Shown here: piece by piece, positions 1 to 49,615 of the stretch
How positions within the stretch are numbered: the first letter of the stretch is position 1
Layout of the letters: every line of letters starts with the position of its first letter
Source: Acidimicrobiia bacterium
Lineage (GTDB): Bacteria; Actinomycetota; Acidimicrobiia; Acidimicrobiales; AC-14
Direction of reading: 5' to 3'
Assembly (NCBI GenBank): GCA_023265025.1
Contig: JAHFUP010000033.1
Span: 1-49,615, forward strand
DNA length: 49,615 nucleotides
The notes under the pieces: model-generated
What the model was told of the DNA's origin: nothing
The model's database searches: none
The model's input: the letters and a program-made list of their open reading frames with translations, nothing else
Translations under genes and position numbers: made by a program

Positions 1-120
1 GCCGCCTCCGCCCTGTCCCTCCCTCGTGTCCGCTGCCGGAGGGGCCGCCTTCGGCGGCGACGGCGGCCACGGACGGGAAACCCCACGAACGCGGCGAACG
101 TTTGTGGTCAGGGCACTAGC
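1..120. repeat. 120-bp direct repeat, copy 1
   Basis: Positions 1-120 match 983-1102 with three mismatches by eye (at 34, 98 and 117). The unit contains a GCCGCC-TTC-GGCGGC hairpin and a second inverted repeat, CCACGAACG at 83-91 with CGTTTGTGG at 99-107 (one G.T pair). Its right end overlaps the stop codon of the CooC-like gene. Both copies lie immediately 3' of reverse-strand genes, so transcript-end structure is a plausible role. The copy may continue left of the window. Confidence 0.9.
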
Positions 121-889
121 CCGCCGGCGCGAACTGTGCTTCGAGGCGATCGGCCAGGCGGCCGATGGCCTGGACGGCGTCACAGTCCGGGGCGGTGTCG
201 AGCACGCACATCGACGCCCGGTCCGCCTCGGGGACCGAGGGGTCCTCGGGGATGGCGACGAGCAGGTCGCATTCGCGTTCGGCGGCGAAGGCCTCCATGC
301 GCTCGACGTCGGCGGGGCCGGTGGCCCGGTTGCCGATGAAGGCGACCCGCTCGATGCCCAGCTCCAGGGCCAGCTTGTGGGTGCGGTCGGCGGTCATCAT
401 GACCTTGGCCGTGGGCTGGACGACGACCAGGAGGAGGTCGACGTAGCGGAGTGTGCCGCCGGCCCAGCTCAGGTGCTCAAGCCCGGCTTCCATGTCGGCG
501 ACGACGAATGTGCCGGGGAGGTCCTTCTCGATCCGTTCGATGAAGTCACGCACGGTGACATGGGCGGTCCCCGTTCAGCCGGAGCCGGCCTTCTCGGCCA
601 TCGCCCCCAGCATGATCGTGATCCCGTCGGGACCCGGCGTGCCGTACTCCTCCAGGAGCTGCACCGGCGAGAGGCCCTCGGGCACCCGCCGGCGGGGACC
701 GGACTGATCGAGGAAGGGCCGCAGCTTGGCCGCCCCCTCCTCGCCCAGGCCGATGTTGGCGCCCAGGTTCGGGTCGGAGTCGCAGTCGATGGCGATAACC
801 CGGTGGCCCCGACGGGCCAGGGTGCGGGACAACACGGCGGAGGTGGTGGTCTTGCCCACCCCGCCCTTGCCGGAGATGCCGAGGCGCAT
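116..889 (-). CDS. CooC-like P-loop ATPase (nickel/CODH-type maturation factor) with in-frame TGA
   Basis: This is a MinD/ParA-fold ATPase resembling CooC, the ATP-dependent factor that helps insert nickel into carbon monoxide dehydrogenase. The N-terminus has the deviant Walker A loop GKGGVGKTT (residues 7-15) and a DCDSDPN switch region. The second half has the family segment ADMEAGLEHL. The reading frame runs 257 codons, the usual family size, but codon 105 (575-577) is TGA. It falls in AGSG-TGA-TGTAH, exactly where the family has the first cysteine of its metal-binding CXC motif; the second cysteine position reads Gly. No other stop or frame change interrupts the frame. It could be a selenocysteine codon, a decayed gene or a sequence error. 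No CODH genes are in the window, so its client is unknown. Confidence 0.75.
545..559 (-). promoter_or_regulatory. SECIS-like hairpin after the in-frame TGA
   Basis: On the mRNA strand, 15 nt after the TGA, GTCAC-CGTGC-GTGAC forms a perfect 5-bp stem with a 5-nt loop that has G as its second base. Bacterial selenocysteine insertion elements are hairpins close downstream of UGA with a G early in a small apical loop, so the geometry fits. Short hairpins are common in GC-rich DNA, so this is suggestive only. Confidence 0.35.
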
Positions 890-982
890 GGGCGCCGAGG
901 CTAGTGCCTCGACCTCATTCGTTCGCTTCGCTCACTCCATTCGGTCGAAGTGATCGTGCTCCGGCGGGCGAGCGGAGCTCGC

Positions 983-1102
983 GCCGCCTCCGCCCTGTCC
1001 CTCCCTCGTGTCCGCGGCCGGAGGGGCCGCCTTCGGCGGCGACGGCGGCCACGGACGGGAAACCCCACGAACGCGGCGAGCGTTTGTGGTCAGGGCACGA
1101 GC
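983..1102. repeat. 120-bp direct repeat, copy 2
   Basis: This is the second copy of the 1-120 unit, with the same two hairpins (the CCACGAACG/CGTTTGTGG pair is at 1065-1089). It ends four bases before the stop codon of the next reverse-strand gene. The preceding stretch 890-982 holds no gene; it contains GC-rich, partly palindromic sequence typical of dispersed actinobacterial intergenic elements. Confidence 0.9.
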
Positions 1103-1105
1103 GAT

Positions 1106-1882
1106 TCAGGGAAGCAAGCGGCGGATGGGGTCGACCCAGGTGTCCGGGTTGGACGGGTCAAGGGCGATATCAGCGCCCAGCGGCACCTGCGTGTCGGTCG
1201 TCACCGCGGCCACCGGGAGGAAGCGGCCGCACGCCACCGCCCGCAGCTCCATGACGAACTCCTTGCCCGTCTGCCCGGTGGCGTCGATCAGGACGACGGT
1301 GGGGATGATGCCGCCGCACATCTCGGGGGTGATGCTGTCGAACTCCCGGGTGATGAAGCGGCAGTCCGGGAGGTTGCTCTCGAGGGCACGGGTGCGGTCC
1401 TCGTCGACCCCGATGGTGAGCACGATGGACGGGGGCAGGCCGGCGTTGCGGCGGGCGCCACCCATCTCCGCGGTGTAGTCGGGCTCGGAGAAAGGCTGGT
1501 CGGTGGCGTAGTCGCCCAGGAACTGGTCGAGGCCGGCCCGGGTGGTGAGGGCGTTGGTGGCGGTGGGCTCGTCGACGGACCAGACCTCCCATTGGACTAT
1601 CGCCAGGGCGATCTCGGTGTAGGTGATCGCGTAGAGGAGCGCGGGGTTGGTGAGCACCGGCTTCATCCCCATCACCGACAGCTCCATGGCGACTTGCTCG
1701 ATGACGTCGGACTCACGGGGCGGCGGATCACCGCGGATGCTGAAGGTGTCCGGGGACACCCGGAAGCAGACCTGCCACCAGCCGTCGAGGAACAGGCAGT
1801 CACCCTCGAGGTGGGTGCTCGGCCCGAAGGCGGTACGGGCCCCCTCGTGCACGAACGCGGCGATGACTTCCCTGTCTTCCAT
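1106..1882 (-). CDS. Hypothetical protein with a receiver-like C-terminal half
   Basis: I do not recognise this 258-residue protein. The N-terminal half (about 1-150) is acidic and Trp-rich (GWWQVCF, VQWEVWSV) and looks like a soluble alpha/beta domain. From about residue 150 the pattern IVLTIGVDED...VVLIDATG...VAAVTTD...ADIAL resembles a degenerate CheY-like or Rossmann fold, without a convincing phospho-acceptor context. The ATG at 1882 is chosen because GGTGGAAGG lies about 9 nt upstream; an in-frame ATG at 1936 lacks such a site. It lies upstream of the CooC-like gene on the same strand, with repeat copy 2 between them. Confidence 0.6.
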   Translation of the reverse strand: MEDREVIAAFVHEGARTAFGPSTHLEGDCLFLDGWWQVCFRVSPDTFSIRGDPPPRESDVIEQVAMELSVMGMKPVLTNPALLYAITYTEIALAIVQWEVWSVDEPTATNALTTRAGLDQFLGDYATDQPFSEPDYTAEMGGARRNAGLPPSIVLTIGVDEDRTRALESNLPDCRFITREFDSITPEMCGGIIPTVVLIDATGQTGKEFVMELRAVACGRFLPVAAVTTDTQVPLGADIALDPSNPDTWVDPIRRLLP

Positions 1883-2279
1883 TACCGGCAGCCTTCCACC
1901 CTCGCAGCGTACCGGCGACCGGTACCGTTCGGGCATCGACGAGGACTTCTGCTACATCACGACGACCGGCCGGCGGACCGGCAACCCTCACCGCATCGAG
2001 ATTTGGTTCGCAGGGGAGCCCGGCGGCCGCACGATCTACGTGCTCGCCGGCGGGCGGGAGCGGGCAGATTTCGTCCGCAACGCCATGGCCGACCCGAGAG
2101 TCACCGTCCGCATCGGCGACGGGGAAGGCGAGGCGACCGCCCGCGTGGTGGAGCCGGACACCGAGGAGGACGGGCTGGCCCGCCGGCTGATCCTGGCCAA
2201 GTATCAGGTCGCGACCAGCGACGACCTGGAGAGCTGGGGCCGTTCCGCCCTGCCGGTGGCCTTCGACCTCGCCTTTTAG
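1863..2279 (+). CDS. Deazaflavin (F420)-dependent nitroreductase family protein
   Basis: About 138 residues with the family core CYITTTGRRTGNPHRIEIWF followed by IYVLAGG, DFVRNA and a C-terminal arginine/lysine-containing helix. Relatives (Ddn-like, former DUF385) bind F420H2 in a split beta-barrel and reduce nitro compounds or quinones; the substrate here cannot be read from sequence. The start is uncertain: ATG 1863 is the nearest canonical in-frame start, but it overlaps the divergent gene's 5' end by 20 bp and adds a poorly conserved stretch. The conserved part begins near 1935, so a non-canonical start or a shorter product is possible. Confidence 0.75.
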   Translation: MTSLSSITGSLPPSQRTGDRYRSGIDEDFCYITTTGRRTGNPHRIEIWFAGEPGGRTIYVLAGGRERADFVRNAMADPRVTVRIGDGEGEATARVVEPDTEEDGLARRLILAKYQVATSDDLESWGRSALPVAFDLAF

Positions 2280-2523
2280 CGGGGCGAGGGGCCGAAGCCC
2301 CCTCCCCCCGGTCCCCTCCCGTTGGTCGAGCCGCCTCCGGCGGCACTCAGGCTCCTCGGCGGCAAAGCCGCCTGCGGGCCTCGTGCGGGGGCGGAGCCTC
2401 CGCGCCCCCACCATGCAAAAACTTGTCACATTGGTGAACGTCTCAAGCCCAAGCAGGCGCCTAGAAATCGGCTGAGGCGTACCATTGCAACGGGCCGAGA
2501 GTTCGGATCGAGGTGACCCGCAC
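2280..2523. repeat. Intergenic cluster of GC-rich palindromes
   Basis: This gap contains no gene but several short perfect hairpins in a row, including GGGGCCGAAGCCCC, GCCGCCTCCGGCGGC and GGCGGCAAAGCCGCC. The first follows the nitroreductase stop and could end that transcript. An A-rich patch (ATGCAAAAACTTGTCACATT, near 2413-2432) may belong to the promoter of the response regulator downstream, but no clear -35/-10 pair was found. Confidence 0.5.
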
Positions 2524-3198
2524 ATGACGTGGTCCGAAGCTGCTGCAGCCGCACCTGGCCGGCCGATTCGCGTGCTCGTGTGCGACGATCACGAGGTGGT
2601 GGCCCAGGGCGTGGCCATGGTCCTCCACGCCGAGGGGGACATCGACGTGGTGGGCGTCGCCGGCAGCGTGGCGGAGGTCCGTGAGATGGCGGCGTCCCAC
2701 CGGCCCGACGTTGTCCTCATGGACTACGGCCTCCCTGACGGTGACGGGGTCATGGCCACCACCGCGATCAAGGCGTCGCAGCCCGACGTGCAGGTCGTCA
2801 TGCTGACCTCCTACTCGGACGAGGAGGTGCTGGTCGCCGCCATCGAGGCCGGTTGCTCCGGCTACGTCACCAAGCACAAGGGCGCCGAGGAGCTCATCGC
2901 CGCCGTGCGGCTGGCCGCCGACGGGGAAGCCCTGGTGTCGCCCGACATGCTGGCGCTGTTGCTGCCCCGCCTGCGCCGGAGCCACCACGGCCTGGGCTGG
3001 GACCTCACCCCCCGCGAGCGCCAGGTCCTCGACCTCCTGGCCCAGGGTGACTCCAAGGACGTCATCGCCGACCGCCTGTTCCTTTCCACCAACACCGTGC
3101 GGAACCACATCCAGAACATCCTCACCAAGCTGGGCGCCCATTCCCGGCTCGAGGCGGTGGCGGCCGCGGCCCGGGAGGGGCTGCTTCACCGGGTGTAG
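2524..3198 (+). CDS. NarL/FixJ-type response regulator
   Basis: A 224-residue two-component regulator. The receiver domain (about 15-135) has the acidic pocket CDDH (D21, D22), the phospho-acceptor in LMDYGLP (D67), a conserved TSY segment and a Lys in YVTKHKG. The C-terminal LuxR-type helix-turn-helix starts at LTPRERQVLDLLAQG and includes TNTVRNHIQNILTKLG. The ATG at 2524 is preceded by GAGGTGA, a good ribosome site. No partner kinase is adjacent, so it is an orphan; the nearby glycerol operon is a possible but unproven target. Confidence 0.9.
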   Translation: MTWSEAAAAAPGRPIRVLVCDDHEVVAQGVAMVLHAEGDIDVVGVAGSVAEVREMAASHRPDVVLMDYGLPDGDGVMATTAIKASQPDVQVVMLTSYSDEEVLVAAIEAGCSGYVTKHKGAEELIAAVRLAADGEALVSPDMLALLLPRLRRSHHGLGWDLTPRERQVLDLLAQGDSKDVIADRLFLSTNTVRNHIQNILTKLGAHSRLEAVAAAAREGLLHRV

Positions 3199-3301
3199 GG
3201 GCCGTTGGTGCGCATGCACCACGCGGGCGTGGTCCCCGGATCTCTTCCCGGTGATCGGCCGGCGGCCCAAACTGATGGCATCGACCGCTGGGAGGGCCAG
3301 C

Positions 3302-3787
3302 GTGGGCTTGTTGGCCGAGCAGATCGTCATCGACTGCGCACCGTCGGCGCTGGAGGAGCTGTTCAGCGACCGGGCGGCGGGCTGGATCGCGCCCCTCCTG
3401 CGTCTGGCCGGCGACGAGGGTGAAGCGGCCGGCCTCGTCCTGTTGGGGGAGCGCCCCGACGCTGACCGCCGGCAGTCGCCCCGCCGGCGTGGCCACGAGG
3501 TGGCGGTGGGCCGGGGCGGCCGGAACGCCAGGGGCTTCCGCGTCGACCTGCGATGGCGGACGACGCACTACCGGGCTCTCTTCGCCGAGTTCCACGGCGT
3601 GCTGGAGATTCGGGCTCTCGACGACCAGGCCGTCCTGAGCGTGGAGGGGCTCTTCGTCGCGCCCACCGGCGCGACCGGGTCGGGCACCGCGGCCCTTGCC
3701 GCCCGAAGAGCCGCAGAAGCAGCGATGCGCAGCCTGCTCGGCCACCTGCGTTCGGCGACGGAAGCGAGCTCGTTCTCCCGCTCCTGA
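3302..3787 (+). CDS. Hypothetical protein
   Basis: A 161-residue soluble protein of unknown function, started at GTG 3302 after GGGAGGG. The pattern (QIVIDCAPSALEELFSD at the N-terminus, central FRVDLRWRTTHYRALFAEFHG, a C-terminal Ala-rich helix) vaguely resembles SRPBCC/START-like ligand-binding folds, but I cannot assign a family. It sits 103 bp after the response regulator and before the glycerol operon. Confidence 0.5.
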   Translation: MGLLAEQIVIDCAPSALEELFSDRAAGWIAPLLRLAGDEGEAAGLVLLGERPDADRRQSPRRRGHEVAVGRGGRNARGFRVDLRWRTTHYRALFAEFHGVLEIRALDDQAVLSVEGLFVAPTGATGSGTAALAARRAAEAAMRSLLGHLRSATEASSFSRS

Positions 3788-3801
3788 TGCATCTGCACCA
3801 G

Positions 3802-3823
3802 AGAGGTTGAGTTTCGAACCTCT
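3802..3823. promoter_or_regulatory. Inverted repeat upstream of the glycerol operon
   Basis: AGAGGTT (3802-3808) and AACCTCT (3817-3823) form a perfect 7-bp inverted repeat with an 8-nt spacer. It lies just after the preceding stop and about 100 bp before glpF, so it could be a weak terminator or an operator for the glycerol operon. The sequence does not decide between them. Confidence 0.4.
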
Positions 3824-3924
3824 TCTCGACCGCGTCGGGAGCGAGCCTACTGAAGGCCTGTCCCGCATCCCGAGCCGCCCGGCGGCCCGGGCGCGAACCG
3901 CGAGGACCACAGGGAGGCGTCTAC

Positions 3925-4644
3925 ATGGACAACAACTTCGTATCCGAGCTCGTGGGAACGGCGATCCTGATCCTGTTGGGCAACGGCGTCGTCGCCGCCG
4001 TGCTGCTGGCCAAGTCGAAGGCCCAGAACTCGGGCTGGATCGTCATCACCTTCGGGTGGGGTATGGCGGTCACCATCGGCGTGTACGCGGCCGGGCCCTT
4101 CAGCGGGGCCCACATCAACCCTGCGGTCACCCTGGGCCTGGCTGCCACCGGTGACTTCCCGTGGGGCGACGTCCCCGTCTACATCGCCGGCCAGTTCGCC
4201 GGTGCCATCCTGGGCGCCTGCCTCGTCTGGCTGGCCTACCTGCCCCACTGGGCGGAGACCGACGACCCGGGCCTGAAGCTGGCCTGCTTCTCGACCGGCC
4301 CCGCCATCCGCAAGCCCCTGCAGAACGCGATCACCGAGATCATCGGCACCGCGATGCTGCTGATCGGCGTCCTGGCCATCGGCATCAACACCGGCGCGGC
4401 GGCGAGTGGTGTCGGCCCGCTGCTCGTCGGCCTCCTCGTCCTGTCGCTGGGCTTGTCCCTCGGTGGGCCCACGGGCTACGCCATCAACCCGGCCCGTGAC
4501 CTCGGGCCTCGCATCGCCCACGCCTTCCTGCCCATCGCCGGCAAGGGTGACTCCGACTGGAGCTACGCGCTGGTCCCGGTGGTGGCGCCCATCATCGGCG
4601 GCATCCTCGGCTCGGTCATCTTCAACGTCGTCTGGCCGAACTAG
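3925..4644 (+). CDS. glpF: Glycerol uptake facilitator (aquaglyceroporin)
   Basis: A 239-residue MIP-family channel that lets glycerol cross the cytoplasmic membrane. Both pore signatures are present: HINPAVTLG near residue 56 and YAINPARDLGPR near 189, and about six hydrophobic segments can be seen. The residue after the second NPA is Arg, then Asp, and the D in INPARD is typical of glycerol-conducting members. ATG 3925 follows AGGGAGG. It is the first gene of a forward operon that runs without a strand change to pgsA; dhaK starts 21 bp after its stop. Confidence 0.95.
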   Translation: MDNNFVSELVGTAILILLGNGVVAAVLLAKSKAQNSGWIVITFGWGMAVTIGVYAAGPFSGAHINPAVTLGLAATGDFPWGDVPVYIAGQFAGAILGACLVWLAYLPHWAETDDPGLKLACFSTGPAIRKPLQNAITEIIGTAMLLIGVLAIGINTGAAASGVGPLLVGLLVLSLGLSLGGPTGYAINPARDLGPRIAHAFLPIAGKGDSDWSYALVPVVAPIIGGILGSVIFNVVWPN

Positions 4645-4665
4645 CACCAGCGAAAGGAGCCTGGC

Positions 4666-5667
<1,002 letters not shown>

Positions 5668-5671
5668 CACT

Positions 5672-6358
5672 TTGACCGACACTGCGGCCGACGTGAGCCG
5701 CTGGATCCACGCCTTCCAGGCCGAGATCGCCGAGCACCGGGTTCGGCTCACCGAGTTGGACGCGGCAATCGGCGACGCCGACCACGGGACGAACATGGAC
5801 CGCGGCATGCGGGCCGTGGTGGCCAAGCTCGACGATGCGGGCGTCGGCGTCGATATCGGGAGCCTGTTCAAGACCGTGGGGATGACGCTCGTCTCCTCGG
5901 TCGGGGGCGCCAGCGGCCCGCTGTACGGGACCCTCTTCCTCCGGATGGCGACGGCCGCCGCCGGCCTCACCGAGTTGAACGGCGACGGGTGGGCGTCAGC
6001 GTGGGACGCCGGCGTCGCCGGCGTGCAGGCGCGGGGTAAGGCGGAGATCGGCGACAAGACGATGGTGGACGCCCTCGTGCCGGCCAGCGCCGCCTTCGCC
6101 GCGGCCGTCGGCCGGGGCGGCTCGTCCGCCGAGGCCTGGCATGCGGCGGCGGTCGCGGCTCGGGCCGGCGTGAAGTCGACCGTCCCCATGGTGGCGCGCA
6201 AGGGCAGGGCGAGTTACCTCGGGGAGCGCAGCGCGGGGCACCAGGACCCGGGGGCGACGTCGACGTACCTGCTCATCGAATGCGGCGCGGAGGTCCTGGG
6301 CGGCGTCGCTCGGGCGGACAGGGAACGCGGGACAGCGACCGAGTCAGTGAGCACCTAA
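5672..6358 (+). CDS. dhaL: Dihydroxyacetone kinase subunit DhaL (nucleotide-binding)
   Basis: A 228-residue DhaL, the subunit that holds ADP and passes phosphate from DhaM to dihydroxyacetone on DhaK. The Mg-nucleotide motif AAIGDADHGTNMDRG lies near residues 31-45, followed by the Gly-rich SSVGGASGPLYGT loop and the C-terminal GRASYLGERS and DPGATST signatures. The start is TTG at 5672, four bases after the dhaK stop, consistent with coupled translation. Confidence 0.95.
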   Translation: MTDTAADVSRWIHAFQAEIAEHRVRLTELDAAIGDADHGTNMDRGMRAVVAKLDDAGVGVDIGSLFKTVGMTLVSSVGGASGPLYGTLFLRMATAAAGLTELNGDGWASAWDAGVAGVQARGKAEIGDKTMVDALVPASAAFAAAVGRGGSSAEAWHAAAVAARAGVKSTVPMVARKGRASYLGERSAGHQDPGATSTYLLIECGAEVLGGVARADRERGTATESVST

Positions 6359-6376
6359 GGAGAAGCGAGGAGAGCG

Positions 6377-7876
6377 ATGGCCAAGTACGTAGCAGCGATC
6401 GACCAGGGCACGACCAGCACCCGATTCATGATCTTCGACCACAGCGGCCAGGTCGTCTCGGTCGCCCAGAAGGAGCACGAGCAGATCTACCCGGCGCCCG
6501 GCTGGGTCGAGCACGACGCTCTCGAGATCATGACCAGGGTCCACGAGGTCATCCCGATGGCGCTGGAGAAGGCCGGCGTGGACTTCCACGACCTGGCCGC
6601 GGTGGGCATCACCAACCAGCGGGAGACCACGGTCCTCTGGGACCGCATCTCGGGCAAGCCCGTCCACAACGCCCTTGTCTGGCAGGACACCCGGACCGAC
6701 GGCATCTGCAACCAGCTGTCCGCCGACGGCGGCCAGGACCGGTTCCGGGTCAAGACCGGCCTCCCGATCGCCACCTACTTCTCCGGCCCGAAGATCAAGT
6801 GGCTGCTCGACAACGAGCCGGAGCTGAAGGCCAAGGCCGAGGCCGGCGACGTGCTGTTCGGCAACATCGACAGCTGGCTGATCTGGAACCTGACCGGGGG
6901 GCCCGACGGTGGCGTGCACGTGACCGACGTCTCCAACGCCAGCCGCACGATGATGATGGACCTGGCCACCCTCGACTGGGACCCCGAGATCCTGGCCATC
7001 CTGGGCGTGCCGCGGGCCATGCTGCCGACCATCCGGGCGTCGAGCGAGGTCTACGGGGAGGCGCACGAGAGCGCCCTCCGGGGGATCGCCATCGCCGGGG
7101 ACCTCGGGGACCAGCAGGCCGCCCTGTTCGGCCAGACGTGCTTCTCGGTCGGCGAGGCCAAGAACACCTACGGGACGGGCAACTTCCTGCTCCTCAACAC
7201 CGGGACCGAAGCGGTCCAGTCCACCTGCGGGCTGCTGACCACCCTCGGCTACAAGATCGGCGACCAGGCCGCGGTGTACTGCCTGGAGGGCTCGATCGCC
7301 ATCACCGGCGCCCTCGTGCAATGGCTGCGGGACAACCTCGGCCTCATTTCCTCGGCACCGGAGATCGAGGCCCTGGCCCGGACCGTGGACGACAATGGCG
7401 GCTGCTACTTCGTGCCCGCCTTCTCGGGCCTGTTCGCCCCGTACTGGAAGAGCGACGCCCGGGGTGTCATCGCCGGCCTCACCCGGTACGTCAACAAGGG
7501 CCACATCGCCCGGGCGTGCCTGGAGGCGACGGCCTGGCAGACCAAGGAGGTCGTCGAGGCCATGAACGCCGACTCGGGCGTGGCCCTGACGTCTCTCAAG
7601 GTCGACGGTGGCATGGTCGGCAACGAGCTGCTGATGCAGCTCCAGTCCGACGTGCTGGGCGTCCCCGTCGTCAGGCCGACCGTGGCCGAGACGACCTCGC
7701 TGGGGGCGGCCTACGCCGCCGGCCTGGCCACCGGCTTCTGGGGCGAGGTGGAGGACCTGCGGGCCAACTGGGGCGAGGACAAGCGCTGGGAGCCGATGAT
7801 GGACGCCGACGTCCGCGACCACGACTACCGGCTCTGGAAGAAGGCCGTCACCCGCACCTTCGACTGGGTCGAGTAG
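6377..7876 (+). CDS. glpK: Glycerol kinase
   Basis: A 499-residue FGGY-family kinase, full length, making glycerol-3-phosphate from glycerol and ATP. It shows [13 protein letters not shown] at the N-terminus, the glycerol-site segment [15 protein letters not shown], and the C-terminal nucleotide-site run KVDGGMVGN with [14 protein letters not shown] 6377 follows GGAGAAGCGAGGAGAGCG. It supplies the substrate for GlpABC encoded directly downstream, so the operon serves both the glycerol-3-phosphate and dihydroxyacetone branches. Confidence 0.97.
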
Positions 7877-7907
7877 CCGAAGGAGCACCGAGTAGCCGAA
7901 AAGCAGC

Positions 7908-7938
7908 GGGCCGGCGACGGGTGACCCGTCGCCGGCCC
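7908..7938. terminator. Strong hairpin between glpK and glpA
   Basis: The 14-base arms 7908-7921 and 7925-7938 are perfectly complementary around a TGA loop and are followed by CTTCTC rather than a long T-run. It may be a partial terminator or a processing/stability element that sets different levels of GlpK and GlpABC. Just upstream, GAGTAGCCGAA occurs twice (7871 and 7890), a small local duplication. Confidence 0.6.
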
Positions 7939-7957
7939 CTTCTCGGAGGGTCAGCGC

Positions 7958-9550
7958 ATGGAGAGCATCGAGACCGAGGTGCTGGTCGTCGGCGGAGGCG
8001 CGACCGGGCTGGGGGTGGCCCGCGACGCGGCGATGCGTGGCTTCGCCACCGTGCTCGTCGAGCGCAAGGACCTGGCCGAGGGGACCACCGGCCGCTACCA
8101 CGGGCTGCTTCACTCCGGTGGCCGGTACGCGGTGAAGGACCCGCGGGCGGCGAGGGAGTGCGCGGCCGAGAACGCCATCCTGCGCCGGGTGGCGGCCGAC
8201 TCCATCGAGGACACGGGCGGCCTGTTCGTGACCACGCCATGGGACGACGTCACCTTCGGCGACCGGTTCCTCGCGGGCTGCGCGGACACGGGTGTCGGCG
8301 TCGAGGAGATCGACGTGGCCGACGCGCTGCGCCGGGAGCCGGCGGTCAACGCCGGCATCCGCCGGGCGTTCCTGGTGGCCGACGCGTCGATGGACGCGTG
8401 GAAGCTGGTCTGGGCCTGCGCCCGATCGGCCGAGCAGCACGGGGCGCGCATCCTCACCTACCGGAGGGTCGTCGAGGTGCTGCGCGCCGCTGACACCGTC
8501 GCCGGTGTGGTCGTGGTCGACTCCCGCAGCGACGAGGAGATGACGATCCACGCCCGGATGACGGTGAACGCCACCGGCGCATGGGCAGGCCAGCTGGCGG
8601 CGCTGGCCGGTTGCCGGCCGGTCGAGGTCGTGCCGGGCAAGGGGATCATGATCGCCATGAACCACCGCATCGTGAACACCGTGGTGAACCGGTGCACCAT
8701 GCCCTCCGACGGCGACATCATCGTGCCGATCCGCACGGTGTCGGTCGTCGGCACGACCGACTCGCCGGTTGCCGACCCCGACCAGCTGGAGGTCACCCAG
8801 GCCGAGGTCGACCACATGCTCGACGAGGGGGAGAAGCTGGTGCCCGGCTTCCGCCACGCCCGGGCCCTGCGGGTGTGGGCCGGCGCCCGCCCGCTCTTCG
8901 GTGCCCGCCCGCCCGGTGATGACGATACGCGCGACATCACCCGGGCCCACGCCCTCATCGACCACGCCGAGCGTGACGGCATCGGAGGGTTCGTGACCAT
9001 CACCGGTGGCAAGGCCACGACGTTCCGGCTCATGGCCGAGGAGACGGTGGACCTGGTCTGCCGCGCCCTCGATGCCGGCGGTCCGCGGCCCTGTCGCACT
9101 GCCGTCGAGGCGTTACCCGATTCTGAGCCGGGGGCGTACTACTCGGTGGGATCGCGGCTGGCCCGCCGGGAGGCGCACCTCCTCGACGACCAACTGGTCT
9201 GTGAGTGCGAACTGGTGTCGCGCCAGACCCTCGAGGAGGCGGTCGAGCGCCGGCCGACGGCCAACCTCGACGACGTCCGCCGTGCGTTGCGGCTGGGGAT
9301 GGGGCCGTGCCAGGGCGGGTTCTGCACGTACCGGGCCACGGGGATCTTCCACCGCCTGGAGCGGCTCGACCAGGTCACGGCCAATACCGCCCTGCTCGAT
9401 TTCCTCCAGGAGCGGTGGAAGGGCGTCCATCCGATCCTGTACGGCGACCAGCTCCGCCAGGCCCGCCTGGACGACTGGATCTACCAGGGCCTGATGGACG
9501 TGGAGCACCTGCCGGCGGTGGCGGCCGCCGCGATCGGGTCCGTCGCATGA
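7958..9550 (+). CDS. glpA: Glycerol-3-phosphate dehydrogenase subunit A (anaerobic-type)
   Basis: A 530-residue FAD-dependent dehydrogenase oxidising glycerol-3-phosphate to dihydroxyacetone phosphate. The N-terminal FAD loop VVGGGATGLGVARDA is near residue 10. The GlpA-specific C-terminal cysteine domain is present, with CECELVSR and GMGPCQGGFCTYR forming a BFD-like [2Fe-2S]-type region that single-subunit GlpD lacks. The stop overlaps the glpB start (ATGA), so A and B are translationally coupled. ATG 7958 follows CGGAGGGT. Confidence 0.95.
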   Translation: MESIETEVLVVGGGATGLGVARDAAMRGFATVLVERKDLAEGTTGRYHGLLHSGGRYAVKDPRAARECAAENAILRRVAADSIEDTGGLFVTTPWDDVTFGDRFLAGCADTGVGVEEIDVADALRREPAVNAGIRRAFLVADASMDAWKLVWACARSAEQHGARILTYRRVVEVLRAADTVAGVVVVDSRSDEEMTIHARMTVNATGAWAGQLAALAGCRPVEVVPGKGIMIAMNHRIVNTVVNRCTMPSDGDIIVPIRTVSVVGTTDSPVADPDQLEVTQAEVDHMLDEGEKLVPGFRHARALRVWAGARPLFGARPPGDDDTRDITRAHALIDHAERDGIGGFVTITGGKATTFRLMAEETVDLVCRALDAGGPRPCRTAVEALPDSEPGAYYSVGSRLARREAHLLDDQLVCECELVSRQTLEEAVERRPTANLDDVRRALRLGMGPCQGGFCTYRATGIFHRLERLDQVTANTALLDFLQERWKGVHPILYGDQLRQARLDDWIYQGLMDVEHLPAVAAAAIGSVA

Positions 9551-10812
9551 GCGGGGAAGGCGAGATCGTCGTCATCGGCGTCGGCCTGGCCGGGCTGGTC
9601 GCCGCCCTCCGGCTGGCCGAGGGCGGCCGGCGGGTGCGGGTCCTGGCCAAGGGCGTCGGGTCGACCCACCTGAGCGGGGCGACGGTCGACGTCCTGGGCT
9701 ACGCGCCCTTCCGCGTCCGGTCCCCTGCCGCCACTCTTCCGGAGTTCGCGGTGGCCAACCCGCACCATCCCTACGCGCTGATGGGGACCGCGGTCGTCGA
9801 CGACGCCGTGACCTGGCTCAAGGGCCGCCTCTCCAACCCCCGCTACGTGGGCGACCTGCGCCGCAACTTCCTACTGCCCACCGCCCTCGGCGTGGCCAAG
9901 CCCACGGCCGTGGCGCCCCAGACCATGGCCGTCGGCGACCTCACCCACGGCGGGTGCTTCGTCATCGTCGGCCTCCCGGGGCTCAAGGACTTCTATCCCG
10001 CGCTGGTGGCTGGGAACCTGGGCTCGACCGTGGGCATCGCCGGCGAGGCGATCGAGGCGCGGGCCGTCGACGTCGACCTCACGTTGGACGGCCGAGTCGA
10101 CGTCGGCCCGTTGGCCTACGCCCGCCGGCTGGACGACCCCGCCTTCCGCGCCCAACTGGCGGCCCGCCTGCACGGCCGCCTCGGTGCCGACGATATGGTC
10201 GGGCTGCCCGCCGTCCTCGGTCTCACCGACGCCGAGCAGGCCTGGGAGGAGCTCGAGGCCCGGCTCGAACGGCCGGTCTTCGAGATCCCGACGTTGCCGC
10301 CGTCGGTACCCGGTGTGCGGCTGTACGGGGCCCTGTCGGGGGCGCTGCACCGCCTGGGCGTCAGCGTGACGATCGGTGGCGAGGTCCTCGGCGCCGAGAC
10401 GCACGGCGGCAGGGTCACCGGCGTCCACACCGAGACCGCCAACGGCGTCCGCTTCCATGCCGCCGCCGGCGTGGTCCTGGCCACCGGGGGGTGGGCGGCC
10501 GGCGGCCTCGAGATGGACAGCCACTGGGTGGTGCGGGAGCCGGTGTTGGGCCTGCCGGTGACCGGGATCCCCGGCGGTGGGAGGCGTTTCCTGCCCGGGT
10601 ACTTCGACCACCATCCCCTGGCCTCGACCGGGGTGGCCGTCGAGGGGTCGCTGCGGCCGGTCGACGGCGACGGGCGGGTCGTGTTCACCAACGTGCGAGT
10701 GGCCGGGGCCACCCTGGCCGGCGCCGAGCCGTGGAAGGAGAAGTCGGGCGACGGGCTGAGCCTGTCGACCGGCTACCACGCCGCCATGTCGATGCTGGCG
10801 GAGGAGGACTAA
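9547..10812 (+). CDS. glpB: Glycerol-3-phosphate dehydrogenase subunit B (anaerobic-type)
   Basis: A 421-residue flavoprotein subunit with an N-terminal dinucleotide loop (VVIGVGLAGLVAALRLAEGG) that departs slightly from GxGxxG at its first residues but keeps the fold, and a C-terminal VLATGGWAAGGL segment. In the GlpABC complex it binds flavin and links GlpA to the iron-sulfur subunit. It overlaps glpA by four bases and glpC by one base (TAATG). The family is recognised from order and pattern. Confidence 0.92.
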   Translation: MSGEGEIVVIGVGLAGLVAALRLAEGGRRVRVLAKGVGSTHLSGATVDVLGYAPFRVRSPAATLPEFAVANPHHPYALMGTAVVDDAVTWLKGRLSNPRYVGDLRRNFLLPTALGVAKPTAVAPQTMAVGDLTHGGCFVIVGLPGLKDFYPALVAGNLGSTVGIAGEAIEARAVDVDLTLDGRVDVGPLAYARRLDDPAFRAQLAARLHGRLGADDMVGLPAVLGLTDAEQAWEELEARLERPVFEIPTLPPSVPGVRLYGALSGALHRLGVSVTIGGEVLGAETHGGRVTGVHTETANGVRFHAAAGVVLATGGWAAGGLEMDSHWVVREPVLGLPVTGIPGGGRRFLPGYFDHHPLASTGVAVEGSLRPVDGDGRVVFTNVRVAGATLAGAEPWKEKSGDGLSLSTGYHAAMSMLAEED

Positions 10813-12032
10813 TGGAGGACCTCATCCGGGCGTCGCTCGACCATTGCATCAAGTGCACGATCTGCGAGACGGTGTGCCCGGTCGCCCAGGTCACGCCGTT
10901 GTTCCCGGGGCCGAAGTACGAGGGCCCGCAGGCCGAGCGCTTCCGCCTGCCCAGCGGCTCCGCCGACGCGTCGGTGGACTACTGCTCGGGCTGCGGCCTC
11001 TGCACGCAGGTGTGCCCGCAGGGCGTGAAGATCGCCGAGATCAACTCCCGCGCCCGCGCCCACTTCAAGGCGCAGAAGGGCGTTTCCGTCCGTGACCGGA
11101 TCCTGGCCCGACCGGGTCTCACCGGGCGCCTCGGCACGCCGGTCGCACCGCTGGCCAACCGGGTGATGGCCAACGGGACCGCCCGCCGGCTGATGGAGAA
11201 GGCGGTCGGGGTCCACCACGCCGCCCCGGTGCCCGTCTATGCCGGGCACAGCTTCCAGCGGTGGGCGCGCCACCACGAGCGGCACGCGTCGCCCCGGCTC
11301 GACGGCCGGTCGGTCGTGTACTTCCACGGCTGCAGCGTGAACTGGTTCGAGCCCGACCTCGGGCGCATGGTCGTCGCCGTCCTGGAGCACAACGGTGTCG
11401 AGGTGAAGATGCCGCGGCAGGACTGTTGTGGGCTGCCGCTGCAGTCGAACGGGCTGTTCGACGCCGCCCGCCGGGCCCTGGGGCGCCTGGCCCGGGATCT
11501 CTCTGCCGGTAGCGCAGGCCATGCTGTGGTCGCCAGCTCGACGAGTTGCGGCGTCATGCTGAAGCGCGAGGGCCGGGAGATCCTGGGGCTCGACGACGAC
11601 GAGACCCTGCGCGCCGTAGGGGCGCGGACGTTCGACGTCTGCGAGTACCTGCTCGACCTGCACGGCCAGGGCCTGCTGGACACCGGCTTCCGCCCGCTGC
11701 CGCTCACGGTCATCTATCACGCCGCCTGCCAGCAGCGGGGCCACTCCATGGGGACGCCGGCGCTGGAACTTCTCCGCCTCGTGCCGGAGCTGGAGGTCAT
11801 CCGGAGCGAGGCCGACTGCTGCGGCATGGCCGGCACCTACGGTCTCAAGAAGGAGAAGTACGACATCGGCATGGCCGTCGGCGAGCGGCTGTTCGAGCAG
11901 GTCCGCCGGGTCGGGCCGGACGCGGTGGCCTGCGACGGTGAGACCTGCCGGTGGCAGATCACCAAAGCCACCGGCCGGGCGTCGGTCCATCCCGTGGAGC
12001 TGCTCTTCCGGGCGTACGGCCTGGAGCTCTGA
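10812..12032 (+). CDS. glpC: Glycerol-3-phosphate dehydrogenase subunit C (iron-sulfur, membrane anchor)
   Basis: A 406-residue electron-transfer subunit. Two four-cysteine ferredoxin-type clusters are visible: CIKCTICETVCP (C12, C15, C18, C22) and CSGCGLCTQVCPQG. Two CCG domains follow, marked by DCCGLPLQSNG and DCCGMAGTYG, as in heterodisulfide-reductase-like subunits. It passes electrons from GlpAB to the quinone pool. dhaM begins eight bases after its stop. Confidence 0.95.
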   Translation: MEDLIRASLDHCIKCTICETVCPVAQVTPLFPGPKYEGPQAERFRLPSGSADASVDYCSGCGLCTQVCPQGVKIAEINSRARAHFKAQKGVSVRDRILARPGLTGRLGTPVAPLANRVMANGTARRLMEKAVGVHHAAPVPVYAGHSFQRWARHHERHASPRLDGRSVVYFHGCSVNWFEPDLGRMVVAVLEHNGVEVKMPRQDCCGLPLQSNGLFDAARRALGRLARDLSAGSAGHAVVASSTSCGVMLKREGREILGLDDDETLRAVGARTFDVCEYLLDLHGQGLLDTGFRPLPLTVIYHAACQQRGHSMGTPALELLRLVPELEVIRSEADCCGMAGTYGLKKEKYDIGMAVGERLFEQVRRVGPDAVACDGETCRWQITKATGRASVHPVELLFRAYGLEL

Positions 12033-12039
12033 GCCGGAG

Positions 12040-14502
12040 TTGGTAGGAATCGTCATCGTCTCCCACAGCGCCGGCCTGGCCAGGGGCGTGGCCGAGCTGG
12101 CCCGGGAGATGGGGGGCCCGGACGTCTGCATCGAGGTGGCGGCCGGGATGGCCGATGGCGGCGGCCTGGGGACGGACGCGCTGGCGGTCATGGGGGCGAT
12201 CGAAGCCGCATTCTCGCCCGACGGGGTGCTCGTGCTCATGGACCTGGGCAGCGCGGTGCTGAGCGCCGAGACCGCGGTGGAGATGCTCGACCCCGCGGTG
12301 GCAGCCGTCGTGCGCCTCTCGGAGGCGCCGCTGGTCGAGGGGGCGGTCGGTGCGGCCACCGCGGCCCGCCTCGGGCTCAGCCTGGACGAGGTCGCCGCCG
12401 AGGCCGCCGGCGGGCTGGCGGGCAAGCGCGAGCACCTGGGTGCGCCGCCGGCGGCGCCGGTGGTGCCGGTCGCGCCGCCGATCGGGGAGGAGGTGCGGAT
12501 CGTCGTGGGGAACCGGCTGGGGCTGCACGCCCGCCCCGCGGCGCGGTTTGTCGCCACTGCGGGCCGGTTCGACGCGGTGGTCACCGTCGACAACGCCACG
12601 ACCGGCCGGGGGCCGGCGTCGGGCCGGAGCCTCAGCGGGCTGGCCACCCTGGGGGTGGGTCGGGGCGACGAGATCGTCGTGCGGGCGTCGGGACCGGAGG
12701 CGGCCGCCGCGCTGGACGCGCTTGTCGCGCTCGCCGCCGACGACTTCGGCGATCGGCCGGCGGCGACGGACGCCCCGGTCCCGGAGTCCCGGGTGGCCGG
12801 CGCCGGCTTCGTCGGCCTGCCGGCGTCTCCCGGCATCGCGCTGGGGCCGGCTCGCCACGTGCGGCCCATCGTCCCCGAGGTGCCCCTCGGGCCGGTGACC
12901 GATCCGTCCACGGCCTGGGAGGACCTGGAGGCAGCGCTGGTCGCGGCCCGGGCGGACATCGGCGCGGCCCGGGCCGCGGCGGCAGCCGCCGCCGGCGAGC
13001 AGGAGGCGGCCATCTTCGACGCCCACCTGCTGCTCCTCGAGGACGAGGCCCTGCTGGGGCCGGCCCGCGTGGCCGTGTTTGATCGGGGCGTCAACGCGGC
13101 GCGGGCCTGGCGCGCCTCGGTCGACGAGGTCGCCGGGTCGTACCGTCAGCTCGCGGACCCGTACCTGCAGGCCCGGGCGGGCGACGTCGAGGAGGTGGGC
13201 AACCGGGTGCTGGTGCGCCTGCTGCGCCGCGCTGGCGGTTCCGTGTCGCTCGACGCCGCCGGCGTGGTGGTGATGGACGAGGCGATGGCCGGCGACCTCA
13301 TCGAGCTCGACCCGGCGCTCGTGACCGGACTGGCCACCGCCGGCGGCGGGCCCCTCGGCCACGGGGCCATCCTCGCCCGCGCCATCGGCATCCCCGCCGT
13401 CGTCGGGTTGGGTCCCGGGGTGCTGGCTGTCGCCGAGGGCACGCCCCTGGCGGTCGACGGCGACACGGGGGCGGTCTACGTCGACCCGCCGGCCGACCTC
13501 GTCGCGCAACTGGAGGCCCGGAAGGCCGACGACAGCCGCCGCCGGTCGAGCGCCCTCGCCGTCGCCGCCTCGCCGGCGGTGACCCGCGACGGTCGCCGCA
13601 TCCTCGTCGAGGCCAACGCCGGCTCGGCCCACGAGGCGGCGGCCATCGTGGCCGGCGGGGCCGACGGGGTCGGCCTCCTGCGCACCGAGTTCCTGTTCCT
13701 CGACCGGGACACCCCACCGGACGAAGACGAGCAGTACCGGGCCTACCTGGAGCTGGCCGCCGGCCTCGGCGGCCGGCCGGTGGTCGTCCGGACGCTCGAC
13801 GCCGGCGCCGACAAGCCGGCGGCCTGGCTGCCGGGCGGCCAGGGAGCCGAGGCCAACCCGGCCCTCGGACTACGGGGGTTGCGGCTGGGGCTGTCGCGTC
13901 CCGACGTGCTGCTCGTGCAGCTCCGAGCCGTCCTCCGGGTGGCGGCCGCCCACCCGGTACGGGTGATGTTCCCCATGGTCACCACCGTCGAGGAGGTCCA
14001 CCAGGCCAAGGCCCTGCTCGCCGTGGCCCGCGTCGATCTTGTCGTCCGGGGCGTCGACGTGCCGGCGCACCTCCCGCTCGGGATCATGGTGGAGGTGCCG
14101 GCCGCCGCCCTCCGCATCCGGCACCTGGCCCCGGAGGTGGACTTCTTCTCGATCGGCACGAACGACCTGACCCAGTACGCCCTGGCCGTGGACCGGGGCA
14201 ACAGCGCGGTCGCCGGCCTGGGCGACGGGCTGGACCCGGCTGTCCTCGCACTGGTCGACGCCGTGGTGCGTGGCGCCGGCGACCGGCCGGTGGCCGTGTG
14301 CGGGGCCCTCGCCGCCGACCTCCGCGCCGTCCCGATCCTCGTCGGCCTCGGGGTGACCGAGCTGTCGGTGCCGCCGTCCGCCGTCGCCGGCGTCAAGCAG
14401 ACGGTCCGGGAGGTCGACGTCGCGTCCGCCTGGAGTCTGGCCCAGCGCCTCCTGGCCCTTGACTCGGCCGCCGCCGTGCGCCGGGCCCTGGAGGACCGGT
14501 GA
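12040..14502 (+). CDS. dhaM: DhaM-HPr-Enzyme I fusion, phosphoryl donor of dihydroxyacetone kinase
   Basis: An 820-residue fusion. Residues 1-130 are the EIIA-Man-like DhaM domain with its phospho-His in IVSHSAG (H9). Residues about 148-235 are an HPr domain with LGLHARPAARF (H163). From about 255 onward is Enzyme I, including the phospho-His region GGGPLGHGAILAR (H441) and the PEP-binding part with FFSIGTNDLTQYALA and VCGALAAD (C754). Enzyme I appears complete, whereas E. coli DhaM carries only its N-terminal part, so this protein could take phosphate directly from PEP. The start TTG 12040 is inferred from domain length; upstream in-frame sequence lies inside glpC. Confidence 0.93.
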   Translation: MVGIVIVSHSAGLARGVAELAREMGGPDVCIEVAAGMADGGGLGTDALAVMGAIEAAFSPDGVLVLMDLGSAVLSAETAVEMLDPAVAAVVRLSEAPLVEGAVGAATAARLGLSLDEVAAEAAGGLAGKREHLGAPPAAPVVPVAPPIGEEVRIVVGNRLGLHARPAARFVATAGRFDAVVTVDNATTGRGPASGRSLSGLATLGVGRGDEIVVRASGPEAAAALDALVALAADDFGDRPAATDAPVPESRVAGAGFVGLPASPGIALGPARHVRPIVPEVPLGPVTDPSTAWEDLEAALVAARADIGAARAAAAAAAGEQEAAIFDAHLLLLEDEALLGPARVAVFDRGVNAARAWRASVDEVAGSYRQLADPYLQARAGDVEEVGNRVLVRLLRRAGGSVSLDAAGVVVMDEAMAGDLIELDPALVTGLATAGGGPLGHGAILARAIGIPAVVGLGPGVLAVAEGTPLAVDGDTGAVYVDPPADLVAQLEARKADDSRRRSSALAVAASPAVTRDGRRILVEANAGSAHEAAAIVAGGADGVGLLRTEFLFLDRDTPPDEDEQYRAYLELAAGLGGRPVVVRTLDAGADKPAAWLPGGQGAEANPALGLRGLRLGLSRPDVLLVQLRAVLRVAAAHPVRVMFPMVTTVEEVHQAKALLAVARVDLVVRGVDVPAHLPLGIMVEVPAAALRIRHLAPEVDFFSIGTNDLTQYALAVDRGNSAVAGLGDGLDPAVLALVDAVVRGAGDRPVAVCGALAADLRAVPILVGLGVTELSVPPSAVAGVKQTVREVDVASAWSLAQRLLALDSAAAVRRALEDR

Positions 14503-15056
14503 ACCGGGTCACCGGCCTCAGCGCCCTGCGCATCGCGCTCGTCGCCCCGATCATGGCGCTGGTGCTGGCCGGGCCGCGGACCGAGCACGCCTACGCCGGC
14601 GCCGCCGCGCTGTTCGCCGTCGCCGCGCTCACCGATTTCCTCGACGGCTACCTCGCCCGGCGCTGGCGGGTGACAACCGCCCTCGGCTCGTTCCTGGACA
14701 CGACGGCCGACAAGGTGCTGGTCGCCGGTTCGTTGATCGCCCTGGTGTCGGTGGGGCGGGCCTCGCCGTGGCTGGCCGGGCTGATCGTGTGCCGGGAGCT
14801 GGCCGTCCTCGCCCTGCGGGGCGTGGTGGCCGCCGGCGGGACGGTCATGGCCCCCTCCTTCTGGGGGAAGCTCAAGGCCAACGTGCAGTTCGCCGCCGTA
14901 CTCCTGGCCATGGTGCGGGTCGACTCGCGCTGGGCCGGTCGGCACCCCGACGAGTGGCTCCTTGCCGCGGCCGCCGTTCTGGCGGTGGTGTCGGGCGCGC
15001 AGTACTTCGCCCGGTTTCCTTCAGCCGCGCCGGCGCCTAGCGGACGATCGACCTGA
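14499..15056 (+). CDS. pgsA: CDP-alcohol phosphatidyltransferase, likely PgsA
   Basis: A 185-residue membrane enzyme with the full CDP-alcohol motif (DG-x2-AR-x8-G-x3-D-x3-D) in FLDGYLARR...LGSFLDTTADK near residues 47-70 and about four to five hydrophobic segments. The best match is phosphatidylglycerophosphate synthase, which joins glycerol-3-phosphate to CDP-diacylglycerol; a related head-group specificity is possible. GTG 14499 overlaps the dhaM stop (GTGA), tying it to the glycerol operon that makes or consumes its substrate. Its 3' end overlaps the convergent gene by 20 bp. Confidence 0.85.
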   Translation: MNRVTGLSALRIALVAPIMALVLAGPRTEHAYAGAAALFAVAALTDFLDGYLARRWRVTTALGSFLDTTADKVLVAGSLIALVSVGRASPWLAGLIVCRELAVLALRGVVAAGGTVMAPSFWGKLKANVQFAAVLLAMVRVDSRWAGRHPDEWLLAAAAVLAVVSGAQYFARFPSAAPAPSGRST

Positions 15057-15576
15057 TGGCCCGGGTCAATGCGAGGACGGGACTGAAGACCCCCTGGCGG
15101 TTGCCCACGATCTCGACGGGGACGGCGTACGCCGACAAGGCGTCCAGCACGCCCGGATCCCGGTTGATCACGCCCTCGAACACGCACAGCCGGTCGGGGT
15201 AGGCGAACTCGGCCCGGTACCCGTGCTGGCCGGGGATGACCTTCCCCCACAGGGAGACCTGACCGACGACCATCCGGTTGAGGCCGAACAGCATCTGGCC
15301 CCGCAGCGCACCCAGGCTGCGGGCCGCGTACAGGCCGCAGGTGCAGCCTTCGGCGGGGGCGGGGTGGGGGTCGACGCTGAAGCCGCTGACCATCCGGTAG
15401 CGCCAGTCGGTGCGGTCGACATCGTCGAACCGGCAACGGGCGCGCAGGGCCTGGCCGGGCTCCCACCGCTGGTGGCGGCCGGTGAGGGACCGGAGGAGGC
15501 CGTCGGCCCCGCCCAGGCGCCAGTACCGCCAGGCCACGATGGGCGTGACCGAGTCGGGGACGGTGAAGTCGGTCAC
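15037..15576 (-). CDS. Conserved hypothetical protein with CxCGLYAA motif
   Basis: A 179-residue soluble protein I cannot name. It has a Trp-rich N-terminal part (AWRYWRLGG), a CTCGLYAARSL motif near the middle, then VVGQVSLWGKVI and YRAEFAYPDRL. The same combination of a cysteine-containing GLYAA/GIYAA turn and a VxLWGxV strand recurs in actinobacterial hypotheticals known to me only as uncharacterised. GTG 15576 overlaps the stop of the small gene upstream (GTGA), which indicates translational coupling. Confidence 0.7.
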   Translation of the reverse strand: MTDFTVPDSVTPIVAWRYWRLGGADGLLRSLTGRHQRWEPGQALRARCRFDDVDRTDWRYRMVSGFSVDPHPAPAEGCTCGLYAARSLGALRGQMLFGLNRMVVGQVSLWGKVIPGQHGYRAEFAYPDRLCVFEGVINRDPGVLDALSAYAVPVEIVGNRQGVFSPVLALTRAIRSIVR

Positions 15577-15698
15577 CCCACCCGAGCCGTTCGCACCGGC
15601 TCGCGCTCGGGAATCGGCGCCGGCTCGACCGCCGGTCTCCGGACCGGATCCTGCGCCGGCTCGACGACGATCGCTGGTTCTTCCCTACCGATTCTCAT
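15573..15698 (-). CDS. Small Pro/Glu-rich protein, coupled to downstream gene
   Basis: A 41-codon reading frame starting MRIGREEPAIVVEPA and continuing as a Pro/Glu/Val-rich, disordered-looking peptide with repeated VEPA units. The ATG at 15698 follows AGAGAGGAAGCA, a good ribosome site, and its TGA overlaps the GTG of the next gene. Site, coupling and biased composition argue for a real gene. No function is evident; it may act with the CxCGLYAA protein. Confidence 0.6.
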   Translation of the reverse strand: MRIGREEPAIVVEPAQDPVRRPAVEPAPIPEREPVRTARVG

Positions 15699-15721
15699 TG
15701 CTTCCTCTCTGCGTGCTTCGG

Positions 15722-15768
15722 ATGATGGTACCGGTGGTACCCAAGACGGGGACAGCTGCCACCATCAT
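15722..15768. promoter_or_regulatory. Imperfect inverted repeat in a divergent promoter region
   Basis: ATGATGGT (15722-15729) is mirrored by ACCATCAT (15761-15768), enclosing a GGTACC-GGT-GGTACC palindrome at about 15727-15741. It lies between the small reverse gene and the forward histidine kinase gene, so it is placed to be a shared operator. TACGAT at 15785 is a possible -10 for the kinase, without a clear -35. Confidence 0.4.
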
Positions 15769-15822
15769 TTCCGTAGATGCTCGGTACGATGGGAGAAATA
15801 CCTGAGAAGGGAGGTCACCCAG

Positions 15823-17187
15823 GTGTCGCCTGACGGAAGGCGGGCACGGAGGCGGCCTTCTGCGGCGGTGGCGCGGGTGGCGCACCCTTCCGACTCCGCC
15901 GCGCCCTGGCCGGCGCTGCGCGCCGTCGCCGCCGAGCGCCGCCTGCCCGCGCCGCCGAACGGGGAATCCGAAGCCTTGGCCGCCCAGCAGGCGGCGGTGG
16001 TCGAGCTCGGCCGGCAGGCCCTGTCCCGAAGCGACGTCGGCGGACTCATGGCCGACGCCGTCGTCGCGGTGGCGGGCGGCCTGGGCGACGGATACGTCGG
16101 CGTCTTCGAGCTTCTCCCGGGGCGCGAGGAGCTGGCACTGCGGGCCGGCGCCGGGTGGCCCGACGGATTGGTCGGCACCGCCCGGGTACCGGCGGGCACC
16201 GGGTCGCACGCCGGCTACACGCTGCTCGCCGGCGCCCCGGTGACCGTCGCCGACCTGCCCCGGGAGGACCGCTTCACGCCCTCTTCGCTCCTCCTCGGGC
16301 TCGGCGTGGTGAGCGGCGCCGGCGTGGTTATCGGTGCCGGCGGTGCCCGCTGGGGTGTCCTCTCCGCCCATTCGTCGACGGCCCGCGCCTTCACCGCCGG
16401 CGACGTCGACTTCCTCCAATCGGTGGCCAACGTGCTGGCGCTGGCCGTGGAGCTCCGGCGGCAGGACGGGCTCGTGGCCGCCGGACGCCTGGCTGCGGGC
16501 GTCGCCCACGACTTCAACAACGTGGTGACCGTCATCAACCTCTGCGCCCATCTCCTGGAGTCCCAGCCGGGGCTGGACGACGCCGGCCGGGAGCAGCTCG
16601 GGCACATCCGGCGCGAGACGGAGCGGGCGGCGTCGCTGGTGTGGCAGGTCCTCGACGTCGCCCAGCGAGGTCCGATACGGCGGGTGGCCGTCGACCTCGA
16701 CCGCTTCTTCGCCGACATCCTCCCCGTGTTGCGTCGCACGCAGCCGCCTGCGGTGCCGATCCTCTTCCGCACCGACGGCCGCGCCCACGCGGTGATGGGC
16801 GACGCCGGGCGCCTCGAGCAGGTCATGTCCAACCTGGCCACGAACGCCCTCGGCGCCATCGCCACCGTGGGGCGGATCGACGTCGTCGTGACCCGCCGTG
16901 ACGACGGGCCGGCGGGAGTCGGCCCCGGGCCGTGGGTCTGCATCGCGTTCTCCGACACAGGTGCCGGCATCCCGCCGGAGGTGCTCCCGCGGATCTTCGA
17001 GCCGTTCTTCTCGACCAAGCCGCCGGGACACGGCACCGGCCTCGGGCTGGCGCAGGTCGCCGGCCTCGTCGCCCAGCACGACGGGCACGTCCGGGTCTCC
17101 AGCACACCCGGGCGGGGCACGACCGTGACGATCTGGCTCCCGGCGGCGCCGGCCGGCGCTAGCGCGGCGGCGTCGGCCGGACCATGA
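15823..17187 (+). CDS. GAF-domain sensor histidine kinase
   Basis: A 454-residue cytoplasmic kinase. Residues about 50-205 form a GAF-type sensor domain. The dimerisation/phospho-acceptor helix contains GVAHDFNNVVTVI with His229, the HDFNN type often seen in hybrid or PAS-linked kinases. The HATPase domain shows NLATNALGAI, FSDTGAGIPP, IFEPFFSTK and GTGLGLAQVAG. No transmembrane segment is seen. GTG 15823 follows AAGGGAGGTCACCCAG. No response regulator is adjacent, and the 3' end overlaps the convergent acetyltransferase by 29 bp. Confidence 0.9.
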   Translation: MSPDGRRARRRPSAAVARVAHPSDSAAPWPALRAVAAERRLPAPPNGESEALAAQQAAVVELGRQALSRSDVGGLMADAVVAVAGGLGDGYVGVFELLPGREELALRAGAGWPDGLVGTARVPAGTGSHAGYTLLAGAPVTVADLPREDRFTPSSLLLGLGVVSGAGVVIGAGGARWGVLSAHSSTARAFTAGDVDFLQSVANVLALAVELRRQDGLVAAGRLAAGVAHDFNNVVTVINLCAHLLESQPGLDDAGREQLGHIRRETERAASLVWQVLDVAQRGPIRRVAVDLDRFFADILPVLRRTQPPAVPILFRTDGRAHAVMGDAGRLEQVMSNLATNALGAIATVGRIDVVVTRRDDGPAGVGPGPWVCIAFSDTGAGIPPEVLPRIFEPFFSTKPPGHGTGLGLAQVAGLVAQHDGHVRVSSTPGRGTTVTIWLPAAPAGASAAASAGP

Positions 17188-17623
17188 CGACGTGGGGGCC
17201 GATGCCCTCGACCTCGAACTCGTCGCTCACGACCTCGAATCCAGCCCGCCGGTAGAAGCCGACCGCCGGCATCCTCGCGTTGCACCACAGCTCCGACCCA
17301 CCTACGGCGCCGGCGTGGCTGATCGACGCGGCCAGCACCGCGGCCCCGTAGCCGGCGCCGCGGACGTCGGGGTCGGTGGCCATGCCGCGGAGGCGCCAGC
17401 CGCCGGCCGGGCCGCCGGTCCGGTCCTCCCGGTACAGCGAGGCGACGCCGACCAGCCGGCCGGCGTCGTCGAACGCGCCGAGGTGGACGGTATCGGGCAG
17501 GTCGTCGCCCGGGTAGACGCAGGACTCCGGGCCCTGGCCCGGGCGTAACACGGTCTGGCGGAGGGCCCGGACCTCCTCGGCGGAGATGCGCCGGATCAGG
17601 TCGTCGCCAGTCGGGGCATCCAC
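17159..17623 (-). CDS. GNAT-family acetyltransferase
   Basis: A 154-residue GNAT enzyme that would transfer acetyl from acetyl-CoA to an unknown amine. The acetyl-CoA loop is visible as WRLRGMATDPDVRGAGYGAAV (R/Q-x2-G-x-G/A form), and the C-terminal NARMPAVGFYRRAGFEVV strand/helix is typical. Its 5' end overlaps the 3' end of leuD by 28 bp on the same strand, so it may be read from the leu transcript. Confidence 0.88.
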   Translation of the reverse strand: MDAPTGDDLIRRISAEEVRALRQTVLRPGQGPESCVYPGDDLPDTVHLGAFDDAGRLVGVASLYREDRTGGPAGGWRLRGMATDPDVRGAGYGAAVLAASISHAGAVGGSELWCNARMPAVGFYRRAGFEVVSDEFEVEGIGPHVVMVRPTPPR

Positions 17624-18195
17624 GCCGGGCGGGCCGCCTCATGGGCCACGATCTCCGCCTCGTTGCGCAGGCTCAGCCCGATGTCGTCCAGGCCCTCCAG
17701 GAAGCGCCAGCGGGTGAAGTCGTCGAGCGGGAACGTCGTCGACACGCCGGCGGCGGCGGAGAGCACGGTGCGGGCCTCCACGTCGATCGTCACGAGGACG
17801 GCGGGATCGGCCTCGACCGCCGCCATCAGGGCCTCGGCCGGGCCGGCGTCGACCTGCACGGGCAGGAGGCCGGCCTTGGTGCAGTTGGTGCGGAAGATGT
17901 CGGCGAAGCTGGGCGAGACGACGGCCGAGAAGCCGTAGTCCTGCAGAGCCCACACCGCGTGCTCCCGCGACGAGCCGGTGCCGAAGTTCGGCCCGGTGAC
18001 CAGGATGGCGGCGCCCCGGTAGCGGGGCTGGTTGAGGACGAAGTCCGGGTCGGCCCGCCACTCGGAGAACAGGCCCTGGCCGAAGCCGGTCCGCTCGACC
18101 CGCTTCAGCCAGTCGGACGGGATGATCTGGTCGGTGTCGACATCGGAGCGCCGCAACGGGACGGCGGTGCCGGTGATGTGCCGTACGGGTTCCAT
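17596..18195 (-). CDS. leuD: 3-isopropylmalate dehydratase small subunit
   Basis: A 199-residue LeuD of normal length; with LeuC it isomerises 2- to 3-isopropylmalate in leucine synthesis. Signatures include GTAVPLRRSDVDTDQIIPS at the N-terminus, ILVTGPNFGTGSSREHAVWAL, and FADIFRTNCTKAGLLP. It lies 149 bp downstream of leuC on the same strand. Confidence 0.97.
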   Translation of the reverse strand: MEPVRHITGTAVPLRRSDVDTDQIIPSDWLKRVERTGFGQGLFSEWRADPDFVLNQPRYRGAAILVTGPNFGTGSSREHAVWALQDYGFSAVVSPSFADIFRTNCTKAGLLPVQVDAGPAEALMAAVEADPAVLVTIDVEARTVLSAAAGVSTTFPLDDFTRWRFLEGLDDIGLSLRNEAEIVAHEAARPAWMPRLATT

Positions 18196-18344
18196 GTGAC
18201 GTTGCCTTTCAAGGGGCGCCGGCCGCAGACGCCGCCGAAGGCGGCCCCAATCGGCTGGCGGCGGGAAGGTTGGTCAGGGCGAAGGTCGCCGGCTTCGCCG
18301 GCGGCCCGGAGCGCGATCGCCTCGCCGGAGCGCAGCGACGGCGA
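18196..18344. repeat. Palindromic spacer between leuC and leuD
   Basis: The 149-bp spacer has no gene. It is built of GC-rich hairpins, such as GCCGCCGAAGGCGGC near 18229 and CGCCGGCTTCGCCGGCG near 18286. It also contains GGTCAGGGC, a string shared with the 120-bp repeats at 1 and 983, suggesting a related dispersed element. It may stabilise or partly end the leuC message. Confidence 0.5.
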
Positions 18345-19748
18345 TCAAGCGATGTCCTCCGGCGTGGCGAAATGGCCGGCCACCGCGGTGGCGGCGGCGA
18401 CCGCGGGGGAGACGAGATGGGTGCGCCCGCCCCGGCCCTGGCGGCCCTCGAAGTTGCGGTTCGACGTCGACGCGCAGCGCTCGCCGGGGGAGAGCTGGTC
18501 GGGGTTCATGCCCAGGCACATGGAGCAGCCCGCCGCCCGCCACTCGAAGCCGGCGGCGGTGAAGATGCGGTCGAGGCCCTCGGCCTCGGCGTCGGCCTTC
18601 ACCTGCATGGAGCCGGGCACCACCATGGCCCGCATGCCGGCGGAGACGTGGCGCCCGTCGATCACGGCCGCGGCGACCCGCAGGTCCTCAATTCGGGAGT
18701 TGGTGCAGGAGCCGATGAAGACGGTGTCGACCGGCACCTCGCGCATGGGCGTGCCGGCCCGCAGGCCCATGTAGGCCAGCGCCCGGCGGGCCGACTCCGC
18801 CTGGCCGGCGTCGGCCATGGCGTCGGGATCGGGGACCGCGCCGTCGATGGCGGTGACCTGGGACGGGTTGGTGCCCCACGACACGTGGGGCTTCAACGTG
18901 GTGGCGTCCATCACGACTTCCTTGTCGAAGACGGCACCCTCGTCGGTGGGCAGGCTGCGCCAGTGCGCAAGGGCGACGTCCCAGTCGGCGCCGGCCGGCG
19001 CATGGGGGCGGCCCTCCAGGAACGCGAAGGTCGTCTCGTCAGGCGCCACCATCCCGGCCCGGGCGCCGGCCTCGATCGACATGTTGCAGATCGTCATCCG
19101 TCCCTCCATGGACATGGCCCGGATGGTGGATCCCCGGTACTCGATGACGTGGCCGGCGCCGCCCCCGGTGCCGATGCGCCCGATCAGGGAGAGGATGACG
19201 TCCTTGGCGGTGACGCCGGCGGGCAGCTCGCCGTCGATGGTGACCGCCATGTTGGCCGCTCGGCGCTGGGGCAGCGTCTGGGTGGCCAGCACATGCTCGA
19301 CCTCGCTGGTGCCGATGCCGAAGGCCAGCGCCCCGAACGCCCCGTGGGTCGACGTGTGGCTGTCACCGCACACGATCGTCATGCCCGGCTGGGTCAGGCC
19401 CTGCTCGGGGCCGATGACGTGGACGATGCCCTGCTTGGCGTGCCCCATGGGGTAGAGGGTGATGCCGAACTCGGCGCAGTTGGCGGCCAGCGTCTCGATC
19501 TGCTTGGCCGAGATCGGGTCGGCCAGCGGGAGGTCGAGGCCGATCGTGGGCGTGTTGTGGTCCATGGTGGCGACGGTCAGGTCGGGCCGGCGGACGGTGC
19601 GCCCGGCCATGCGCAGGCCCTCGAAGGCCTGCGGCGTGGTGACCTCGTGGATCAGGTGCAGGTCGATGTAGAGCAGGTCGGGCTCACCCTCGGCCGAGTG
19701 GACGACGTGGCTGTCCCACAGCTTGTCGGCCAGGGTTTGTCGTCTCAC
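18345..19748 (-). CDS. leuC: 3-isopropylmalate dehydratase large subunit
   Basis: A 467-residue aconitase-family LeuC. The [4Fe-4S] ligands are visible in [13 protein letters not shown] and in [18 protein letters not shown], and the N-terminal [16 protein letters not shown] and ATMDHNTPT segments are typical. GTG 19748 gives the usual length; ATG 19772, which would abut the divergent ltbR start, would add eight residues. The start region coincides with the inverted repeats proposed as an operator, so LtbR would be expected to control leuCD. Confidence 0.93.
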
Positions 19749-19768
19749 ATTATGAGACGATAGTCTCT
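19740..19768. promoter_or_regulatory. Likely LtbR/IclR operator in the leuC-ltbR divergent region
   Basis: TCGTCTCA (19740-19747) and TGAGACGA (19753-19760) form a perfect 8-bp inverted repeat with spacer CATTA. The second arm also pairs with the following GTCTC (19763-19767) as GAGAC-GATA-GTCTC, so three half-sites overlap. TTGTCG near 19737 and TAGTCT at 19761 may be the -35 and -10 of ltbR. With its ATG at 19773, only about seven bases after the -10, that transcript would be nearly leaderless. Confidence 0.65.
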
Positions 19769-19772
19769 CCAT

Positions 19773-20405
19773 ATGGACACTGTAAGCGGGATCGGCGTGC
19801 TCGACAAGGCGGTTTCCGTGATCGACGCCGTCGAGGCCGCCCCCCGGACCCTCGCCGGCCTGGTGGAGGCCACCGGATTGACCCGGGCCACCGCCCACCG
19901 CCTGGCCGTCGCCCTGGAGGCGCACCGGCTGCTGGGGCGCGACGCTGGCGGTCGGTTCGTCCTCGGCTCCCGCCTCACCGGCCTCGACCTTCCGGCGCTG
20001 GCCCGGCCGGCGCTGGAGCAGCTCAGGGACGCCACCGGCGAGAGCGCCCAGCTCTACGTCCTCCGGGGCGACCGCCGGCTCTGTGTCGCCTCGCTGGAGT
20101 CACCGCACGGGCTGCGCACCATCGTGCCGGTCGGCATGTCGCTGCCACTCGACGTCGGCTCGGCCGGCAAGGTCCTGCGGGGCGACGCCGGCGAGTGGGC
20201 CCAGAGCGTCGAGGAACGGGAGCGGGGCGTGGCCTCGGTGAGCGCCCCGGTGCGTGACGCCGCCGGCGGCATCGTGGCCGCGGTCTCGGTGTCGGGCCCG
20301 ATCGAGCGCACCACCCGCGCGCCCGGCCGGCGCTACGCCGGCGCAGTGGTGGCCGCCGCCGCCGACATCGCCGCCGCCCTTCAGCGGCAGACGTCCTCGG
20401 GCTGA
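19773..20405 (+). CDS. ltbR: IclR-family regulator of leucine genes, LtbR/NdgR-type
   Basis: A 210-residue IclR-family protein. The N-terminal winged helix-turn-helix (about 20-70) contains [28 protein letters not shown]. The C-terminal effector domain (about 75-205) contains [18 protein letters not shown] and ends with the [11 protein letters not shown] helix. Actinobacterial LtbR/NdgR proteins are encoded divergently from leuCD and control leucine biosynthesis; that arrangement is seen here, and the symbol rests on it. Its 3' end overlaps the convergent lipoprotein gene by 25 bp. Confidence 0.85.
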
Positions 20406-20935
20406 GAGCCGTCGGCCTGCACGCCGTCGTAGAGCATGGCCCACGGCGTGGGGTTCAGGGCCTTGGGGTCGTCGGCCTCCGTCTTGGTCACCAGGACGAC
20501 GTACAGCGACGACGGCGGGGGCGCCGGCCCGTCGGCGATCGGGCTGTAGTCCCGCGCCACCTCGGCGAAGATGCAGATCGGGTTGGCGGTGATCAGCCGG
20601 CGGACGGTCGTGACGCGGTTGCCGGGATGGTTCTTGTAGCCGGCGAGGCCGGCGTCGACATCGGCCCGGAAGGCGTCGATCTGGTTGAGCAGCTCCGGCC
20701 CGACGTAGACCGCCTTGAGACGGTCCGTGACGTCGGCGGTGATGCGGCGGTCGCGGACGAGCGTGCGTTGCAGGTCACCGATCACACCGTCGAGCCCGGC
20801 GAGGATCCGGTCGACGGTGGCCACCTCTTCGCCGGCGGGGGCCGGCGCCGTGGCCGGCGCCCCCTTGGACGAGCACCCGGTGGTGGCCAGCAGGAACAGC
20901 AGGAGCGTCACGCCGGTTCTTCTCATAACTCTCAT
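20381..20935 (-). CDS. Putative lipoprotein
   Basis: A 184-residue exported protein with a short basic N-terminus, a hydrophobic core (VTLLLFLLATTG) and a cysteine at about residue 21 in ATTGCSSKG, a usable though imperfect lipobox. The mature part begins with a Pro/Ala-rich tether, then a helical domain (DRILAGLDGVIGDLQRTL) and two further cysteines (PICIF and EDVCR) that could pair. I do not recognise a family. The start may be ATG 20935 or the ATG nine bases further in. Confidence 0.7.
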   Translation of the reverse strand: MRVMRRTGVTLLLFLLATTGCSSKGAPATAPAPAGEEVATVDRILAGLDGVIGDLQRTLVRDRRITADVTDRLKAVYVGPELLNQIDAFRADVDAGLAGYKNHPGNRVTTVRRLITANPICIFAEVARDYSPIADGPAPPPSSLYVVLVTKTEADDPKALNPTPWAMLYDGVQADGSQPEDVCR

Positions 20936-20953
20936 GCTATCTCATATGTTCCG

Positions 20954-21421
20954 CTATGTCTCTATGTCGACGATCTCCACCTTCAGGTTCCCGCCGGGCG
21001 CCTGGTAGGAGACCACGTCGCCCTTGCGGTGGCCCAGGAGGGCCTGGCCCAGCGGCGACGCCGGCGAGACCACGGCGACGTCGGACCGGCGCTCCTCGAT
21101 GGAGCCGACCAGGAAGCGGTCGGCGTCGTCATCACCCTCGTACCGCAGGGCCACGACGACGCCGGCGACGACAACATCGGAGCCCTGCGAGCCGTCGACG
21201 ATCACGGCGTTGTCGATGAGGGACTGGAGCTGGCGGATGCGGGCTTCCATCCGGCCCTGGTCGTCCCGGGCCGCGTGGTAGTCGGCGTTCTCCTTGAGGT
21301 CGCCGAGCTCACGGGCGATCTCGATCGTCTGGGCGATGTCGACCCGTCCCCGCGTGGTCAGGTCCTCCAACTCGGCCTTGAGCCGGTCATAGGCCTCTTG
21401 CGAAAGGTGGGTCTCTGACAT
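20954..21421 (-). CDS. greA: Transcription elongation factor GreA
   Basis: A 155-residue GreA, which rescues backtracked RNA polymerase by stimulating transcript cleavage. The N-terminal coiled coil carries the acidic tip in ARELGDLKENADYHAARDDQG, followed by the C-terminal FKBP-like domain with VVSPASPLGQALLGHRKGDVV. The upstream side faces the leuB leader divergently. Confidence 0.96.
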   Translation of the reverse strand: MSETHLSQEAYDRLKAELEDLTTRGRVDIAQTIEIARELGDLKENADYHAARDDQGRMEARIRQLQSLIDNAVIVDGSQGSDVVVAGVVVALRYEGDDDADRFLVGSIEERRSDVAVVSPASPLGQALLGHRKGDVVSYQAPGGNLKVEIVDIET

Positions 21422-21495
21422 GGCCGAAGGCTACCGGCCCCCCGCCCGCAACCCAATTGCGCCGAGCGGGGTCGCAGGGCACACTGGGCACAGGC

Positions 21496-21528
21496 ATGTC
21501 CCCCGCTGTCGTTTCCGTACCGCACTGA
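21496..21528 (+). CDS. Possible leader peptide of leuB-ilvE (MSPAVVSVPH)
   Basis: A ten-codon frame 100 bp before leuB with three Val codons (GTC, GTT, GTA). It ends at a TGA that sits at the base of a hairpin and lies about 27 bp before a terminator. Branched-chain amino acid operons are often controlled by ribosome stalling in such leaders. No clear ribosome site is seen, the peptide is short, and it has no Leu or Ile codons, so this is tentative. Confidence 0.35.
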   Translation: MSPAVVSVPH

Positions 21529-21554
21529 GCGCACGCCTGCCGGTGTGTGCTCCT

Positions 21555-21587
21555 GACCGCCCCATCCGGGCGGTCTTTCTATTTCTG
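21555..21587 (+). terminator. Attenuator-like terminator ahead of leuB
   Basis: GACCGCCC (21555-21562) pairs with GGGCGGTC (21568-21575) around CATCC and is followed by TTTCTATTTCT, a U-rich tail. An alternative upstream pairing is possible: GTGTGTGC (21543-21550) can pair with GCGCACGC (21530-21537) or with GGCACAC (21478-21484), the exclusive pairing expected of an attenuator. The terminator ends eight bases before the leuB start, so it must be bypassed for leuB to be expressed from upstream. Confidence 0.6.
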
Positions 21588-21595
21588 AGGAGATC

Positions 21596-22558
21596 GTGGG
21601 TTACAAGATCGGCGTCATCGGAGGCGACGGCATCGGTCCCGACGTCGTGGCCGAGGCCCTCAAGGTCGTGCGCGCCGTCGGGGTCGACCTCGACACCGTG
21701 GACTACGACCTGGGCGGCGCCCGCTGGCTGCGCGACGGCGAGGTGCTCCCCAACGCGGTGCTGGAGGAGCTGCGGGGACTCGACGCCATCCTGCTCGGGG
21801 CGGTCGGCGATCCCCGGGTGCCGCCCGGCCTCATCGAGCGGGGGCTCCTCCTGCGTATGCGCTTCACCCTCGACCTCTACGTCAACCTCCGGCCCTTCGA
21901 CGGCTTCTCCGTCGTCCGGGAGAACACCGAGGGGTCCTACGCCGGCGAGGGCGGGTTCCTGCGCAAGGGGACGCCGGCCGAGGTCGCCACGCAGGGGTCG
22001 GTCAACACCCGCATGGGCGTCGAGCGCTGCGTGCGCTTCGCCTTCGACCTGGCCCGCTCCCGCGAGCGCCGGCACCTCACCCTGGTGCACAAGACGAACG
22101 TCCTCACCTTCGCCGGCGACCTCTGGCAGCGGACCTTCGACGAGGTGGCCACCGAGTATCCCGAGGTCGCCACCGCCTACTCCCACGTCGACTCGGCGTG
22201 CATCCACCTGGTCGAGGACCCGTCGCGGTTTGATGTCATCGTCACCGACAACCTCTTCGGCGACATCCTCACCGACCTGGCCGGCGCGGTCAGCGGGGGG
22301 ATCGGGCTGGCCGCCTCGGCCAACCTCAACCCCGAGCGCACCGGACCGTCGCTCTTCGAGCCGGTCCACGGCTCGGCGCCCGACATCGCCGGCACCGGCC
22401 AGGCCAATCCGCTCGCAGCAATACGCTCGGCGGCCATGATGCTGGACTTCCTGGGCGAGGCCGATGCCGCGGCCAGGGTGACGCAAGCGTGCACGGCGGT
22501 CAGTGGCCGGGCCGGTACAACAGTTGCTTTGGGCGACGCCGTCGCAGAAAGGGTCTGA
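21596..22558 (+). CDS. leuB: 3-isopropylmalate dehydrogenase
   Basis: A 320-residue isocitrate/isopropylmalate dehydrogenase-family enzyme oxidising 3-isopropylmalate with NAD+. It shows [41 protein letters not shown], the metal-site [15 protein letters not shown] and the coenzyme segment [17 protein letters not shown] 21596 follows GAGGAGATC. It is six bases from ilvE and forms a two-gene operon. The family also includes tartrate and isocitrate enzymes, but the leu/ilv context supports LeuB. Confidence 0.93.
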
Positions 22559-22564
22559 GCCGAA

Positions 22565-23485
22565 ATGCCCCTGCAGAAGGTCGACAAAATCTGGATGGAC
22601 GGGACGCTCGTCAATTGGGACGACGCCACCGTGCATGTCCTCACCCACACGATGCACTACGGCAGCGGCGTCTTCGAGGGCATCCGCGCCTATACCACCA
22701 GCCAGGGCCCGGCCGTCTTCCGCCTGACCGACCACATCCACCGGCTCTTCAACAGCGCCAAGGTGTACCTGATCGACGTCCCCTACACGCCCGACCAGCT
22801 GGTCGAGGCGGTCAAGGACACGGTCCGGGTCAACGGGCTCGACTCCTGCTACATCCGGCCGCTCGTCTACCTGGGCTACGGCGAGATGGGGCTGAACCCG
22901 CTGCCGTGCCCGGTCAACGTGACGATCGCGGTCTGGCCCTGGGGCTCCTATCTCGGCGACGAGGGCATCAAGCACGGCGTCCGCCTCAAGATCTCCACGT
23001 GGCAGCGCCACGACCCCAACGCCGTGCCGGTGGCGGCCAAGGGCGTCGGCATGTACGTCAACTCCTCGATGGCCAAGGTCGAGGCGCTCAAGGCCGGCTA
23101 CGACGAGGCCATCCTCCTGTCGCCCCAGGGCTACGTCAGCGAGTGCACGGGCGAGAACCTCTTCATCGTGAAGAACGGCCGCCTGCTCACCCCGCCGGTC
23201 TCGGCCGGCGCCCTCGAGGGCCTCACCCAGCACTCGGTCATGACCATCGCCCGGGATCTGGGCTACGAGGTGGCCGAGTCCAACCTGCTGCGCACCGACC
23301 TGTACCTGGCCGAGGAGGCGTTCCTCACCGGGACCGCGGCGGAGGTCGTGCCCATCCGCTCGGTCGACGACCGGGTCATCGGCGAGCCCGGCCCGATGAC
23401 CAGGGCCATCCAGGAGGTGTACTTCGCCACCGTGCGGGGCGAGGTCGACCGCTACAAGAACTGGCTCGACTACGTCAACGCCTGA
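22565..23485 (+). CDS. ilvE: Branched-chain amino acid aminotransferase
   Basis: A 306-residue fold-type IV PLP enzyme that makes leucine, isoleucine and valine from their keto acids. The N-terminal WMDGTLVNWDDATVHVLTH, the active-site Lys in VNSSMAKVEALKAG and the cofactor segment SECTGENLFIVKNG are all present, as is the C-terminal YLAEEAFLTGTAAEVVP. ATG 22565 follows the leuB stop by four bases. Length and motifs fit the IlvE class. Confidence 0.96.
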   Translation: MPLQKVDKIWMDGTLVNWDDATVHVLTHTMHYGSGVFEGIRAYTTSQGPAVFRLTDHIHRLFNSAKVYLIDVPYTPDQLVEAVKDTVRVNGLDSCYIRPLVYLGYGEMGLNPLPCPVNVTIAVWPWGSYLGDEGIKHGVRLKISTWQRHDPNAVPVAAKGVGMYVNSSMAKVEALKAGYDEAILLSPQGYVSECTGENLFIVKNGRLLTPPVSAGALEGLTQHSVMTIARDLGYEVAESNLLRTDLYLAEEAFLTGTAAEVVPIRSVDDRVIGEPGPMTRAIQEVYFATVRGEVDRYKNWLDYVNA

Positions 23486-23535
23486 GGGTCAACGCGTAAG
23501 ACTGGCAGACTCCACGGCGACGACGAGGAGAACCG

Positions 23536-24048
23536 ATGGCCGCGCCTGATTATGTCCCCGTCGCCCAGGGCGACCGACCCCGCCTCGCCCTCGGCACGCC
23601 CGGCCACGGCGGCTGGACGGCCACCCGTCCGGGTGACCTCACCGACCGCCAGCCCTCGGGCGCCTACTTCGGGAACCAAGGCCCCGACCAGGGCTACGCC
23701 ATGGTGCTGGCCGAGCGGTTCCACGACCGCCTGCTGGTGACCCCCGGCGAGGACGCCCACGACGTCGAGGCCGGTTGCCTGGGCGTCGGCCTGGCCCGCG
23801 CCTCGCTCTTCGGCCGGGCGCCGGTCATCCACGACCTGGAGCTGGCCTACGGGCTCTGGGGCTACCTCGACACTGCGCCGGCCGATCTCGTCGAGTTCCG
23901 TAAGCCCCTGTTCGCCGGCGCCTCCCACCACTACTGGGACCAGCGGGCGATCGTCGACCTGGTGCCGGAGGCCACGCTGCGCCTGACGCCGGCGGAGGTG
24001 CGCCGGCGGGTGGGGGAGTGGCGGGCGCTGATCACCGCCGGCGCCTGA
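23536..24048 (+). CDS. Hypothetical protein
   Basis: A 170-residue soluble protein without a recognised domain. It begins with a Gly-rich segment (LGTPGHGGWTATRPGDL), then GPDQGYAMVLAERF and a VEAGCLGVGLARASLFGRAPVIHDLELAYGLWGYL stretch (about residues 75-112), and a C-terminal helix rich in Arg. ATG 23536 follows ACGAGGAGAACCG. It lies 50 bp after ilvE and may be co-transcribed. Confidence 0.7.
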   Translation: MAAPDYVPVAQGDRPRLALGTPGHGGWTATRPGDLTDRQPSGAYFGNQGPDQGYAMVLAERFHDRLLVTPGEDAHDVEAGCLGVGLARASLFGRAPVIHDLELAYGLWGYLDTAPADLVEFRKPLFAGASHHYWDQRAIVDLVPEATLRLTPAEVRRRVGEWRALITAGA

Positions 24049-24587
24049 CCGTTTGGTCAATCCGCGGCGCTATCCGGCCCCCGAATGACCAAACGCTCGG
24101 GCGGCTGAGCGGGCTGCTCGGCGCCGCCATCGGGTTGGTGCTGAGCGGGGCTTTGGTGACGGCGCTGGAGCGGCTAGAGGACAACGAGCCGGGACCCCTG
24201 ATGTTCTTGGTCTGGCTGGTGCTCTACCCGATCGGATCGGTTGTCGGCTACGACCTGGCCGTCGGGGGCGGCCTACTGGTTGACCACGGGCCGATGGTGC
24301 GCGTCGGTGCCTATGGGGCGGCGCTGGCCGGCGCCCACGTTGCAATCGCCGGCGGACTGGCGGTCTGCGTGGGCTTCGGTGTCGACGGTGATTCACCGGC
24401 TTTCGCCGTCGCCTATGCCTTGTGCGTGGTCGGAGCGTTCCTGGGCCGGACGATCGCGGCACGACTGGCGACGGGGTTCTCGGTGCCGCCGGCGGCCCTG
24501 ATCGGCGGCGCGGCCATCACGTTGCTCCTAGCTTTGTTCGCCGACGCCGCCGCCTTCGGCGCCTACCTCTCCAGGATCGACTCGTAG
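24018..24587 (+). CDS. Small integral membrane protein
   Basis: Up to 189 residues with about five hydrophobic helices (LSGLLGAAIGLVLSGALV, LMFLVWLVLYPIGSVVGY, VGAYGAALAGAHVAIAGG, FAVAYALCVVGAFLG, and ALIGGAAITLLLALFA). No family was recognised. GTG 24018 overlaps the previous gene by 31 bp; the true start may be later, near 24100, which would put the inverted repeat at 24051 in its upstream region. Confidence 0.6.
   Translation: MAGADHRRRLTVWSIRGAIRPPNDQTLGRLSGLLGAAIGLVLSGALVTALERLEDNEPGPLMFLVWLVLYPIGSVVGYDLAVGGGLLVDHGPMVRVGAYGAALAGAHVAIAGGLAVCVGFGVDGDSPAFAVAYALCVVGAFLGRTIAARLATGFSVPPAALIGGAAITLLLALFADAAAFGAYLSRIDS
24051..24094. promoter_or_regulatory. Inverted repeat after the hypothetical gene
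   Basis: GTTTGGTCA (24051-24059) and TGACCAAAC (24086-24094) are a perfect 9-bp inverted repeat spaced by 26 bases, starting two bases after a stop codon. There is no T-run, so it may be an operator or an mRNA end structure. Confidence 0.45.
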
Positions 24588-24589
24588 GG

Positions 24590-25129
24590 ATGGCGGGCCT
24601 GTCGACGCTGCACGGCCGACCGATGCGCGCACTTGCGGAGCTCGCCGGTCTCGTGGGCGCCGAGATCACCGGGGTGATGGGCGCGGCAGTTGGGGCGGCG
24701 GTGGCGGCTATCGGCTGGCCGCCGGCGGTCGTGGTCGGGGTCGTCCTGGTCCCGGTGCTGGCGGCCGGCGCCGGGCCGTTCGGGTACGACATGGCCCAGA
24801 GCTGGGTTCCCGAGGACGAGCGACCCCCGATGGCGGTTCCCGGTTCCCGGGCGGCGGCACACATCGCCGGCGTCGCCGGCGCGCTGGCCGTCATCCTGGC
24901 CATGTCGGCGCTCGCCTTCGTCACGCGGAGTGTGTTCGCCGGCGTGCTCTCGTTCGTCGCCGTGCTGAGCCTCCCGTACCAGGCGGCGGTCGGACGCGGA
25001 GTCGCCATCCGCAGGTCCTCCCACGCCGGTCCCCTGCTCGCCGTGTCGTCGGTAGCCGGCCTTTGCGCCGCCCTCGCGTTCTGGCTCGTCGTTCTGTCGT
25101 TCATGGGCCGCTGGATCGGAGACGATTGA
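24590..25129 (+). CDS. Small integral membrane protein
   Basis: A 179-residue protein with about five hydrophobic segments and Gly/Ala-rich helices, starting at ATG 24590 two bases after the preceding membrane gene. A polar loop WVPEDERPPMAVPGSR lies between the second and third segments. Function unknown. The paired arrangement with the gene before it suggests they act together. Confidence 0.65.
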   Translation: MAGLSTLHGRPMRALAELAGLVGAEITGVMGAAVGAAVAAIGWPPAVVVGVVLVPVLAAGAGPFGYDMAQSWVPEDERPPMAVPGSRAAAHIAGVAGALAVILAMSALAFVTRSVFAGVLSFVAVLSLPYQAAVGRGVAIRRSSHAGPLLAVSSVAGLCAALAFWLVVLSFMGRWIGDD

Positions 25130-25131
25130 GC

Positions 25132-25969
25132 ATGCAGCGCGTCCAGATGCCCTTCGCCGACGGCCTCGTGTTCGACGCCCTCGTCGCCGGCCCCGACGAT
25201 GGCGAGATCGTGCTGCTCCTGCACGGTTTCCCCCAGTCCGCCGAGACCTGGCGGCCGCAGGTGGAGGCGCTGGGCGCCGCCGGCTACCGGGCGGTGGCGT
25301 TCGACCAGCGGGGCTACTCGGCCGGCGCGAGACCCGAGGGGGTCGAGCACTACCGGATCGGTCACCTTGTCCAGGACGCGCTCGGGTGTGGCCAACCACT
25401 TCGGGGCCGACCGGTTCTCAGTCGTGGGCCACGACTTCGGGGCGGTGGTGGCCTGGCACCTGGCTGCCCACCATTCCGAGCGGGTCCGCAGCCTCGTCGC
25501 CCTGTCCGTGCCCCACCCGGTCGCCTTCGCCGTCGCCATGGCCTCGCCGGCCGGCGACCAGCGCGACCGGTCGAGCTACATCTCGTTCTTCCGGCAGGCG
25601 GACGTAGCCGAGGACGCGCTCCTCGCCGGCGGCGGGCTGGCGGCCATGCTCCGGGCGTCCGGCTACCCGACCGACGTCGACGATCGGATCCGGGCCATGT
25701 CCCAGCCGGGGGCGCTCACCGCGGCGCTGAACTGGTACCGCGCCCTCGACTTCACCCTGGTCGAGGGCGTCGGCGCCATCTCGGTCCCGACGCTCTACGT
25801 CTGGAGCACCGGCGACGTGGCGCTGGGTCGGGATGGCGCCGAGGGCACCGAGTCATACGTCACCGGGCCGTACCGGTTCGAGATCCTGGACGGCGTCACC
25901 CACTGGATTCCCGAGGAGGTGCCGGCGGAGCTGAGCGGGCTCCTCCTCGACCACCTGGGTTATCAGTAG
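25132..25969 (+). pseudogene. Alpha/beta hydrolase (epoxide hydrolase-like), frameshifted
   Basis: The first part (from ATG 25132) shows LLLHGFPQSAETWR and FDQRGYSAGARP; the rest, in the +1 frame, shows the nucleophile elbow VGHDFGAVVAWHLA and the late catalytic-His region DGVTHWIPEEVP. Joined, they give about 279 residues, the normal hydrolase length. The shift lies near 25385, where GCTCGGGTGTGG would read correctly with one fewer G. A homopolymer sequencing error or a recent mutation explains it. The catalytic Asp of the elbow and the His are intact; the product would act on an ester or epoxide of unknown kind. Confidence 0.85.
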
Positions 25970-27372
25970 GCCTTGGCCACCGTCGCGATCAGCCCGGCGC
26001 CGGCCGACGACCCGGGGACGCCGCCGTCGGCCTCCTGCAGGCATCGCACGGTGAGAGCGTCGGCGGCCAGGTCGGTCTCCGACTCCCGGATGACGTCCCA
26101 CGGGACGCGGGCGAAGCCCACCTGGGCGGCCTCCCGCACCTCGTCGAGGCCGGCGGCGTCGACCGTGGACGACTCCCGCCGGTCGAGGGCCTCCTGGTAG
26201 AGCGACGTCTGGATCTCGGCCAGCAGGCCGGCGACCCGGGCGCCGAGGCCCTCCAGGGCCACGGTGGCCTTCTCGCCGGCGACGTCCCGGCGCACAAGCG
26301 TCACCGTCCCCGCGGCCAGGTCTCGGGGCCCGACCTCGATGCGGACCGGCACGCCCTTCAGCTCCCACTCCACGGCCCGCCGGCCGAAGCCGGTGTCGAC
26401 CCGGTCGTCGAGGCGGACGCGCACGCCGGCGCCGGCCAGCTCGGCGGCCAGCGACGCGGCCCGCTCGCCGGCGCCCTCCTCGTCCCGCACGAGCACCACG
26501 ACGGCCTGGATGGGCGCCAGTGCAGGGGGCACGCGCAGGCCGGCGTCGTCACCGTGGCCCATGATCAGCGCCCCCACCAGGCGGGTCGACACGCCCCATG
26601 ACGTCTGCCACGCGTGCTCGGTCGTCCCCGACGACGACTGGAACGTGATGTCGAACGCCTTGGCGAAGTTCTGGCCCAGCTCGTGGCTGGTGCCCATCTG
26701 CAGCGCCTTGCCGTCGCCCATCATCCCTTCGATGGTGTAGGTGGCGTCGGCGCCGGCGAAGCGCTCGCGCTCGGTCTTGCGGCCCACCAGCACGGGGAGG
26801 GCCATGACGTCGCGGGCGAAGTCCTCGTACACGTCATGCAGGATGCGCAGGGCGTACACCCGGGCGTCCGCCTGCGTTGCGTGGGCGGTATGGCCCTCCT
26901 GCCAGAGGAACTCGGTCGTCCGCAGGAACACCCGGGGCCGCAGCTCCCAGCGCACCACGTTGGCCCACTGGTTGATCAGCAGGGGCAGGTCGCGGTGGCT
27001 CTGCACCCATTTCGAGAAGAACGAGTTGATGATCGTCTCGCTCGTGGGGCGGACGACGACGGGCTCCTCGAGCTCCTTGCCGCCGGCGTGGGTGACCACG
27101 GCCAGCTCGGGGCTGAAGCCCTCGACGTGCTCGGCTTCCTTGCGCAGGTAGGACTCGGGGATGAACAGGGGGAAGTAGGCGTTCTCGGCGCCGGCGTCCT
27201 TGATGCGCCGGTTGAGCTCGGCCTGCATTCGCTCCCAGATGGCGTAGCCGTAGGGCCGGATGACCATCGTGCCCCGGACGGGGCCGTTGTCGGCCAGCTC
27301 GGCCTTGGCCACCACGTCCTGGTACCACTTGGGAAAGTCCTCGGACTTCGACGTCAATACCGCTTTGGCCAT
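25963..27372 (-). CDS. proS: Prolyl-tRNA synthetase (short, ProS type 3-like)
   Basis: A 469-residue class II synthetase charging tRNA-Pro. It has the eukaryote/archaeon-like architecture without the INS editing domain: PVRGTMVIRPYGYAIWERMQ, the motif 2 region VVVRPTSETIIN and NVVRWELRPRVFLRTTEFLWQEGHTAHAT (split here for length), the motif 3 area GTSHELGQNFAKAF and a C-terminal anticodon domain ending in KAY. Its 3' end overlaps the hydrolase by 7 bp. It is divergent from gltX with 17 bp between the starts, so promoters must overlap the coding ends. Confidence 0.95.
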   Translation of the reverse strand: MAKAVLTSKSEDFPKWYQDVVAKAELADNGPVRGTMVIRPYGYAIWERMQAELNRRIKDAGAENAYFPLFIPESYLRKEAEHVEGFSPELAVVTHAGGKELEEPVVVRPTSETIINSFFSKWVQSHRDLPLLINQWANVVRWELRPRVFLRTTEFLWQEGHTAHATQADARVYALRILHDVYEDFARDVMALPVLVGRKTERERFAGADATYTIEGMMGDGKALQMGTSHELGQNFAKAFDITFQSSSGTTEHAWQTSWGVSTRLVGALIMGHGDDAGLRVPPALAPIQAVVVLVRDEEGAGERAASLAAELAGAGVRVRLDDRVDTGFGRRAVEWELKGVPVRIEVGPRDLAAGTVTLVRRDVAGEKATVALEGLGARVAGLLAEIQTSLYQEALDRRESSTVDAAGLDEVREAAQVGFARVPWDVIRESETDLAADALTVRCLQEADGGVPGSSAGAGLIATVAKAY

Positions 27373-27389
27373 GGGGTCCCGAGGCTACC

Positions 27390-28790
27390 GTGACCGGGGT
27401 GACCGTTCGGGTTCGATTTTCGCCGGCCCCGACCGGGTATCTCCATGTCGGTGGGGCGCGGACGGCTCTCTTCAACTGGCTGTACGCCCGCCACGTCGGC
27501 GGGACGTTCATCCTGCGCATCGAGGACACCGACCCGGCCCTGTCGCGCGACGACCTCATCGATGGCATCCAGCGCACGATGCGCTGGCTCGGGATCGACT
27601 GGGACGAGGGCCCCATCCGGCAGTCCCGGCGCTCGGAGGAATACCGCGCCGCCGCCGAGCAGCTCTTCCGGACCGGGCACGCCTACTTCTGTGACTGCAC
27701 CCGGGAGGACGTCCAGGCCCGCACCAAGGGCGACGCCGGCTACGACGGCCGGTGCCGCGAACGCGGCCTCACCGCCGGCGCCCTCCGCTTCCGCTCGCCC
27801 GACGAGGGCGAGACGGTCGTCCACGACCTCATCCGCGGCGACGTCACCTTCGAGCACACCGCCATCGAGGACTTCGTCGTCCTGCGCACCGACGGCTCGG
27901 CCGTCTTCCTGCTGGCCAACGCGGTCGACGACATGGACATGGCCGTGACCCACGTGATCCGCGGCGAGGACCTGCTGGCGGCCACGCCCAAGGTGCTCCT
28001 TCTCCGTGACGCCCTTGGGGACACCGAGATGCCGGTCTTCGCCCACCTGCCGCTGATCGTCAACGAGAAGCGCCAGAAGCTCTCGAAGCGGCGCGACGAC
28101 GTGGCCGTGGAGGAGTACCGGGAGCGGGGCTACCTCCCCGAGGCCATGCGCAACTACCTGGCGCTGCTCGGCTGGTCGCCGGCGGACGACCGGGAGATCC
28201 TCCCGATCGAGGACATGGTCGCCGAGTTCGAGATCGACGACGTGAAGGCGTCGCCGGCGTTCTTCGACCTCAAGAAGCTCGACGCGATCAACGCCGAGTA
28301 CATCAGGGCCCTGCCGGTGGCGACCTTCGTGAGGGAGTCGCTGCCCTGGCTGGAGACCGATCCCCCCTGGCCGCCCGAGCGCTTCGACCTGGCGACCTTC
28401 GAGGCCGTCGCCCCTCTGGTGCAGGAGCGGGCCCGCACGCTGGCCGAGGTCCCCGGCATGGTCGACTTCCTGTTCCTGGAGCAGCCCGTCGTCGACCAGG
28501 TGGCCTGGGACAGGGCGATCACCCGGAACCCAACCGCGCCGGCCTTGCTTGCCGGCGCCATCGCCTCCTATCGCGACGTGCACTGGGACGCGGCCGCGCT
28601 CCACGGGGTCACGACCGAGCTGGCCGAGCGCCACGACCTCAAGCTGGCAAAGGCCCAGGCACCCATCCGGGTGGCGGTCACCGGACGGTCGGTGGGGCCC
28701 CCGCTGTTCGAGTCCTTGCATGTGCTCGGCCGGGAGCGCACCCTGGAGAGGTTGCGACGAGCGAAGGACGGCCTATCGTTTTCTTCCTGA
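27390..28790 (+). CDS. gltX: Glutamyl-tRNA synthetase
   Basis: A 466-residue class I synthetase charging tRNA-Glu (and often tRNA-Gln in bacteria that later amidate it). The HIGH-type motif is PAPTGYLHVGGARTALFNW near residues 11-30, and the KMSKS-type motif is KRQKLSKRRDD. Start GTG 27390. It is close to tRNA-Gln and tRNA-Glu genes about 700 bp downstream. Confidence 0.96.
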   Translation: MTGVTVRVRFSPAPTGYLHVGGARTALFNWLYARHVGGTFILRIEDTDPALSRDDLIDGIQRTMRWLGIDWDEGPIRQSRRSEEYRAAAEQLFRTGHAYFCDCTREDVQARTKGDAGYDGRCRERGLTAGALRFRSPDEGETVVHDLIRGDVTFEHTAIEDFVVLRTDGSAVFLLANAVDDMDMAVTHVIRGEDLLAATPKVLLLRDALGDTEMPVFAHLPLIVNEKRQKLSKRRDDVAVEEYRERGYLPEAMRNYLALLGWSPADDREILPIEDMVAEFEIDDVKASPAFFDLKKLDAINAEYIRALPVATFVRESLPWLETDPPWPPERFDLATFEAVAPLVQERARTLAEVPGMVDFLFLEQPVVDQVAWDRAITRNPTAPALLAGAIASYRDVHWDAAALHGVTTELAERHDLKLAKAQAPIRVAVTGRSVGPPLFESLHVLGRERTLERLRRAKDGLSFSS

Positions 28791-28831
28791 AGCTGGCAGT
28801 CAAACTGGCGATCGGGCTGCTGACGGCGCTC

Positions 28832-29410
28832 GTGCTCTACCTGGGCGCGACCTTCGTCCAGGTGTGGCGGGCCGCCCGCAACGACCAGGCCCGGCCGGCC
28901 GAGGCCATCGTCGTCTTCGGGACGGCGCAGTACAACGGCGTGCCGTCGCCGGTGCTGGCCGCCCGGCTCGACCACGCCATCGAGCTCTACCGCCGGGATC
29001 TGGCGCCGGTGATCGTGGTGACCGGCGGCAACCAGCCGGGCGACCAGTTCACCGAGGCGACGGCATCGGCCAACTACCTGATCGAGCGGGGCGTGCCCGA
29101 TCACGATGTGCTGCGGGAGGTGTCGGGCACGTCGTCGTGGCAGTCCCTGGCCGCGGCGGCGAACTTCCTCGACGACCGGGGGATCACCGACGTGCTCTTG
29201 GTGTCCGACCCGTTCCACTCCCTGCGGATCCGGGCCATGGCGTCGGAGTTGGGGCTGGAGGGGCACTCCTCGCCCACGTCGACCAGCCCGATCCACGGGA
29301 TGACGGAGGCCCGCTACATGGCCAGGGAGACGATCGCCGTCGCCGTCGGCCGGGTGATCGGCTTCCGTCGGCAGGCCAGCATTGAGAACGTGGTGAAGTC
29401 CCGGGCCTGA
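28832..29410 (+). CDS. YdcF/DUF218-family protein
   Basis: A protein with the DUF218 core: AIVVFGTAQYNGVPSPVLAARL, VIVVTGGNQPGDQ, TSSWQSLAAAANFL and VLLVSDPFHSLRIRAMA. Homologues are usually membrane-anchored envelope proteins linked to cell-wall or antibiotic phenotypes. GTG 28832 gives 192 residues, but the same frame is open upstream and encodes a hydrophobic stretch (KLAVKLAIGLLTALVLYLG), so translation probably starts near 28787-28793 with a non-ATG codon and yields an N-terminal membrane anchor. Confidence 0.85.
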   Translation: MLYLGATFVQVWRAARNDQARPAEAIVVFGTAQYNGVPSPVLAARLDHAIELYRRDLAPVIVVTGGNQPGDQFTEATASANYLIERGVPDHDVLREVSGTSSWQSLAAAANFLDDRGITDVLLVSDPFHSLRIRAMASELGLEGHSSPTSTSPIHGMTEARYMARETIAVAVGRVIGFRRQASIENVVKSRA

Positions 29411-29444
29411 GTTCGAGTGGACGCGCTAGGCTGGTCCGGCCCGT

Positions 29445-29516
29445 TCGGGGGTGGTGTAATCGGTAACACAGCAGGTTCTGGTCCTGTCGTTGGGGGTTCG
29501 AGTCCTCCCCCCCGAG
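29445..29516 (+). tRNA. tRNA-Gln (anticodon CTG)
   Basis: The acceptor stem TCGGGGG (29445-29451) pairs with CCCCCGA (29509-29515) with G as discriminator. The anticodon stem CAGG/CCTG encloses TTCTGGT, anticodon CTG. The T-stem GGGGG/CCTCC encloses TTCGAGT. The 3' CCA is not encoded. Confidence 0.93.
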
Positions 29517-29545
29517 CTACCCGGAGTAGCCTGCTTCTCCGGCAT

Positions 29546-29618
29546 GGCCCCATCGTCTAGTGGCCGAGGACACCACCCTCTCAAGGTGGAGACACGGGTT
29601 CGAACCCCGTTGGGGCTG
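29546..29618 (+). tRNA. tRNA-Glu (anticodon CTC)
   Basis: The acceptor GGCCCCA (29546-29552) pairs with TGGGGCT (29611-29617), the first pair being G.U, with discriminator G. The anticodon stem CCACC/GGTGG encloses CTCTCAA, anticodon CTC. The T-arm is ACGGG-TTCGAAC-CCCGT. Its middle part (29574-29602) recurs exactly at 37860-37888. Confidence 0.93.
29574..29602 (+). repeat. 29-bp segment of tRNA-Glu repeated at 37860 (possible attachment core)
   Basis: This stretch, from the anticodon stem to the T-loop, is identical to 37860-37888. Integrating elements often use tRNA segments as attachment sites, and the repeats bracket an 8.3-kb gene-poor segment with its own repeat family. No integrase gene was found in the window. 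Confidence 0.6.
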
Positions 29619-29956
29619 CCAAGCAAGTGCGGCGGGCGAGTCGTTCATGCAGGAGGTTTCGGCGCGGTCGTGCACCGCCGCCAGCCGCCGGACGACCGCC
29701 GGGTCGTCAGAGTGCGCTGTCCCGATCCACGCCACAGGAGTGCGGCATGAGCAGGCGCGAGATATGCACCCGGCTCGCGCACCGTCGTTCCGGCCGAGCC
29801 GCGCAAAACGCTCCGGCGGAGCGTTACCGAGCGCTGTTCCTGTGCTCGGTCGCCCCCTAAACCGGCAATTCCGGAAGGGTTCCGGCCGCCCGCAACTCGG
29901 CAGGGCTGGAACGTTTCCGAGCGCCCGGCTCGTGCCGTTCCCGGGCGGCCGCCGCT
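29619..29956. other. 338-bp gap after tRNA-Glu, with dispersed repeats
   Basis: No gene is supported. It contains the perfect palindrome AACGCTCC-GGC-GGAGCGTT (29808-29826), overlapping the 16-mer GAGCGTTACCGAGCGC, which recurs inverted near 32152. A related element with AAACCGGCAATTCCGGA starts at 29860 and recurs at about 32307. This looks like decayed or repeat-derived sequence. Confidence 0.5.
29860..29945 (+). repeat. Degenerate intergenic repeat, copy A
   Basis: It starts AAACCGGCAATTCCGGA and ends near GCGCCCGGCTCGTGCCGTT. The same two ends in the same order, about 85 bp apart, occur again at 32307-32395 with a diverged middle, so the two are copies of one element. Confidence 0.55.
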
Positions 29957-30277
29957 CTACGACCCAGGAGGCGCGTAGCTGACGCTCGTCGCGGCCGCAC
30001 GATCGATCTCTTCCGGTGTCAGGAGCACGATGGTCTTCGTGGTGGCCATCCCGCTGGCGCCGACCACGAGCCCGACCGCCGCTGCTCCGACGTTGTCCGG
30101 CAGGTCCACGATCACGTACGCGTCCCCTTCACCGAATGCGAAGTGGAAGCTCTCCACGTGCCCGCCGAGATCGGCGGCCATCGTCTCGACGGCCTCCCGG
30201 CGAGCGGTGCCGCCCTTATCGATGACGCCCTTGATGCCTTGGCTGGTGTACGAGGCAACGATCAGGTACTTGGCCAT
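29957..30277 (-). CDS. GYD-domain protein
   Basis: A 106-residue protein starting MAKYLIVASYTSQGIKGVI, with RREAVETMAADLGGHVESFHFAFGEGDAYVIVDLPDN typical of the small alpha/beta GYD family of ferredoxin-like fold. The glycine-Asp signature is here GEGDAYV. The family's function is not established; members are thought to be ligand-binding or regulatory. ATG 30277 is supported by GAGGGGGAGGGC upstream. Confidence 0.85.
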   Translation of the reverse strand: MAKYLIVASYTSQGIKGVIDKGGTARREAVETMAADLGGHVESFHFAFGEGDAYVIVDLPDNVGAAAVGLVVGASGMATTKTIVLLTPEEIDRAAATSVSYAPPGS

Positions 30278-30772
30278 GCCCTCCCCCTCGCGCGAAAACC
30301 GTCATCCCAGTATGCGACCGGTCGCAGCCCCCGTCGAGGGGCTACGACAGACTTCATTCTGGCTGTACGTCCGACGACCCAGGACGGGGACGGCGTCAAT
30401 ATGAGAAAGTCGACGAGGCCTCCAGCGCGGCCGCCGCCTGCTACGGCTTGCGGAACAGGGTTATGGCGCGCTCGATTCGTGCCGTTATCAGAGCCGTTCC
30501 GCTGAGAGCGTTACAAGACAAGGCCCGCTGCGTCGTGGACATGTCCACGGACGGCACACAAGCTGGTGATCCTCAGGAAACTGCGGCATGGAACAAGCGA
30601 CACACATCGGAGAATCGCTCCAGATATCGTGTCCCAACGAAGCTCCAGGCCCTCGTCCGCCACATCGAGGACGCCCTCGCGCCCGCTCCAGATATGTGCC
30701 CATAGTGGGGCGGTGGCCCAGACAGCTTCGTGGCGTGTGGTGGCCGACGCAGTTATCCATTCGCCCCTGTGT
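30278..30772. other. 495-bp gap, no supported gene
   Basis: Several short open frames cross this stretch on both strands, but none has a convincing ribosome site, codon bias or recognisable sequence. A fragment around 30478-30515 (GTGCCGTTATCAGAGCCGTT, then GAGCGTTACA) resembles the local repeat family. It is probably decayed sequence. Confidence 0.45.
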
Positions 30773-31267
30773 TCACTCCGTGTACAGCACCTCGAACCGC
30801 TCGAATACCGTCGCCATCTCACGGTCGAACTCCACGCCGATCGACGGGAGGTAGCGGCGAAAGAACGCCTCGTGGGAGGCGAGCCACCCGGCTCTCGTGC
30901 GATCCCCCTCCCCCTCGTCCCAGGCGAAGGAGTGGCTGACGGTGCTCAGCGGCGCGACGTAGACCTCCGTGGTGCGAAGGACGGCTCGGGGTCGCCCTGC
31001 CCCATCCGTGGCGATAGTGATCGTTCCGGGTGTAGGAACGGTCACGCCCTCGAGTTCGTAGTCGATGAGTGCACCTGCCGTCGCCCGTTTCGCCCCGTCG
31101 ATCACCAAGCTGAGAAGCTCGTCCGCCAGCTCGACGCTGTCACCGAAGGGCTCCGCCGCCTGGGGGACCGGTGCTGATTCAGATTCTTCGACCGCTCCCG
31201 TGGCCAGGAAGCGCCGCCAGAACGCTGCGACCTGCTCCGCCTCGATCGGCTGGAGCGGCGTTCCCAC
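30773..31267 (-). CDS. ASCH-domain protein
   Basis: A 164-residue protein whose central part resembles the ASCH beta-barrel, a PUA-like fold that binds RNA or modified nucleotides: ELLSLVIDGAKRATAGALIDYELEGV, GTITIATDGAGRPRAVLRTTEV and a C-terminal WLASHEAFFRRYLPSIGVEF. Start GTG 31267 is the only good in-frame candidate; its ribosome site is weak. It stands alone on the reverse strand with gaps on both sides. Confidence 0.8.
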   Translation of the reverse strand: MGTPLQPIEAEQVAAFWRRFLATGAVEESESAPVPQAAEPFGDSVELADELLSLVIDGAKRATAGALIDYELEGVTVPTPGTITIATDGAGRPRAVLRTTEVYVAPLSTVSHSFAWDEGEGDRTRAGWLASHEAFFRRYLPSIGVEFDREMATVFERFEVLYTE

Positions 31268-31721
31268 ATCTTGATTCTACAAGCGCGCTGCCGGCGCGAG
31301 CCTCGCCATTCACCGGCGGAGTTGAGCTATCCGAGCCGAGAGTTTCTCGGCCGGTCCTGATCGACTGGTGCCGTCGTTACGTCGCGCCGCGGACGTGCCG
31401 AAATCGGGCGTCCGGACCATCGCGCGATACCTCGCCTGCTCGACTAGGACGTGATTCCCGTGTTCGACATCGGAGACAGCGTCGCGAACCTCGCCGCGGG
31501 GACGGGTGGAGCCGTTCGGCGGGTGGGATCGGCTGACGCCGCATCGGCCACCTTCGGTGCGCACCGGCTTCCTGATCGGCTTCTCGCTGGGTAGCACAGA
31601 ATGCGCAATGTAGAAGCCCCGTCAGCCGCCCTGTGTGACTTCCTGCGGCCCCGAGCTGGTGTTCGGGTAGATGAGGGGGGCCACACACGCGTCAGATCGG
31701 CATATCTGAACCCGTCGGCAG
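31268..31721. other. 454-bp gap, no supported gene
   Basis: The stretch holds a 44-codon GTG-started frame (from 31459, beginning MFDIGDSVANLAAG) with a weak AGGA ahead of it. A nearby string in another frame (RTGFLIGFSLG) resembles the start of small actinobacterial membrane proteins. Either may be the remains of a gene; neither is secure. Confidence 0.35.
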
Positions 31722-31913
31722 CTACGTCCGCTCGCCGAAAGGCCACGCCTCCCACTCGCCAGCAGACATGCGCCACACCGCGGCTGCCACGGCGACCAGG
31801 AGCAGCCCTGACACGATCTGCACGACGCCGACCCAGATAAGCCCGAAGAAGAGAAGCGGCACGGCGGGAACGAGAGGCACGATAGCGAGCCACCGGAGCC
31901 AAGAAAGCCTCAT
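31722..31913 (-). CDS. Small membrane protein
   Basis: A 63-residue protein with two adjacent hydrophobic helices (WLAIVPLVPAVPLLFFGLIW and VVQIVSGLLLVAVAAAVWRM) and charged ends (MRLSWLR at the start, EWEAWPFGERT at the end). No family assigned; the two-helix, Trp-containing form is common for small actinobacterial membrane proteins. It has gaps on both sides. Confidence 0.5.
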   Translation of the reverse strand: MRLSWLRWLAIVPLVPAVPLLFFGLIWVGVVQIVSGLLLVAVAAAVWRMSAGEWEAWPFGERT

Positions 31914-32641
31914 CCGCGCCTACCTCACGAGCTTGCGTTGCCGCAGAACTGTAGCATCACTCCGTCTGCTGCCAACCCGTGTTCTCCCGACTGGTAGCGC
32001 AGATTGCCCGCCCTGCGCTGCTATGCCACGAGAGACGGCCGCAAGGATCGACGTGGCGCCGAACGCGGGGCAGCGGACTTCCAACTGTCCCATAGCGCCG
32101 GTTATACGGACACGGCTCGGCCGCCCAATATCATGCGAAGTCGTGCGGGACGCGCGCTCGGTAACGCTCACGCCGAAAGTCCACGACGGGATCCGCGCGG
32201 TAGCGCACAGGGTGCTTCGCTGTGAGCGACGCGGACGGACGAAGGCCAGTCCGGCAACGACGCCGCTGTGCGTTTCAGGACCCACCCCGGCGGGGTCCGC
32301 CGCTCGCAAACCGGCAATTCCGGACTCTCGACGAGGCGGCCGTTGGGGCCAGCGAGTCCGTGCGTTACCGGGCGCCCGGCTTGTGCCGTTACCGAGTGCC
32401 GCCGATCGGCACTTATCGGCCGATGGCCCGCGTCGATATGTCCGCGCGTTCGGGGGCACTCACCTCGTCATCAAGCGCGACCTGAACCGCCGTTCTGGGG
32501 CCAGCCTTGCTGAGGCGTAGCCGCCGACGCGGGGCACATCGAGTCATCCTGCAGCGATATCCCGGGCTCCTCGGGACTCTGGCCCCGTGACATTGGGACG
32601 GTTCGATCGGCATCCTGCAAGACATGACCGAAGGAGGACGG
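31914..32641. other. 728-bp gap, repeats but no supported gene
   Basis: There are no convincing coding frames. The inverted copy of GAGCGTTACCGAGCGC lies near 32152-32170 (reading GCGCTCGGTAACGCTC on the forward strand), and repeat copy B at 32307-32395. Nearby is GCCGATCGGCACTTATCGGCCGATGG, overlapping palindromes around 32400-32425. The stretch appears to be repeat-rich decayed sequence. Confidence 0.5.
32307..32395 (+). repeat. Degenerate intergenic repeat, copy B
   Basis: The ends AAACCGGCAATTCCGGA and GCGCCCGGCTTGTGCCGTT match copy A at 29860-29945. Just before the right end it has GTGCGTTACCGGGCGCC, and after it GTTACCGAGTGCC, both variants of the recurring GCGTTACCGAGCGC core. Confidence 0.55.
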
Positions 32642-33112
32642 ATGAGACGAGTGTCGCAGGCACTTGTGGGTGCTGGGATCGTGGCCGCTGTCTTGGTACC
32701 CACCGCGGCGTTAGCCCAGGCGTCGCCGTCGACGGTGCACAGTACGACTTCTGGCCGCGAGCCAGGTCCGAACCCGTGCACCGGTGCATCGGGGGTGTTT
32801 ATCTTCGACGCCGACGAGGTGATGCACACGACGGCGGACGGGCACGGCCGCTACCACTTCAGCCTGACCGCGAGAAGCGACGACCAGTTCGCTCCCGACG
32901 ACCGGACGCAGCCGACCTACACGGGCGGCGACACCTTGCACATCGACGAGCAGGACGTGGGTGGACGCTCGACGTCGACCTACGTGCAGGTCGGGCGGGT
33001 CAGCGCCCCTGACGGATCGAGCGTCACGTTCCGCTCTCTTTACCACGTCACGATCGCCGCGGACGGCACCCCGATCGCGTCGCGTTCGGTCGACACAGTC
33101 CAGTGCGGTTGA
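32642..33112 (+). CDS. Secreted hypothetical protein
   Basis: A 156-residue protein with a clear signal peptide: MRRVSQALVGAGIVAAVLV, then PTAALAQA as a likely signal peptidase I site. The mature part is beta-rich, with NPCTG early and a C-terminal VDTVQCG that may form a disulfide. ATG 32642 follows GAAGGAGGACGG. Similar to hypothetical actinobacterial secreted proteins; function unknown. Confidence 0.7.
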   Translation: MRRVSQALVGAGIVAAVLVPTAALAQASPSTVHSTTSGREPGPNPCTGASGVFIFDADEVMHTTADGHGRYHFSLTARSDDQFAPDDRTQPTYTGGDTLHIDEQDVGGRSTSTYVQVGRVSAPDGSSVTFRSLYHVTIAADGTPIASRSVDTVQCG

Positions 33113-33156
33113 TCCGGCCGGCAACTACTTCAGCCCCGAATCGGAAGGAGCGCGTT

Positions 33157-33819
33157 ATGCAACCCAACCTCCGGCCCCGCGCCGTCGGTGCGTCCGTTAT
33201 CGGCTTCGCCGTCGCCGCCTTCGCCTCGCACGCCATGGTGTCTGAACCGCCAAAGGCTGACTCGACCAGGCAGGTGATCGTCGACTTCCTGGTCGCCCAC
33301 CATCGTGGTGTCACCATCAGCGCCTTCGCGGATGCCTTGGCCGTGTGCCTGCTGGTTCTCGGCGCCGTTGGCCTGGTCAAGTTGAGCGGAGCCCTCGACT
33401 CCGTCGCCGGCACAGTCGCGATAGCCGGCGTGACCCTGTCGCTCGGCCTCACGCTCGTGCTCGACGCCACAATCGCGGCAGCCGCAACGGTCGCGCACCG
33501 GGGCGGCGGCGACCCGGTGACGCTGTTCCGCTTCGCTGATGCGACCAACCACTTCTTCGCCGTGCCGGGCGTGCTGTTCATGGTCGGACTGGGCCTCGTG
33601 CTCCTGCGGAGCGGCGTCGTGCCGGCCGTCTTCGGGGGGTCTGGCGTCGCCCTGGGCGTCGCCCGTGTCGCGGCTGGGCTCGGCGGCCTCCTCAGTGGCT
33701 CGAGGGCCGACGAGGCGTTGTTCATTGTCAGCGCCCTCTGGATGGTTGCCCTCGGCGTCACGCTCATCGCCCGCCAGGAAAGGCGCCCGGTCCTCGCAGC
33801 CGAGGCAGCCGGGAGCTGA
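33157..33819 (+). CDS. Integral membrane protein
   Basis: A 220-residue protein with about six hydrophobic helices, starting at ATG 33157 after AAGGAGCGCGTT. The segments include GASVIGFAVAAFASHAMV, ISAFADALAVCLLVLGAVGLV, GTVAIAGVTLSLGLTLVLDA and FAVPGVLFMVGLGLVLLRSG. The layout is like DUF4386-type actinobacterial proteins, but I cannot confirm the family. It lies just before a two-component system and may be sensed by or linked to it. Confidence 0.75.
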   Translation: MQPNLRPRAVGASVIGFAVAAFASHAMVSEPPKADSTRQVIVDFLVAHHRGVTISAFADALAVCLLVLGAVGLVKLSGALDSVAGTVAIAGVTLSLGLTLVLDATIAAAATVAHRGGGDPVTLFRFADATNHFFAVPGVLFMVGLGLVLLRSGVVPAVFGGSGVALGVARVAAGLGGLLSGSRADEALFIVSALWMVALGVTLIARQERRPVLAAEAAGS

Positions 33820-33881
33820 TCACACCCCGAGCCCGCGGGCGGCGACGGAACCCGTCGGCGACAATGGTTGCGGAGGTGACC

Positions 33882-35882
33882 ATGGAGCGGAGAGCACAGA
33901 CGACGGCCTGGACGCTGGCCGCGTGTACGGCGGCCGCGGTCGTCACCTACGCCGGCTTCGCGGTGGCCGACCGCCAGGCGCCACTCGCTGAGCGCTACGG
34001 GTTCCACGCCTCCCGCCTGGCCGACATGGTGATCACTCTTGGTTTCGGGGCAATCGGGTTGCTCGTGTCGCGGCGGCGACCGGCCAACCCCGTCGGTTGG
34101 CTGTGGCTGGTCGGGGCAACGAGCGCGGCGGCGGCCCTGGCCACCCGCGGCTACGCGGTCCACAGCCTGTTCGCCGACCCCGGATCGCTGCCCGGCGGAC
34201 AATGGGCCGCGTGGCTGGAAAACTGGCTGTGGGTCCCCGGCTTCGTCCTGCCCGTGCTCTTGGTCCTGCTGGTCTTCCCTGACGGGCGCCTCCCAGGCCG
34301 GCGTTGGCGGCCTGTGCTGTGGGCGGCGGTGGCGGTGAGCGTCGGTTCCTGGTCCGGAGCGGCCCTCTCGCCAGGGAAGCTGGAGGACTTCCCGACAGTG
34401 CGCAACCCGGCCGGCGCCAATGTCGCCGAGCCGCTGGGCGCACTCACCCTCCTACTGCCTGTCGTGCTCATCATGGCCGTCGTCGGTCTCGTCCAGCGTT
34501 ACCGCCGGGGCGAGCGCGACGAGCGCCAGCAACTCAAGTGGGTCGCCTACGCCGCCGGCGCGTTCGCGGCCACCTTCGCGGTGGCCATGGTCCTGCAGCC
34601 GTGGAATCAGCCAGGCGTCGTGGTGCTGATCGTCGGCATCCCCTCGCTCGGGTTGTGCGCCGCGACCGCCGTAGCCATCTTGCGCTACCGGCTCTACGAC
34701 ATCGACCTGATTATCAACCGGACCCTGCTGTACGGGGCGCTCACCGCCGTGGTCCTCGGTGTGTCGATCGGCACTGTCGGCGCCCTCACAGTGATCGTGG
34801 GTGGTGTCACCCGGGTGCCGGCCTCGCTGGCGGCCGCCGGGGTGGCCGCGGTCGTGGCCCATCCCACCCGCCAACGACTGCAGCGCTGGGTCAACCGGTT
34901 GACCTACGGCCAGCGCGACGAGCCCTACGCAGTGGTGGCAGCCATGGGCCGGCGGGCCGCCGACTCGGTCGCCCCCCAGGCGCTGCTGGACGGCGTCACC
35001 GAAACAGTCGGTACGTCGCTTCGGCTGCCGTATGTCGCCGTCCGAATCCTCCGCGCGGGAGAGCCGGTTGTCGCCGCCGCATATGGGACAGCGACCGGCG
35101 AGACCGACGCGTTCGCCCTTGTCCACCAAGGTGTCGAGGTCGGCCAACTGGTTGTCGGCCGCCGCGGCGGCCATGAGCCACTCACTCCGGCCGACGAGGC
35201 GCTGCTCGGCGATCTCGCCCACCATGTCGCGGTAGCCGTGCACGCGGTGACACTTGCCGCGGAGCTGCAGCGCTCCAGGGAACAGCTCGTCATCGCCCGT
35301 GAAGAGGAGCGGAGGCGGATCCGCCGCGACCTCCACGACGGCCTCGGGCCCTCCCTGGCCGGCCTCGCCCTTTCCGCCCAGGCCGCCCGCAACCTTGTGC
35401 GCCGCGACCCGGACGGCGCCGAGCGGCTCCTCACCGAACTCCAAGACGACGCCCAAGGCGCGATCGCCGACATCCGACAGCTGGTGTACGACCTCCGCCC
35501 ACCCGCTCTCGACGAGCTCGGGTTGGTGGGCGCGGTACGGGAGCACGCACTTCGTCTCGGCTTCGACGTCGATGCTCCGGCCGATCTCGGACCGTTGTCC
35601 GCGGCGGTGGAGGTGGCAACGATGCGCATCGCCGTGGAGGCCATGACCAACGTGGCCCGCCACGCCGCCGCCGGCCACGCGACAGTGCGCCTCGCTCTCA
35701 ACGGCTCTCTCGAGCTCGACGTGACAGACGACGGACGGGGCCTGCCGGCCGCAGTACGCGAGGGCGTTGGTCTGCGCTCCATGCGGGAACGAGCCGGCGA
35801 ACTGGGCGGCACCTGCGTCATCGAGCCGCGCCCCGACGGAGGTACCCAGGTACGGATCCGCCTCCCAGTAGGCAATCCATGA
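33882..35882 (+). CDS. Membrane sensor histidine kinase, NarL-type
   Basis: A 666-residue kinase with about seven to nine N-terminal membrane segments (to about residue 320) and a GAF-like region (about 350-460). The HisKA_3 dimerisation helix has EEERRRIRRDLHDGLGPSLA with phospho-His at about 485. The HATPase shows VEAMTNVARHAAAG, VTDDGRGLP and GLRSMRERAGELGG. ATG 33882 is preferred over ATG 33864 because GGAGGTGACC precedes it. It overlaps the response regulator by four bases and should form a pair with it. Inducing signal unknown. Confidence 0.93.
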   Translation: MERRAQTTAWTLAACTAAAVVTYAGFAVADRQAPLAERYGFHASRLADMVITLGFGAIGLLVSRRRPANPVGWLWLVGATSAAAALATRGYAVHSLFADPGSLPGGQWAAWLENWLWVPGFVLPVLLVLLVFPDGRLPGRRWRPVLWAAVAVSVGSWSGAALSPGKLEDFPTVRNPAGANVAEPLGALTLLLPVVLIMAVVGLVQRYRRGERDERQQLKWVAYAAGAFAATFAVAMVLQPWNQPGVVVLIVGIPSLGLCAATAVAILRYRLYDIDLIINRTLLYGALTAVVLGVSIGTVGALTVIVGGVTRVPASLAAAGVAAVVAHPTRQRLQRWVNRLTYGQRDEPYAVVAAMGRRAADSVAPQALLDGVTETVGTSLRLPYVAVRILRAGEPVVAAAYGTATGETDAFALVHQGVEVGQLVVGRRGGHEPLTPADEALLGDLAHHVAVAVHAVTLAAELQRSREQLVIAREEERRRIRRDLHDGLGPSLAGLALSAQAARNLVRRDPDGAERLLTELQDDAQGAIADIRQLVYDLRPPALDELGLVGAVREHALRLGFDVDAPADLGPLSAAVEVATMRIAVEAMTNVARHAAAGHATVRLALNGSLELDVTDDGRGLPAAVREGVGLRSMRERAGELGGTCVIEPRPDGGTQVRIRLPVGNP

Positions 35883-36541
35883 CAGACACCATCACCGTGC
35901 TGCTCGCCGACGACCACCCTGCCTTCAGGCGCGGCGTGCGCGCCATCCTGGCCGGAACCGACGGCATCGACGTGATCGGCGAAGCCAGCACCGGCGAGGA
36001 GACGATCGCCAAGGCCCTCGAACTCCAACCCGACGTGATCCTGATGGACCTCCACATGCCGCCCCTGACCGGCATCGAGGCCACCCGATCGGTACTCGCG
36101 GCGAGCCCGCGCATCGCCGTGCTCGTGGTGACTATGCACGACGACGACGACTCCGTCTTCGCCGCCATGCGCGCCGGCGCCCGCGGCTATCTGCTGAAAG
36201 GCGCCACCCAACACGACATCAGACGCGGCGTCACCGCGGTCGCCTCCGGCGACGCGATCTTCGGCGCGCCCGTCGCGCAACGAATGCTCGACTACTTCGC
36301 CAAAGCGGCCAACCCCCGCCAGCAGGCGTTCCCTGAGCTAACCGAACGAGAGGCCGAGATCCTCGACCTCATCGCCCGCGGACTCAACAACACGACCATC
36401 GCAGAAATGCTCAACGTCGCGGCCAAGACCATTCGCAACCACGTGTCCAACATCTTCACCAAACTGCAAGTCCTCGACCGAGCCCAAGCCATCGTCCGCG
36501 CCCGGGAAGCCGGTCTTGGCACCATCGACGAACGACCATGA
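35879..36541 (+). CDS. LuxR/NarL-type response regulator
   Basis: A 220-residue regulator, the partner of the kinase it overlaps (ATGA). Receiver: LLADDHPAF (D11, D12), phospho-acceptor D57 in ILMDLHMPPLTGIEA, and Lys in GYLLKGATQ. DNA-binding domain: LTEREAEILDLIARGLNNTTIAEMLNVAAKTIRNHVSNIFTKL (positions about 157-199). Target genes are unknown; the membrane gene 2 kb upstream is one candidate. Confidence 0.94.
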   Translation: MTDTITVLLADDHPAFRRGVRAILAGTDGIDVIGEASTGEETIAKALELQPDVILMDLHMPPLTGIEATRSVLAASPRIAVLVVTMHDDDDSVFAAMRAGARGYLLKGATQHDIRRGVTAVASGDAIFGAPVAQRMLDYFAKAANPRQQAFPELTEREAEILDLIARGLNNTTIAEMLNVAAKTIRNHVSNIFTKLQVLDRAQAIVRAREAGLGTIDERP

Positions 36542-37007
36542 CCCGTTCATTCGCGCATCTCGCCAACGGCTTCGCACGCCGCGCTCGATTCGATTCGGCG
36601 ATCTGCTCGCAACGGAGCCCGCCGAGAGGTGTAGGGCCTGTGCGAGAACAACTTGGACATCCGGATGGCTCCGAACTGTTGCGGCGTAACGGTTCGGAGG
36701 GTGGCGATCGCGCAGGTAGATGACGCACGGGCCCTAACAGAACGCTCCGGCGGAACCGGTGAGCGATCGCATCACCTATCCCCGGTTCCGCGGGCACTCC
36801 GGGCGCGAGGTAACCGGCGCAGTCGAGCGGACAGCCCGCCCGGTAACGCTCGCGAGGCGCCCAGCGTCGGCATCCGGAACGTGCCGTTGAAGGATTGCGC
36901 CGTGGCCGCGAGTCGCAGCCACGGTCATCCGATAATCGCGGAGGATGGTGGCGAGCGGGGTGCCAGCCTCCCGCATTCGACCAAGGTCGAGGGGCATCCA
37001 GACAGGG
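36542..37007. other. 466-bp gap, no supported gene
   Basis: A reverse 73-codon frame (to 36776) starts MPLDLGRMREAGTPLATILRDY just downstream of vapC but lacks any family pattern. Elements of the local repeat family are visible: ACGCTCCGGCGGA near 36740 (shared with 29810) and CGGTAACGCTCGCGAGGCGCC near 36841 (inverted core). The gap probably belongs to the accessory segment. Confidence 0.45.
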
Positions 37008-37439
37008 TCAGCGCGACAGCACGCGATAGCCGGCGCTCAGTGCAGCCGCCGCCGCCTGGATCGCCGGCCCGTCGTCGCCTTCCCATACCACGAGGGGTGC
37101 GCCGAGATGTTCGGCGGCGGCTACGGCCTCGGCGCCCAGGGTCGACAGTCGGTGCGCGTCAGCCAGCTCGGCCATCCGAAATCCGAGAGCCCGGATCGGG
37201 ACGACGGTGACGGCGTCCGGGAGCACGAGCAGTGTGCGGCCCAGCGCCTGTCGACGCTCGGAGGACCAGGAGCCCGTGAGCTGGCCGCCGCGAGCCGAGA
37301 CCACGCTCTTGCACAGGCGCACGTAGTACAGGTTCGTCGTGGCCGGCTGGTGCACGGCGAGGACCGCGGCGAGAGCGTCGCCGATGTCGTCGGACAGAAG
37401 GTCGCGAAGGAGGTGATCGTCGAGGACCGCCGCGGTCAC
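37008..37439 (-). CDS. PIN-domain toxin, VapC-like
   Basis: A 143-residue PIN-like protein started at GTG 37439, overlapping the antitoxin stop (GTGA). The N-terminal acidic strand is AAVLDDHLLRDLLSDD (D7/D8), followed by a TNLYYVRLCKSVV region and a C-terminal STLGAEAVAAAEHLGAPLVVWEGDDG segment typical of VapC folds. The second active-site acid is not in its usual context (usual DA-L, here GAEAVA), so nuclease activity is uncertain. Family VapC toxins cleave tRNA or rRNA. Confidence 0.75.
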   Translation of the reverse strand: MTAAVLDDHLLRDLLSDDIGDALAAVLAVHQPATTNLYYVRLCKSVVSARGGQLTGSWSSERRQALGRTLLVLPDAVTVVPIRALGFRMAELADAHRLSTLGAEAVAAAEHLGAPLVVWEGDDGPAIQAAAAALSAGYRVLSR

Positions 37440-37663
37440 GTCGTGGCGAGATCGGGATCGTCGGCCAGGGATGCGACGAACGCGGCGTGGTCGTCGCGGC
37501 TGAGGACATCGCCAAGTAGGCGCCGACCCTGCCCTCTCGGCACGGTCAACACCCCGAACCCGAGATCGATCACGTCGACAGGACCGCCCTGGTCGAGATG
37601 CCATCGGTGACGTGCCGTGGCGGGGAGGGACATCTGCCCGGATGATGACACCTGGTACTCCAT
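37436..37663 (-). CDS. AbrB-like antitoxin, VapB-like
   Basis: A 75-residue protein with the AbrB/SpoVT swapped-hairpin start MEYQVSSSGQMSLPATARHRW, followed by GGPVDVIDLGFGVLTVPRG and a C-terminal acidic tail for toxin binding. It precedes and overlaps the PIN-domain gene, the standard antitoxin-toxin order, so it should bind DNA and repress its own operon. ATG 37663 is chosen from the domain start; upstream in-frame sequence is less conserved. Confidence 0.75.
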   Translation of the reverse strand: MEYQVSSSGQMSLPATARHRWHLDQGGPVDVIDLGFGVLTVPRGQGRRLLGDVLSRDDHAAFVASLADDPDLATT

Positions 37664-37850
37664 CACGTCGTTCACATGGGAAGCGTACTTGGTGATGAGT
37701 CGCATCGCACCAATTAGCCCCGATCGCCGGCCCCGGCTTCTCGCCGGGGCATCTGCCAATCCGTTTGCCGATCCACTGGAGCGGATGGGGGCGGATTCGG
37801 GAGGACCAGGCGGGACGGGCGCACCCCGCCTGACCTGGCGGTTCGACATC

Positions 37851-37888
37851 GGCCCCTCTCACCCTCTCAAGGTGGAGACACGGGTTCG
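37851..37888 (+). repeat. Truncated tRNA-Glu copy (possible attachment-site remnant)
   Basis: 37860-37888 matches tRNA-Glu positions 29574-29602 exactly (29 bp), and six bases before it (37851-37856, GGCCCC) match the tRNA acceptor 5' side. It keeps the anticodon loop CTCTCAA and most of its stem but lacks the D-arm and the T-stem 3' side and acceptor 3' end. It lies about 190 bp upstream of the vapB-like gene. It may be a right attachment site of an island or a tRNA pseudogene. Confidence 0.65.
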
Positions 37889-38091
37889 GCCAGGAAAGTG
37901 CGCCGTACGCCCCGCGACCGGTGCTCAAACGAATGGCCGGCGCAACGCCGGCTGGGACCGCCTGCTCCAGTTCATGGGACCAGGAGGGCTCGACCGGATC
38001 CGCGGCGACCGATTCCGGCGCCGCCTCCGCCGGGCGGCGGGTCAGACAGGCAACCGAGGCGAGGTTGCCGGTGCACGGGAGTCGCCGCTGA

Positions 38092-39670
38092 TTATCGCAC
38101 GTGCACTCGGAACCCTGGCGCCAGGCTTTTGTCGGACGTAAGCAGGACGGGAGTGGTCGCCTTTCGCCGATGGAGTTCAACCTCCACGTGCTCGGGCTTC
38201 ACCTTGCCCTCTAGTTCCGTTGGCACGGAAAAGTGGGCCCGCGCCTCCAGATGGGTCTGGCAGTTCATGCAGCCCTCGACGTGCCAGCGGCTGAACACCG
38301 ATGACGTGCCGATGTGGTGTCGTTCATCGTCGACGTTCACGAACACCCGCACCAGGAACGAACCCGGGATCGTCGTGCGGTTGATCCCCCGCACGCTGAT
38401 CACCTGCGGCGGCTCGGCGGCGGCAGCCGCGGCCGAAGGCGGCTGCGGTGGGTGCGGGCGGCGTCGCCAGGTCCGCGAGCGAGCCGGGCCCGTAGGTGTA
38501 GCCGAGTTGCGCCTCGATGTTCACGTACTGCCGGGACGTCACCGCACTGCCGTCCGGGTTGACGAACGGTGCCAGGGGCGAGTCGATGTTCAGCCACGAG
38601 TTCGGCGCCACGCCCGGTGTTGGACCCTGGTTGTCGACCGAATTCGTGCCGGGATAGTCCTCGATGACCTCGAGCGCGTCGGCGCTGTTGTAGCGTTGCT
38701 GCCAGAGCCAGAACATGCGGTCCACGTGGCAGTGGTGGAAGAAGAAGATCGGGTCGAGACCGGCGGTGTCGTTCTCGCCCATGTCGCCGTTGGCGCCCTG
38801 GATCGGCGAGAAATCGGCCTGGTTCGGCAGCTCGTAGCCGCCGACAGCCAAGTGGATGTGGTTGTGGGGGCTTTCCAACGGCTTGACGAGCACGTCGGCG
38901 TTCCCGTTCCACTCCGAAGCCGAACTGGTGTTCGAGAAGACGGTGTAGTTGGGTGCATCCAGGCAGTCCTGGTATTCCTTCTGCACCATGCCGACCGGCT
39001 TGGCATTGACGACGACGGCGTAGGCGGTGAGCCATGTGACGATGTTGTCGTTGAGCGTCTTGACATTCTTGTCGTAGTCCGGGTACAGCGCATTGTGGGC
39101 GTTCGTCTGGTCGACGTCGGCCGGCCCGACCAGCCCCGACAGGGGGTAACGCACCGTCTCGTATCCCTTCGGCTTGCTGTAGTCCGCATCCGGGAAGGGG
39201 CTCAGGTTGTCGACGATGGCCTTGTTCACCACGAACGACCGCAACGGGTTGGGGATCGTCTCGCCGTCAAGTTCGACGTTCTCGAGAGTGAGGGCCCATG
39301 GGATCCCGTCGGCCGCCGAATCGTCGCTTGTCTCGTCCCAGAACGGCAGCGTTACCTCCGCACAATCGGGGATCGATCGCAATGCGTCCTCTAGCCGCAC
39401 GAGATAGGCGCGGTGCCATGTTGGGAACAGCACGTTGCCGTGGTTGCAGTACCCGCCCCAGAAGGCGGAGCTTCCCCACCCCGCGCCGCGGAACGGCTCG
39501 CCGTGGTACCCGCCGATGACGAAGAACGAGTTCGGATCTTCGGGCGGAAGGTCCTTGATCCCCTTCCACGCCCGCCACACGGTCTCCAGCTCGGTCTTGT
39601 TGCCGGCTTCGTAGTCGGCCTGGATGTCGGTGAGGGATCGCCGAACCCGCAAAGGTTCTGATGCCGCCAT
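38092..39670 (-). pseudogene. Tyrosinase/polyphenol oxidase-like copper enzyme, frameshifted near its C-terminus
   Basis: The first 420 or so residues are an intact type-3 copper domain. The CuA site is NHGNVLFPTWHRAY with an upstream His, and CuB is HNHIH and FFFHHCHVDRMFWLW. The reading frame then enters a low-complexity Ala/Pro linker at about 38420-38445 and runs out as nonsense. The next frame continues as ISVRGINRTTIPGSFLVRVF... to a stop at 38092, clearly the C-terminal domain. A one-base indel in the GC-rich linker explains it, by error or mutation. Enzymes of this family oxidise phenols to quinones; no melanin pathway partners are nearby. Confidence 0.85.
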
Positions 39671-39876
39671 CTCGCCTCCCTTGCCGGTCTGTCCCAGCTG
39701 CCAGGACCCGCACGTTGGATCGGTCGGCGGCAGGCTAGCAGCGGCACTGCTCCGGCGCGTACGCAGCCTGCCATCCGGGAACAGCAGGCAGATGGCCTCC
39801 GATCAGGCGAGGGGAAAGGGGAGGCCATCGCTCGATGATCACCGGTGTCCACCTCGTCGCCCCCGATTCGTCGAGA

Positions 39877-41316
39877 TTACGGGTAGCCGGACTTCCATGA
39901 CTTCGCCGTCGACGGGCATTGCCTCGACGACCGTCCGCGGTATGCGGCGACAGTGTCGAGGACGACTCCGCAGCGACTGTCGAACAGCACAAGGTGCCGG
40001 GGATCAGCCGACGTCTCCTCCACCGGAGCCGCAGGACGACCGGAGTAATAGGTCAGCGGTGGGAACGAAGAGTATCTCTCCGATGCATAGGCCAACGGCT
40101 GGTCAATCGGCCACGCCGCCGAGGCGAGCTGGCGACCTACGCTGATTCCGCCACGCAACGCGACCTCTTCATTGGAGTGGTAGGCCAGCGAGAATACAAT
40201 CGATATCGTTCCAACCACGACGCCCGAAATGACCAGGCCACCCGGCCGTGACGCAATCGCTTCTCCAAGAGCGGCAAACCCGACCGTCAGAGGCAACAGC
40301 AGCCAATAGTTCCAATGGGCGTGGTACGCCGCCCCCGAGAAGAAGACCAGCGAGTACAGGCCGACGGTCACCAGGAGCGCCGTCTCCACGGTGCGGTAAC
40401 GCGGCATCCGAATGGCGGCGACGAACGCTGGCGGCGCGAGGATGGCGGCAAACCCGAACAACGCGACGAGGTGACGACTCTGACGGACGATCGACTCTGC
40501 CAGCGTCGCCGTTTCGACCCCAGATCGGTCACCGGCGACGCGAAGCTTGCCGAATTCGAAGACCACGTCCAGCGATCCGTTGGCCCACAGGAGCCAACTC
40601 CACGTGAGCGTCAGGCCGACGACTGCGCCCCACGCGATCGCCGGCACGGTCGCTCGACTGCCCTCGGTCCGGCTCCCGAACGTCGTGAGCACGCCCGTCG
40701 CCACGACGAGGATGACGCCTTCCCAGCTGCACAGGCACAAGACCGCGGCCAGGACACCCGCCATCGGTGCACTCCCGACGCCGCGCATGGATCTCACCCA
40801 AACAAGGAGGTAGCCGGCGGCCGGCGCCATGGCCAGGGTCGTCGTATCCAGCATGGTGCCGAAGGTGAAGACCATCGGAACGCAATAGCCGAGGACGACG
40901 CCACAGACGGCGATCGAGGCCCGCACACCAAGTTGGAGAAGGACGCCGAACATCAGGAATGCGGACACCAGCGTGCTGGACGCAGCGAGCAGCCGAGCAG
41001 CCAGTTCAGGGTGTGAAGGGCTGACGGTCTGGGCACCGGCAGTGACGAGATAGATGAGCGGCGGATGGTGGGCGTACGTCGCGAATCCGTAGGGCTCCTC
41101 GGGGCTCCGGGCGCCGAGGCGAGACGCGACGGGATCGTCTCGCAGTGCTCTCGCTCCACTTGACCAGGTCGCGCCGTTGTAGCCGTCGCCCGAATCCCCG
41201 AATGGCGCAGCGAGACGTCCGCCACCGACCCGAACGAGAAAGAGGAGGGAGAAGGCAACCAGAAAGAGCAGCCCAACCCGACGGTGCAAGCCTTGCGTGG
41301 TCCGCGAAGAAGTCAT
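39877..41316 (-). CDS. Membrane glycosyltransferase-like protein (GT-C, PMT_2-type)
   Basis: A 479-residue protein with about nine or ten hydrophobic helices and a soluble C-terminal region. The N-terminal loop after the first helix contains GDSGDGYNGATWSSGARALRDDPVASRLG and FATYAHHPPLIYL, resembling the acidic catalytic loop of dolichyl- or polyprenyl-phosphate-sugar mannosyltransferases. Such enzymes add sugars to envelope polymers from a lipid-linked donor. No ribosome site is evident at ATG 41316. Classification rests on topology and the DGYN/HHPP pattern, not on exact motifs. Confidence 0.65.
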   Translation of the reverse strand: MTSSRTTQGLHRRVGLLFLVAFSLLFLVRVGGGRLAAPFGDSGDGYNGATWSSGARALRDDPVASRLGARSPEEPYGFATYAHHPPLIYLVTAGAQTVSPSHPELAARLLAASSTLVSAFLMFGVLLQLGVRASIAVCGVVLGYCVPMVFTFGTMLDTTTLAMAPAAGYLLVWVRSMRGVGSAPMAGVLAAVLCLCSWEGVILVVATGVLTTFGSRTEGSRATVPAIAWGAVVGLTLTWSWLLWANGSLDVVFEFGKLRVAGDRSGVETATLAESIVRQSRHLVALFGFAAILAPPAFVAAIRMPRYRTVETALLVTVGLYSLVFFSGAAYHAHWNYWLLLPLTVGFAALGEAIASRPGGLVISGVVVGTISIVFSLAYHSNEEVALRGGISVGRQLASAAWPIDQPLAYASERYSSFPPLTYYSGRPAAPVEETSADPRHLVLFDSRCGVVLDTVAAYRGRSSRQCPSTAKSWKSGYP

Positions 41317-41436
41317 CGTAAGGGCCGTGCGTGCGGTCAGTGTCGGTGAGACCGTATCCGTCGGGGCACGTCGGCAGTATGGACCGAGTTGTACGCCGGC
41401 GGCGGAGTGGGAGCGTCACCGCCCCTACGCCGGGGC

Positions 41437-41690
41437 TCAGTCGTCGTTGGTGATGGTGCCCACGCCCTGCCCGTCCACGATCTTCCCAGCCCCGAAGAGA
41501 TTGGCCAGGTTGACGAAGAACCTCAGTGGGCTCGACCGTGGTATCACCGTTCACCACGACCGACACCATCATGGTGGTCTCGCCGGGGCCGAAGTCGACG
41601 GTGGTGGCGGGCACGGCAACGTAGTCGCCGCTGCTGGCCGTCGCGCTGTTTGTCGGCCGTGCGTCAGGACGACTGCGGCCGCCGCCGGAC
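41437..41690 (-). pseudogene. Remnant of a Calx-beta domain protein
   Basis: The reverse strand reads SSGDYVAVPATTVDFGPGE and VNGDTTVEPTE, then after a one-base shift FFVNLANLFGAGKIVDGQG and VGTITNDD followed by a stop. This is the classic Calx-beta repeat of calcium-binding surface adhesins, interrupted by a frameshift and with no intact upstream part, so it is a remnant. The rest of 41317-41925 shows no other gene. Confidence 0.7.
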
Positions 41691-41925
41691 TCGCGCCGAC
41701 AAGCTGTTTCAGCGAGGCCCTCACCAGCGGGGCCGTGCTCGCGACCGCTGCCCTCCGAGGCCTGCGAAGCATCCGCGTGCCGTCACTCGCCGTTGTCCCT
41801 AGCTAGGACCATGTTCGTTCCCCTCCGATCCAAGCCCGCGCCGACACTTCAGATCCCCCCGCTCCATCGAACGACAGAGGGTATGCCTTCTCCCCCGGCG
41901 AAGTGGAGGGCTGCTTCTGCCGGGG

Positions 41926-43491
41926 CTATGACCCGAGGGGCGCCGGCCCCGACCCCACGAGGCCGTGGTGCACGGCGCGCATTGTCGCTGCCGCCCGGTT
42001 CGTCACTCCGAGCTTCATGTAGATCCGCTCCACGTGGTTGCCGATCGTCTTCGGGCTGATCCGCAACTCCCGGGCGATGGCCTTGTTCGCCAGACCCTGG
42101 GCCAGCAGGGCCAGCACGTCGCCCTCCCGAGCGGTGAGCCCCGCCGGCCCGCCGGCGCGGGCCCGGCCGCCTGCCTGGCCCGCCGCCGACAACACTGCGT
42201 CGGTTGCGACAGGGTCGAGCCTTCCCTCCTCCGCCTCCGTCCGCAGTTCCCGGGCCGCGTCGGCCTCGGTGAGGGCGGGGCGGTGCGGTCGTCGCTGCGT
42301 CATGGCGTGGAATGCGTCGGCGGCGGCCAGCACGCGAGCTGGCAGGGACAGGGTCGCGCCCCCGTACCCGCGGTGATAGCCAGAGCCATCCGGGCGCTCA
42401 TGGTGGGTGGCGGCGAGGTGGCCGACACGCCGCAACGGTTCCGGCCGGCTGAAGATGCGCTCGACGTAGTACGTGTGCATCCGCATCCGCTCGCGGTCGC
42501 CGCTCGTCAGCGGGCCCGGTCGGTCCCACACGGTCGCGGATACGCCGAAGCGGCCCACGTCGTGTACAAGGGCCGCGCGCCGGGCGAGCGTGGCCTCGGT
42601 CGCCGGCACGCTCAGCAGCTCGCACGCCGCCGACACCAACTCGGCCGTGCCCCGGCTGTGGCCCGCGAAGTACCCGCATCGCAGGTCGCAGAAGTCCCCT
42701 ACCGCGGCGAGCACCACGTCGAGCTCCTCGTTGGTGAGCGGCGGGCGTTGGAGGGGATCGGCCTCGAGCAGCTCGTCGACGGTGTGCTGGTCGACCCCGT
42801 CGAACAGCTCCTCGTGGTGGTGCTCGAGCGCGTCCACGACGGACGGGTCGAAGTGTCCCCCCCGCCTCGCCCGTACGACGCCGACAGCCGCGTCGGCACC
42901 ACCGGTGCGGTGCAACACCTCGCATGCCTCGGCGACGTGGCAGATCCGGGCCGCCAACGACAGCTGGTCCCGGGACAGACTGGACGGAACGCCCCGGCCG
43001 TCCCAGCGGGCGTAGGACTGTTCGAGGCCCGCCCTCACGTCGGAGCTGAGCCCGAGCCGGAAAGCGAGCTCGCCCACCGCCGCGCAGTGGTTGGCCATCT
43101 GCTCGGCGACTCCCCGGCCGCCGGTGGCAACAATGCCGGCGGCCAGGCGGATGCGGTGGAGGACCGAGGACTCGGCGCCCGCCCGGCGCAGGACGAACGA
43201 CATGGCCGGGAGACCGGCCCGGTCGATCGCAGCGAACTCGCTCCGGAACGCGATGTCGTCGCCGAAGATGGTCGCCGCCTCGTTCCCGTAGACCGGGCAG
43301 CCCACGTAGGTGAGGATGCTGACGTCGTAGAGCGTGGCCAGCTGCTGGTCGTCGAGGCCGAGCCGCTCGCCCAGGCGCATGCTGATCTGCGCCGACCTCG
43401 CCATGTGCTCGGCGGGCTGACCCAGCCCGAGATCAGTGGCGAGCGACAGCGCCACGAGTACCTCGGGAAGTCGCACGCCCGAATCCGACAT
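41926..43491 (-). CDS. Tandem HD-GYP-like regulator with C-terminal LuxR HTH
   Basis: A 521-residue protein. Residues 1-250 are a degenerate HD-GYP copy (helical, with ARWDGRGVP and VDALEHHHEEL but no clear HD pair). Residues about 270-435 are a second HD domain with AGHSRGTAELV, LVHDVGRFG, MHTYYVERIF and THHERPDGSGYHRG, where the GYP triad reads GYH. The C-terminal LuxR-type helix-turn-helix is LTAREGDVLALLAQGLANKAIARELRISPKTIGNHVERIYMKLG. HD-GYP enzymes degrade cyclic di-GMP; fused to LuxR it may sense it. ATG 43491 is the chosen start. Confidence 0.85.
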   Translation of the reverse strand: MSDSGVRLPEVLVALSLATDLGLGQPAEHMARSAQISMRLGERLGLDDQQLATLYDVSILTYVGCPVYGNEAATIFGDDIAFRSEFAAIDRAGLPAMSFVLRRAGAESSVLHRIRLAAGIVATGGRGVAEQMANHCAAVGELAFRLGLSSDVRAGLEQSYARWDGRGVPSSLSRDQLSLAARICHVAEACEVLHRTGGADAAVGVVRARRGGHFDPSVVDALEHHHEELFDGVDQHTVDELLEADPLQRPPLTNEELDVVLAAVGDFCDLRCGYFAGHSRGTAELVSAACELLSVPATEATLARRAALVHDVGRFGVSATVWDRPGPLTSGDRERMRMHTYYVERIFSRPEPLRRVGHLAATHHERPDGSGYHRGYGGATLSLPARVLAAADAFHAMTQRRPHRPALTEADAARELRTEAEEGRLDPVATDAVLSAAGQAGGRARAGGPAGLTAREGDVLALLAQGLANKAIARELRISPKTIGNHVERIYMKLGVTNRAAATMRAVHHGLVGSGPAPLGS

Positions 43492-43629
43492 TCGCGCCGA
43501 AGGATACCGGCCGCCGGCCGTCAAGGGGGGGGGTGAATGCCTCATGGCACAGGCCGATCCGATCCGTACCTTTTTCCTGTGGGCCGACGCCGCCCCCGAC
43601 CAACTGATACCCGAGAAAGGACAACCACG

Positions 43630-44115
43630 ATGAAGCTCGGACGACCCCTTGTCGGCCTCCTCACCGCCGGCGTGCTGCTGTTGGCCGCGGGCCCCGCCGT
43701 GGCTTCGAGCTCCGACCGACCGTTCACCGCGACGTTCGTCGGACACGTGGCTATGCCCGTCCCCGGCCAGGCGGTGTTCGACGGCGCCGGCCAGGCCAAC
43801 CACATGGGCCGGATCGGGACGGACGGCCTTGCGTTCGTCACGGGGCTCGACGAGAGCACCTGCCCGGGCGGCCTTGCGAACGTCCACGTCGAGACGCTGA
43901 CCGCGGCCAACGGCGACACGCTGACCATCACGAGCCTGGACGTGGCGTGCCCGGCGGCGCCCGGCACGTTCGACGGAACCGGCCACTGGACCGTCACGGG
44001 CGGTACAGGTCGCTTCGCGAACGCCACCGGCGCAGGCAGCTTCGTCGGCACGGTGGATTTCGGCACTGGCACGTTCACCATCACGCTGAACGGCGACCTC
44101 GCCCTCGGCGGTTGA
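43630..44115 (+). CDS. Secreted hypothetical protein
   Basis: A 161-residue protein with a signal peptide (MKLGRPLVGLLTAGVLLLAAG, AVAS cleavage site) and a beta-rich mature part containing two cysteines (STCPGG, VACPAA) that could form a disulfide, plus Gly/Thr-rich strands GTGRFANATGAGSFVGTVDFGTGTFTI near the end. ATG 43630 follows GAGAAAGGACAACC. Function unknown; it precedes the large repeat protein and may be an envelope or matrix component. Confidence 0.7.
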   Translation: MKLGRPLVGLLTAGVLLLAAGPAVASSSDRPFTATFVGHVAMPVPGQAVFDGAGQANHMGRIGTDGLAFVTGLDESTCPGGLANVHVETLTAANGDTLTITSLDVACPAAPGTFDGTGHWTVTGGTGRFANATGAGSFVGTVDFGTGTFTITLNGDLALGG

Positions 44116-44146
44116 TGATCCGGTACCACGCGACAGCATGAGAGGA

Positions 44147-44172
44147 GTCGGGCCGGCGCACGCCGGCCCGAC
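44147..44172 (+). terminator. Hairpin between the two secreted-protein genes
   Basis: GTCGGGCCGGC (44147-44157) and GCCGGCCCGAC (44162-44172) pair perfectly around GCAC. It follows the stop of the small secreted protein by 31 bp, and no T-run follows. It could reduce read-through to, or stabilise the message of, the large repeat protein. Confidence 0.5.
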
Positions 44173-44194
44173 CTGTGAACGGGGGGGTTTCGAG

Positions 44195-47100
44195 ATGGTC
44201 TTGCACATGACTGGTACCAGCGCGCGGGCGGGGCTCGCTGCATTGGCGTTGTTGGCGACGGGACTCAGCGCGCTCATCGCGTCCGAGACGGTGCCGGCGG
44301 CCGCCGCGGCCCCGGCCACGATCACCGTGGGCAGCCTCCCGGTCGGTGTGCGAGTCGCACCCGACGGCGCGAAGGCGTACGTGGCCAACTTCATCTCCAA
44401 CACGATCTCCGTCATCAACACGGCGACTGGCGCCGTCGGCGCGACGATCCCGGTCGGTGGCGGCACCAATCCCTTCGGTGTGGCCATCGCCCCGAACGGC
44501 ACCCGCCTGTACGTGACCGAGAACAGCGCGGCCCGCGTCGGCGTCATCGATCCCGCCACCAACAGCGTTGTCGCCAGCATCCCCGTCGGTCAGAGCCCAC
44601 GCCATCTGGCCATCAGCCCGGACAGCACACGGGCCTACGTGACCAACAACAACTCGGGCACCGTCAGTGTCGTGAACCTTGCGATGAACACCGTGGTCGC
44701 CGCGCCCTTCATTGGCACCGGTCCCGCCGGCATTGACATCACGCCCGACGGGAGCCGGGTCTACGTGGCCCTGCAGGGCGATCAGGCCGTGGTTGTCATC
44801 AACACGGCGACGAACACCGTGACCCACACCATCACCGGGGTCGGCAACGCCACCGGCCTCGCCCTCACGCCCGACGGGACCAAGGCCTACGTCTCGGACT
44901 ACGCCGGGGGCAGGGTGTCCGTGATCAACACGGTGACCAACGCTGTAGCCAGGACCATCGCGGTCGGCGTCCATGGCTATGAAGTCGCGGTCACCGCCGA
45001 CGGCTCGCGCGCCTACGTGGTCGACGACGGCGGGAACGCCCTGAAGGCCATCGACACGAGCACGGACACGCTTTATAGCTCTGTCGCGGTCGGCTCCGGA
45101 CCGACCGACGTGGCCGTCGCTCCCGACGGCAGCGCCGTCTACGTGACCAACACCAGCAGCAACAACGTGACCGTGCTCAAAGCGCCGGTCATCACAAGCG
45201 CGCCGGCAGCGAGCTTCCCGGTGGGACAGCCGGGCGCGTCCACGGTGACCGCGGCCGGGGCGCCGACGCCTGTCTTGGCCACTGCCGCCGGCGCCCCCGC
45301 CTGGCTGAGCTTCGCCGACAATGGAGACGGAACGGCCACCGTCTCCGGCACCCCGCCGTCTGGATCGGCCGGGGTCTACCAGTTCGTGCTCACCGCCTCG
45401 AACGCCCTGAACCAGCACGCGCAGACGTTCACGTTGACCGTGACCAAGCTCACGCAGGCGATCACGTTCACCTCTCCTCCGCCCGCCAACGCCGCCGTCG
45501 GCGGGAGCTACGACGTGGCTGCCACGGGCGGGGCTTCTGGCAACCCGGTCACCTTCGGCGTGACGACGCCGTCGGTGTGCGCCATCGGCGGCGCCCACGT
45601 CATCTTCACCGGCGCCGGCACCTGCACCATCAGCGCCGACCAGGCGGGCAACGCCGATTACCACGCCGCGCCTACCCTTTCTCAGTCGGTCAGCGTGGCC
45701 AAGGGCACCCAGGCGATCACGTTCACATCGTCGCCGCCCGCCAACGCCGCCGTGGGCGGAGGCTACGACGTCGCAGCTACGGGCGGACCGTCGGGCAACC
45801 CGGTCATCTTCACGGTCGCGACACCATCCGTGTGTTCGATCTCCGTTGTGCACGTGACCTTCACCGGCGCCGGCACGTGCACGGTCAGCGCCGACCAGGC
45901 CGGCAACGACAACTACAACGCCGCACCCTCCGCTTCGCAGTCGGTGGGCGTGGCCAAGGGCACCCAGGCGATCACGTTCACCTCGACACCGCCGGCCAAT
46001 GCTGTTGTCGGGGGGAGCTACGACGTGGCCGCCACCGGCGGACCCTCGGGCAACCCGGTCACCTTCGCAGTCAGCACGCCGTCGGTGTGCTCCATCTCCG
46101 GCGCCCACATCAGCTTCACCGGCGCCGGCACGTGCTCGGTGAACGCCGATCAGGCCGGGAACGACAACTACCACGCGGCGCCGACGGTCCTTCAGTCGGT
46201 GGGCGTCGCGGCGGGCGCCCAGACGATCATGTTCACGTCGACACCGCCGGCCAATGCGACCGTCGGGGGTAGCTACGACGTCGCCGCCACCGGCGGACCC
46301 TCGAGCAGCCCGGTCGTCTTCAGCGTTCCCCTGTCCTCGTCCCCGGTCTGCTCGGTCTCCGGCGCCCACGTGACCTTCATGGGCGCGGGCTCGTGCGTCA
46401 TCCACGCCGATCAAGCGGGCGACGCCAACTACGCCGCCGCTCCGACGGCCACGCAGCCGGTGAGCGTGGCCAAGGGCACCCAGGCGATCACGTTCACGTC
46501 GATGCCGCCGATCAACGCGGCCGTGGGCGGTAGCTACGACGTCGCCGCCACGGGCGGAGCCTCGGGCAACCCCGTCGTCTTCAGCGTGACGGCGCCCTCG
46601 GTGTGCACCATCGCTGGTGCCCACGTCAGCTTCATCGGTGCCGGCACCTGCACCGTGAACGCCGACCAGCCGGGCAGCGACAACTACAACGCCGCCCCCA
46701 CCGCCACCCAGTCGATGAGCGTCTCCAAGGGCACCCAGGTCATCACGTTCACCTCCACGCCGCCCGCCAATGCCGCCGTCGGTGGGAGCTACGACGTCGC
46801 CGCCACCGGCGGGGCCTCGGGCAACCCGGTCACTTTCTGGGTGAGCACACCATCGGTGTGCTCCATCTCGGGCGCCCACCTCAGCTTCGTCGCCGGCGGG
46901 GTCTGCACGATCAACGCCGACCAGGTCGGCAACGCCAACTACAACGCCGCTCCCACTGTCGCCCAGGCGGTGAGCGTGGCCAAGGGCACCCAGACGATTA
47001 CGTTCACCTCGACACCGCCGGGCAACGCCGCAGTCGGCGGGACCTACGACGTCGCCGCCACCGGCGGACCGTCCGGCAACCCCGTCGTCTTCAGCATCCC

Positions 47101-47563
47101 GCCATCCTCCTCCCTGGTCTGCGCCGTCGCCGGCGCCCGGGTGACCTTCACCGCCACGGGCCAGTGCGTGATCAATGCCGACCAGGCCGGCAACGACAAT
47201 TTCAGCGCGGCTTCGACCGCCTCGCAGTCGGTGGCGGTCGGCACGGGCGCCGACCCCACGTGGCTGAAGACGTTCCCGGCGGTCAGGAAACCCGGGAAGT
47301 TGCCGAGCTCGGTGGCGATGCGGGCCCGACTGACGTCCACCACCCCCGACAAGGACGCCATCGCCGGCGTGACTCTGACCTTCAGTCTGGGCCTGGGCAC
47401 CTGCACGGCCACGACCAACAGCGAGGGCTTCGCCGATTGCAGCGTGGAGATCCCGACGACCGCCGTCATCCCGTCGACCTACACCGTCAGCTTCGCCGGG
47501 ACGGACAGATACGCGGAGAACACGACCGCCGGCCCCGTAGTGCCGAGCGCGCAACAGCCGTAG
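44195..47563 (+). CDS. Large secreted YVTN beta-propeller plus repeat protein
   Basis: A 1,122-residue exported protein. A signal peptide (RAGLAALALLATGLSALIASETVPAAAA) is followed by a seven-bladed-type YVTN beta-propeller (about 40-330) with repeats such as KAYVANFISNTISVINTATG and RLYVTENSAARVGVI. Next come a short Ig-like domain (about 335-415) and seven tandem copies of an about 84-residue repeat (about 420-1,015). Last is an Ig-like tail with TFSLGLGTCTATTNSEG. Each tandem copy carries two cysteines. Likely an extracellular or surface binding protein. ATG 44195 follows GGGGGGG. Confidence 0.88.
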   Translation: MVLHMTGTSARAGLAALALLATGLSALIASETVPAAAAAPATITVGSLPVGVRVAPDGAKAYVANFISNTISVINTATGAVGATIPVGGGTNPFGVAIAPNGTRLYVTENSAARVGVIDPATNSVVASIPVGQSPRHLAISPDSTRAYVTNNNSGTVSVVNLAMNTVVAAPFIGTGPAGIDITPDGSRVYVALQGDQAVVVINTATNTVTHTITGVGNATGLALTPDGTKAYVSDYAGGRVSVINTVTNAVARTIAVGVHGYEVAVTADGSRAYVVDDGGNALKAIDTSTDTLYSSVAVGSGPTDVAVAPDGSAVYVTNTSSNNVTVLKAPVITSAPAASFPVGQPGASTVTAAGAPTPVLATAAGAPAWLSFADNGDGTATVSGTPPSGSAGVYQFVLTASNALNQHAQTFTLTVTKLTQAITFTSPPPANAAVGGSYDVAATGGASGNPVTFGVTTPSVCAIGGAHVIFTGAGTCTISADQAGNADYHAAPTLSQSVSVAKGTQAITFTSSPPANAAVGGGYDVAATGGPSGNPVIFTVATPSVCSISVVHVTFTGAGTCTVSADQAGNDNYNAAPSASQSVGVAKGTQAITFTSTPPANAVVGGSYDVAATGGPSGNPVTFAVSTPSVCSISGAHISFTGAGTCSVNADQAGNDNYHAAPTVLQSVGVAAGAQTIMFTSTPPANATVGGSYDVAATGGPSSSPVVFSVPLSSSPVCSVSGAHVTFMGAGSCVIHADQAGDANYAAAPTATQPVSVAKGTQAITFTSMPPINAAVGGSYDVAATGGASGNPVVFSVTAPSVCTIAGAHVSFIGAGTCTVNADQPGSDNYNAAPTATQSMSVSKGTQVITFTSTPPANAAVGGSYDVAATGGASGNPVTFWVSTPSVCSISGAHLSFVAGGVCTINADQVGNANYNAAPTVAQAVSVAKGTQTITFTSTPPGNAAVGGTYDVAATGGPSGNPVVFSIPPSSSLVCAVAGARVTFTATGQCVINADQAGNDNFSAASTASQSVAVGTGADPTWLKTFPAVRKPGKLPSSVAMRARLTSTTPDKDAIAGVTLTFSLGLGTCTATTNSEGFADCSVEIPTTAVIPSTYTVSFAGTDRYAENTTAGPVVPSAQQP
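45455..47240 (+). repeat. Seven tandem ~84-codon repeats in the surface protein
   Basis: Each copy starts QAITFTS-PP and carries NAAVGGSYDVAATGG, a VC pair, FTGAGTC and ADQAGNDNYNAAPT, ending SVSVAKGT. Starts are near 45455, 45709, 45967, 46222, 46483, 46738 and 46993. The protein copies are alike but the DNA differs at many third positions, pointing to old duplications rather than recent slippage. Confidence 0.9.
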
Positions 47564-47590
47564 CGGCGGACGGGCGTGATGGCTCTCGGT

Positions 47591-49051
47591 CTAGTGAGCC
47601 GGAGCGGCCGCTCCGAACCAGGTCGCGAGTGCTCGAGGAAGCGCGGGGTCCGTGAGGTCTCCTACCCAGGCGACATGCCCGTCGGGTCGGATCAACACGG
47701 CCGGGGGAGTGGTTATCTCGCCGAGGACCGGGAGCTCGCAGGTGCCATCGTGCTCGGCATTGACCAACCGGACTCGATTCGCCCAAGGGGAGATGTCGAA
47801 ACCGCCGGTTTCACCGAGATTGAGGAGCACGGGCCGGGCGTCGCGGAGCAACGTGAACACGCGCGTCGGGCCCTCGGCGGTGTCCAGGTCGAGGTCGGGC
47901 ATGCGCCGCCCGAGCAGCGGATGTCCCTCTCCGAGGTCGTAGTGGATGTCGAGACCGGAGATCATCGCCGCGCTGCGCCGGCGTGGCTCGTCCATGCTCA
48001 GCAGTTCCGTCACGGTCTCGCGGAGGGCCTGGTGGCGGTCGTCAGGGCTGTTGAGTGCGACCTGTGCCATGGTGTTGTGCAGTACGCGGGCACCGACCGG
48101 GTGCCGTTCGCTGTGGTAGGTGTCCAGCAAGCTCTCAGGTGACGTTCCGTTGACCACCTGAGCCAGCTTCCATCCCAGGTTCACGGCATCCTGCACGCCG
48201 GTGCCCAGGCCCTGCCCGCCCTGCGGGGGGTGAATGTGTGCGGCGTCCCCGGCCAGCAGGACACGGCCGCGGCGATAGGACACAGCCTGCCGCGACATAT
48301 CGGTGAACCGGGAGATCCAGCCGGCGCTGCGGACCCCGTAGTCCGTCCCGTAGGCGAGGATGAGGGCGTCGCTGAGATCCTGCAGGGTGGGCTCGCCGGC
48401 GTGTTCGTCGTACTGTTGGGTCAAGACGACCCGGTACGGCCCTTGGTCGCCCATGCGGCCGATGCCGCCACCCTCGCGGCGCACGCCGAGCGCCGGCTCC
48501 TCATCCATCTCGACCTCGGCGATCAACCAGCTGGTCGAGGGATCCAACCCGGCGAAGTCGATACCCGCCGCCTTGCGGATCAGGCTGCGCCCGCCGTCGC
48601 AGCCGACGAGATACTCCGCGTGGAGCGAGGTTTCCCCTGACAGCTCGACATCGACGCCGGTGTCGTCTTGCGCGAAGCCCACCACCTCGCGGGAACGGAG
48701 GATCGGAACCCCGAGCTCACCGACCCAGTCGGCCAGTATGGGCTCGAAGAGGCTCTGCCGCAGTGCGAGCACATAGTTGTGGCGGGTGGGGAGGTCGCTG
48801 AGGTCCAAGGACGTCCCGGCATAGCCCAGAGCCGGGACGACGTAACCCGCGTCGAGGAATCGTTCCGCGATGCCACGCTGATCGAGCACCTCGATGGTGC
48901 GGGAGTGAAGCCCGCCGGCTCGCGATCCGTCGACATGCTGACTCTCGCGTCGTTCGACGATGACGACGTCGATCCCCGCCAACGCCAGCTCTCCCGCCAG
49001 CATCAGCCCGGTCGGGCCGCCTCCTGCGACCACCACCGCATGTTCGGTCAT
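47591..49051 (-). CDS. FAD-dependent aromatic/rifampicin-type monooxygenase
   Basis: A 486-residue group A flavoprotein monooxygenase that would hydroxylate an aromatic or polyketide substrate using NAD(P)H and oxygen. It has the FAD loop VVAGGGPTGLMLAGELA (residues 7-23), the DG motif YLVGCDGGRSLIRK and the second FAD motif VLLAGDAAHIHPPQGGQGLGTG. The overall pattern resembles rifampicin monooxygenase (Rox) and polyketide hydroxylases such as RdmE; substrate cannot be read. ATG 49051 is the first in-frame start and no partners are adjacent. Confidence 0.9.
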   Translation of the reverse strand: MTEHAVVVAGGGPTGLMLAGELALAGIDVVIVERRESQHVDGSRAGGLHSRTIEVLDQRGIAERFLDAGYVVPALGYAGTSLDLSDLPTRHNYVLALRQSLFEPILADWVGELGVPILRSREVVGFAQDDTGVDVELSGETSLHAEYLVGCDGGRSLIRKAAGIDFAGLDPSTSWLIAEVEMDEEPALGVRREGGGIGRMGDQGPYRVVLTQQYDEHAGEPTLQDLSDALILAYGTDYGVRSAGWISRFTDMSRQAVSYRRGRVLLAGDAAHIHPPQGGQGLGTGVQDAVNLGWKLAQVVNGTSPESLLDTYHSERHPVGARVLHNTMAQVALNSPDDRHQALRETVTELLSMDEPRRRSAAMISGLDIHYDLGEGHPLLGRRMPDLDLDTAEGPTRVFTLLRDARPVLLNLGETGGFDISPWANRVRLVNAEHDGTCELPVLGEITTPPAVLIRPDGHVAWVGDLTDPALPRALATWFGAAAPAH

Positions 49052-49223
49052 AGCGTCATAGTCAGCACGTTTGGGTCGCTTGCGGCAAGCCCCCTCCCGC
49101 GCGATATGTTGCTTGTGGCGGAGAAGCCGATCAGGGCCTCGACCATGCGGGGCAGGCCGCCGGTCCCGTTGGTGAGTCTTGCGGGACCGGGGCGAACGAT
49201 TCGCTCGCCAGCGGTCGGTGGGG

Positions 49224-49430
49224 TTACCGGGCGGACGCCTGGGACCGGCGGGAGAGGTCGAGCAGCTTCAGGATGTCGGACCGCAGGAAGCGGCGGTGGC
49301 CGCCGAGCGTCACGCTGTGCGAGATACGTCCCTGGTCGGCCCACCGGCTCACGGTGCGAGGGGTGACGCACAGGAGCCGCGCCACCTCCGCTGGAGTGAG
49401 GTAGTCGTCGAATGTCTCAGGCGTCTCCAT
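49224..49430 (-). CDS. BldC-like MerR-family DNA-binding protein
   Basis: A 68-residue protein, the size of BldC, containing one winged helix-turn-helix: YLTPAEVARLLCVTPRTVSRWADQGRI and TLGGHRRFLRSDI. BldC homologues act as developmental or general regulators in actinobacteria, and related phage/excisionase proteins have the same fold. ATG 49430 has AGGAGCC upstream on the reverse strand (near 49440), and the extension to 49610 is not conserved. It lies alone near the window end. Confidence 0.85.
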   Translation of the reverse strand: METPETFDDYLTPAEVARLLCVTPRTVSRWADQGRISHSVTLGGHRRFLRSDILKLLDLSRRSQASAR

Positions 49431-49615
49431 CGAGGACGGCTCCTCCCGAACTTGAAATCCTCTTCCCCGCCACCGTACGAGCTTTTGACCCCACCGGCTA
49501 GTCCCGGGTTCCGCACATAGCGGCGGTTCGGGCAAAATGGGAAACTTGTAATTCCTTGCAGGAGATTCGTGGGGCGGCCGCGAATTTTTCTGTATGGCAA
49601 GAAAACGCATTGTTC
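49431..49615. other. Upstream region of the BldC-like gene
   Basis: This stretch holds no supported gene. It is richer in A and T than its neighbours (AATTTTTCTGTATGGCAAGAA near 49584), as expected of a promoter region for the reverse gene or for a gene beyond the window. Confidence 0.4.

Follow-up and report, generated by a model that had tools for sequence, protein, structure and literature searches.

The window analysed here, a stretch of 49,615 nucleotides from the draft genome of an Acidimicrobiia bacterium (source genome G000, 185 contigs), carries at its contig end a gene of a CooC-like ATPase in which a single in-frame TGA, at codon 105, is almost certainly decoded as selenocysteine (Sec); the insertion itself is inferred, and no selenium was measured. 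The best overall explanation, which is considered likely, is that this Sec-decoded ATPase acts as a metal-insertion protein, probably for nickel. The gene belongs to one branch (branch A) of a wider family in which forms with one Sec and with two both occur. The preliminary description of this DNA, in which a new selenoprotein family member was suspected, was thus supported but understated the case.

The frame was confirmed on the minus strand from an ATG at 889 to a TAG stop at 118..116; as described before, it has 257 codons and no in-frame stop other than the TGA, which stands in the context ...MAEKAGSG-TGA-TGTAHVTV.... The coordinates of the gene and of its main features are shown in Table 1. 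Elsewhere TGA is an ordinary stop: it ends 16 of the 25 window genes confidently called by our own gene caller, and it is the commonest stop in the source genome (45 of 70 genes called over all G000 stretches). The earlier remark that other genes of the window stop at TGA was therefore correct, and a general reassignment of TGA, already held to be improbable, was rejected, since TGA ends most called genes. A GTG-started downstream open reading frame (116..553) lies inside the gene. Within the genus, pN/pS was 0.09–0.10 before the TGA and 0.15–0.22 after it, so that the codons 3' of the TGA are under purifying selection; the values of more distant pairs were saturated and uninformative. Gene callers that take TGA as a stop split such genes, as happened at this locus, and Sec ATPase genes of this kind are thus easily missed.

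Table 1. Coordinates in the window of the Sec ATPase gene, its features and the upstream gene.
Feature	Position	Strand	Remarks
Gene of Sec-containing CooC-like MinD/SIMIBI ATPase	116..889	-	257 codons, including the read-through TGA
Deviant Walker A motif GKGGVGKTT	845..871	-	residues 7–15
TGA read as Sec105	575..577	-	codon 105; equivalent of CooC1 Cys112 (phmmer alignment)
Gly107	569..571	-	Cys114 in CooC1; Gly or Trp in 8/8 branch A genes
His110	560..562	-	at +5 from Sec/Cys; conserved in branches A, B and D
SECIS-like hairpin GTCAC-CGTGC-GTGAC	545..559	-	5 bp stem, 5-nt loop; RNAalifold
Upstream gene, 258 aa	1106..1882	-	adjoins the ATPase gene in 5/7 clustered branch A loci

The search for the selenocysteine machinery found selA, selB, selC and selD in the source genome. 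The tRNA-Sec scored 66.4 bits against a cut-off of 47 and was also called as tRNA-SeC by ARAGORN, the genes of SelA (405.9 bits) and SelB (297.9 bits) are adjacent, and SelD (361.5 bits) itself has one in-frame TGA, in HGAGUACK (L232, contig 19 of G000). This Sec-containing selD is an internal positive control; of the TGA codons listed for SelD, only those at HGAGU sites were used. Among 14 well-known control genomes, values over the cut-off were obtained for tRNA-Sec in 5, SelB in 2, SelA in 1 and SelD in 2. In a sample of 60 genomes, consisting of the source genome and relatives, selA and selB were over the cut-off in all ten genomes with a TGA member of the family and tRNA-Sec in nine of them (not in G038). 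With nine further genomes added to these ten, selA was over the cut-off in 19 out of 19; this co-occurrence gives only modest support (p 0.001), because selA is common anyway (37 of the 60 sample genomes). Two genomes with CxC members, G054 and G285, also carry selA, and in G054 selA and tRNA-Sec were present with no SelB over the cut-off.

The TGA is found at the same codon in this gene and in all seven orthologues detected, which are 55–94% identical. The search of the 60 genomes gave single-TGA genes of branch A in seven (G000, G001, G002, G005, G006, G018 and G049), and a class survey of 395 genomes, 24 of them with a family match at E <= 1e-20 and with at most six candidates scored per genome, added an eighth (G367). 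A random stop at this codon had been thought improbable, which the eight branch A genes out of eight with TGA there bear out. The family tree was built from 82 domain rows, reduced to 73 members by requiring a P-loop and 200 residues; loci were added later, with only matches of at least 40 bits kept. A profile scan of genome contigs with the branch A alignment gave distant relatives only among the best 80 of 322 confirmed loci, and Pseudonocardia kunmingensis was found among these best 80.

Branch A (motif GxGUT[G/W]) comprises eight genes, all with TGA. Branch B contains 5 TGA genes and 14 Cys genes; branch C (PGUxUC) 16 UxU, 2 CxU and 2 CxC genes; branch D 2 ULC genes, with Sec, and 15 Cys genes; branch E (CLCCGS) 8 Cys genes; and branch F (RPGUGG) 2 TGA genes. 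In addition, there are 35 Cys-less members, many of which directly adjoin branch C or E genes. The exchange of Cys and TGA at codon 105 that had been proposed as a check was thus found in homologues of branches B, C and D. Among paralogues, Sec and Cys are exchanged at both CxC positions, as the counts of branch C indicate, and sister branches keep CxC, UxC or UxU where branch A has UxG or UxW. A CxU member is present in an isolate, P. kunmingensis DSM 45301 (L130), and a UxU member in the metagenome-assembled genome Actinomycetota bacterium MGR_bin368 (L106). In P. kunmingensis both selA and selD exceed the cut-off, while ARAGORN called no tRNA within the 15 kb surrounding its selA.

Several paralogues deserve mention on their own. 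In the source genome, the gene at L043:7038-7778 (-), on contig 158 of G000, has a pair of in-frame TGA codons at a distance of six bases (UxUC), and 15 further such genes were found; these double-TGA paralogues, of which the source genome has one, stand in tandem with a Cys-less paralogue and are arguably more striking than the gene of the window. At L218:6959 (-) and L219:7727 (-), a D-type ATPase adjoining hypC has Sec for the first Cys (GGGULC). Branch F, with L050:7696-8424 (-) and L057:456-1229 (+) from G001 and G002, is a second single-Sec form without CxC. The family matches G002:C179, G006:C1 and G002:C221 contain a TAG or TAA within the region matched and may be end effects or broken genes.

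A SECIS-like hairpin follows the TGA, and 20 nt separate its apical loop from this codon. According to the available part of PMC13188914, the bSECIS model asks for a stem of 4–16 bp, a loop of 3–9 nt with G in the first two loop positions, and a distance of 16–37 nt after the UGA; the hairpin (5 bp, loop CGTGC, 20 nt) fits these limits, the free-energy constraint not being covered. Given 15 TGA genes from branches A, B and D, RNAalifold predicted exactly this 5-bp stem unaided. In these genes, 75 of 75 stem cells pair and three of the five pairs are changed on both sides, the changes falling largely between subfamilies, while controls with a slid partner were at most 44% paired. The stem beat 500 of 500 shuffles in percentage paired, in cells changed on both sides and in covariation score; it was not exceptional in the number of pairs changed on both sides, which 170 of 500 shuffles equalled or exceeded, or in further pair types (500 of 500).

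All 15 TGA genes from branches A, B and D have the stem in full, and none of the 30 aligned Cys genes of the B/D type does; over branches A–D, a complete stem was found in 33 of 33 TGA genes. Branch C has a different stem (CCGAG-CAGTTG-CTCGG), complete in all 18 genes that contain one or two TGA codons and in one of the two CxC genes; in branch F, four of five pairs are formed in both genes. Only genes whose motif fitted set patterns were counted, so that branch E, the Cys-less members and most distant CxC genes are outside these counts. Under synonymous shuffling, the chance of the hairpin per sequence was 0.02–0.03 in branch A, 0.005 in B, 0.03 in D and mostly 0.19–0.28 in C, and the test against this null is only moderately strong. 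The CxCC member at L220:5423 (+) of G285 has Cys codons and keeps the complete branch C hairpin, which may, by inference, reflect a recent change from Sec to Cys.

By sequence homology, the read-through protein can be placed among the P-loop ATPases of the CbiA/MinD/NifH superfamily (Pfam matches CbiA, 59.9 bits, and Fer4_NifH, 50 bits). Among solved structures, the closest to it in sequence is CooC1 of Carboxydothermus hydrogenoformans (phmmer against PDB, E 4.6e-20), and the alignment with 3kje sets residue 105 on Cys112 and Gly107 on Cys114; the TGA had been described as lying at the metal-site cysteine of CooC, and this position holds. In 28 aligned CooC-like proteins, including two TGA rows read as Cys, the Cys column at position 105 is at least 90% conserved. 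The replacement of the second CooC cysteine by Gly, also pointed out before, proved to be a stable trait of branch A, in which only Gly or Trp occurs. An AlphaFold2 model in which Cys replaces Sec (pLDDT 90.9, pTM 0.90) had CooC1 3kje as its top Foldseek match in PDB (E 1.1e-16, TM 0.77). VIA-align placed NifH (nitrogenase Fe proteins) and MinD structures on top (Z 24–27), without CooC1 among its 50 rows, so that the fold alone does not single out CooC; the absence of CooC1 there is no evidence against kinship. All 44 genes from branches A, B and D, and none from branches C, E and F, have a His at +5 from the Sec or Cys; His110 may be an extra metal ligand, a candidate role that is inferred.

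Of the traits of a CooC protein, the deviant Walker A motif and the MinD/SIMIBI fold are present. The CxC pair at the dimer interface is not, and no [NiFe]-CODH client (PF03063) was found in the source genome. As Sec105 and Gly107 replace the strictly conserved CxC, the protein is named CooC-like and not CooC. A metal-handling function of this ATPase is considered likely, with metal binding inferred and not measured.

A relation with [NiFe] hydrogenases was observed in the sister branches, whose recurring neighbours were identified with Pfam as hydrogenase large and small subunits, HycI protease, HypC and HypD. A hydrogenase or hyp gene was present within 10 kb in 17 of 17 loci of branch D, 9 of 19 of branch B, 9 of 20 of branch C, 10 of 35 of the Cys-less members and 2 of 17 other CxC relatives, and in none of the branch A (0/8), E (0/8) and F (0/2) loci; these counts are limited to fetched stretches of unequal length. 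The gene order of L106 is hypC, hypD, hypE, Cys-less ATPase and UxU ATPase, and in a Saprospiraceae metagenome-assembled genome (L101) a CxC relative lies between HycI- and HypC-like genes. Near the UxU gene of G372 and G422 there is an ABC substrate-binding protein like those of the NikA/Opp families, below their cut-offs.

At the genome level, hydrogenase matches were found in 12 of the 12 family genomes of the 60-genome sample (defined by a match at E <= 1e-20), against 11 of the 48 others (Fisher p 1e-6, without correction for kinship). A prismane/CODH match (PF03063) was found in none of the 12 and in only one of the 60 genomes (G051), so that the link of the family is with hydrogenases rather than with CODH. 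All seven branch A genomes of the sample have hydrogenase matches; branch A therefore shares hydrogenase-bearing genomes but not hydrogenase loci. The hydrogenases may belong to group 1l, which is a suspicion only and is not claimed. HypA and HypB were both below the cut-off in six of the 12 family genomes (G002, G018, G026, G038, G045 and G049), one of which, G045, is only 63% complete. Among 18 genomes with strong hydrogenase matches, six had neither HypA nor HypB over the cut-off and all six carry the family, against six of the other 12; as a contrast this is weak (Fisher p 0.05, again without correction for kinship, the cut for "strong" chosen after the list was seen). Since six of the 12 family genomes also have both proteins, a replacement of HypA/HypB is not general. 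Nickel delivery to hydrogenase is inferred and only slightly favoured as the main role of the family; for branch A, whose client is likewise inferred, the same role is doubtful.

The genes around branch A gave no functional lead. The upstream gene of Table 1 had no match in Pfam (searched with its homologue in L044) or in NCBIfam; the eighth branch A locus, L206, was outside the clustering of neighbours. Genes judged by eye as leuC/leuD-like occur in the same fetched stretch at four of seven branch A loci (L044, L059, L066 and L076) and are absent near the locus of G049. Window positions 3925–14502 hold an apparent cluster for glycerol use, with genes that by eye are aquaporin-, DhaK/DhaL-, GlpK- and GlpD-like; neither these nor the leuCD-like neighbours point to a function. 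A direct repeat of 120 bp, 98% identical, lies on both sides of the Sec ATPase gene (window 1–120 and 983–1102), and its exact 23-base core was found in no other fetched locus, apart from copies of the same place. In branch E, genes with a Cys-less partner stand near genes that by eye are of cobalamin synthesis (CobO/CobB-type), CcdA- and thioredoxin-like (L042, L048, L055, L063 and L069), and a cobalt role is perhaps to be considered for this branch.

In the mechanism proposed, the UGA at codon 105 would be decoded by SelB and tRNA-Sec under the guidance of the hairpin. By homology with CooC1, residue 105 would lie where the two subunits of a nucleotide-controlled dimer meet, in a metal site to which each subunit would offer a selenolate, and perhaps His110, instead of two thiolates. 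Binding and hydrolysis of ATP would open and close this site, so that a soft metal ion could be taken up and then handed to an apo-enzyme; the likeliest cargo in the family would be nickel for [NiFe] hydrogenases. A gain in affinity, or in recovery of the site from oxidation, may be inferred for the selenolate. A broader proposal, that ATPases with selenolate ligands (Sec-x-Sec, or Sec with His) serve the [NiFe] hydrogenases of actinomycetes and replace HypA/HypB in some lineages, is put forward tentatively and is held to be short of probable.

Concerning the TGA itself, an error of sequencing or a decaying pseudogene could be suspected in a draft assembly with the gene at the end of a contig. 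The likelihood of this is negligible: this gene and all seven orthologues share the TGA, in eight separate assemblies, purifying selection continues after it within the genus, and no other stop interrupts the frame. It could also be a real stop, leaving an N-terminal half of 104 residues and a separate C-terminal half, or be read through without regulation with another amino acid. TGA as the commonest stop of the genome and the GTG-started frame downstream would agree with this; yet the Cys homologues are single proteins, the TGA falls on the codon of a metal ligand, for which sister genes have Cys, the complete hairpin in branches A, B and D accompanies only TGA, and selA is present in every TGA genome. 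A real stop is hence very improbable, and decoding as selenocysteine is retained.

The function is less firmly settled. A Sec serving redox chemistry or sensing, without metal transfer, is regarded as improbable. Redox is thought to be the function of most uncharacterised selenoproteins, as stated in the accessible part of PMC13188914, and the single Sec of branch A, without CxC and with no hydrogenase or hyp neighbour in eight loci, could be understood in this way; however, codon 105 corresponds to a metal-ligand cysteine of CooC1 (PMC6006190, seen in part), the site varies between UxU, CxU, UxC and CxC, as ligands would, and three sister branches are found in hydrogenase/hyp clusters. Transfer of a different metal or of a cofactor (zinc or cobalt, an iron-sulfur cluster, or selenium as such) to an enzyme other than hydrogenase is possible, although not likely. 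LeuC-type proteins carry a [4Fe-4S] cluster, and leuC/leuD-like genes accompany branch A at the four loci mentioned. The fold also resembles NifH, and the site of CooC1 binds zinc, according to the part of PMC6006190 that was available. Against this stand the locus of G049, without leuC/leuD-like genes, and the hydrogenase matches in seven of seven branch A genomes of the sample. Genes of the leuCD type are also widespread without the Sec ATPase gene. Metal insertion, probably of nickel, is maintained as the preferred reading of the Sec-decoded ATPase. If the broader proposal on the hydrogenases of actinomycetes is true, selenium is used in the tool that builds a metal centre and not in the enzyme itself. 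The family offers a natural series of one metal site (CxC, CxU, UxC, UxU and UxG), suited to the study of selenium as ligand of a releasable metal, and possibly a second route of nickel insertion for [NiFe] hydrogenases in genomes without HypA/HypB.

With respect to novelty, NCBIfam 20.0 contains no selenoprotein family for the Sec ATPase. A table from 2026 that covers 119 families of prokaryotic selenoproteins (PMC13188914, in the part available) includes no CooC, MinD or NifH-type ATPase, and these three names have 0 mentions in its main text. No Sec-containing CooC was found in the accessible portions of PMC12013277, PMC1794560, PMC9164220 and PMC13056359. Among the papers listed, all from the openly licensed PMC literature, no title or beginning of an abstract reports one, which for that reason is not proof, and none joins selenocysteine or selenoprotein with Acidimicrobi-. 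Within this limited scope of literature, the verdict is that the fold is known but the selenoprotein family new, one variant of it having two Sec residues; as far as could be checked, the MinD-type P-loop ATPase is a fold added to the list of selenoproteins.

Among known systems, CooC1 of C. hydrogenoformans (PDB 3kje, 3kjg, 3kjh and 3kji) is alike in length, deviant Walker A motif and fold. The branch A protein differs from it at the positions of Cys112 (Sec) and Cys114 (Gly), in a source genome without a prismane/CODH match and in the several ATPase paralogues per genome. The CobW-related selenoprotein NF041053 is a G3E GTPase. Together with NiFeSe hydrogenases, FdhA and MbdU, it is an example of Sec known or proposed at a metal site; all of these have other folds and motifs, and none is listed as a MinD-type ATPase in the part of PMC13188914 at hand. 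HypB and HypA share with the family the proposed role of nickel delivery driven by a nucleoside triphosphate, and in some branches the ATPase gene stands next to hypC, hypD, hypE and hydrogenase genes. As a G3E GTPase (PMC9164220, available in part), HypB differs from the Sec ATPase family, which consists of MinD-type ATPases. As a further difference, HypA and HypB were not over the cut-off in half of the 12 genomes that carry the CooC-like family. NifH and BchL, in which a cluster is located between subunits, belong to the same superfamily as the Sec ATPase (VIA-align Z up to 26.8). The cut-offs of their families were missed by far (TIGR01287, 45 bits against 394.35; TIGR01281, 39.5 against 345.15), and it is CooC1, not NifH or BchL, that the Sec ATPase matches best in Foldseek.
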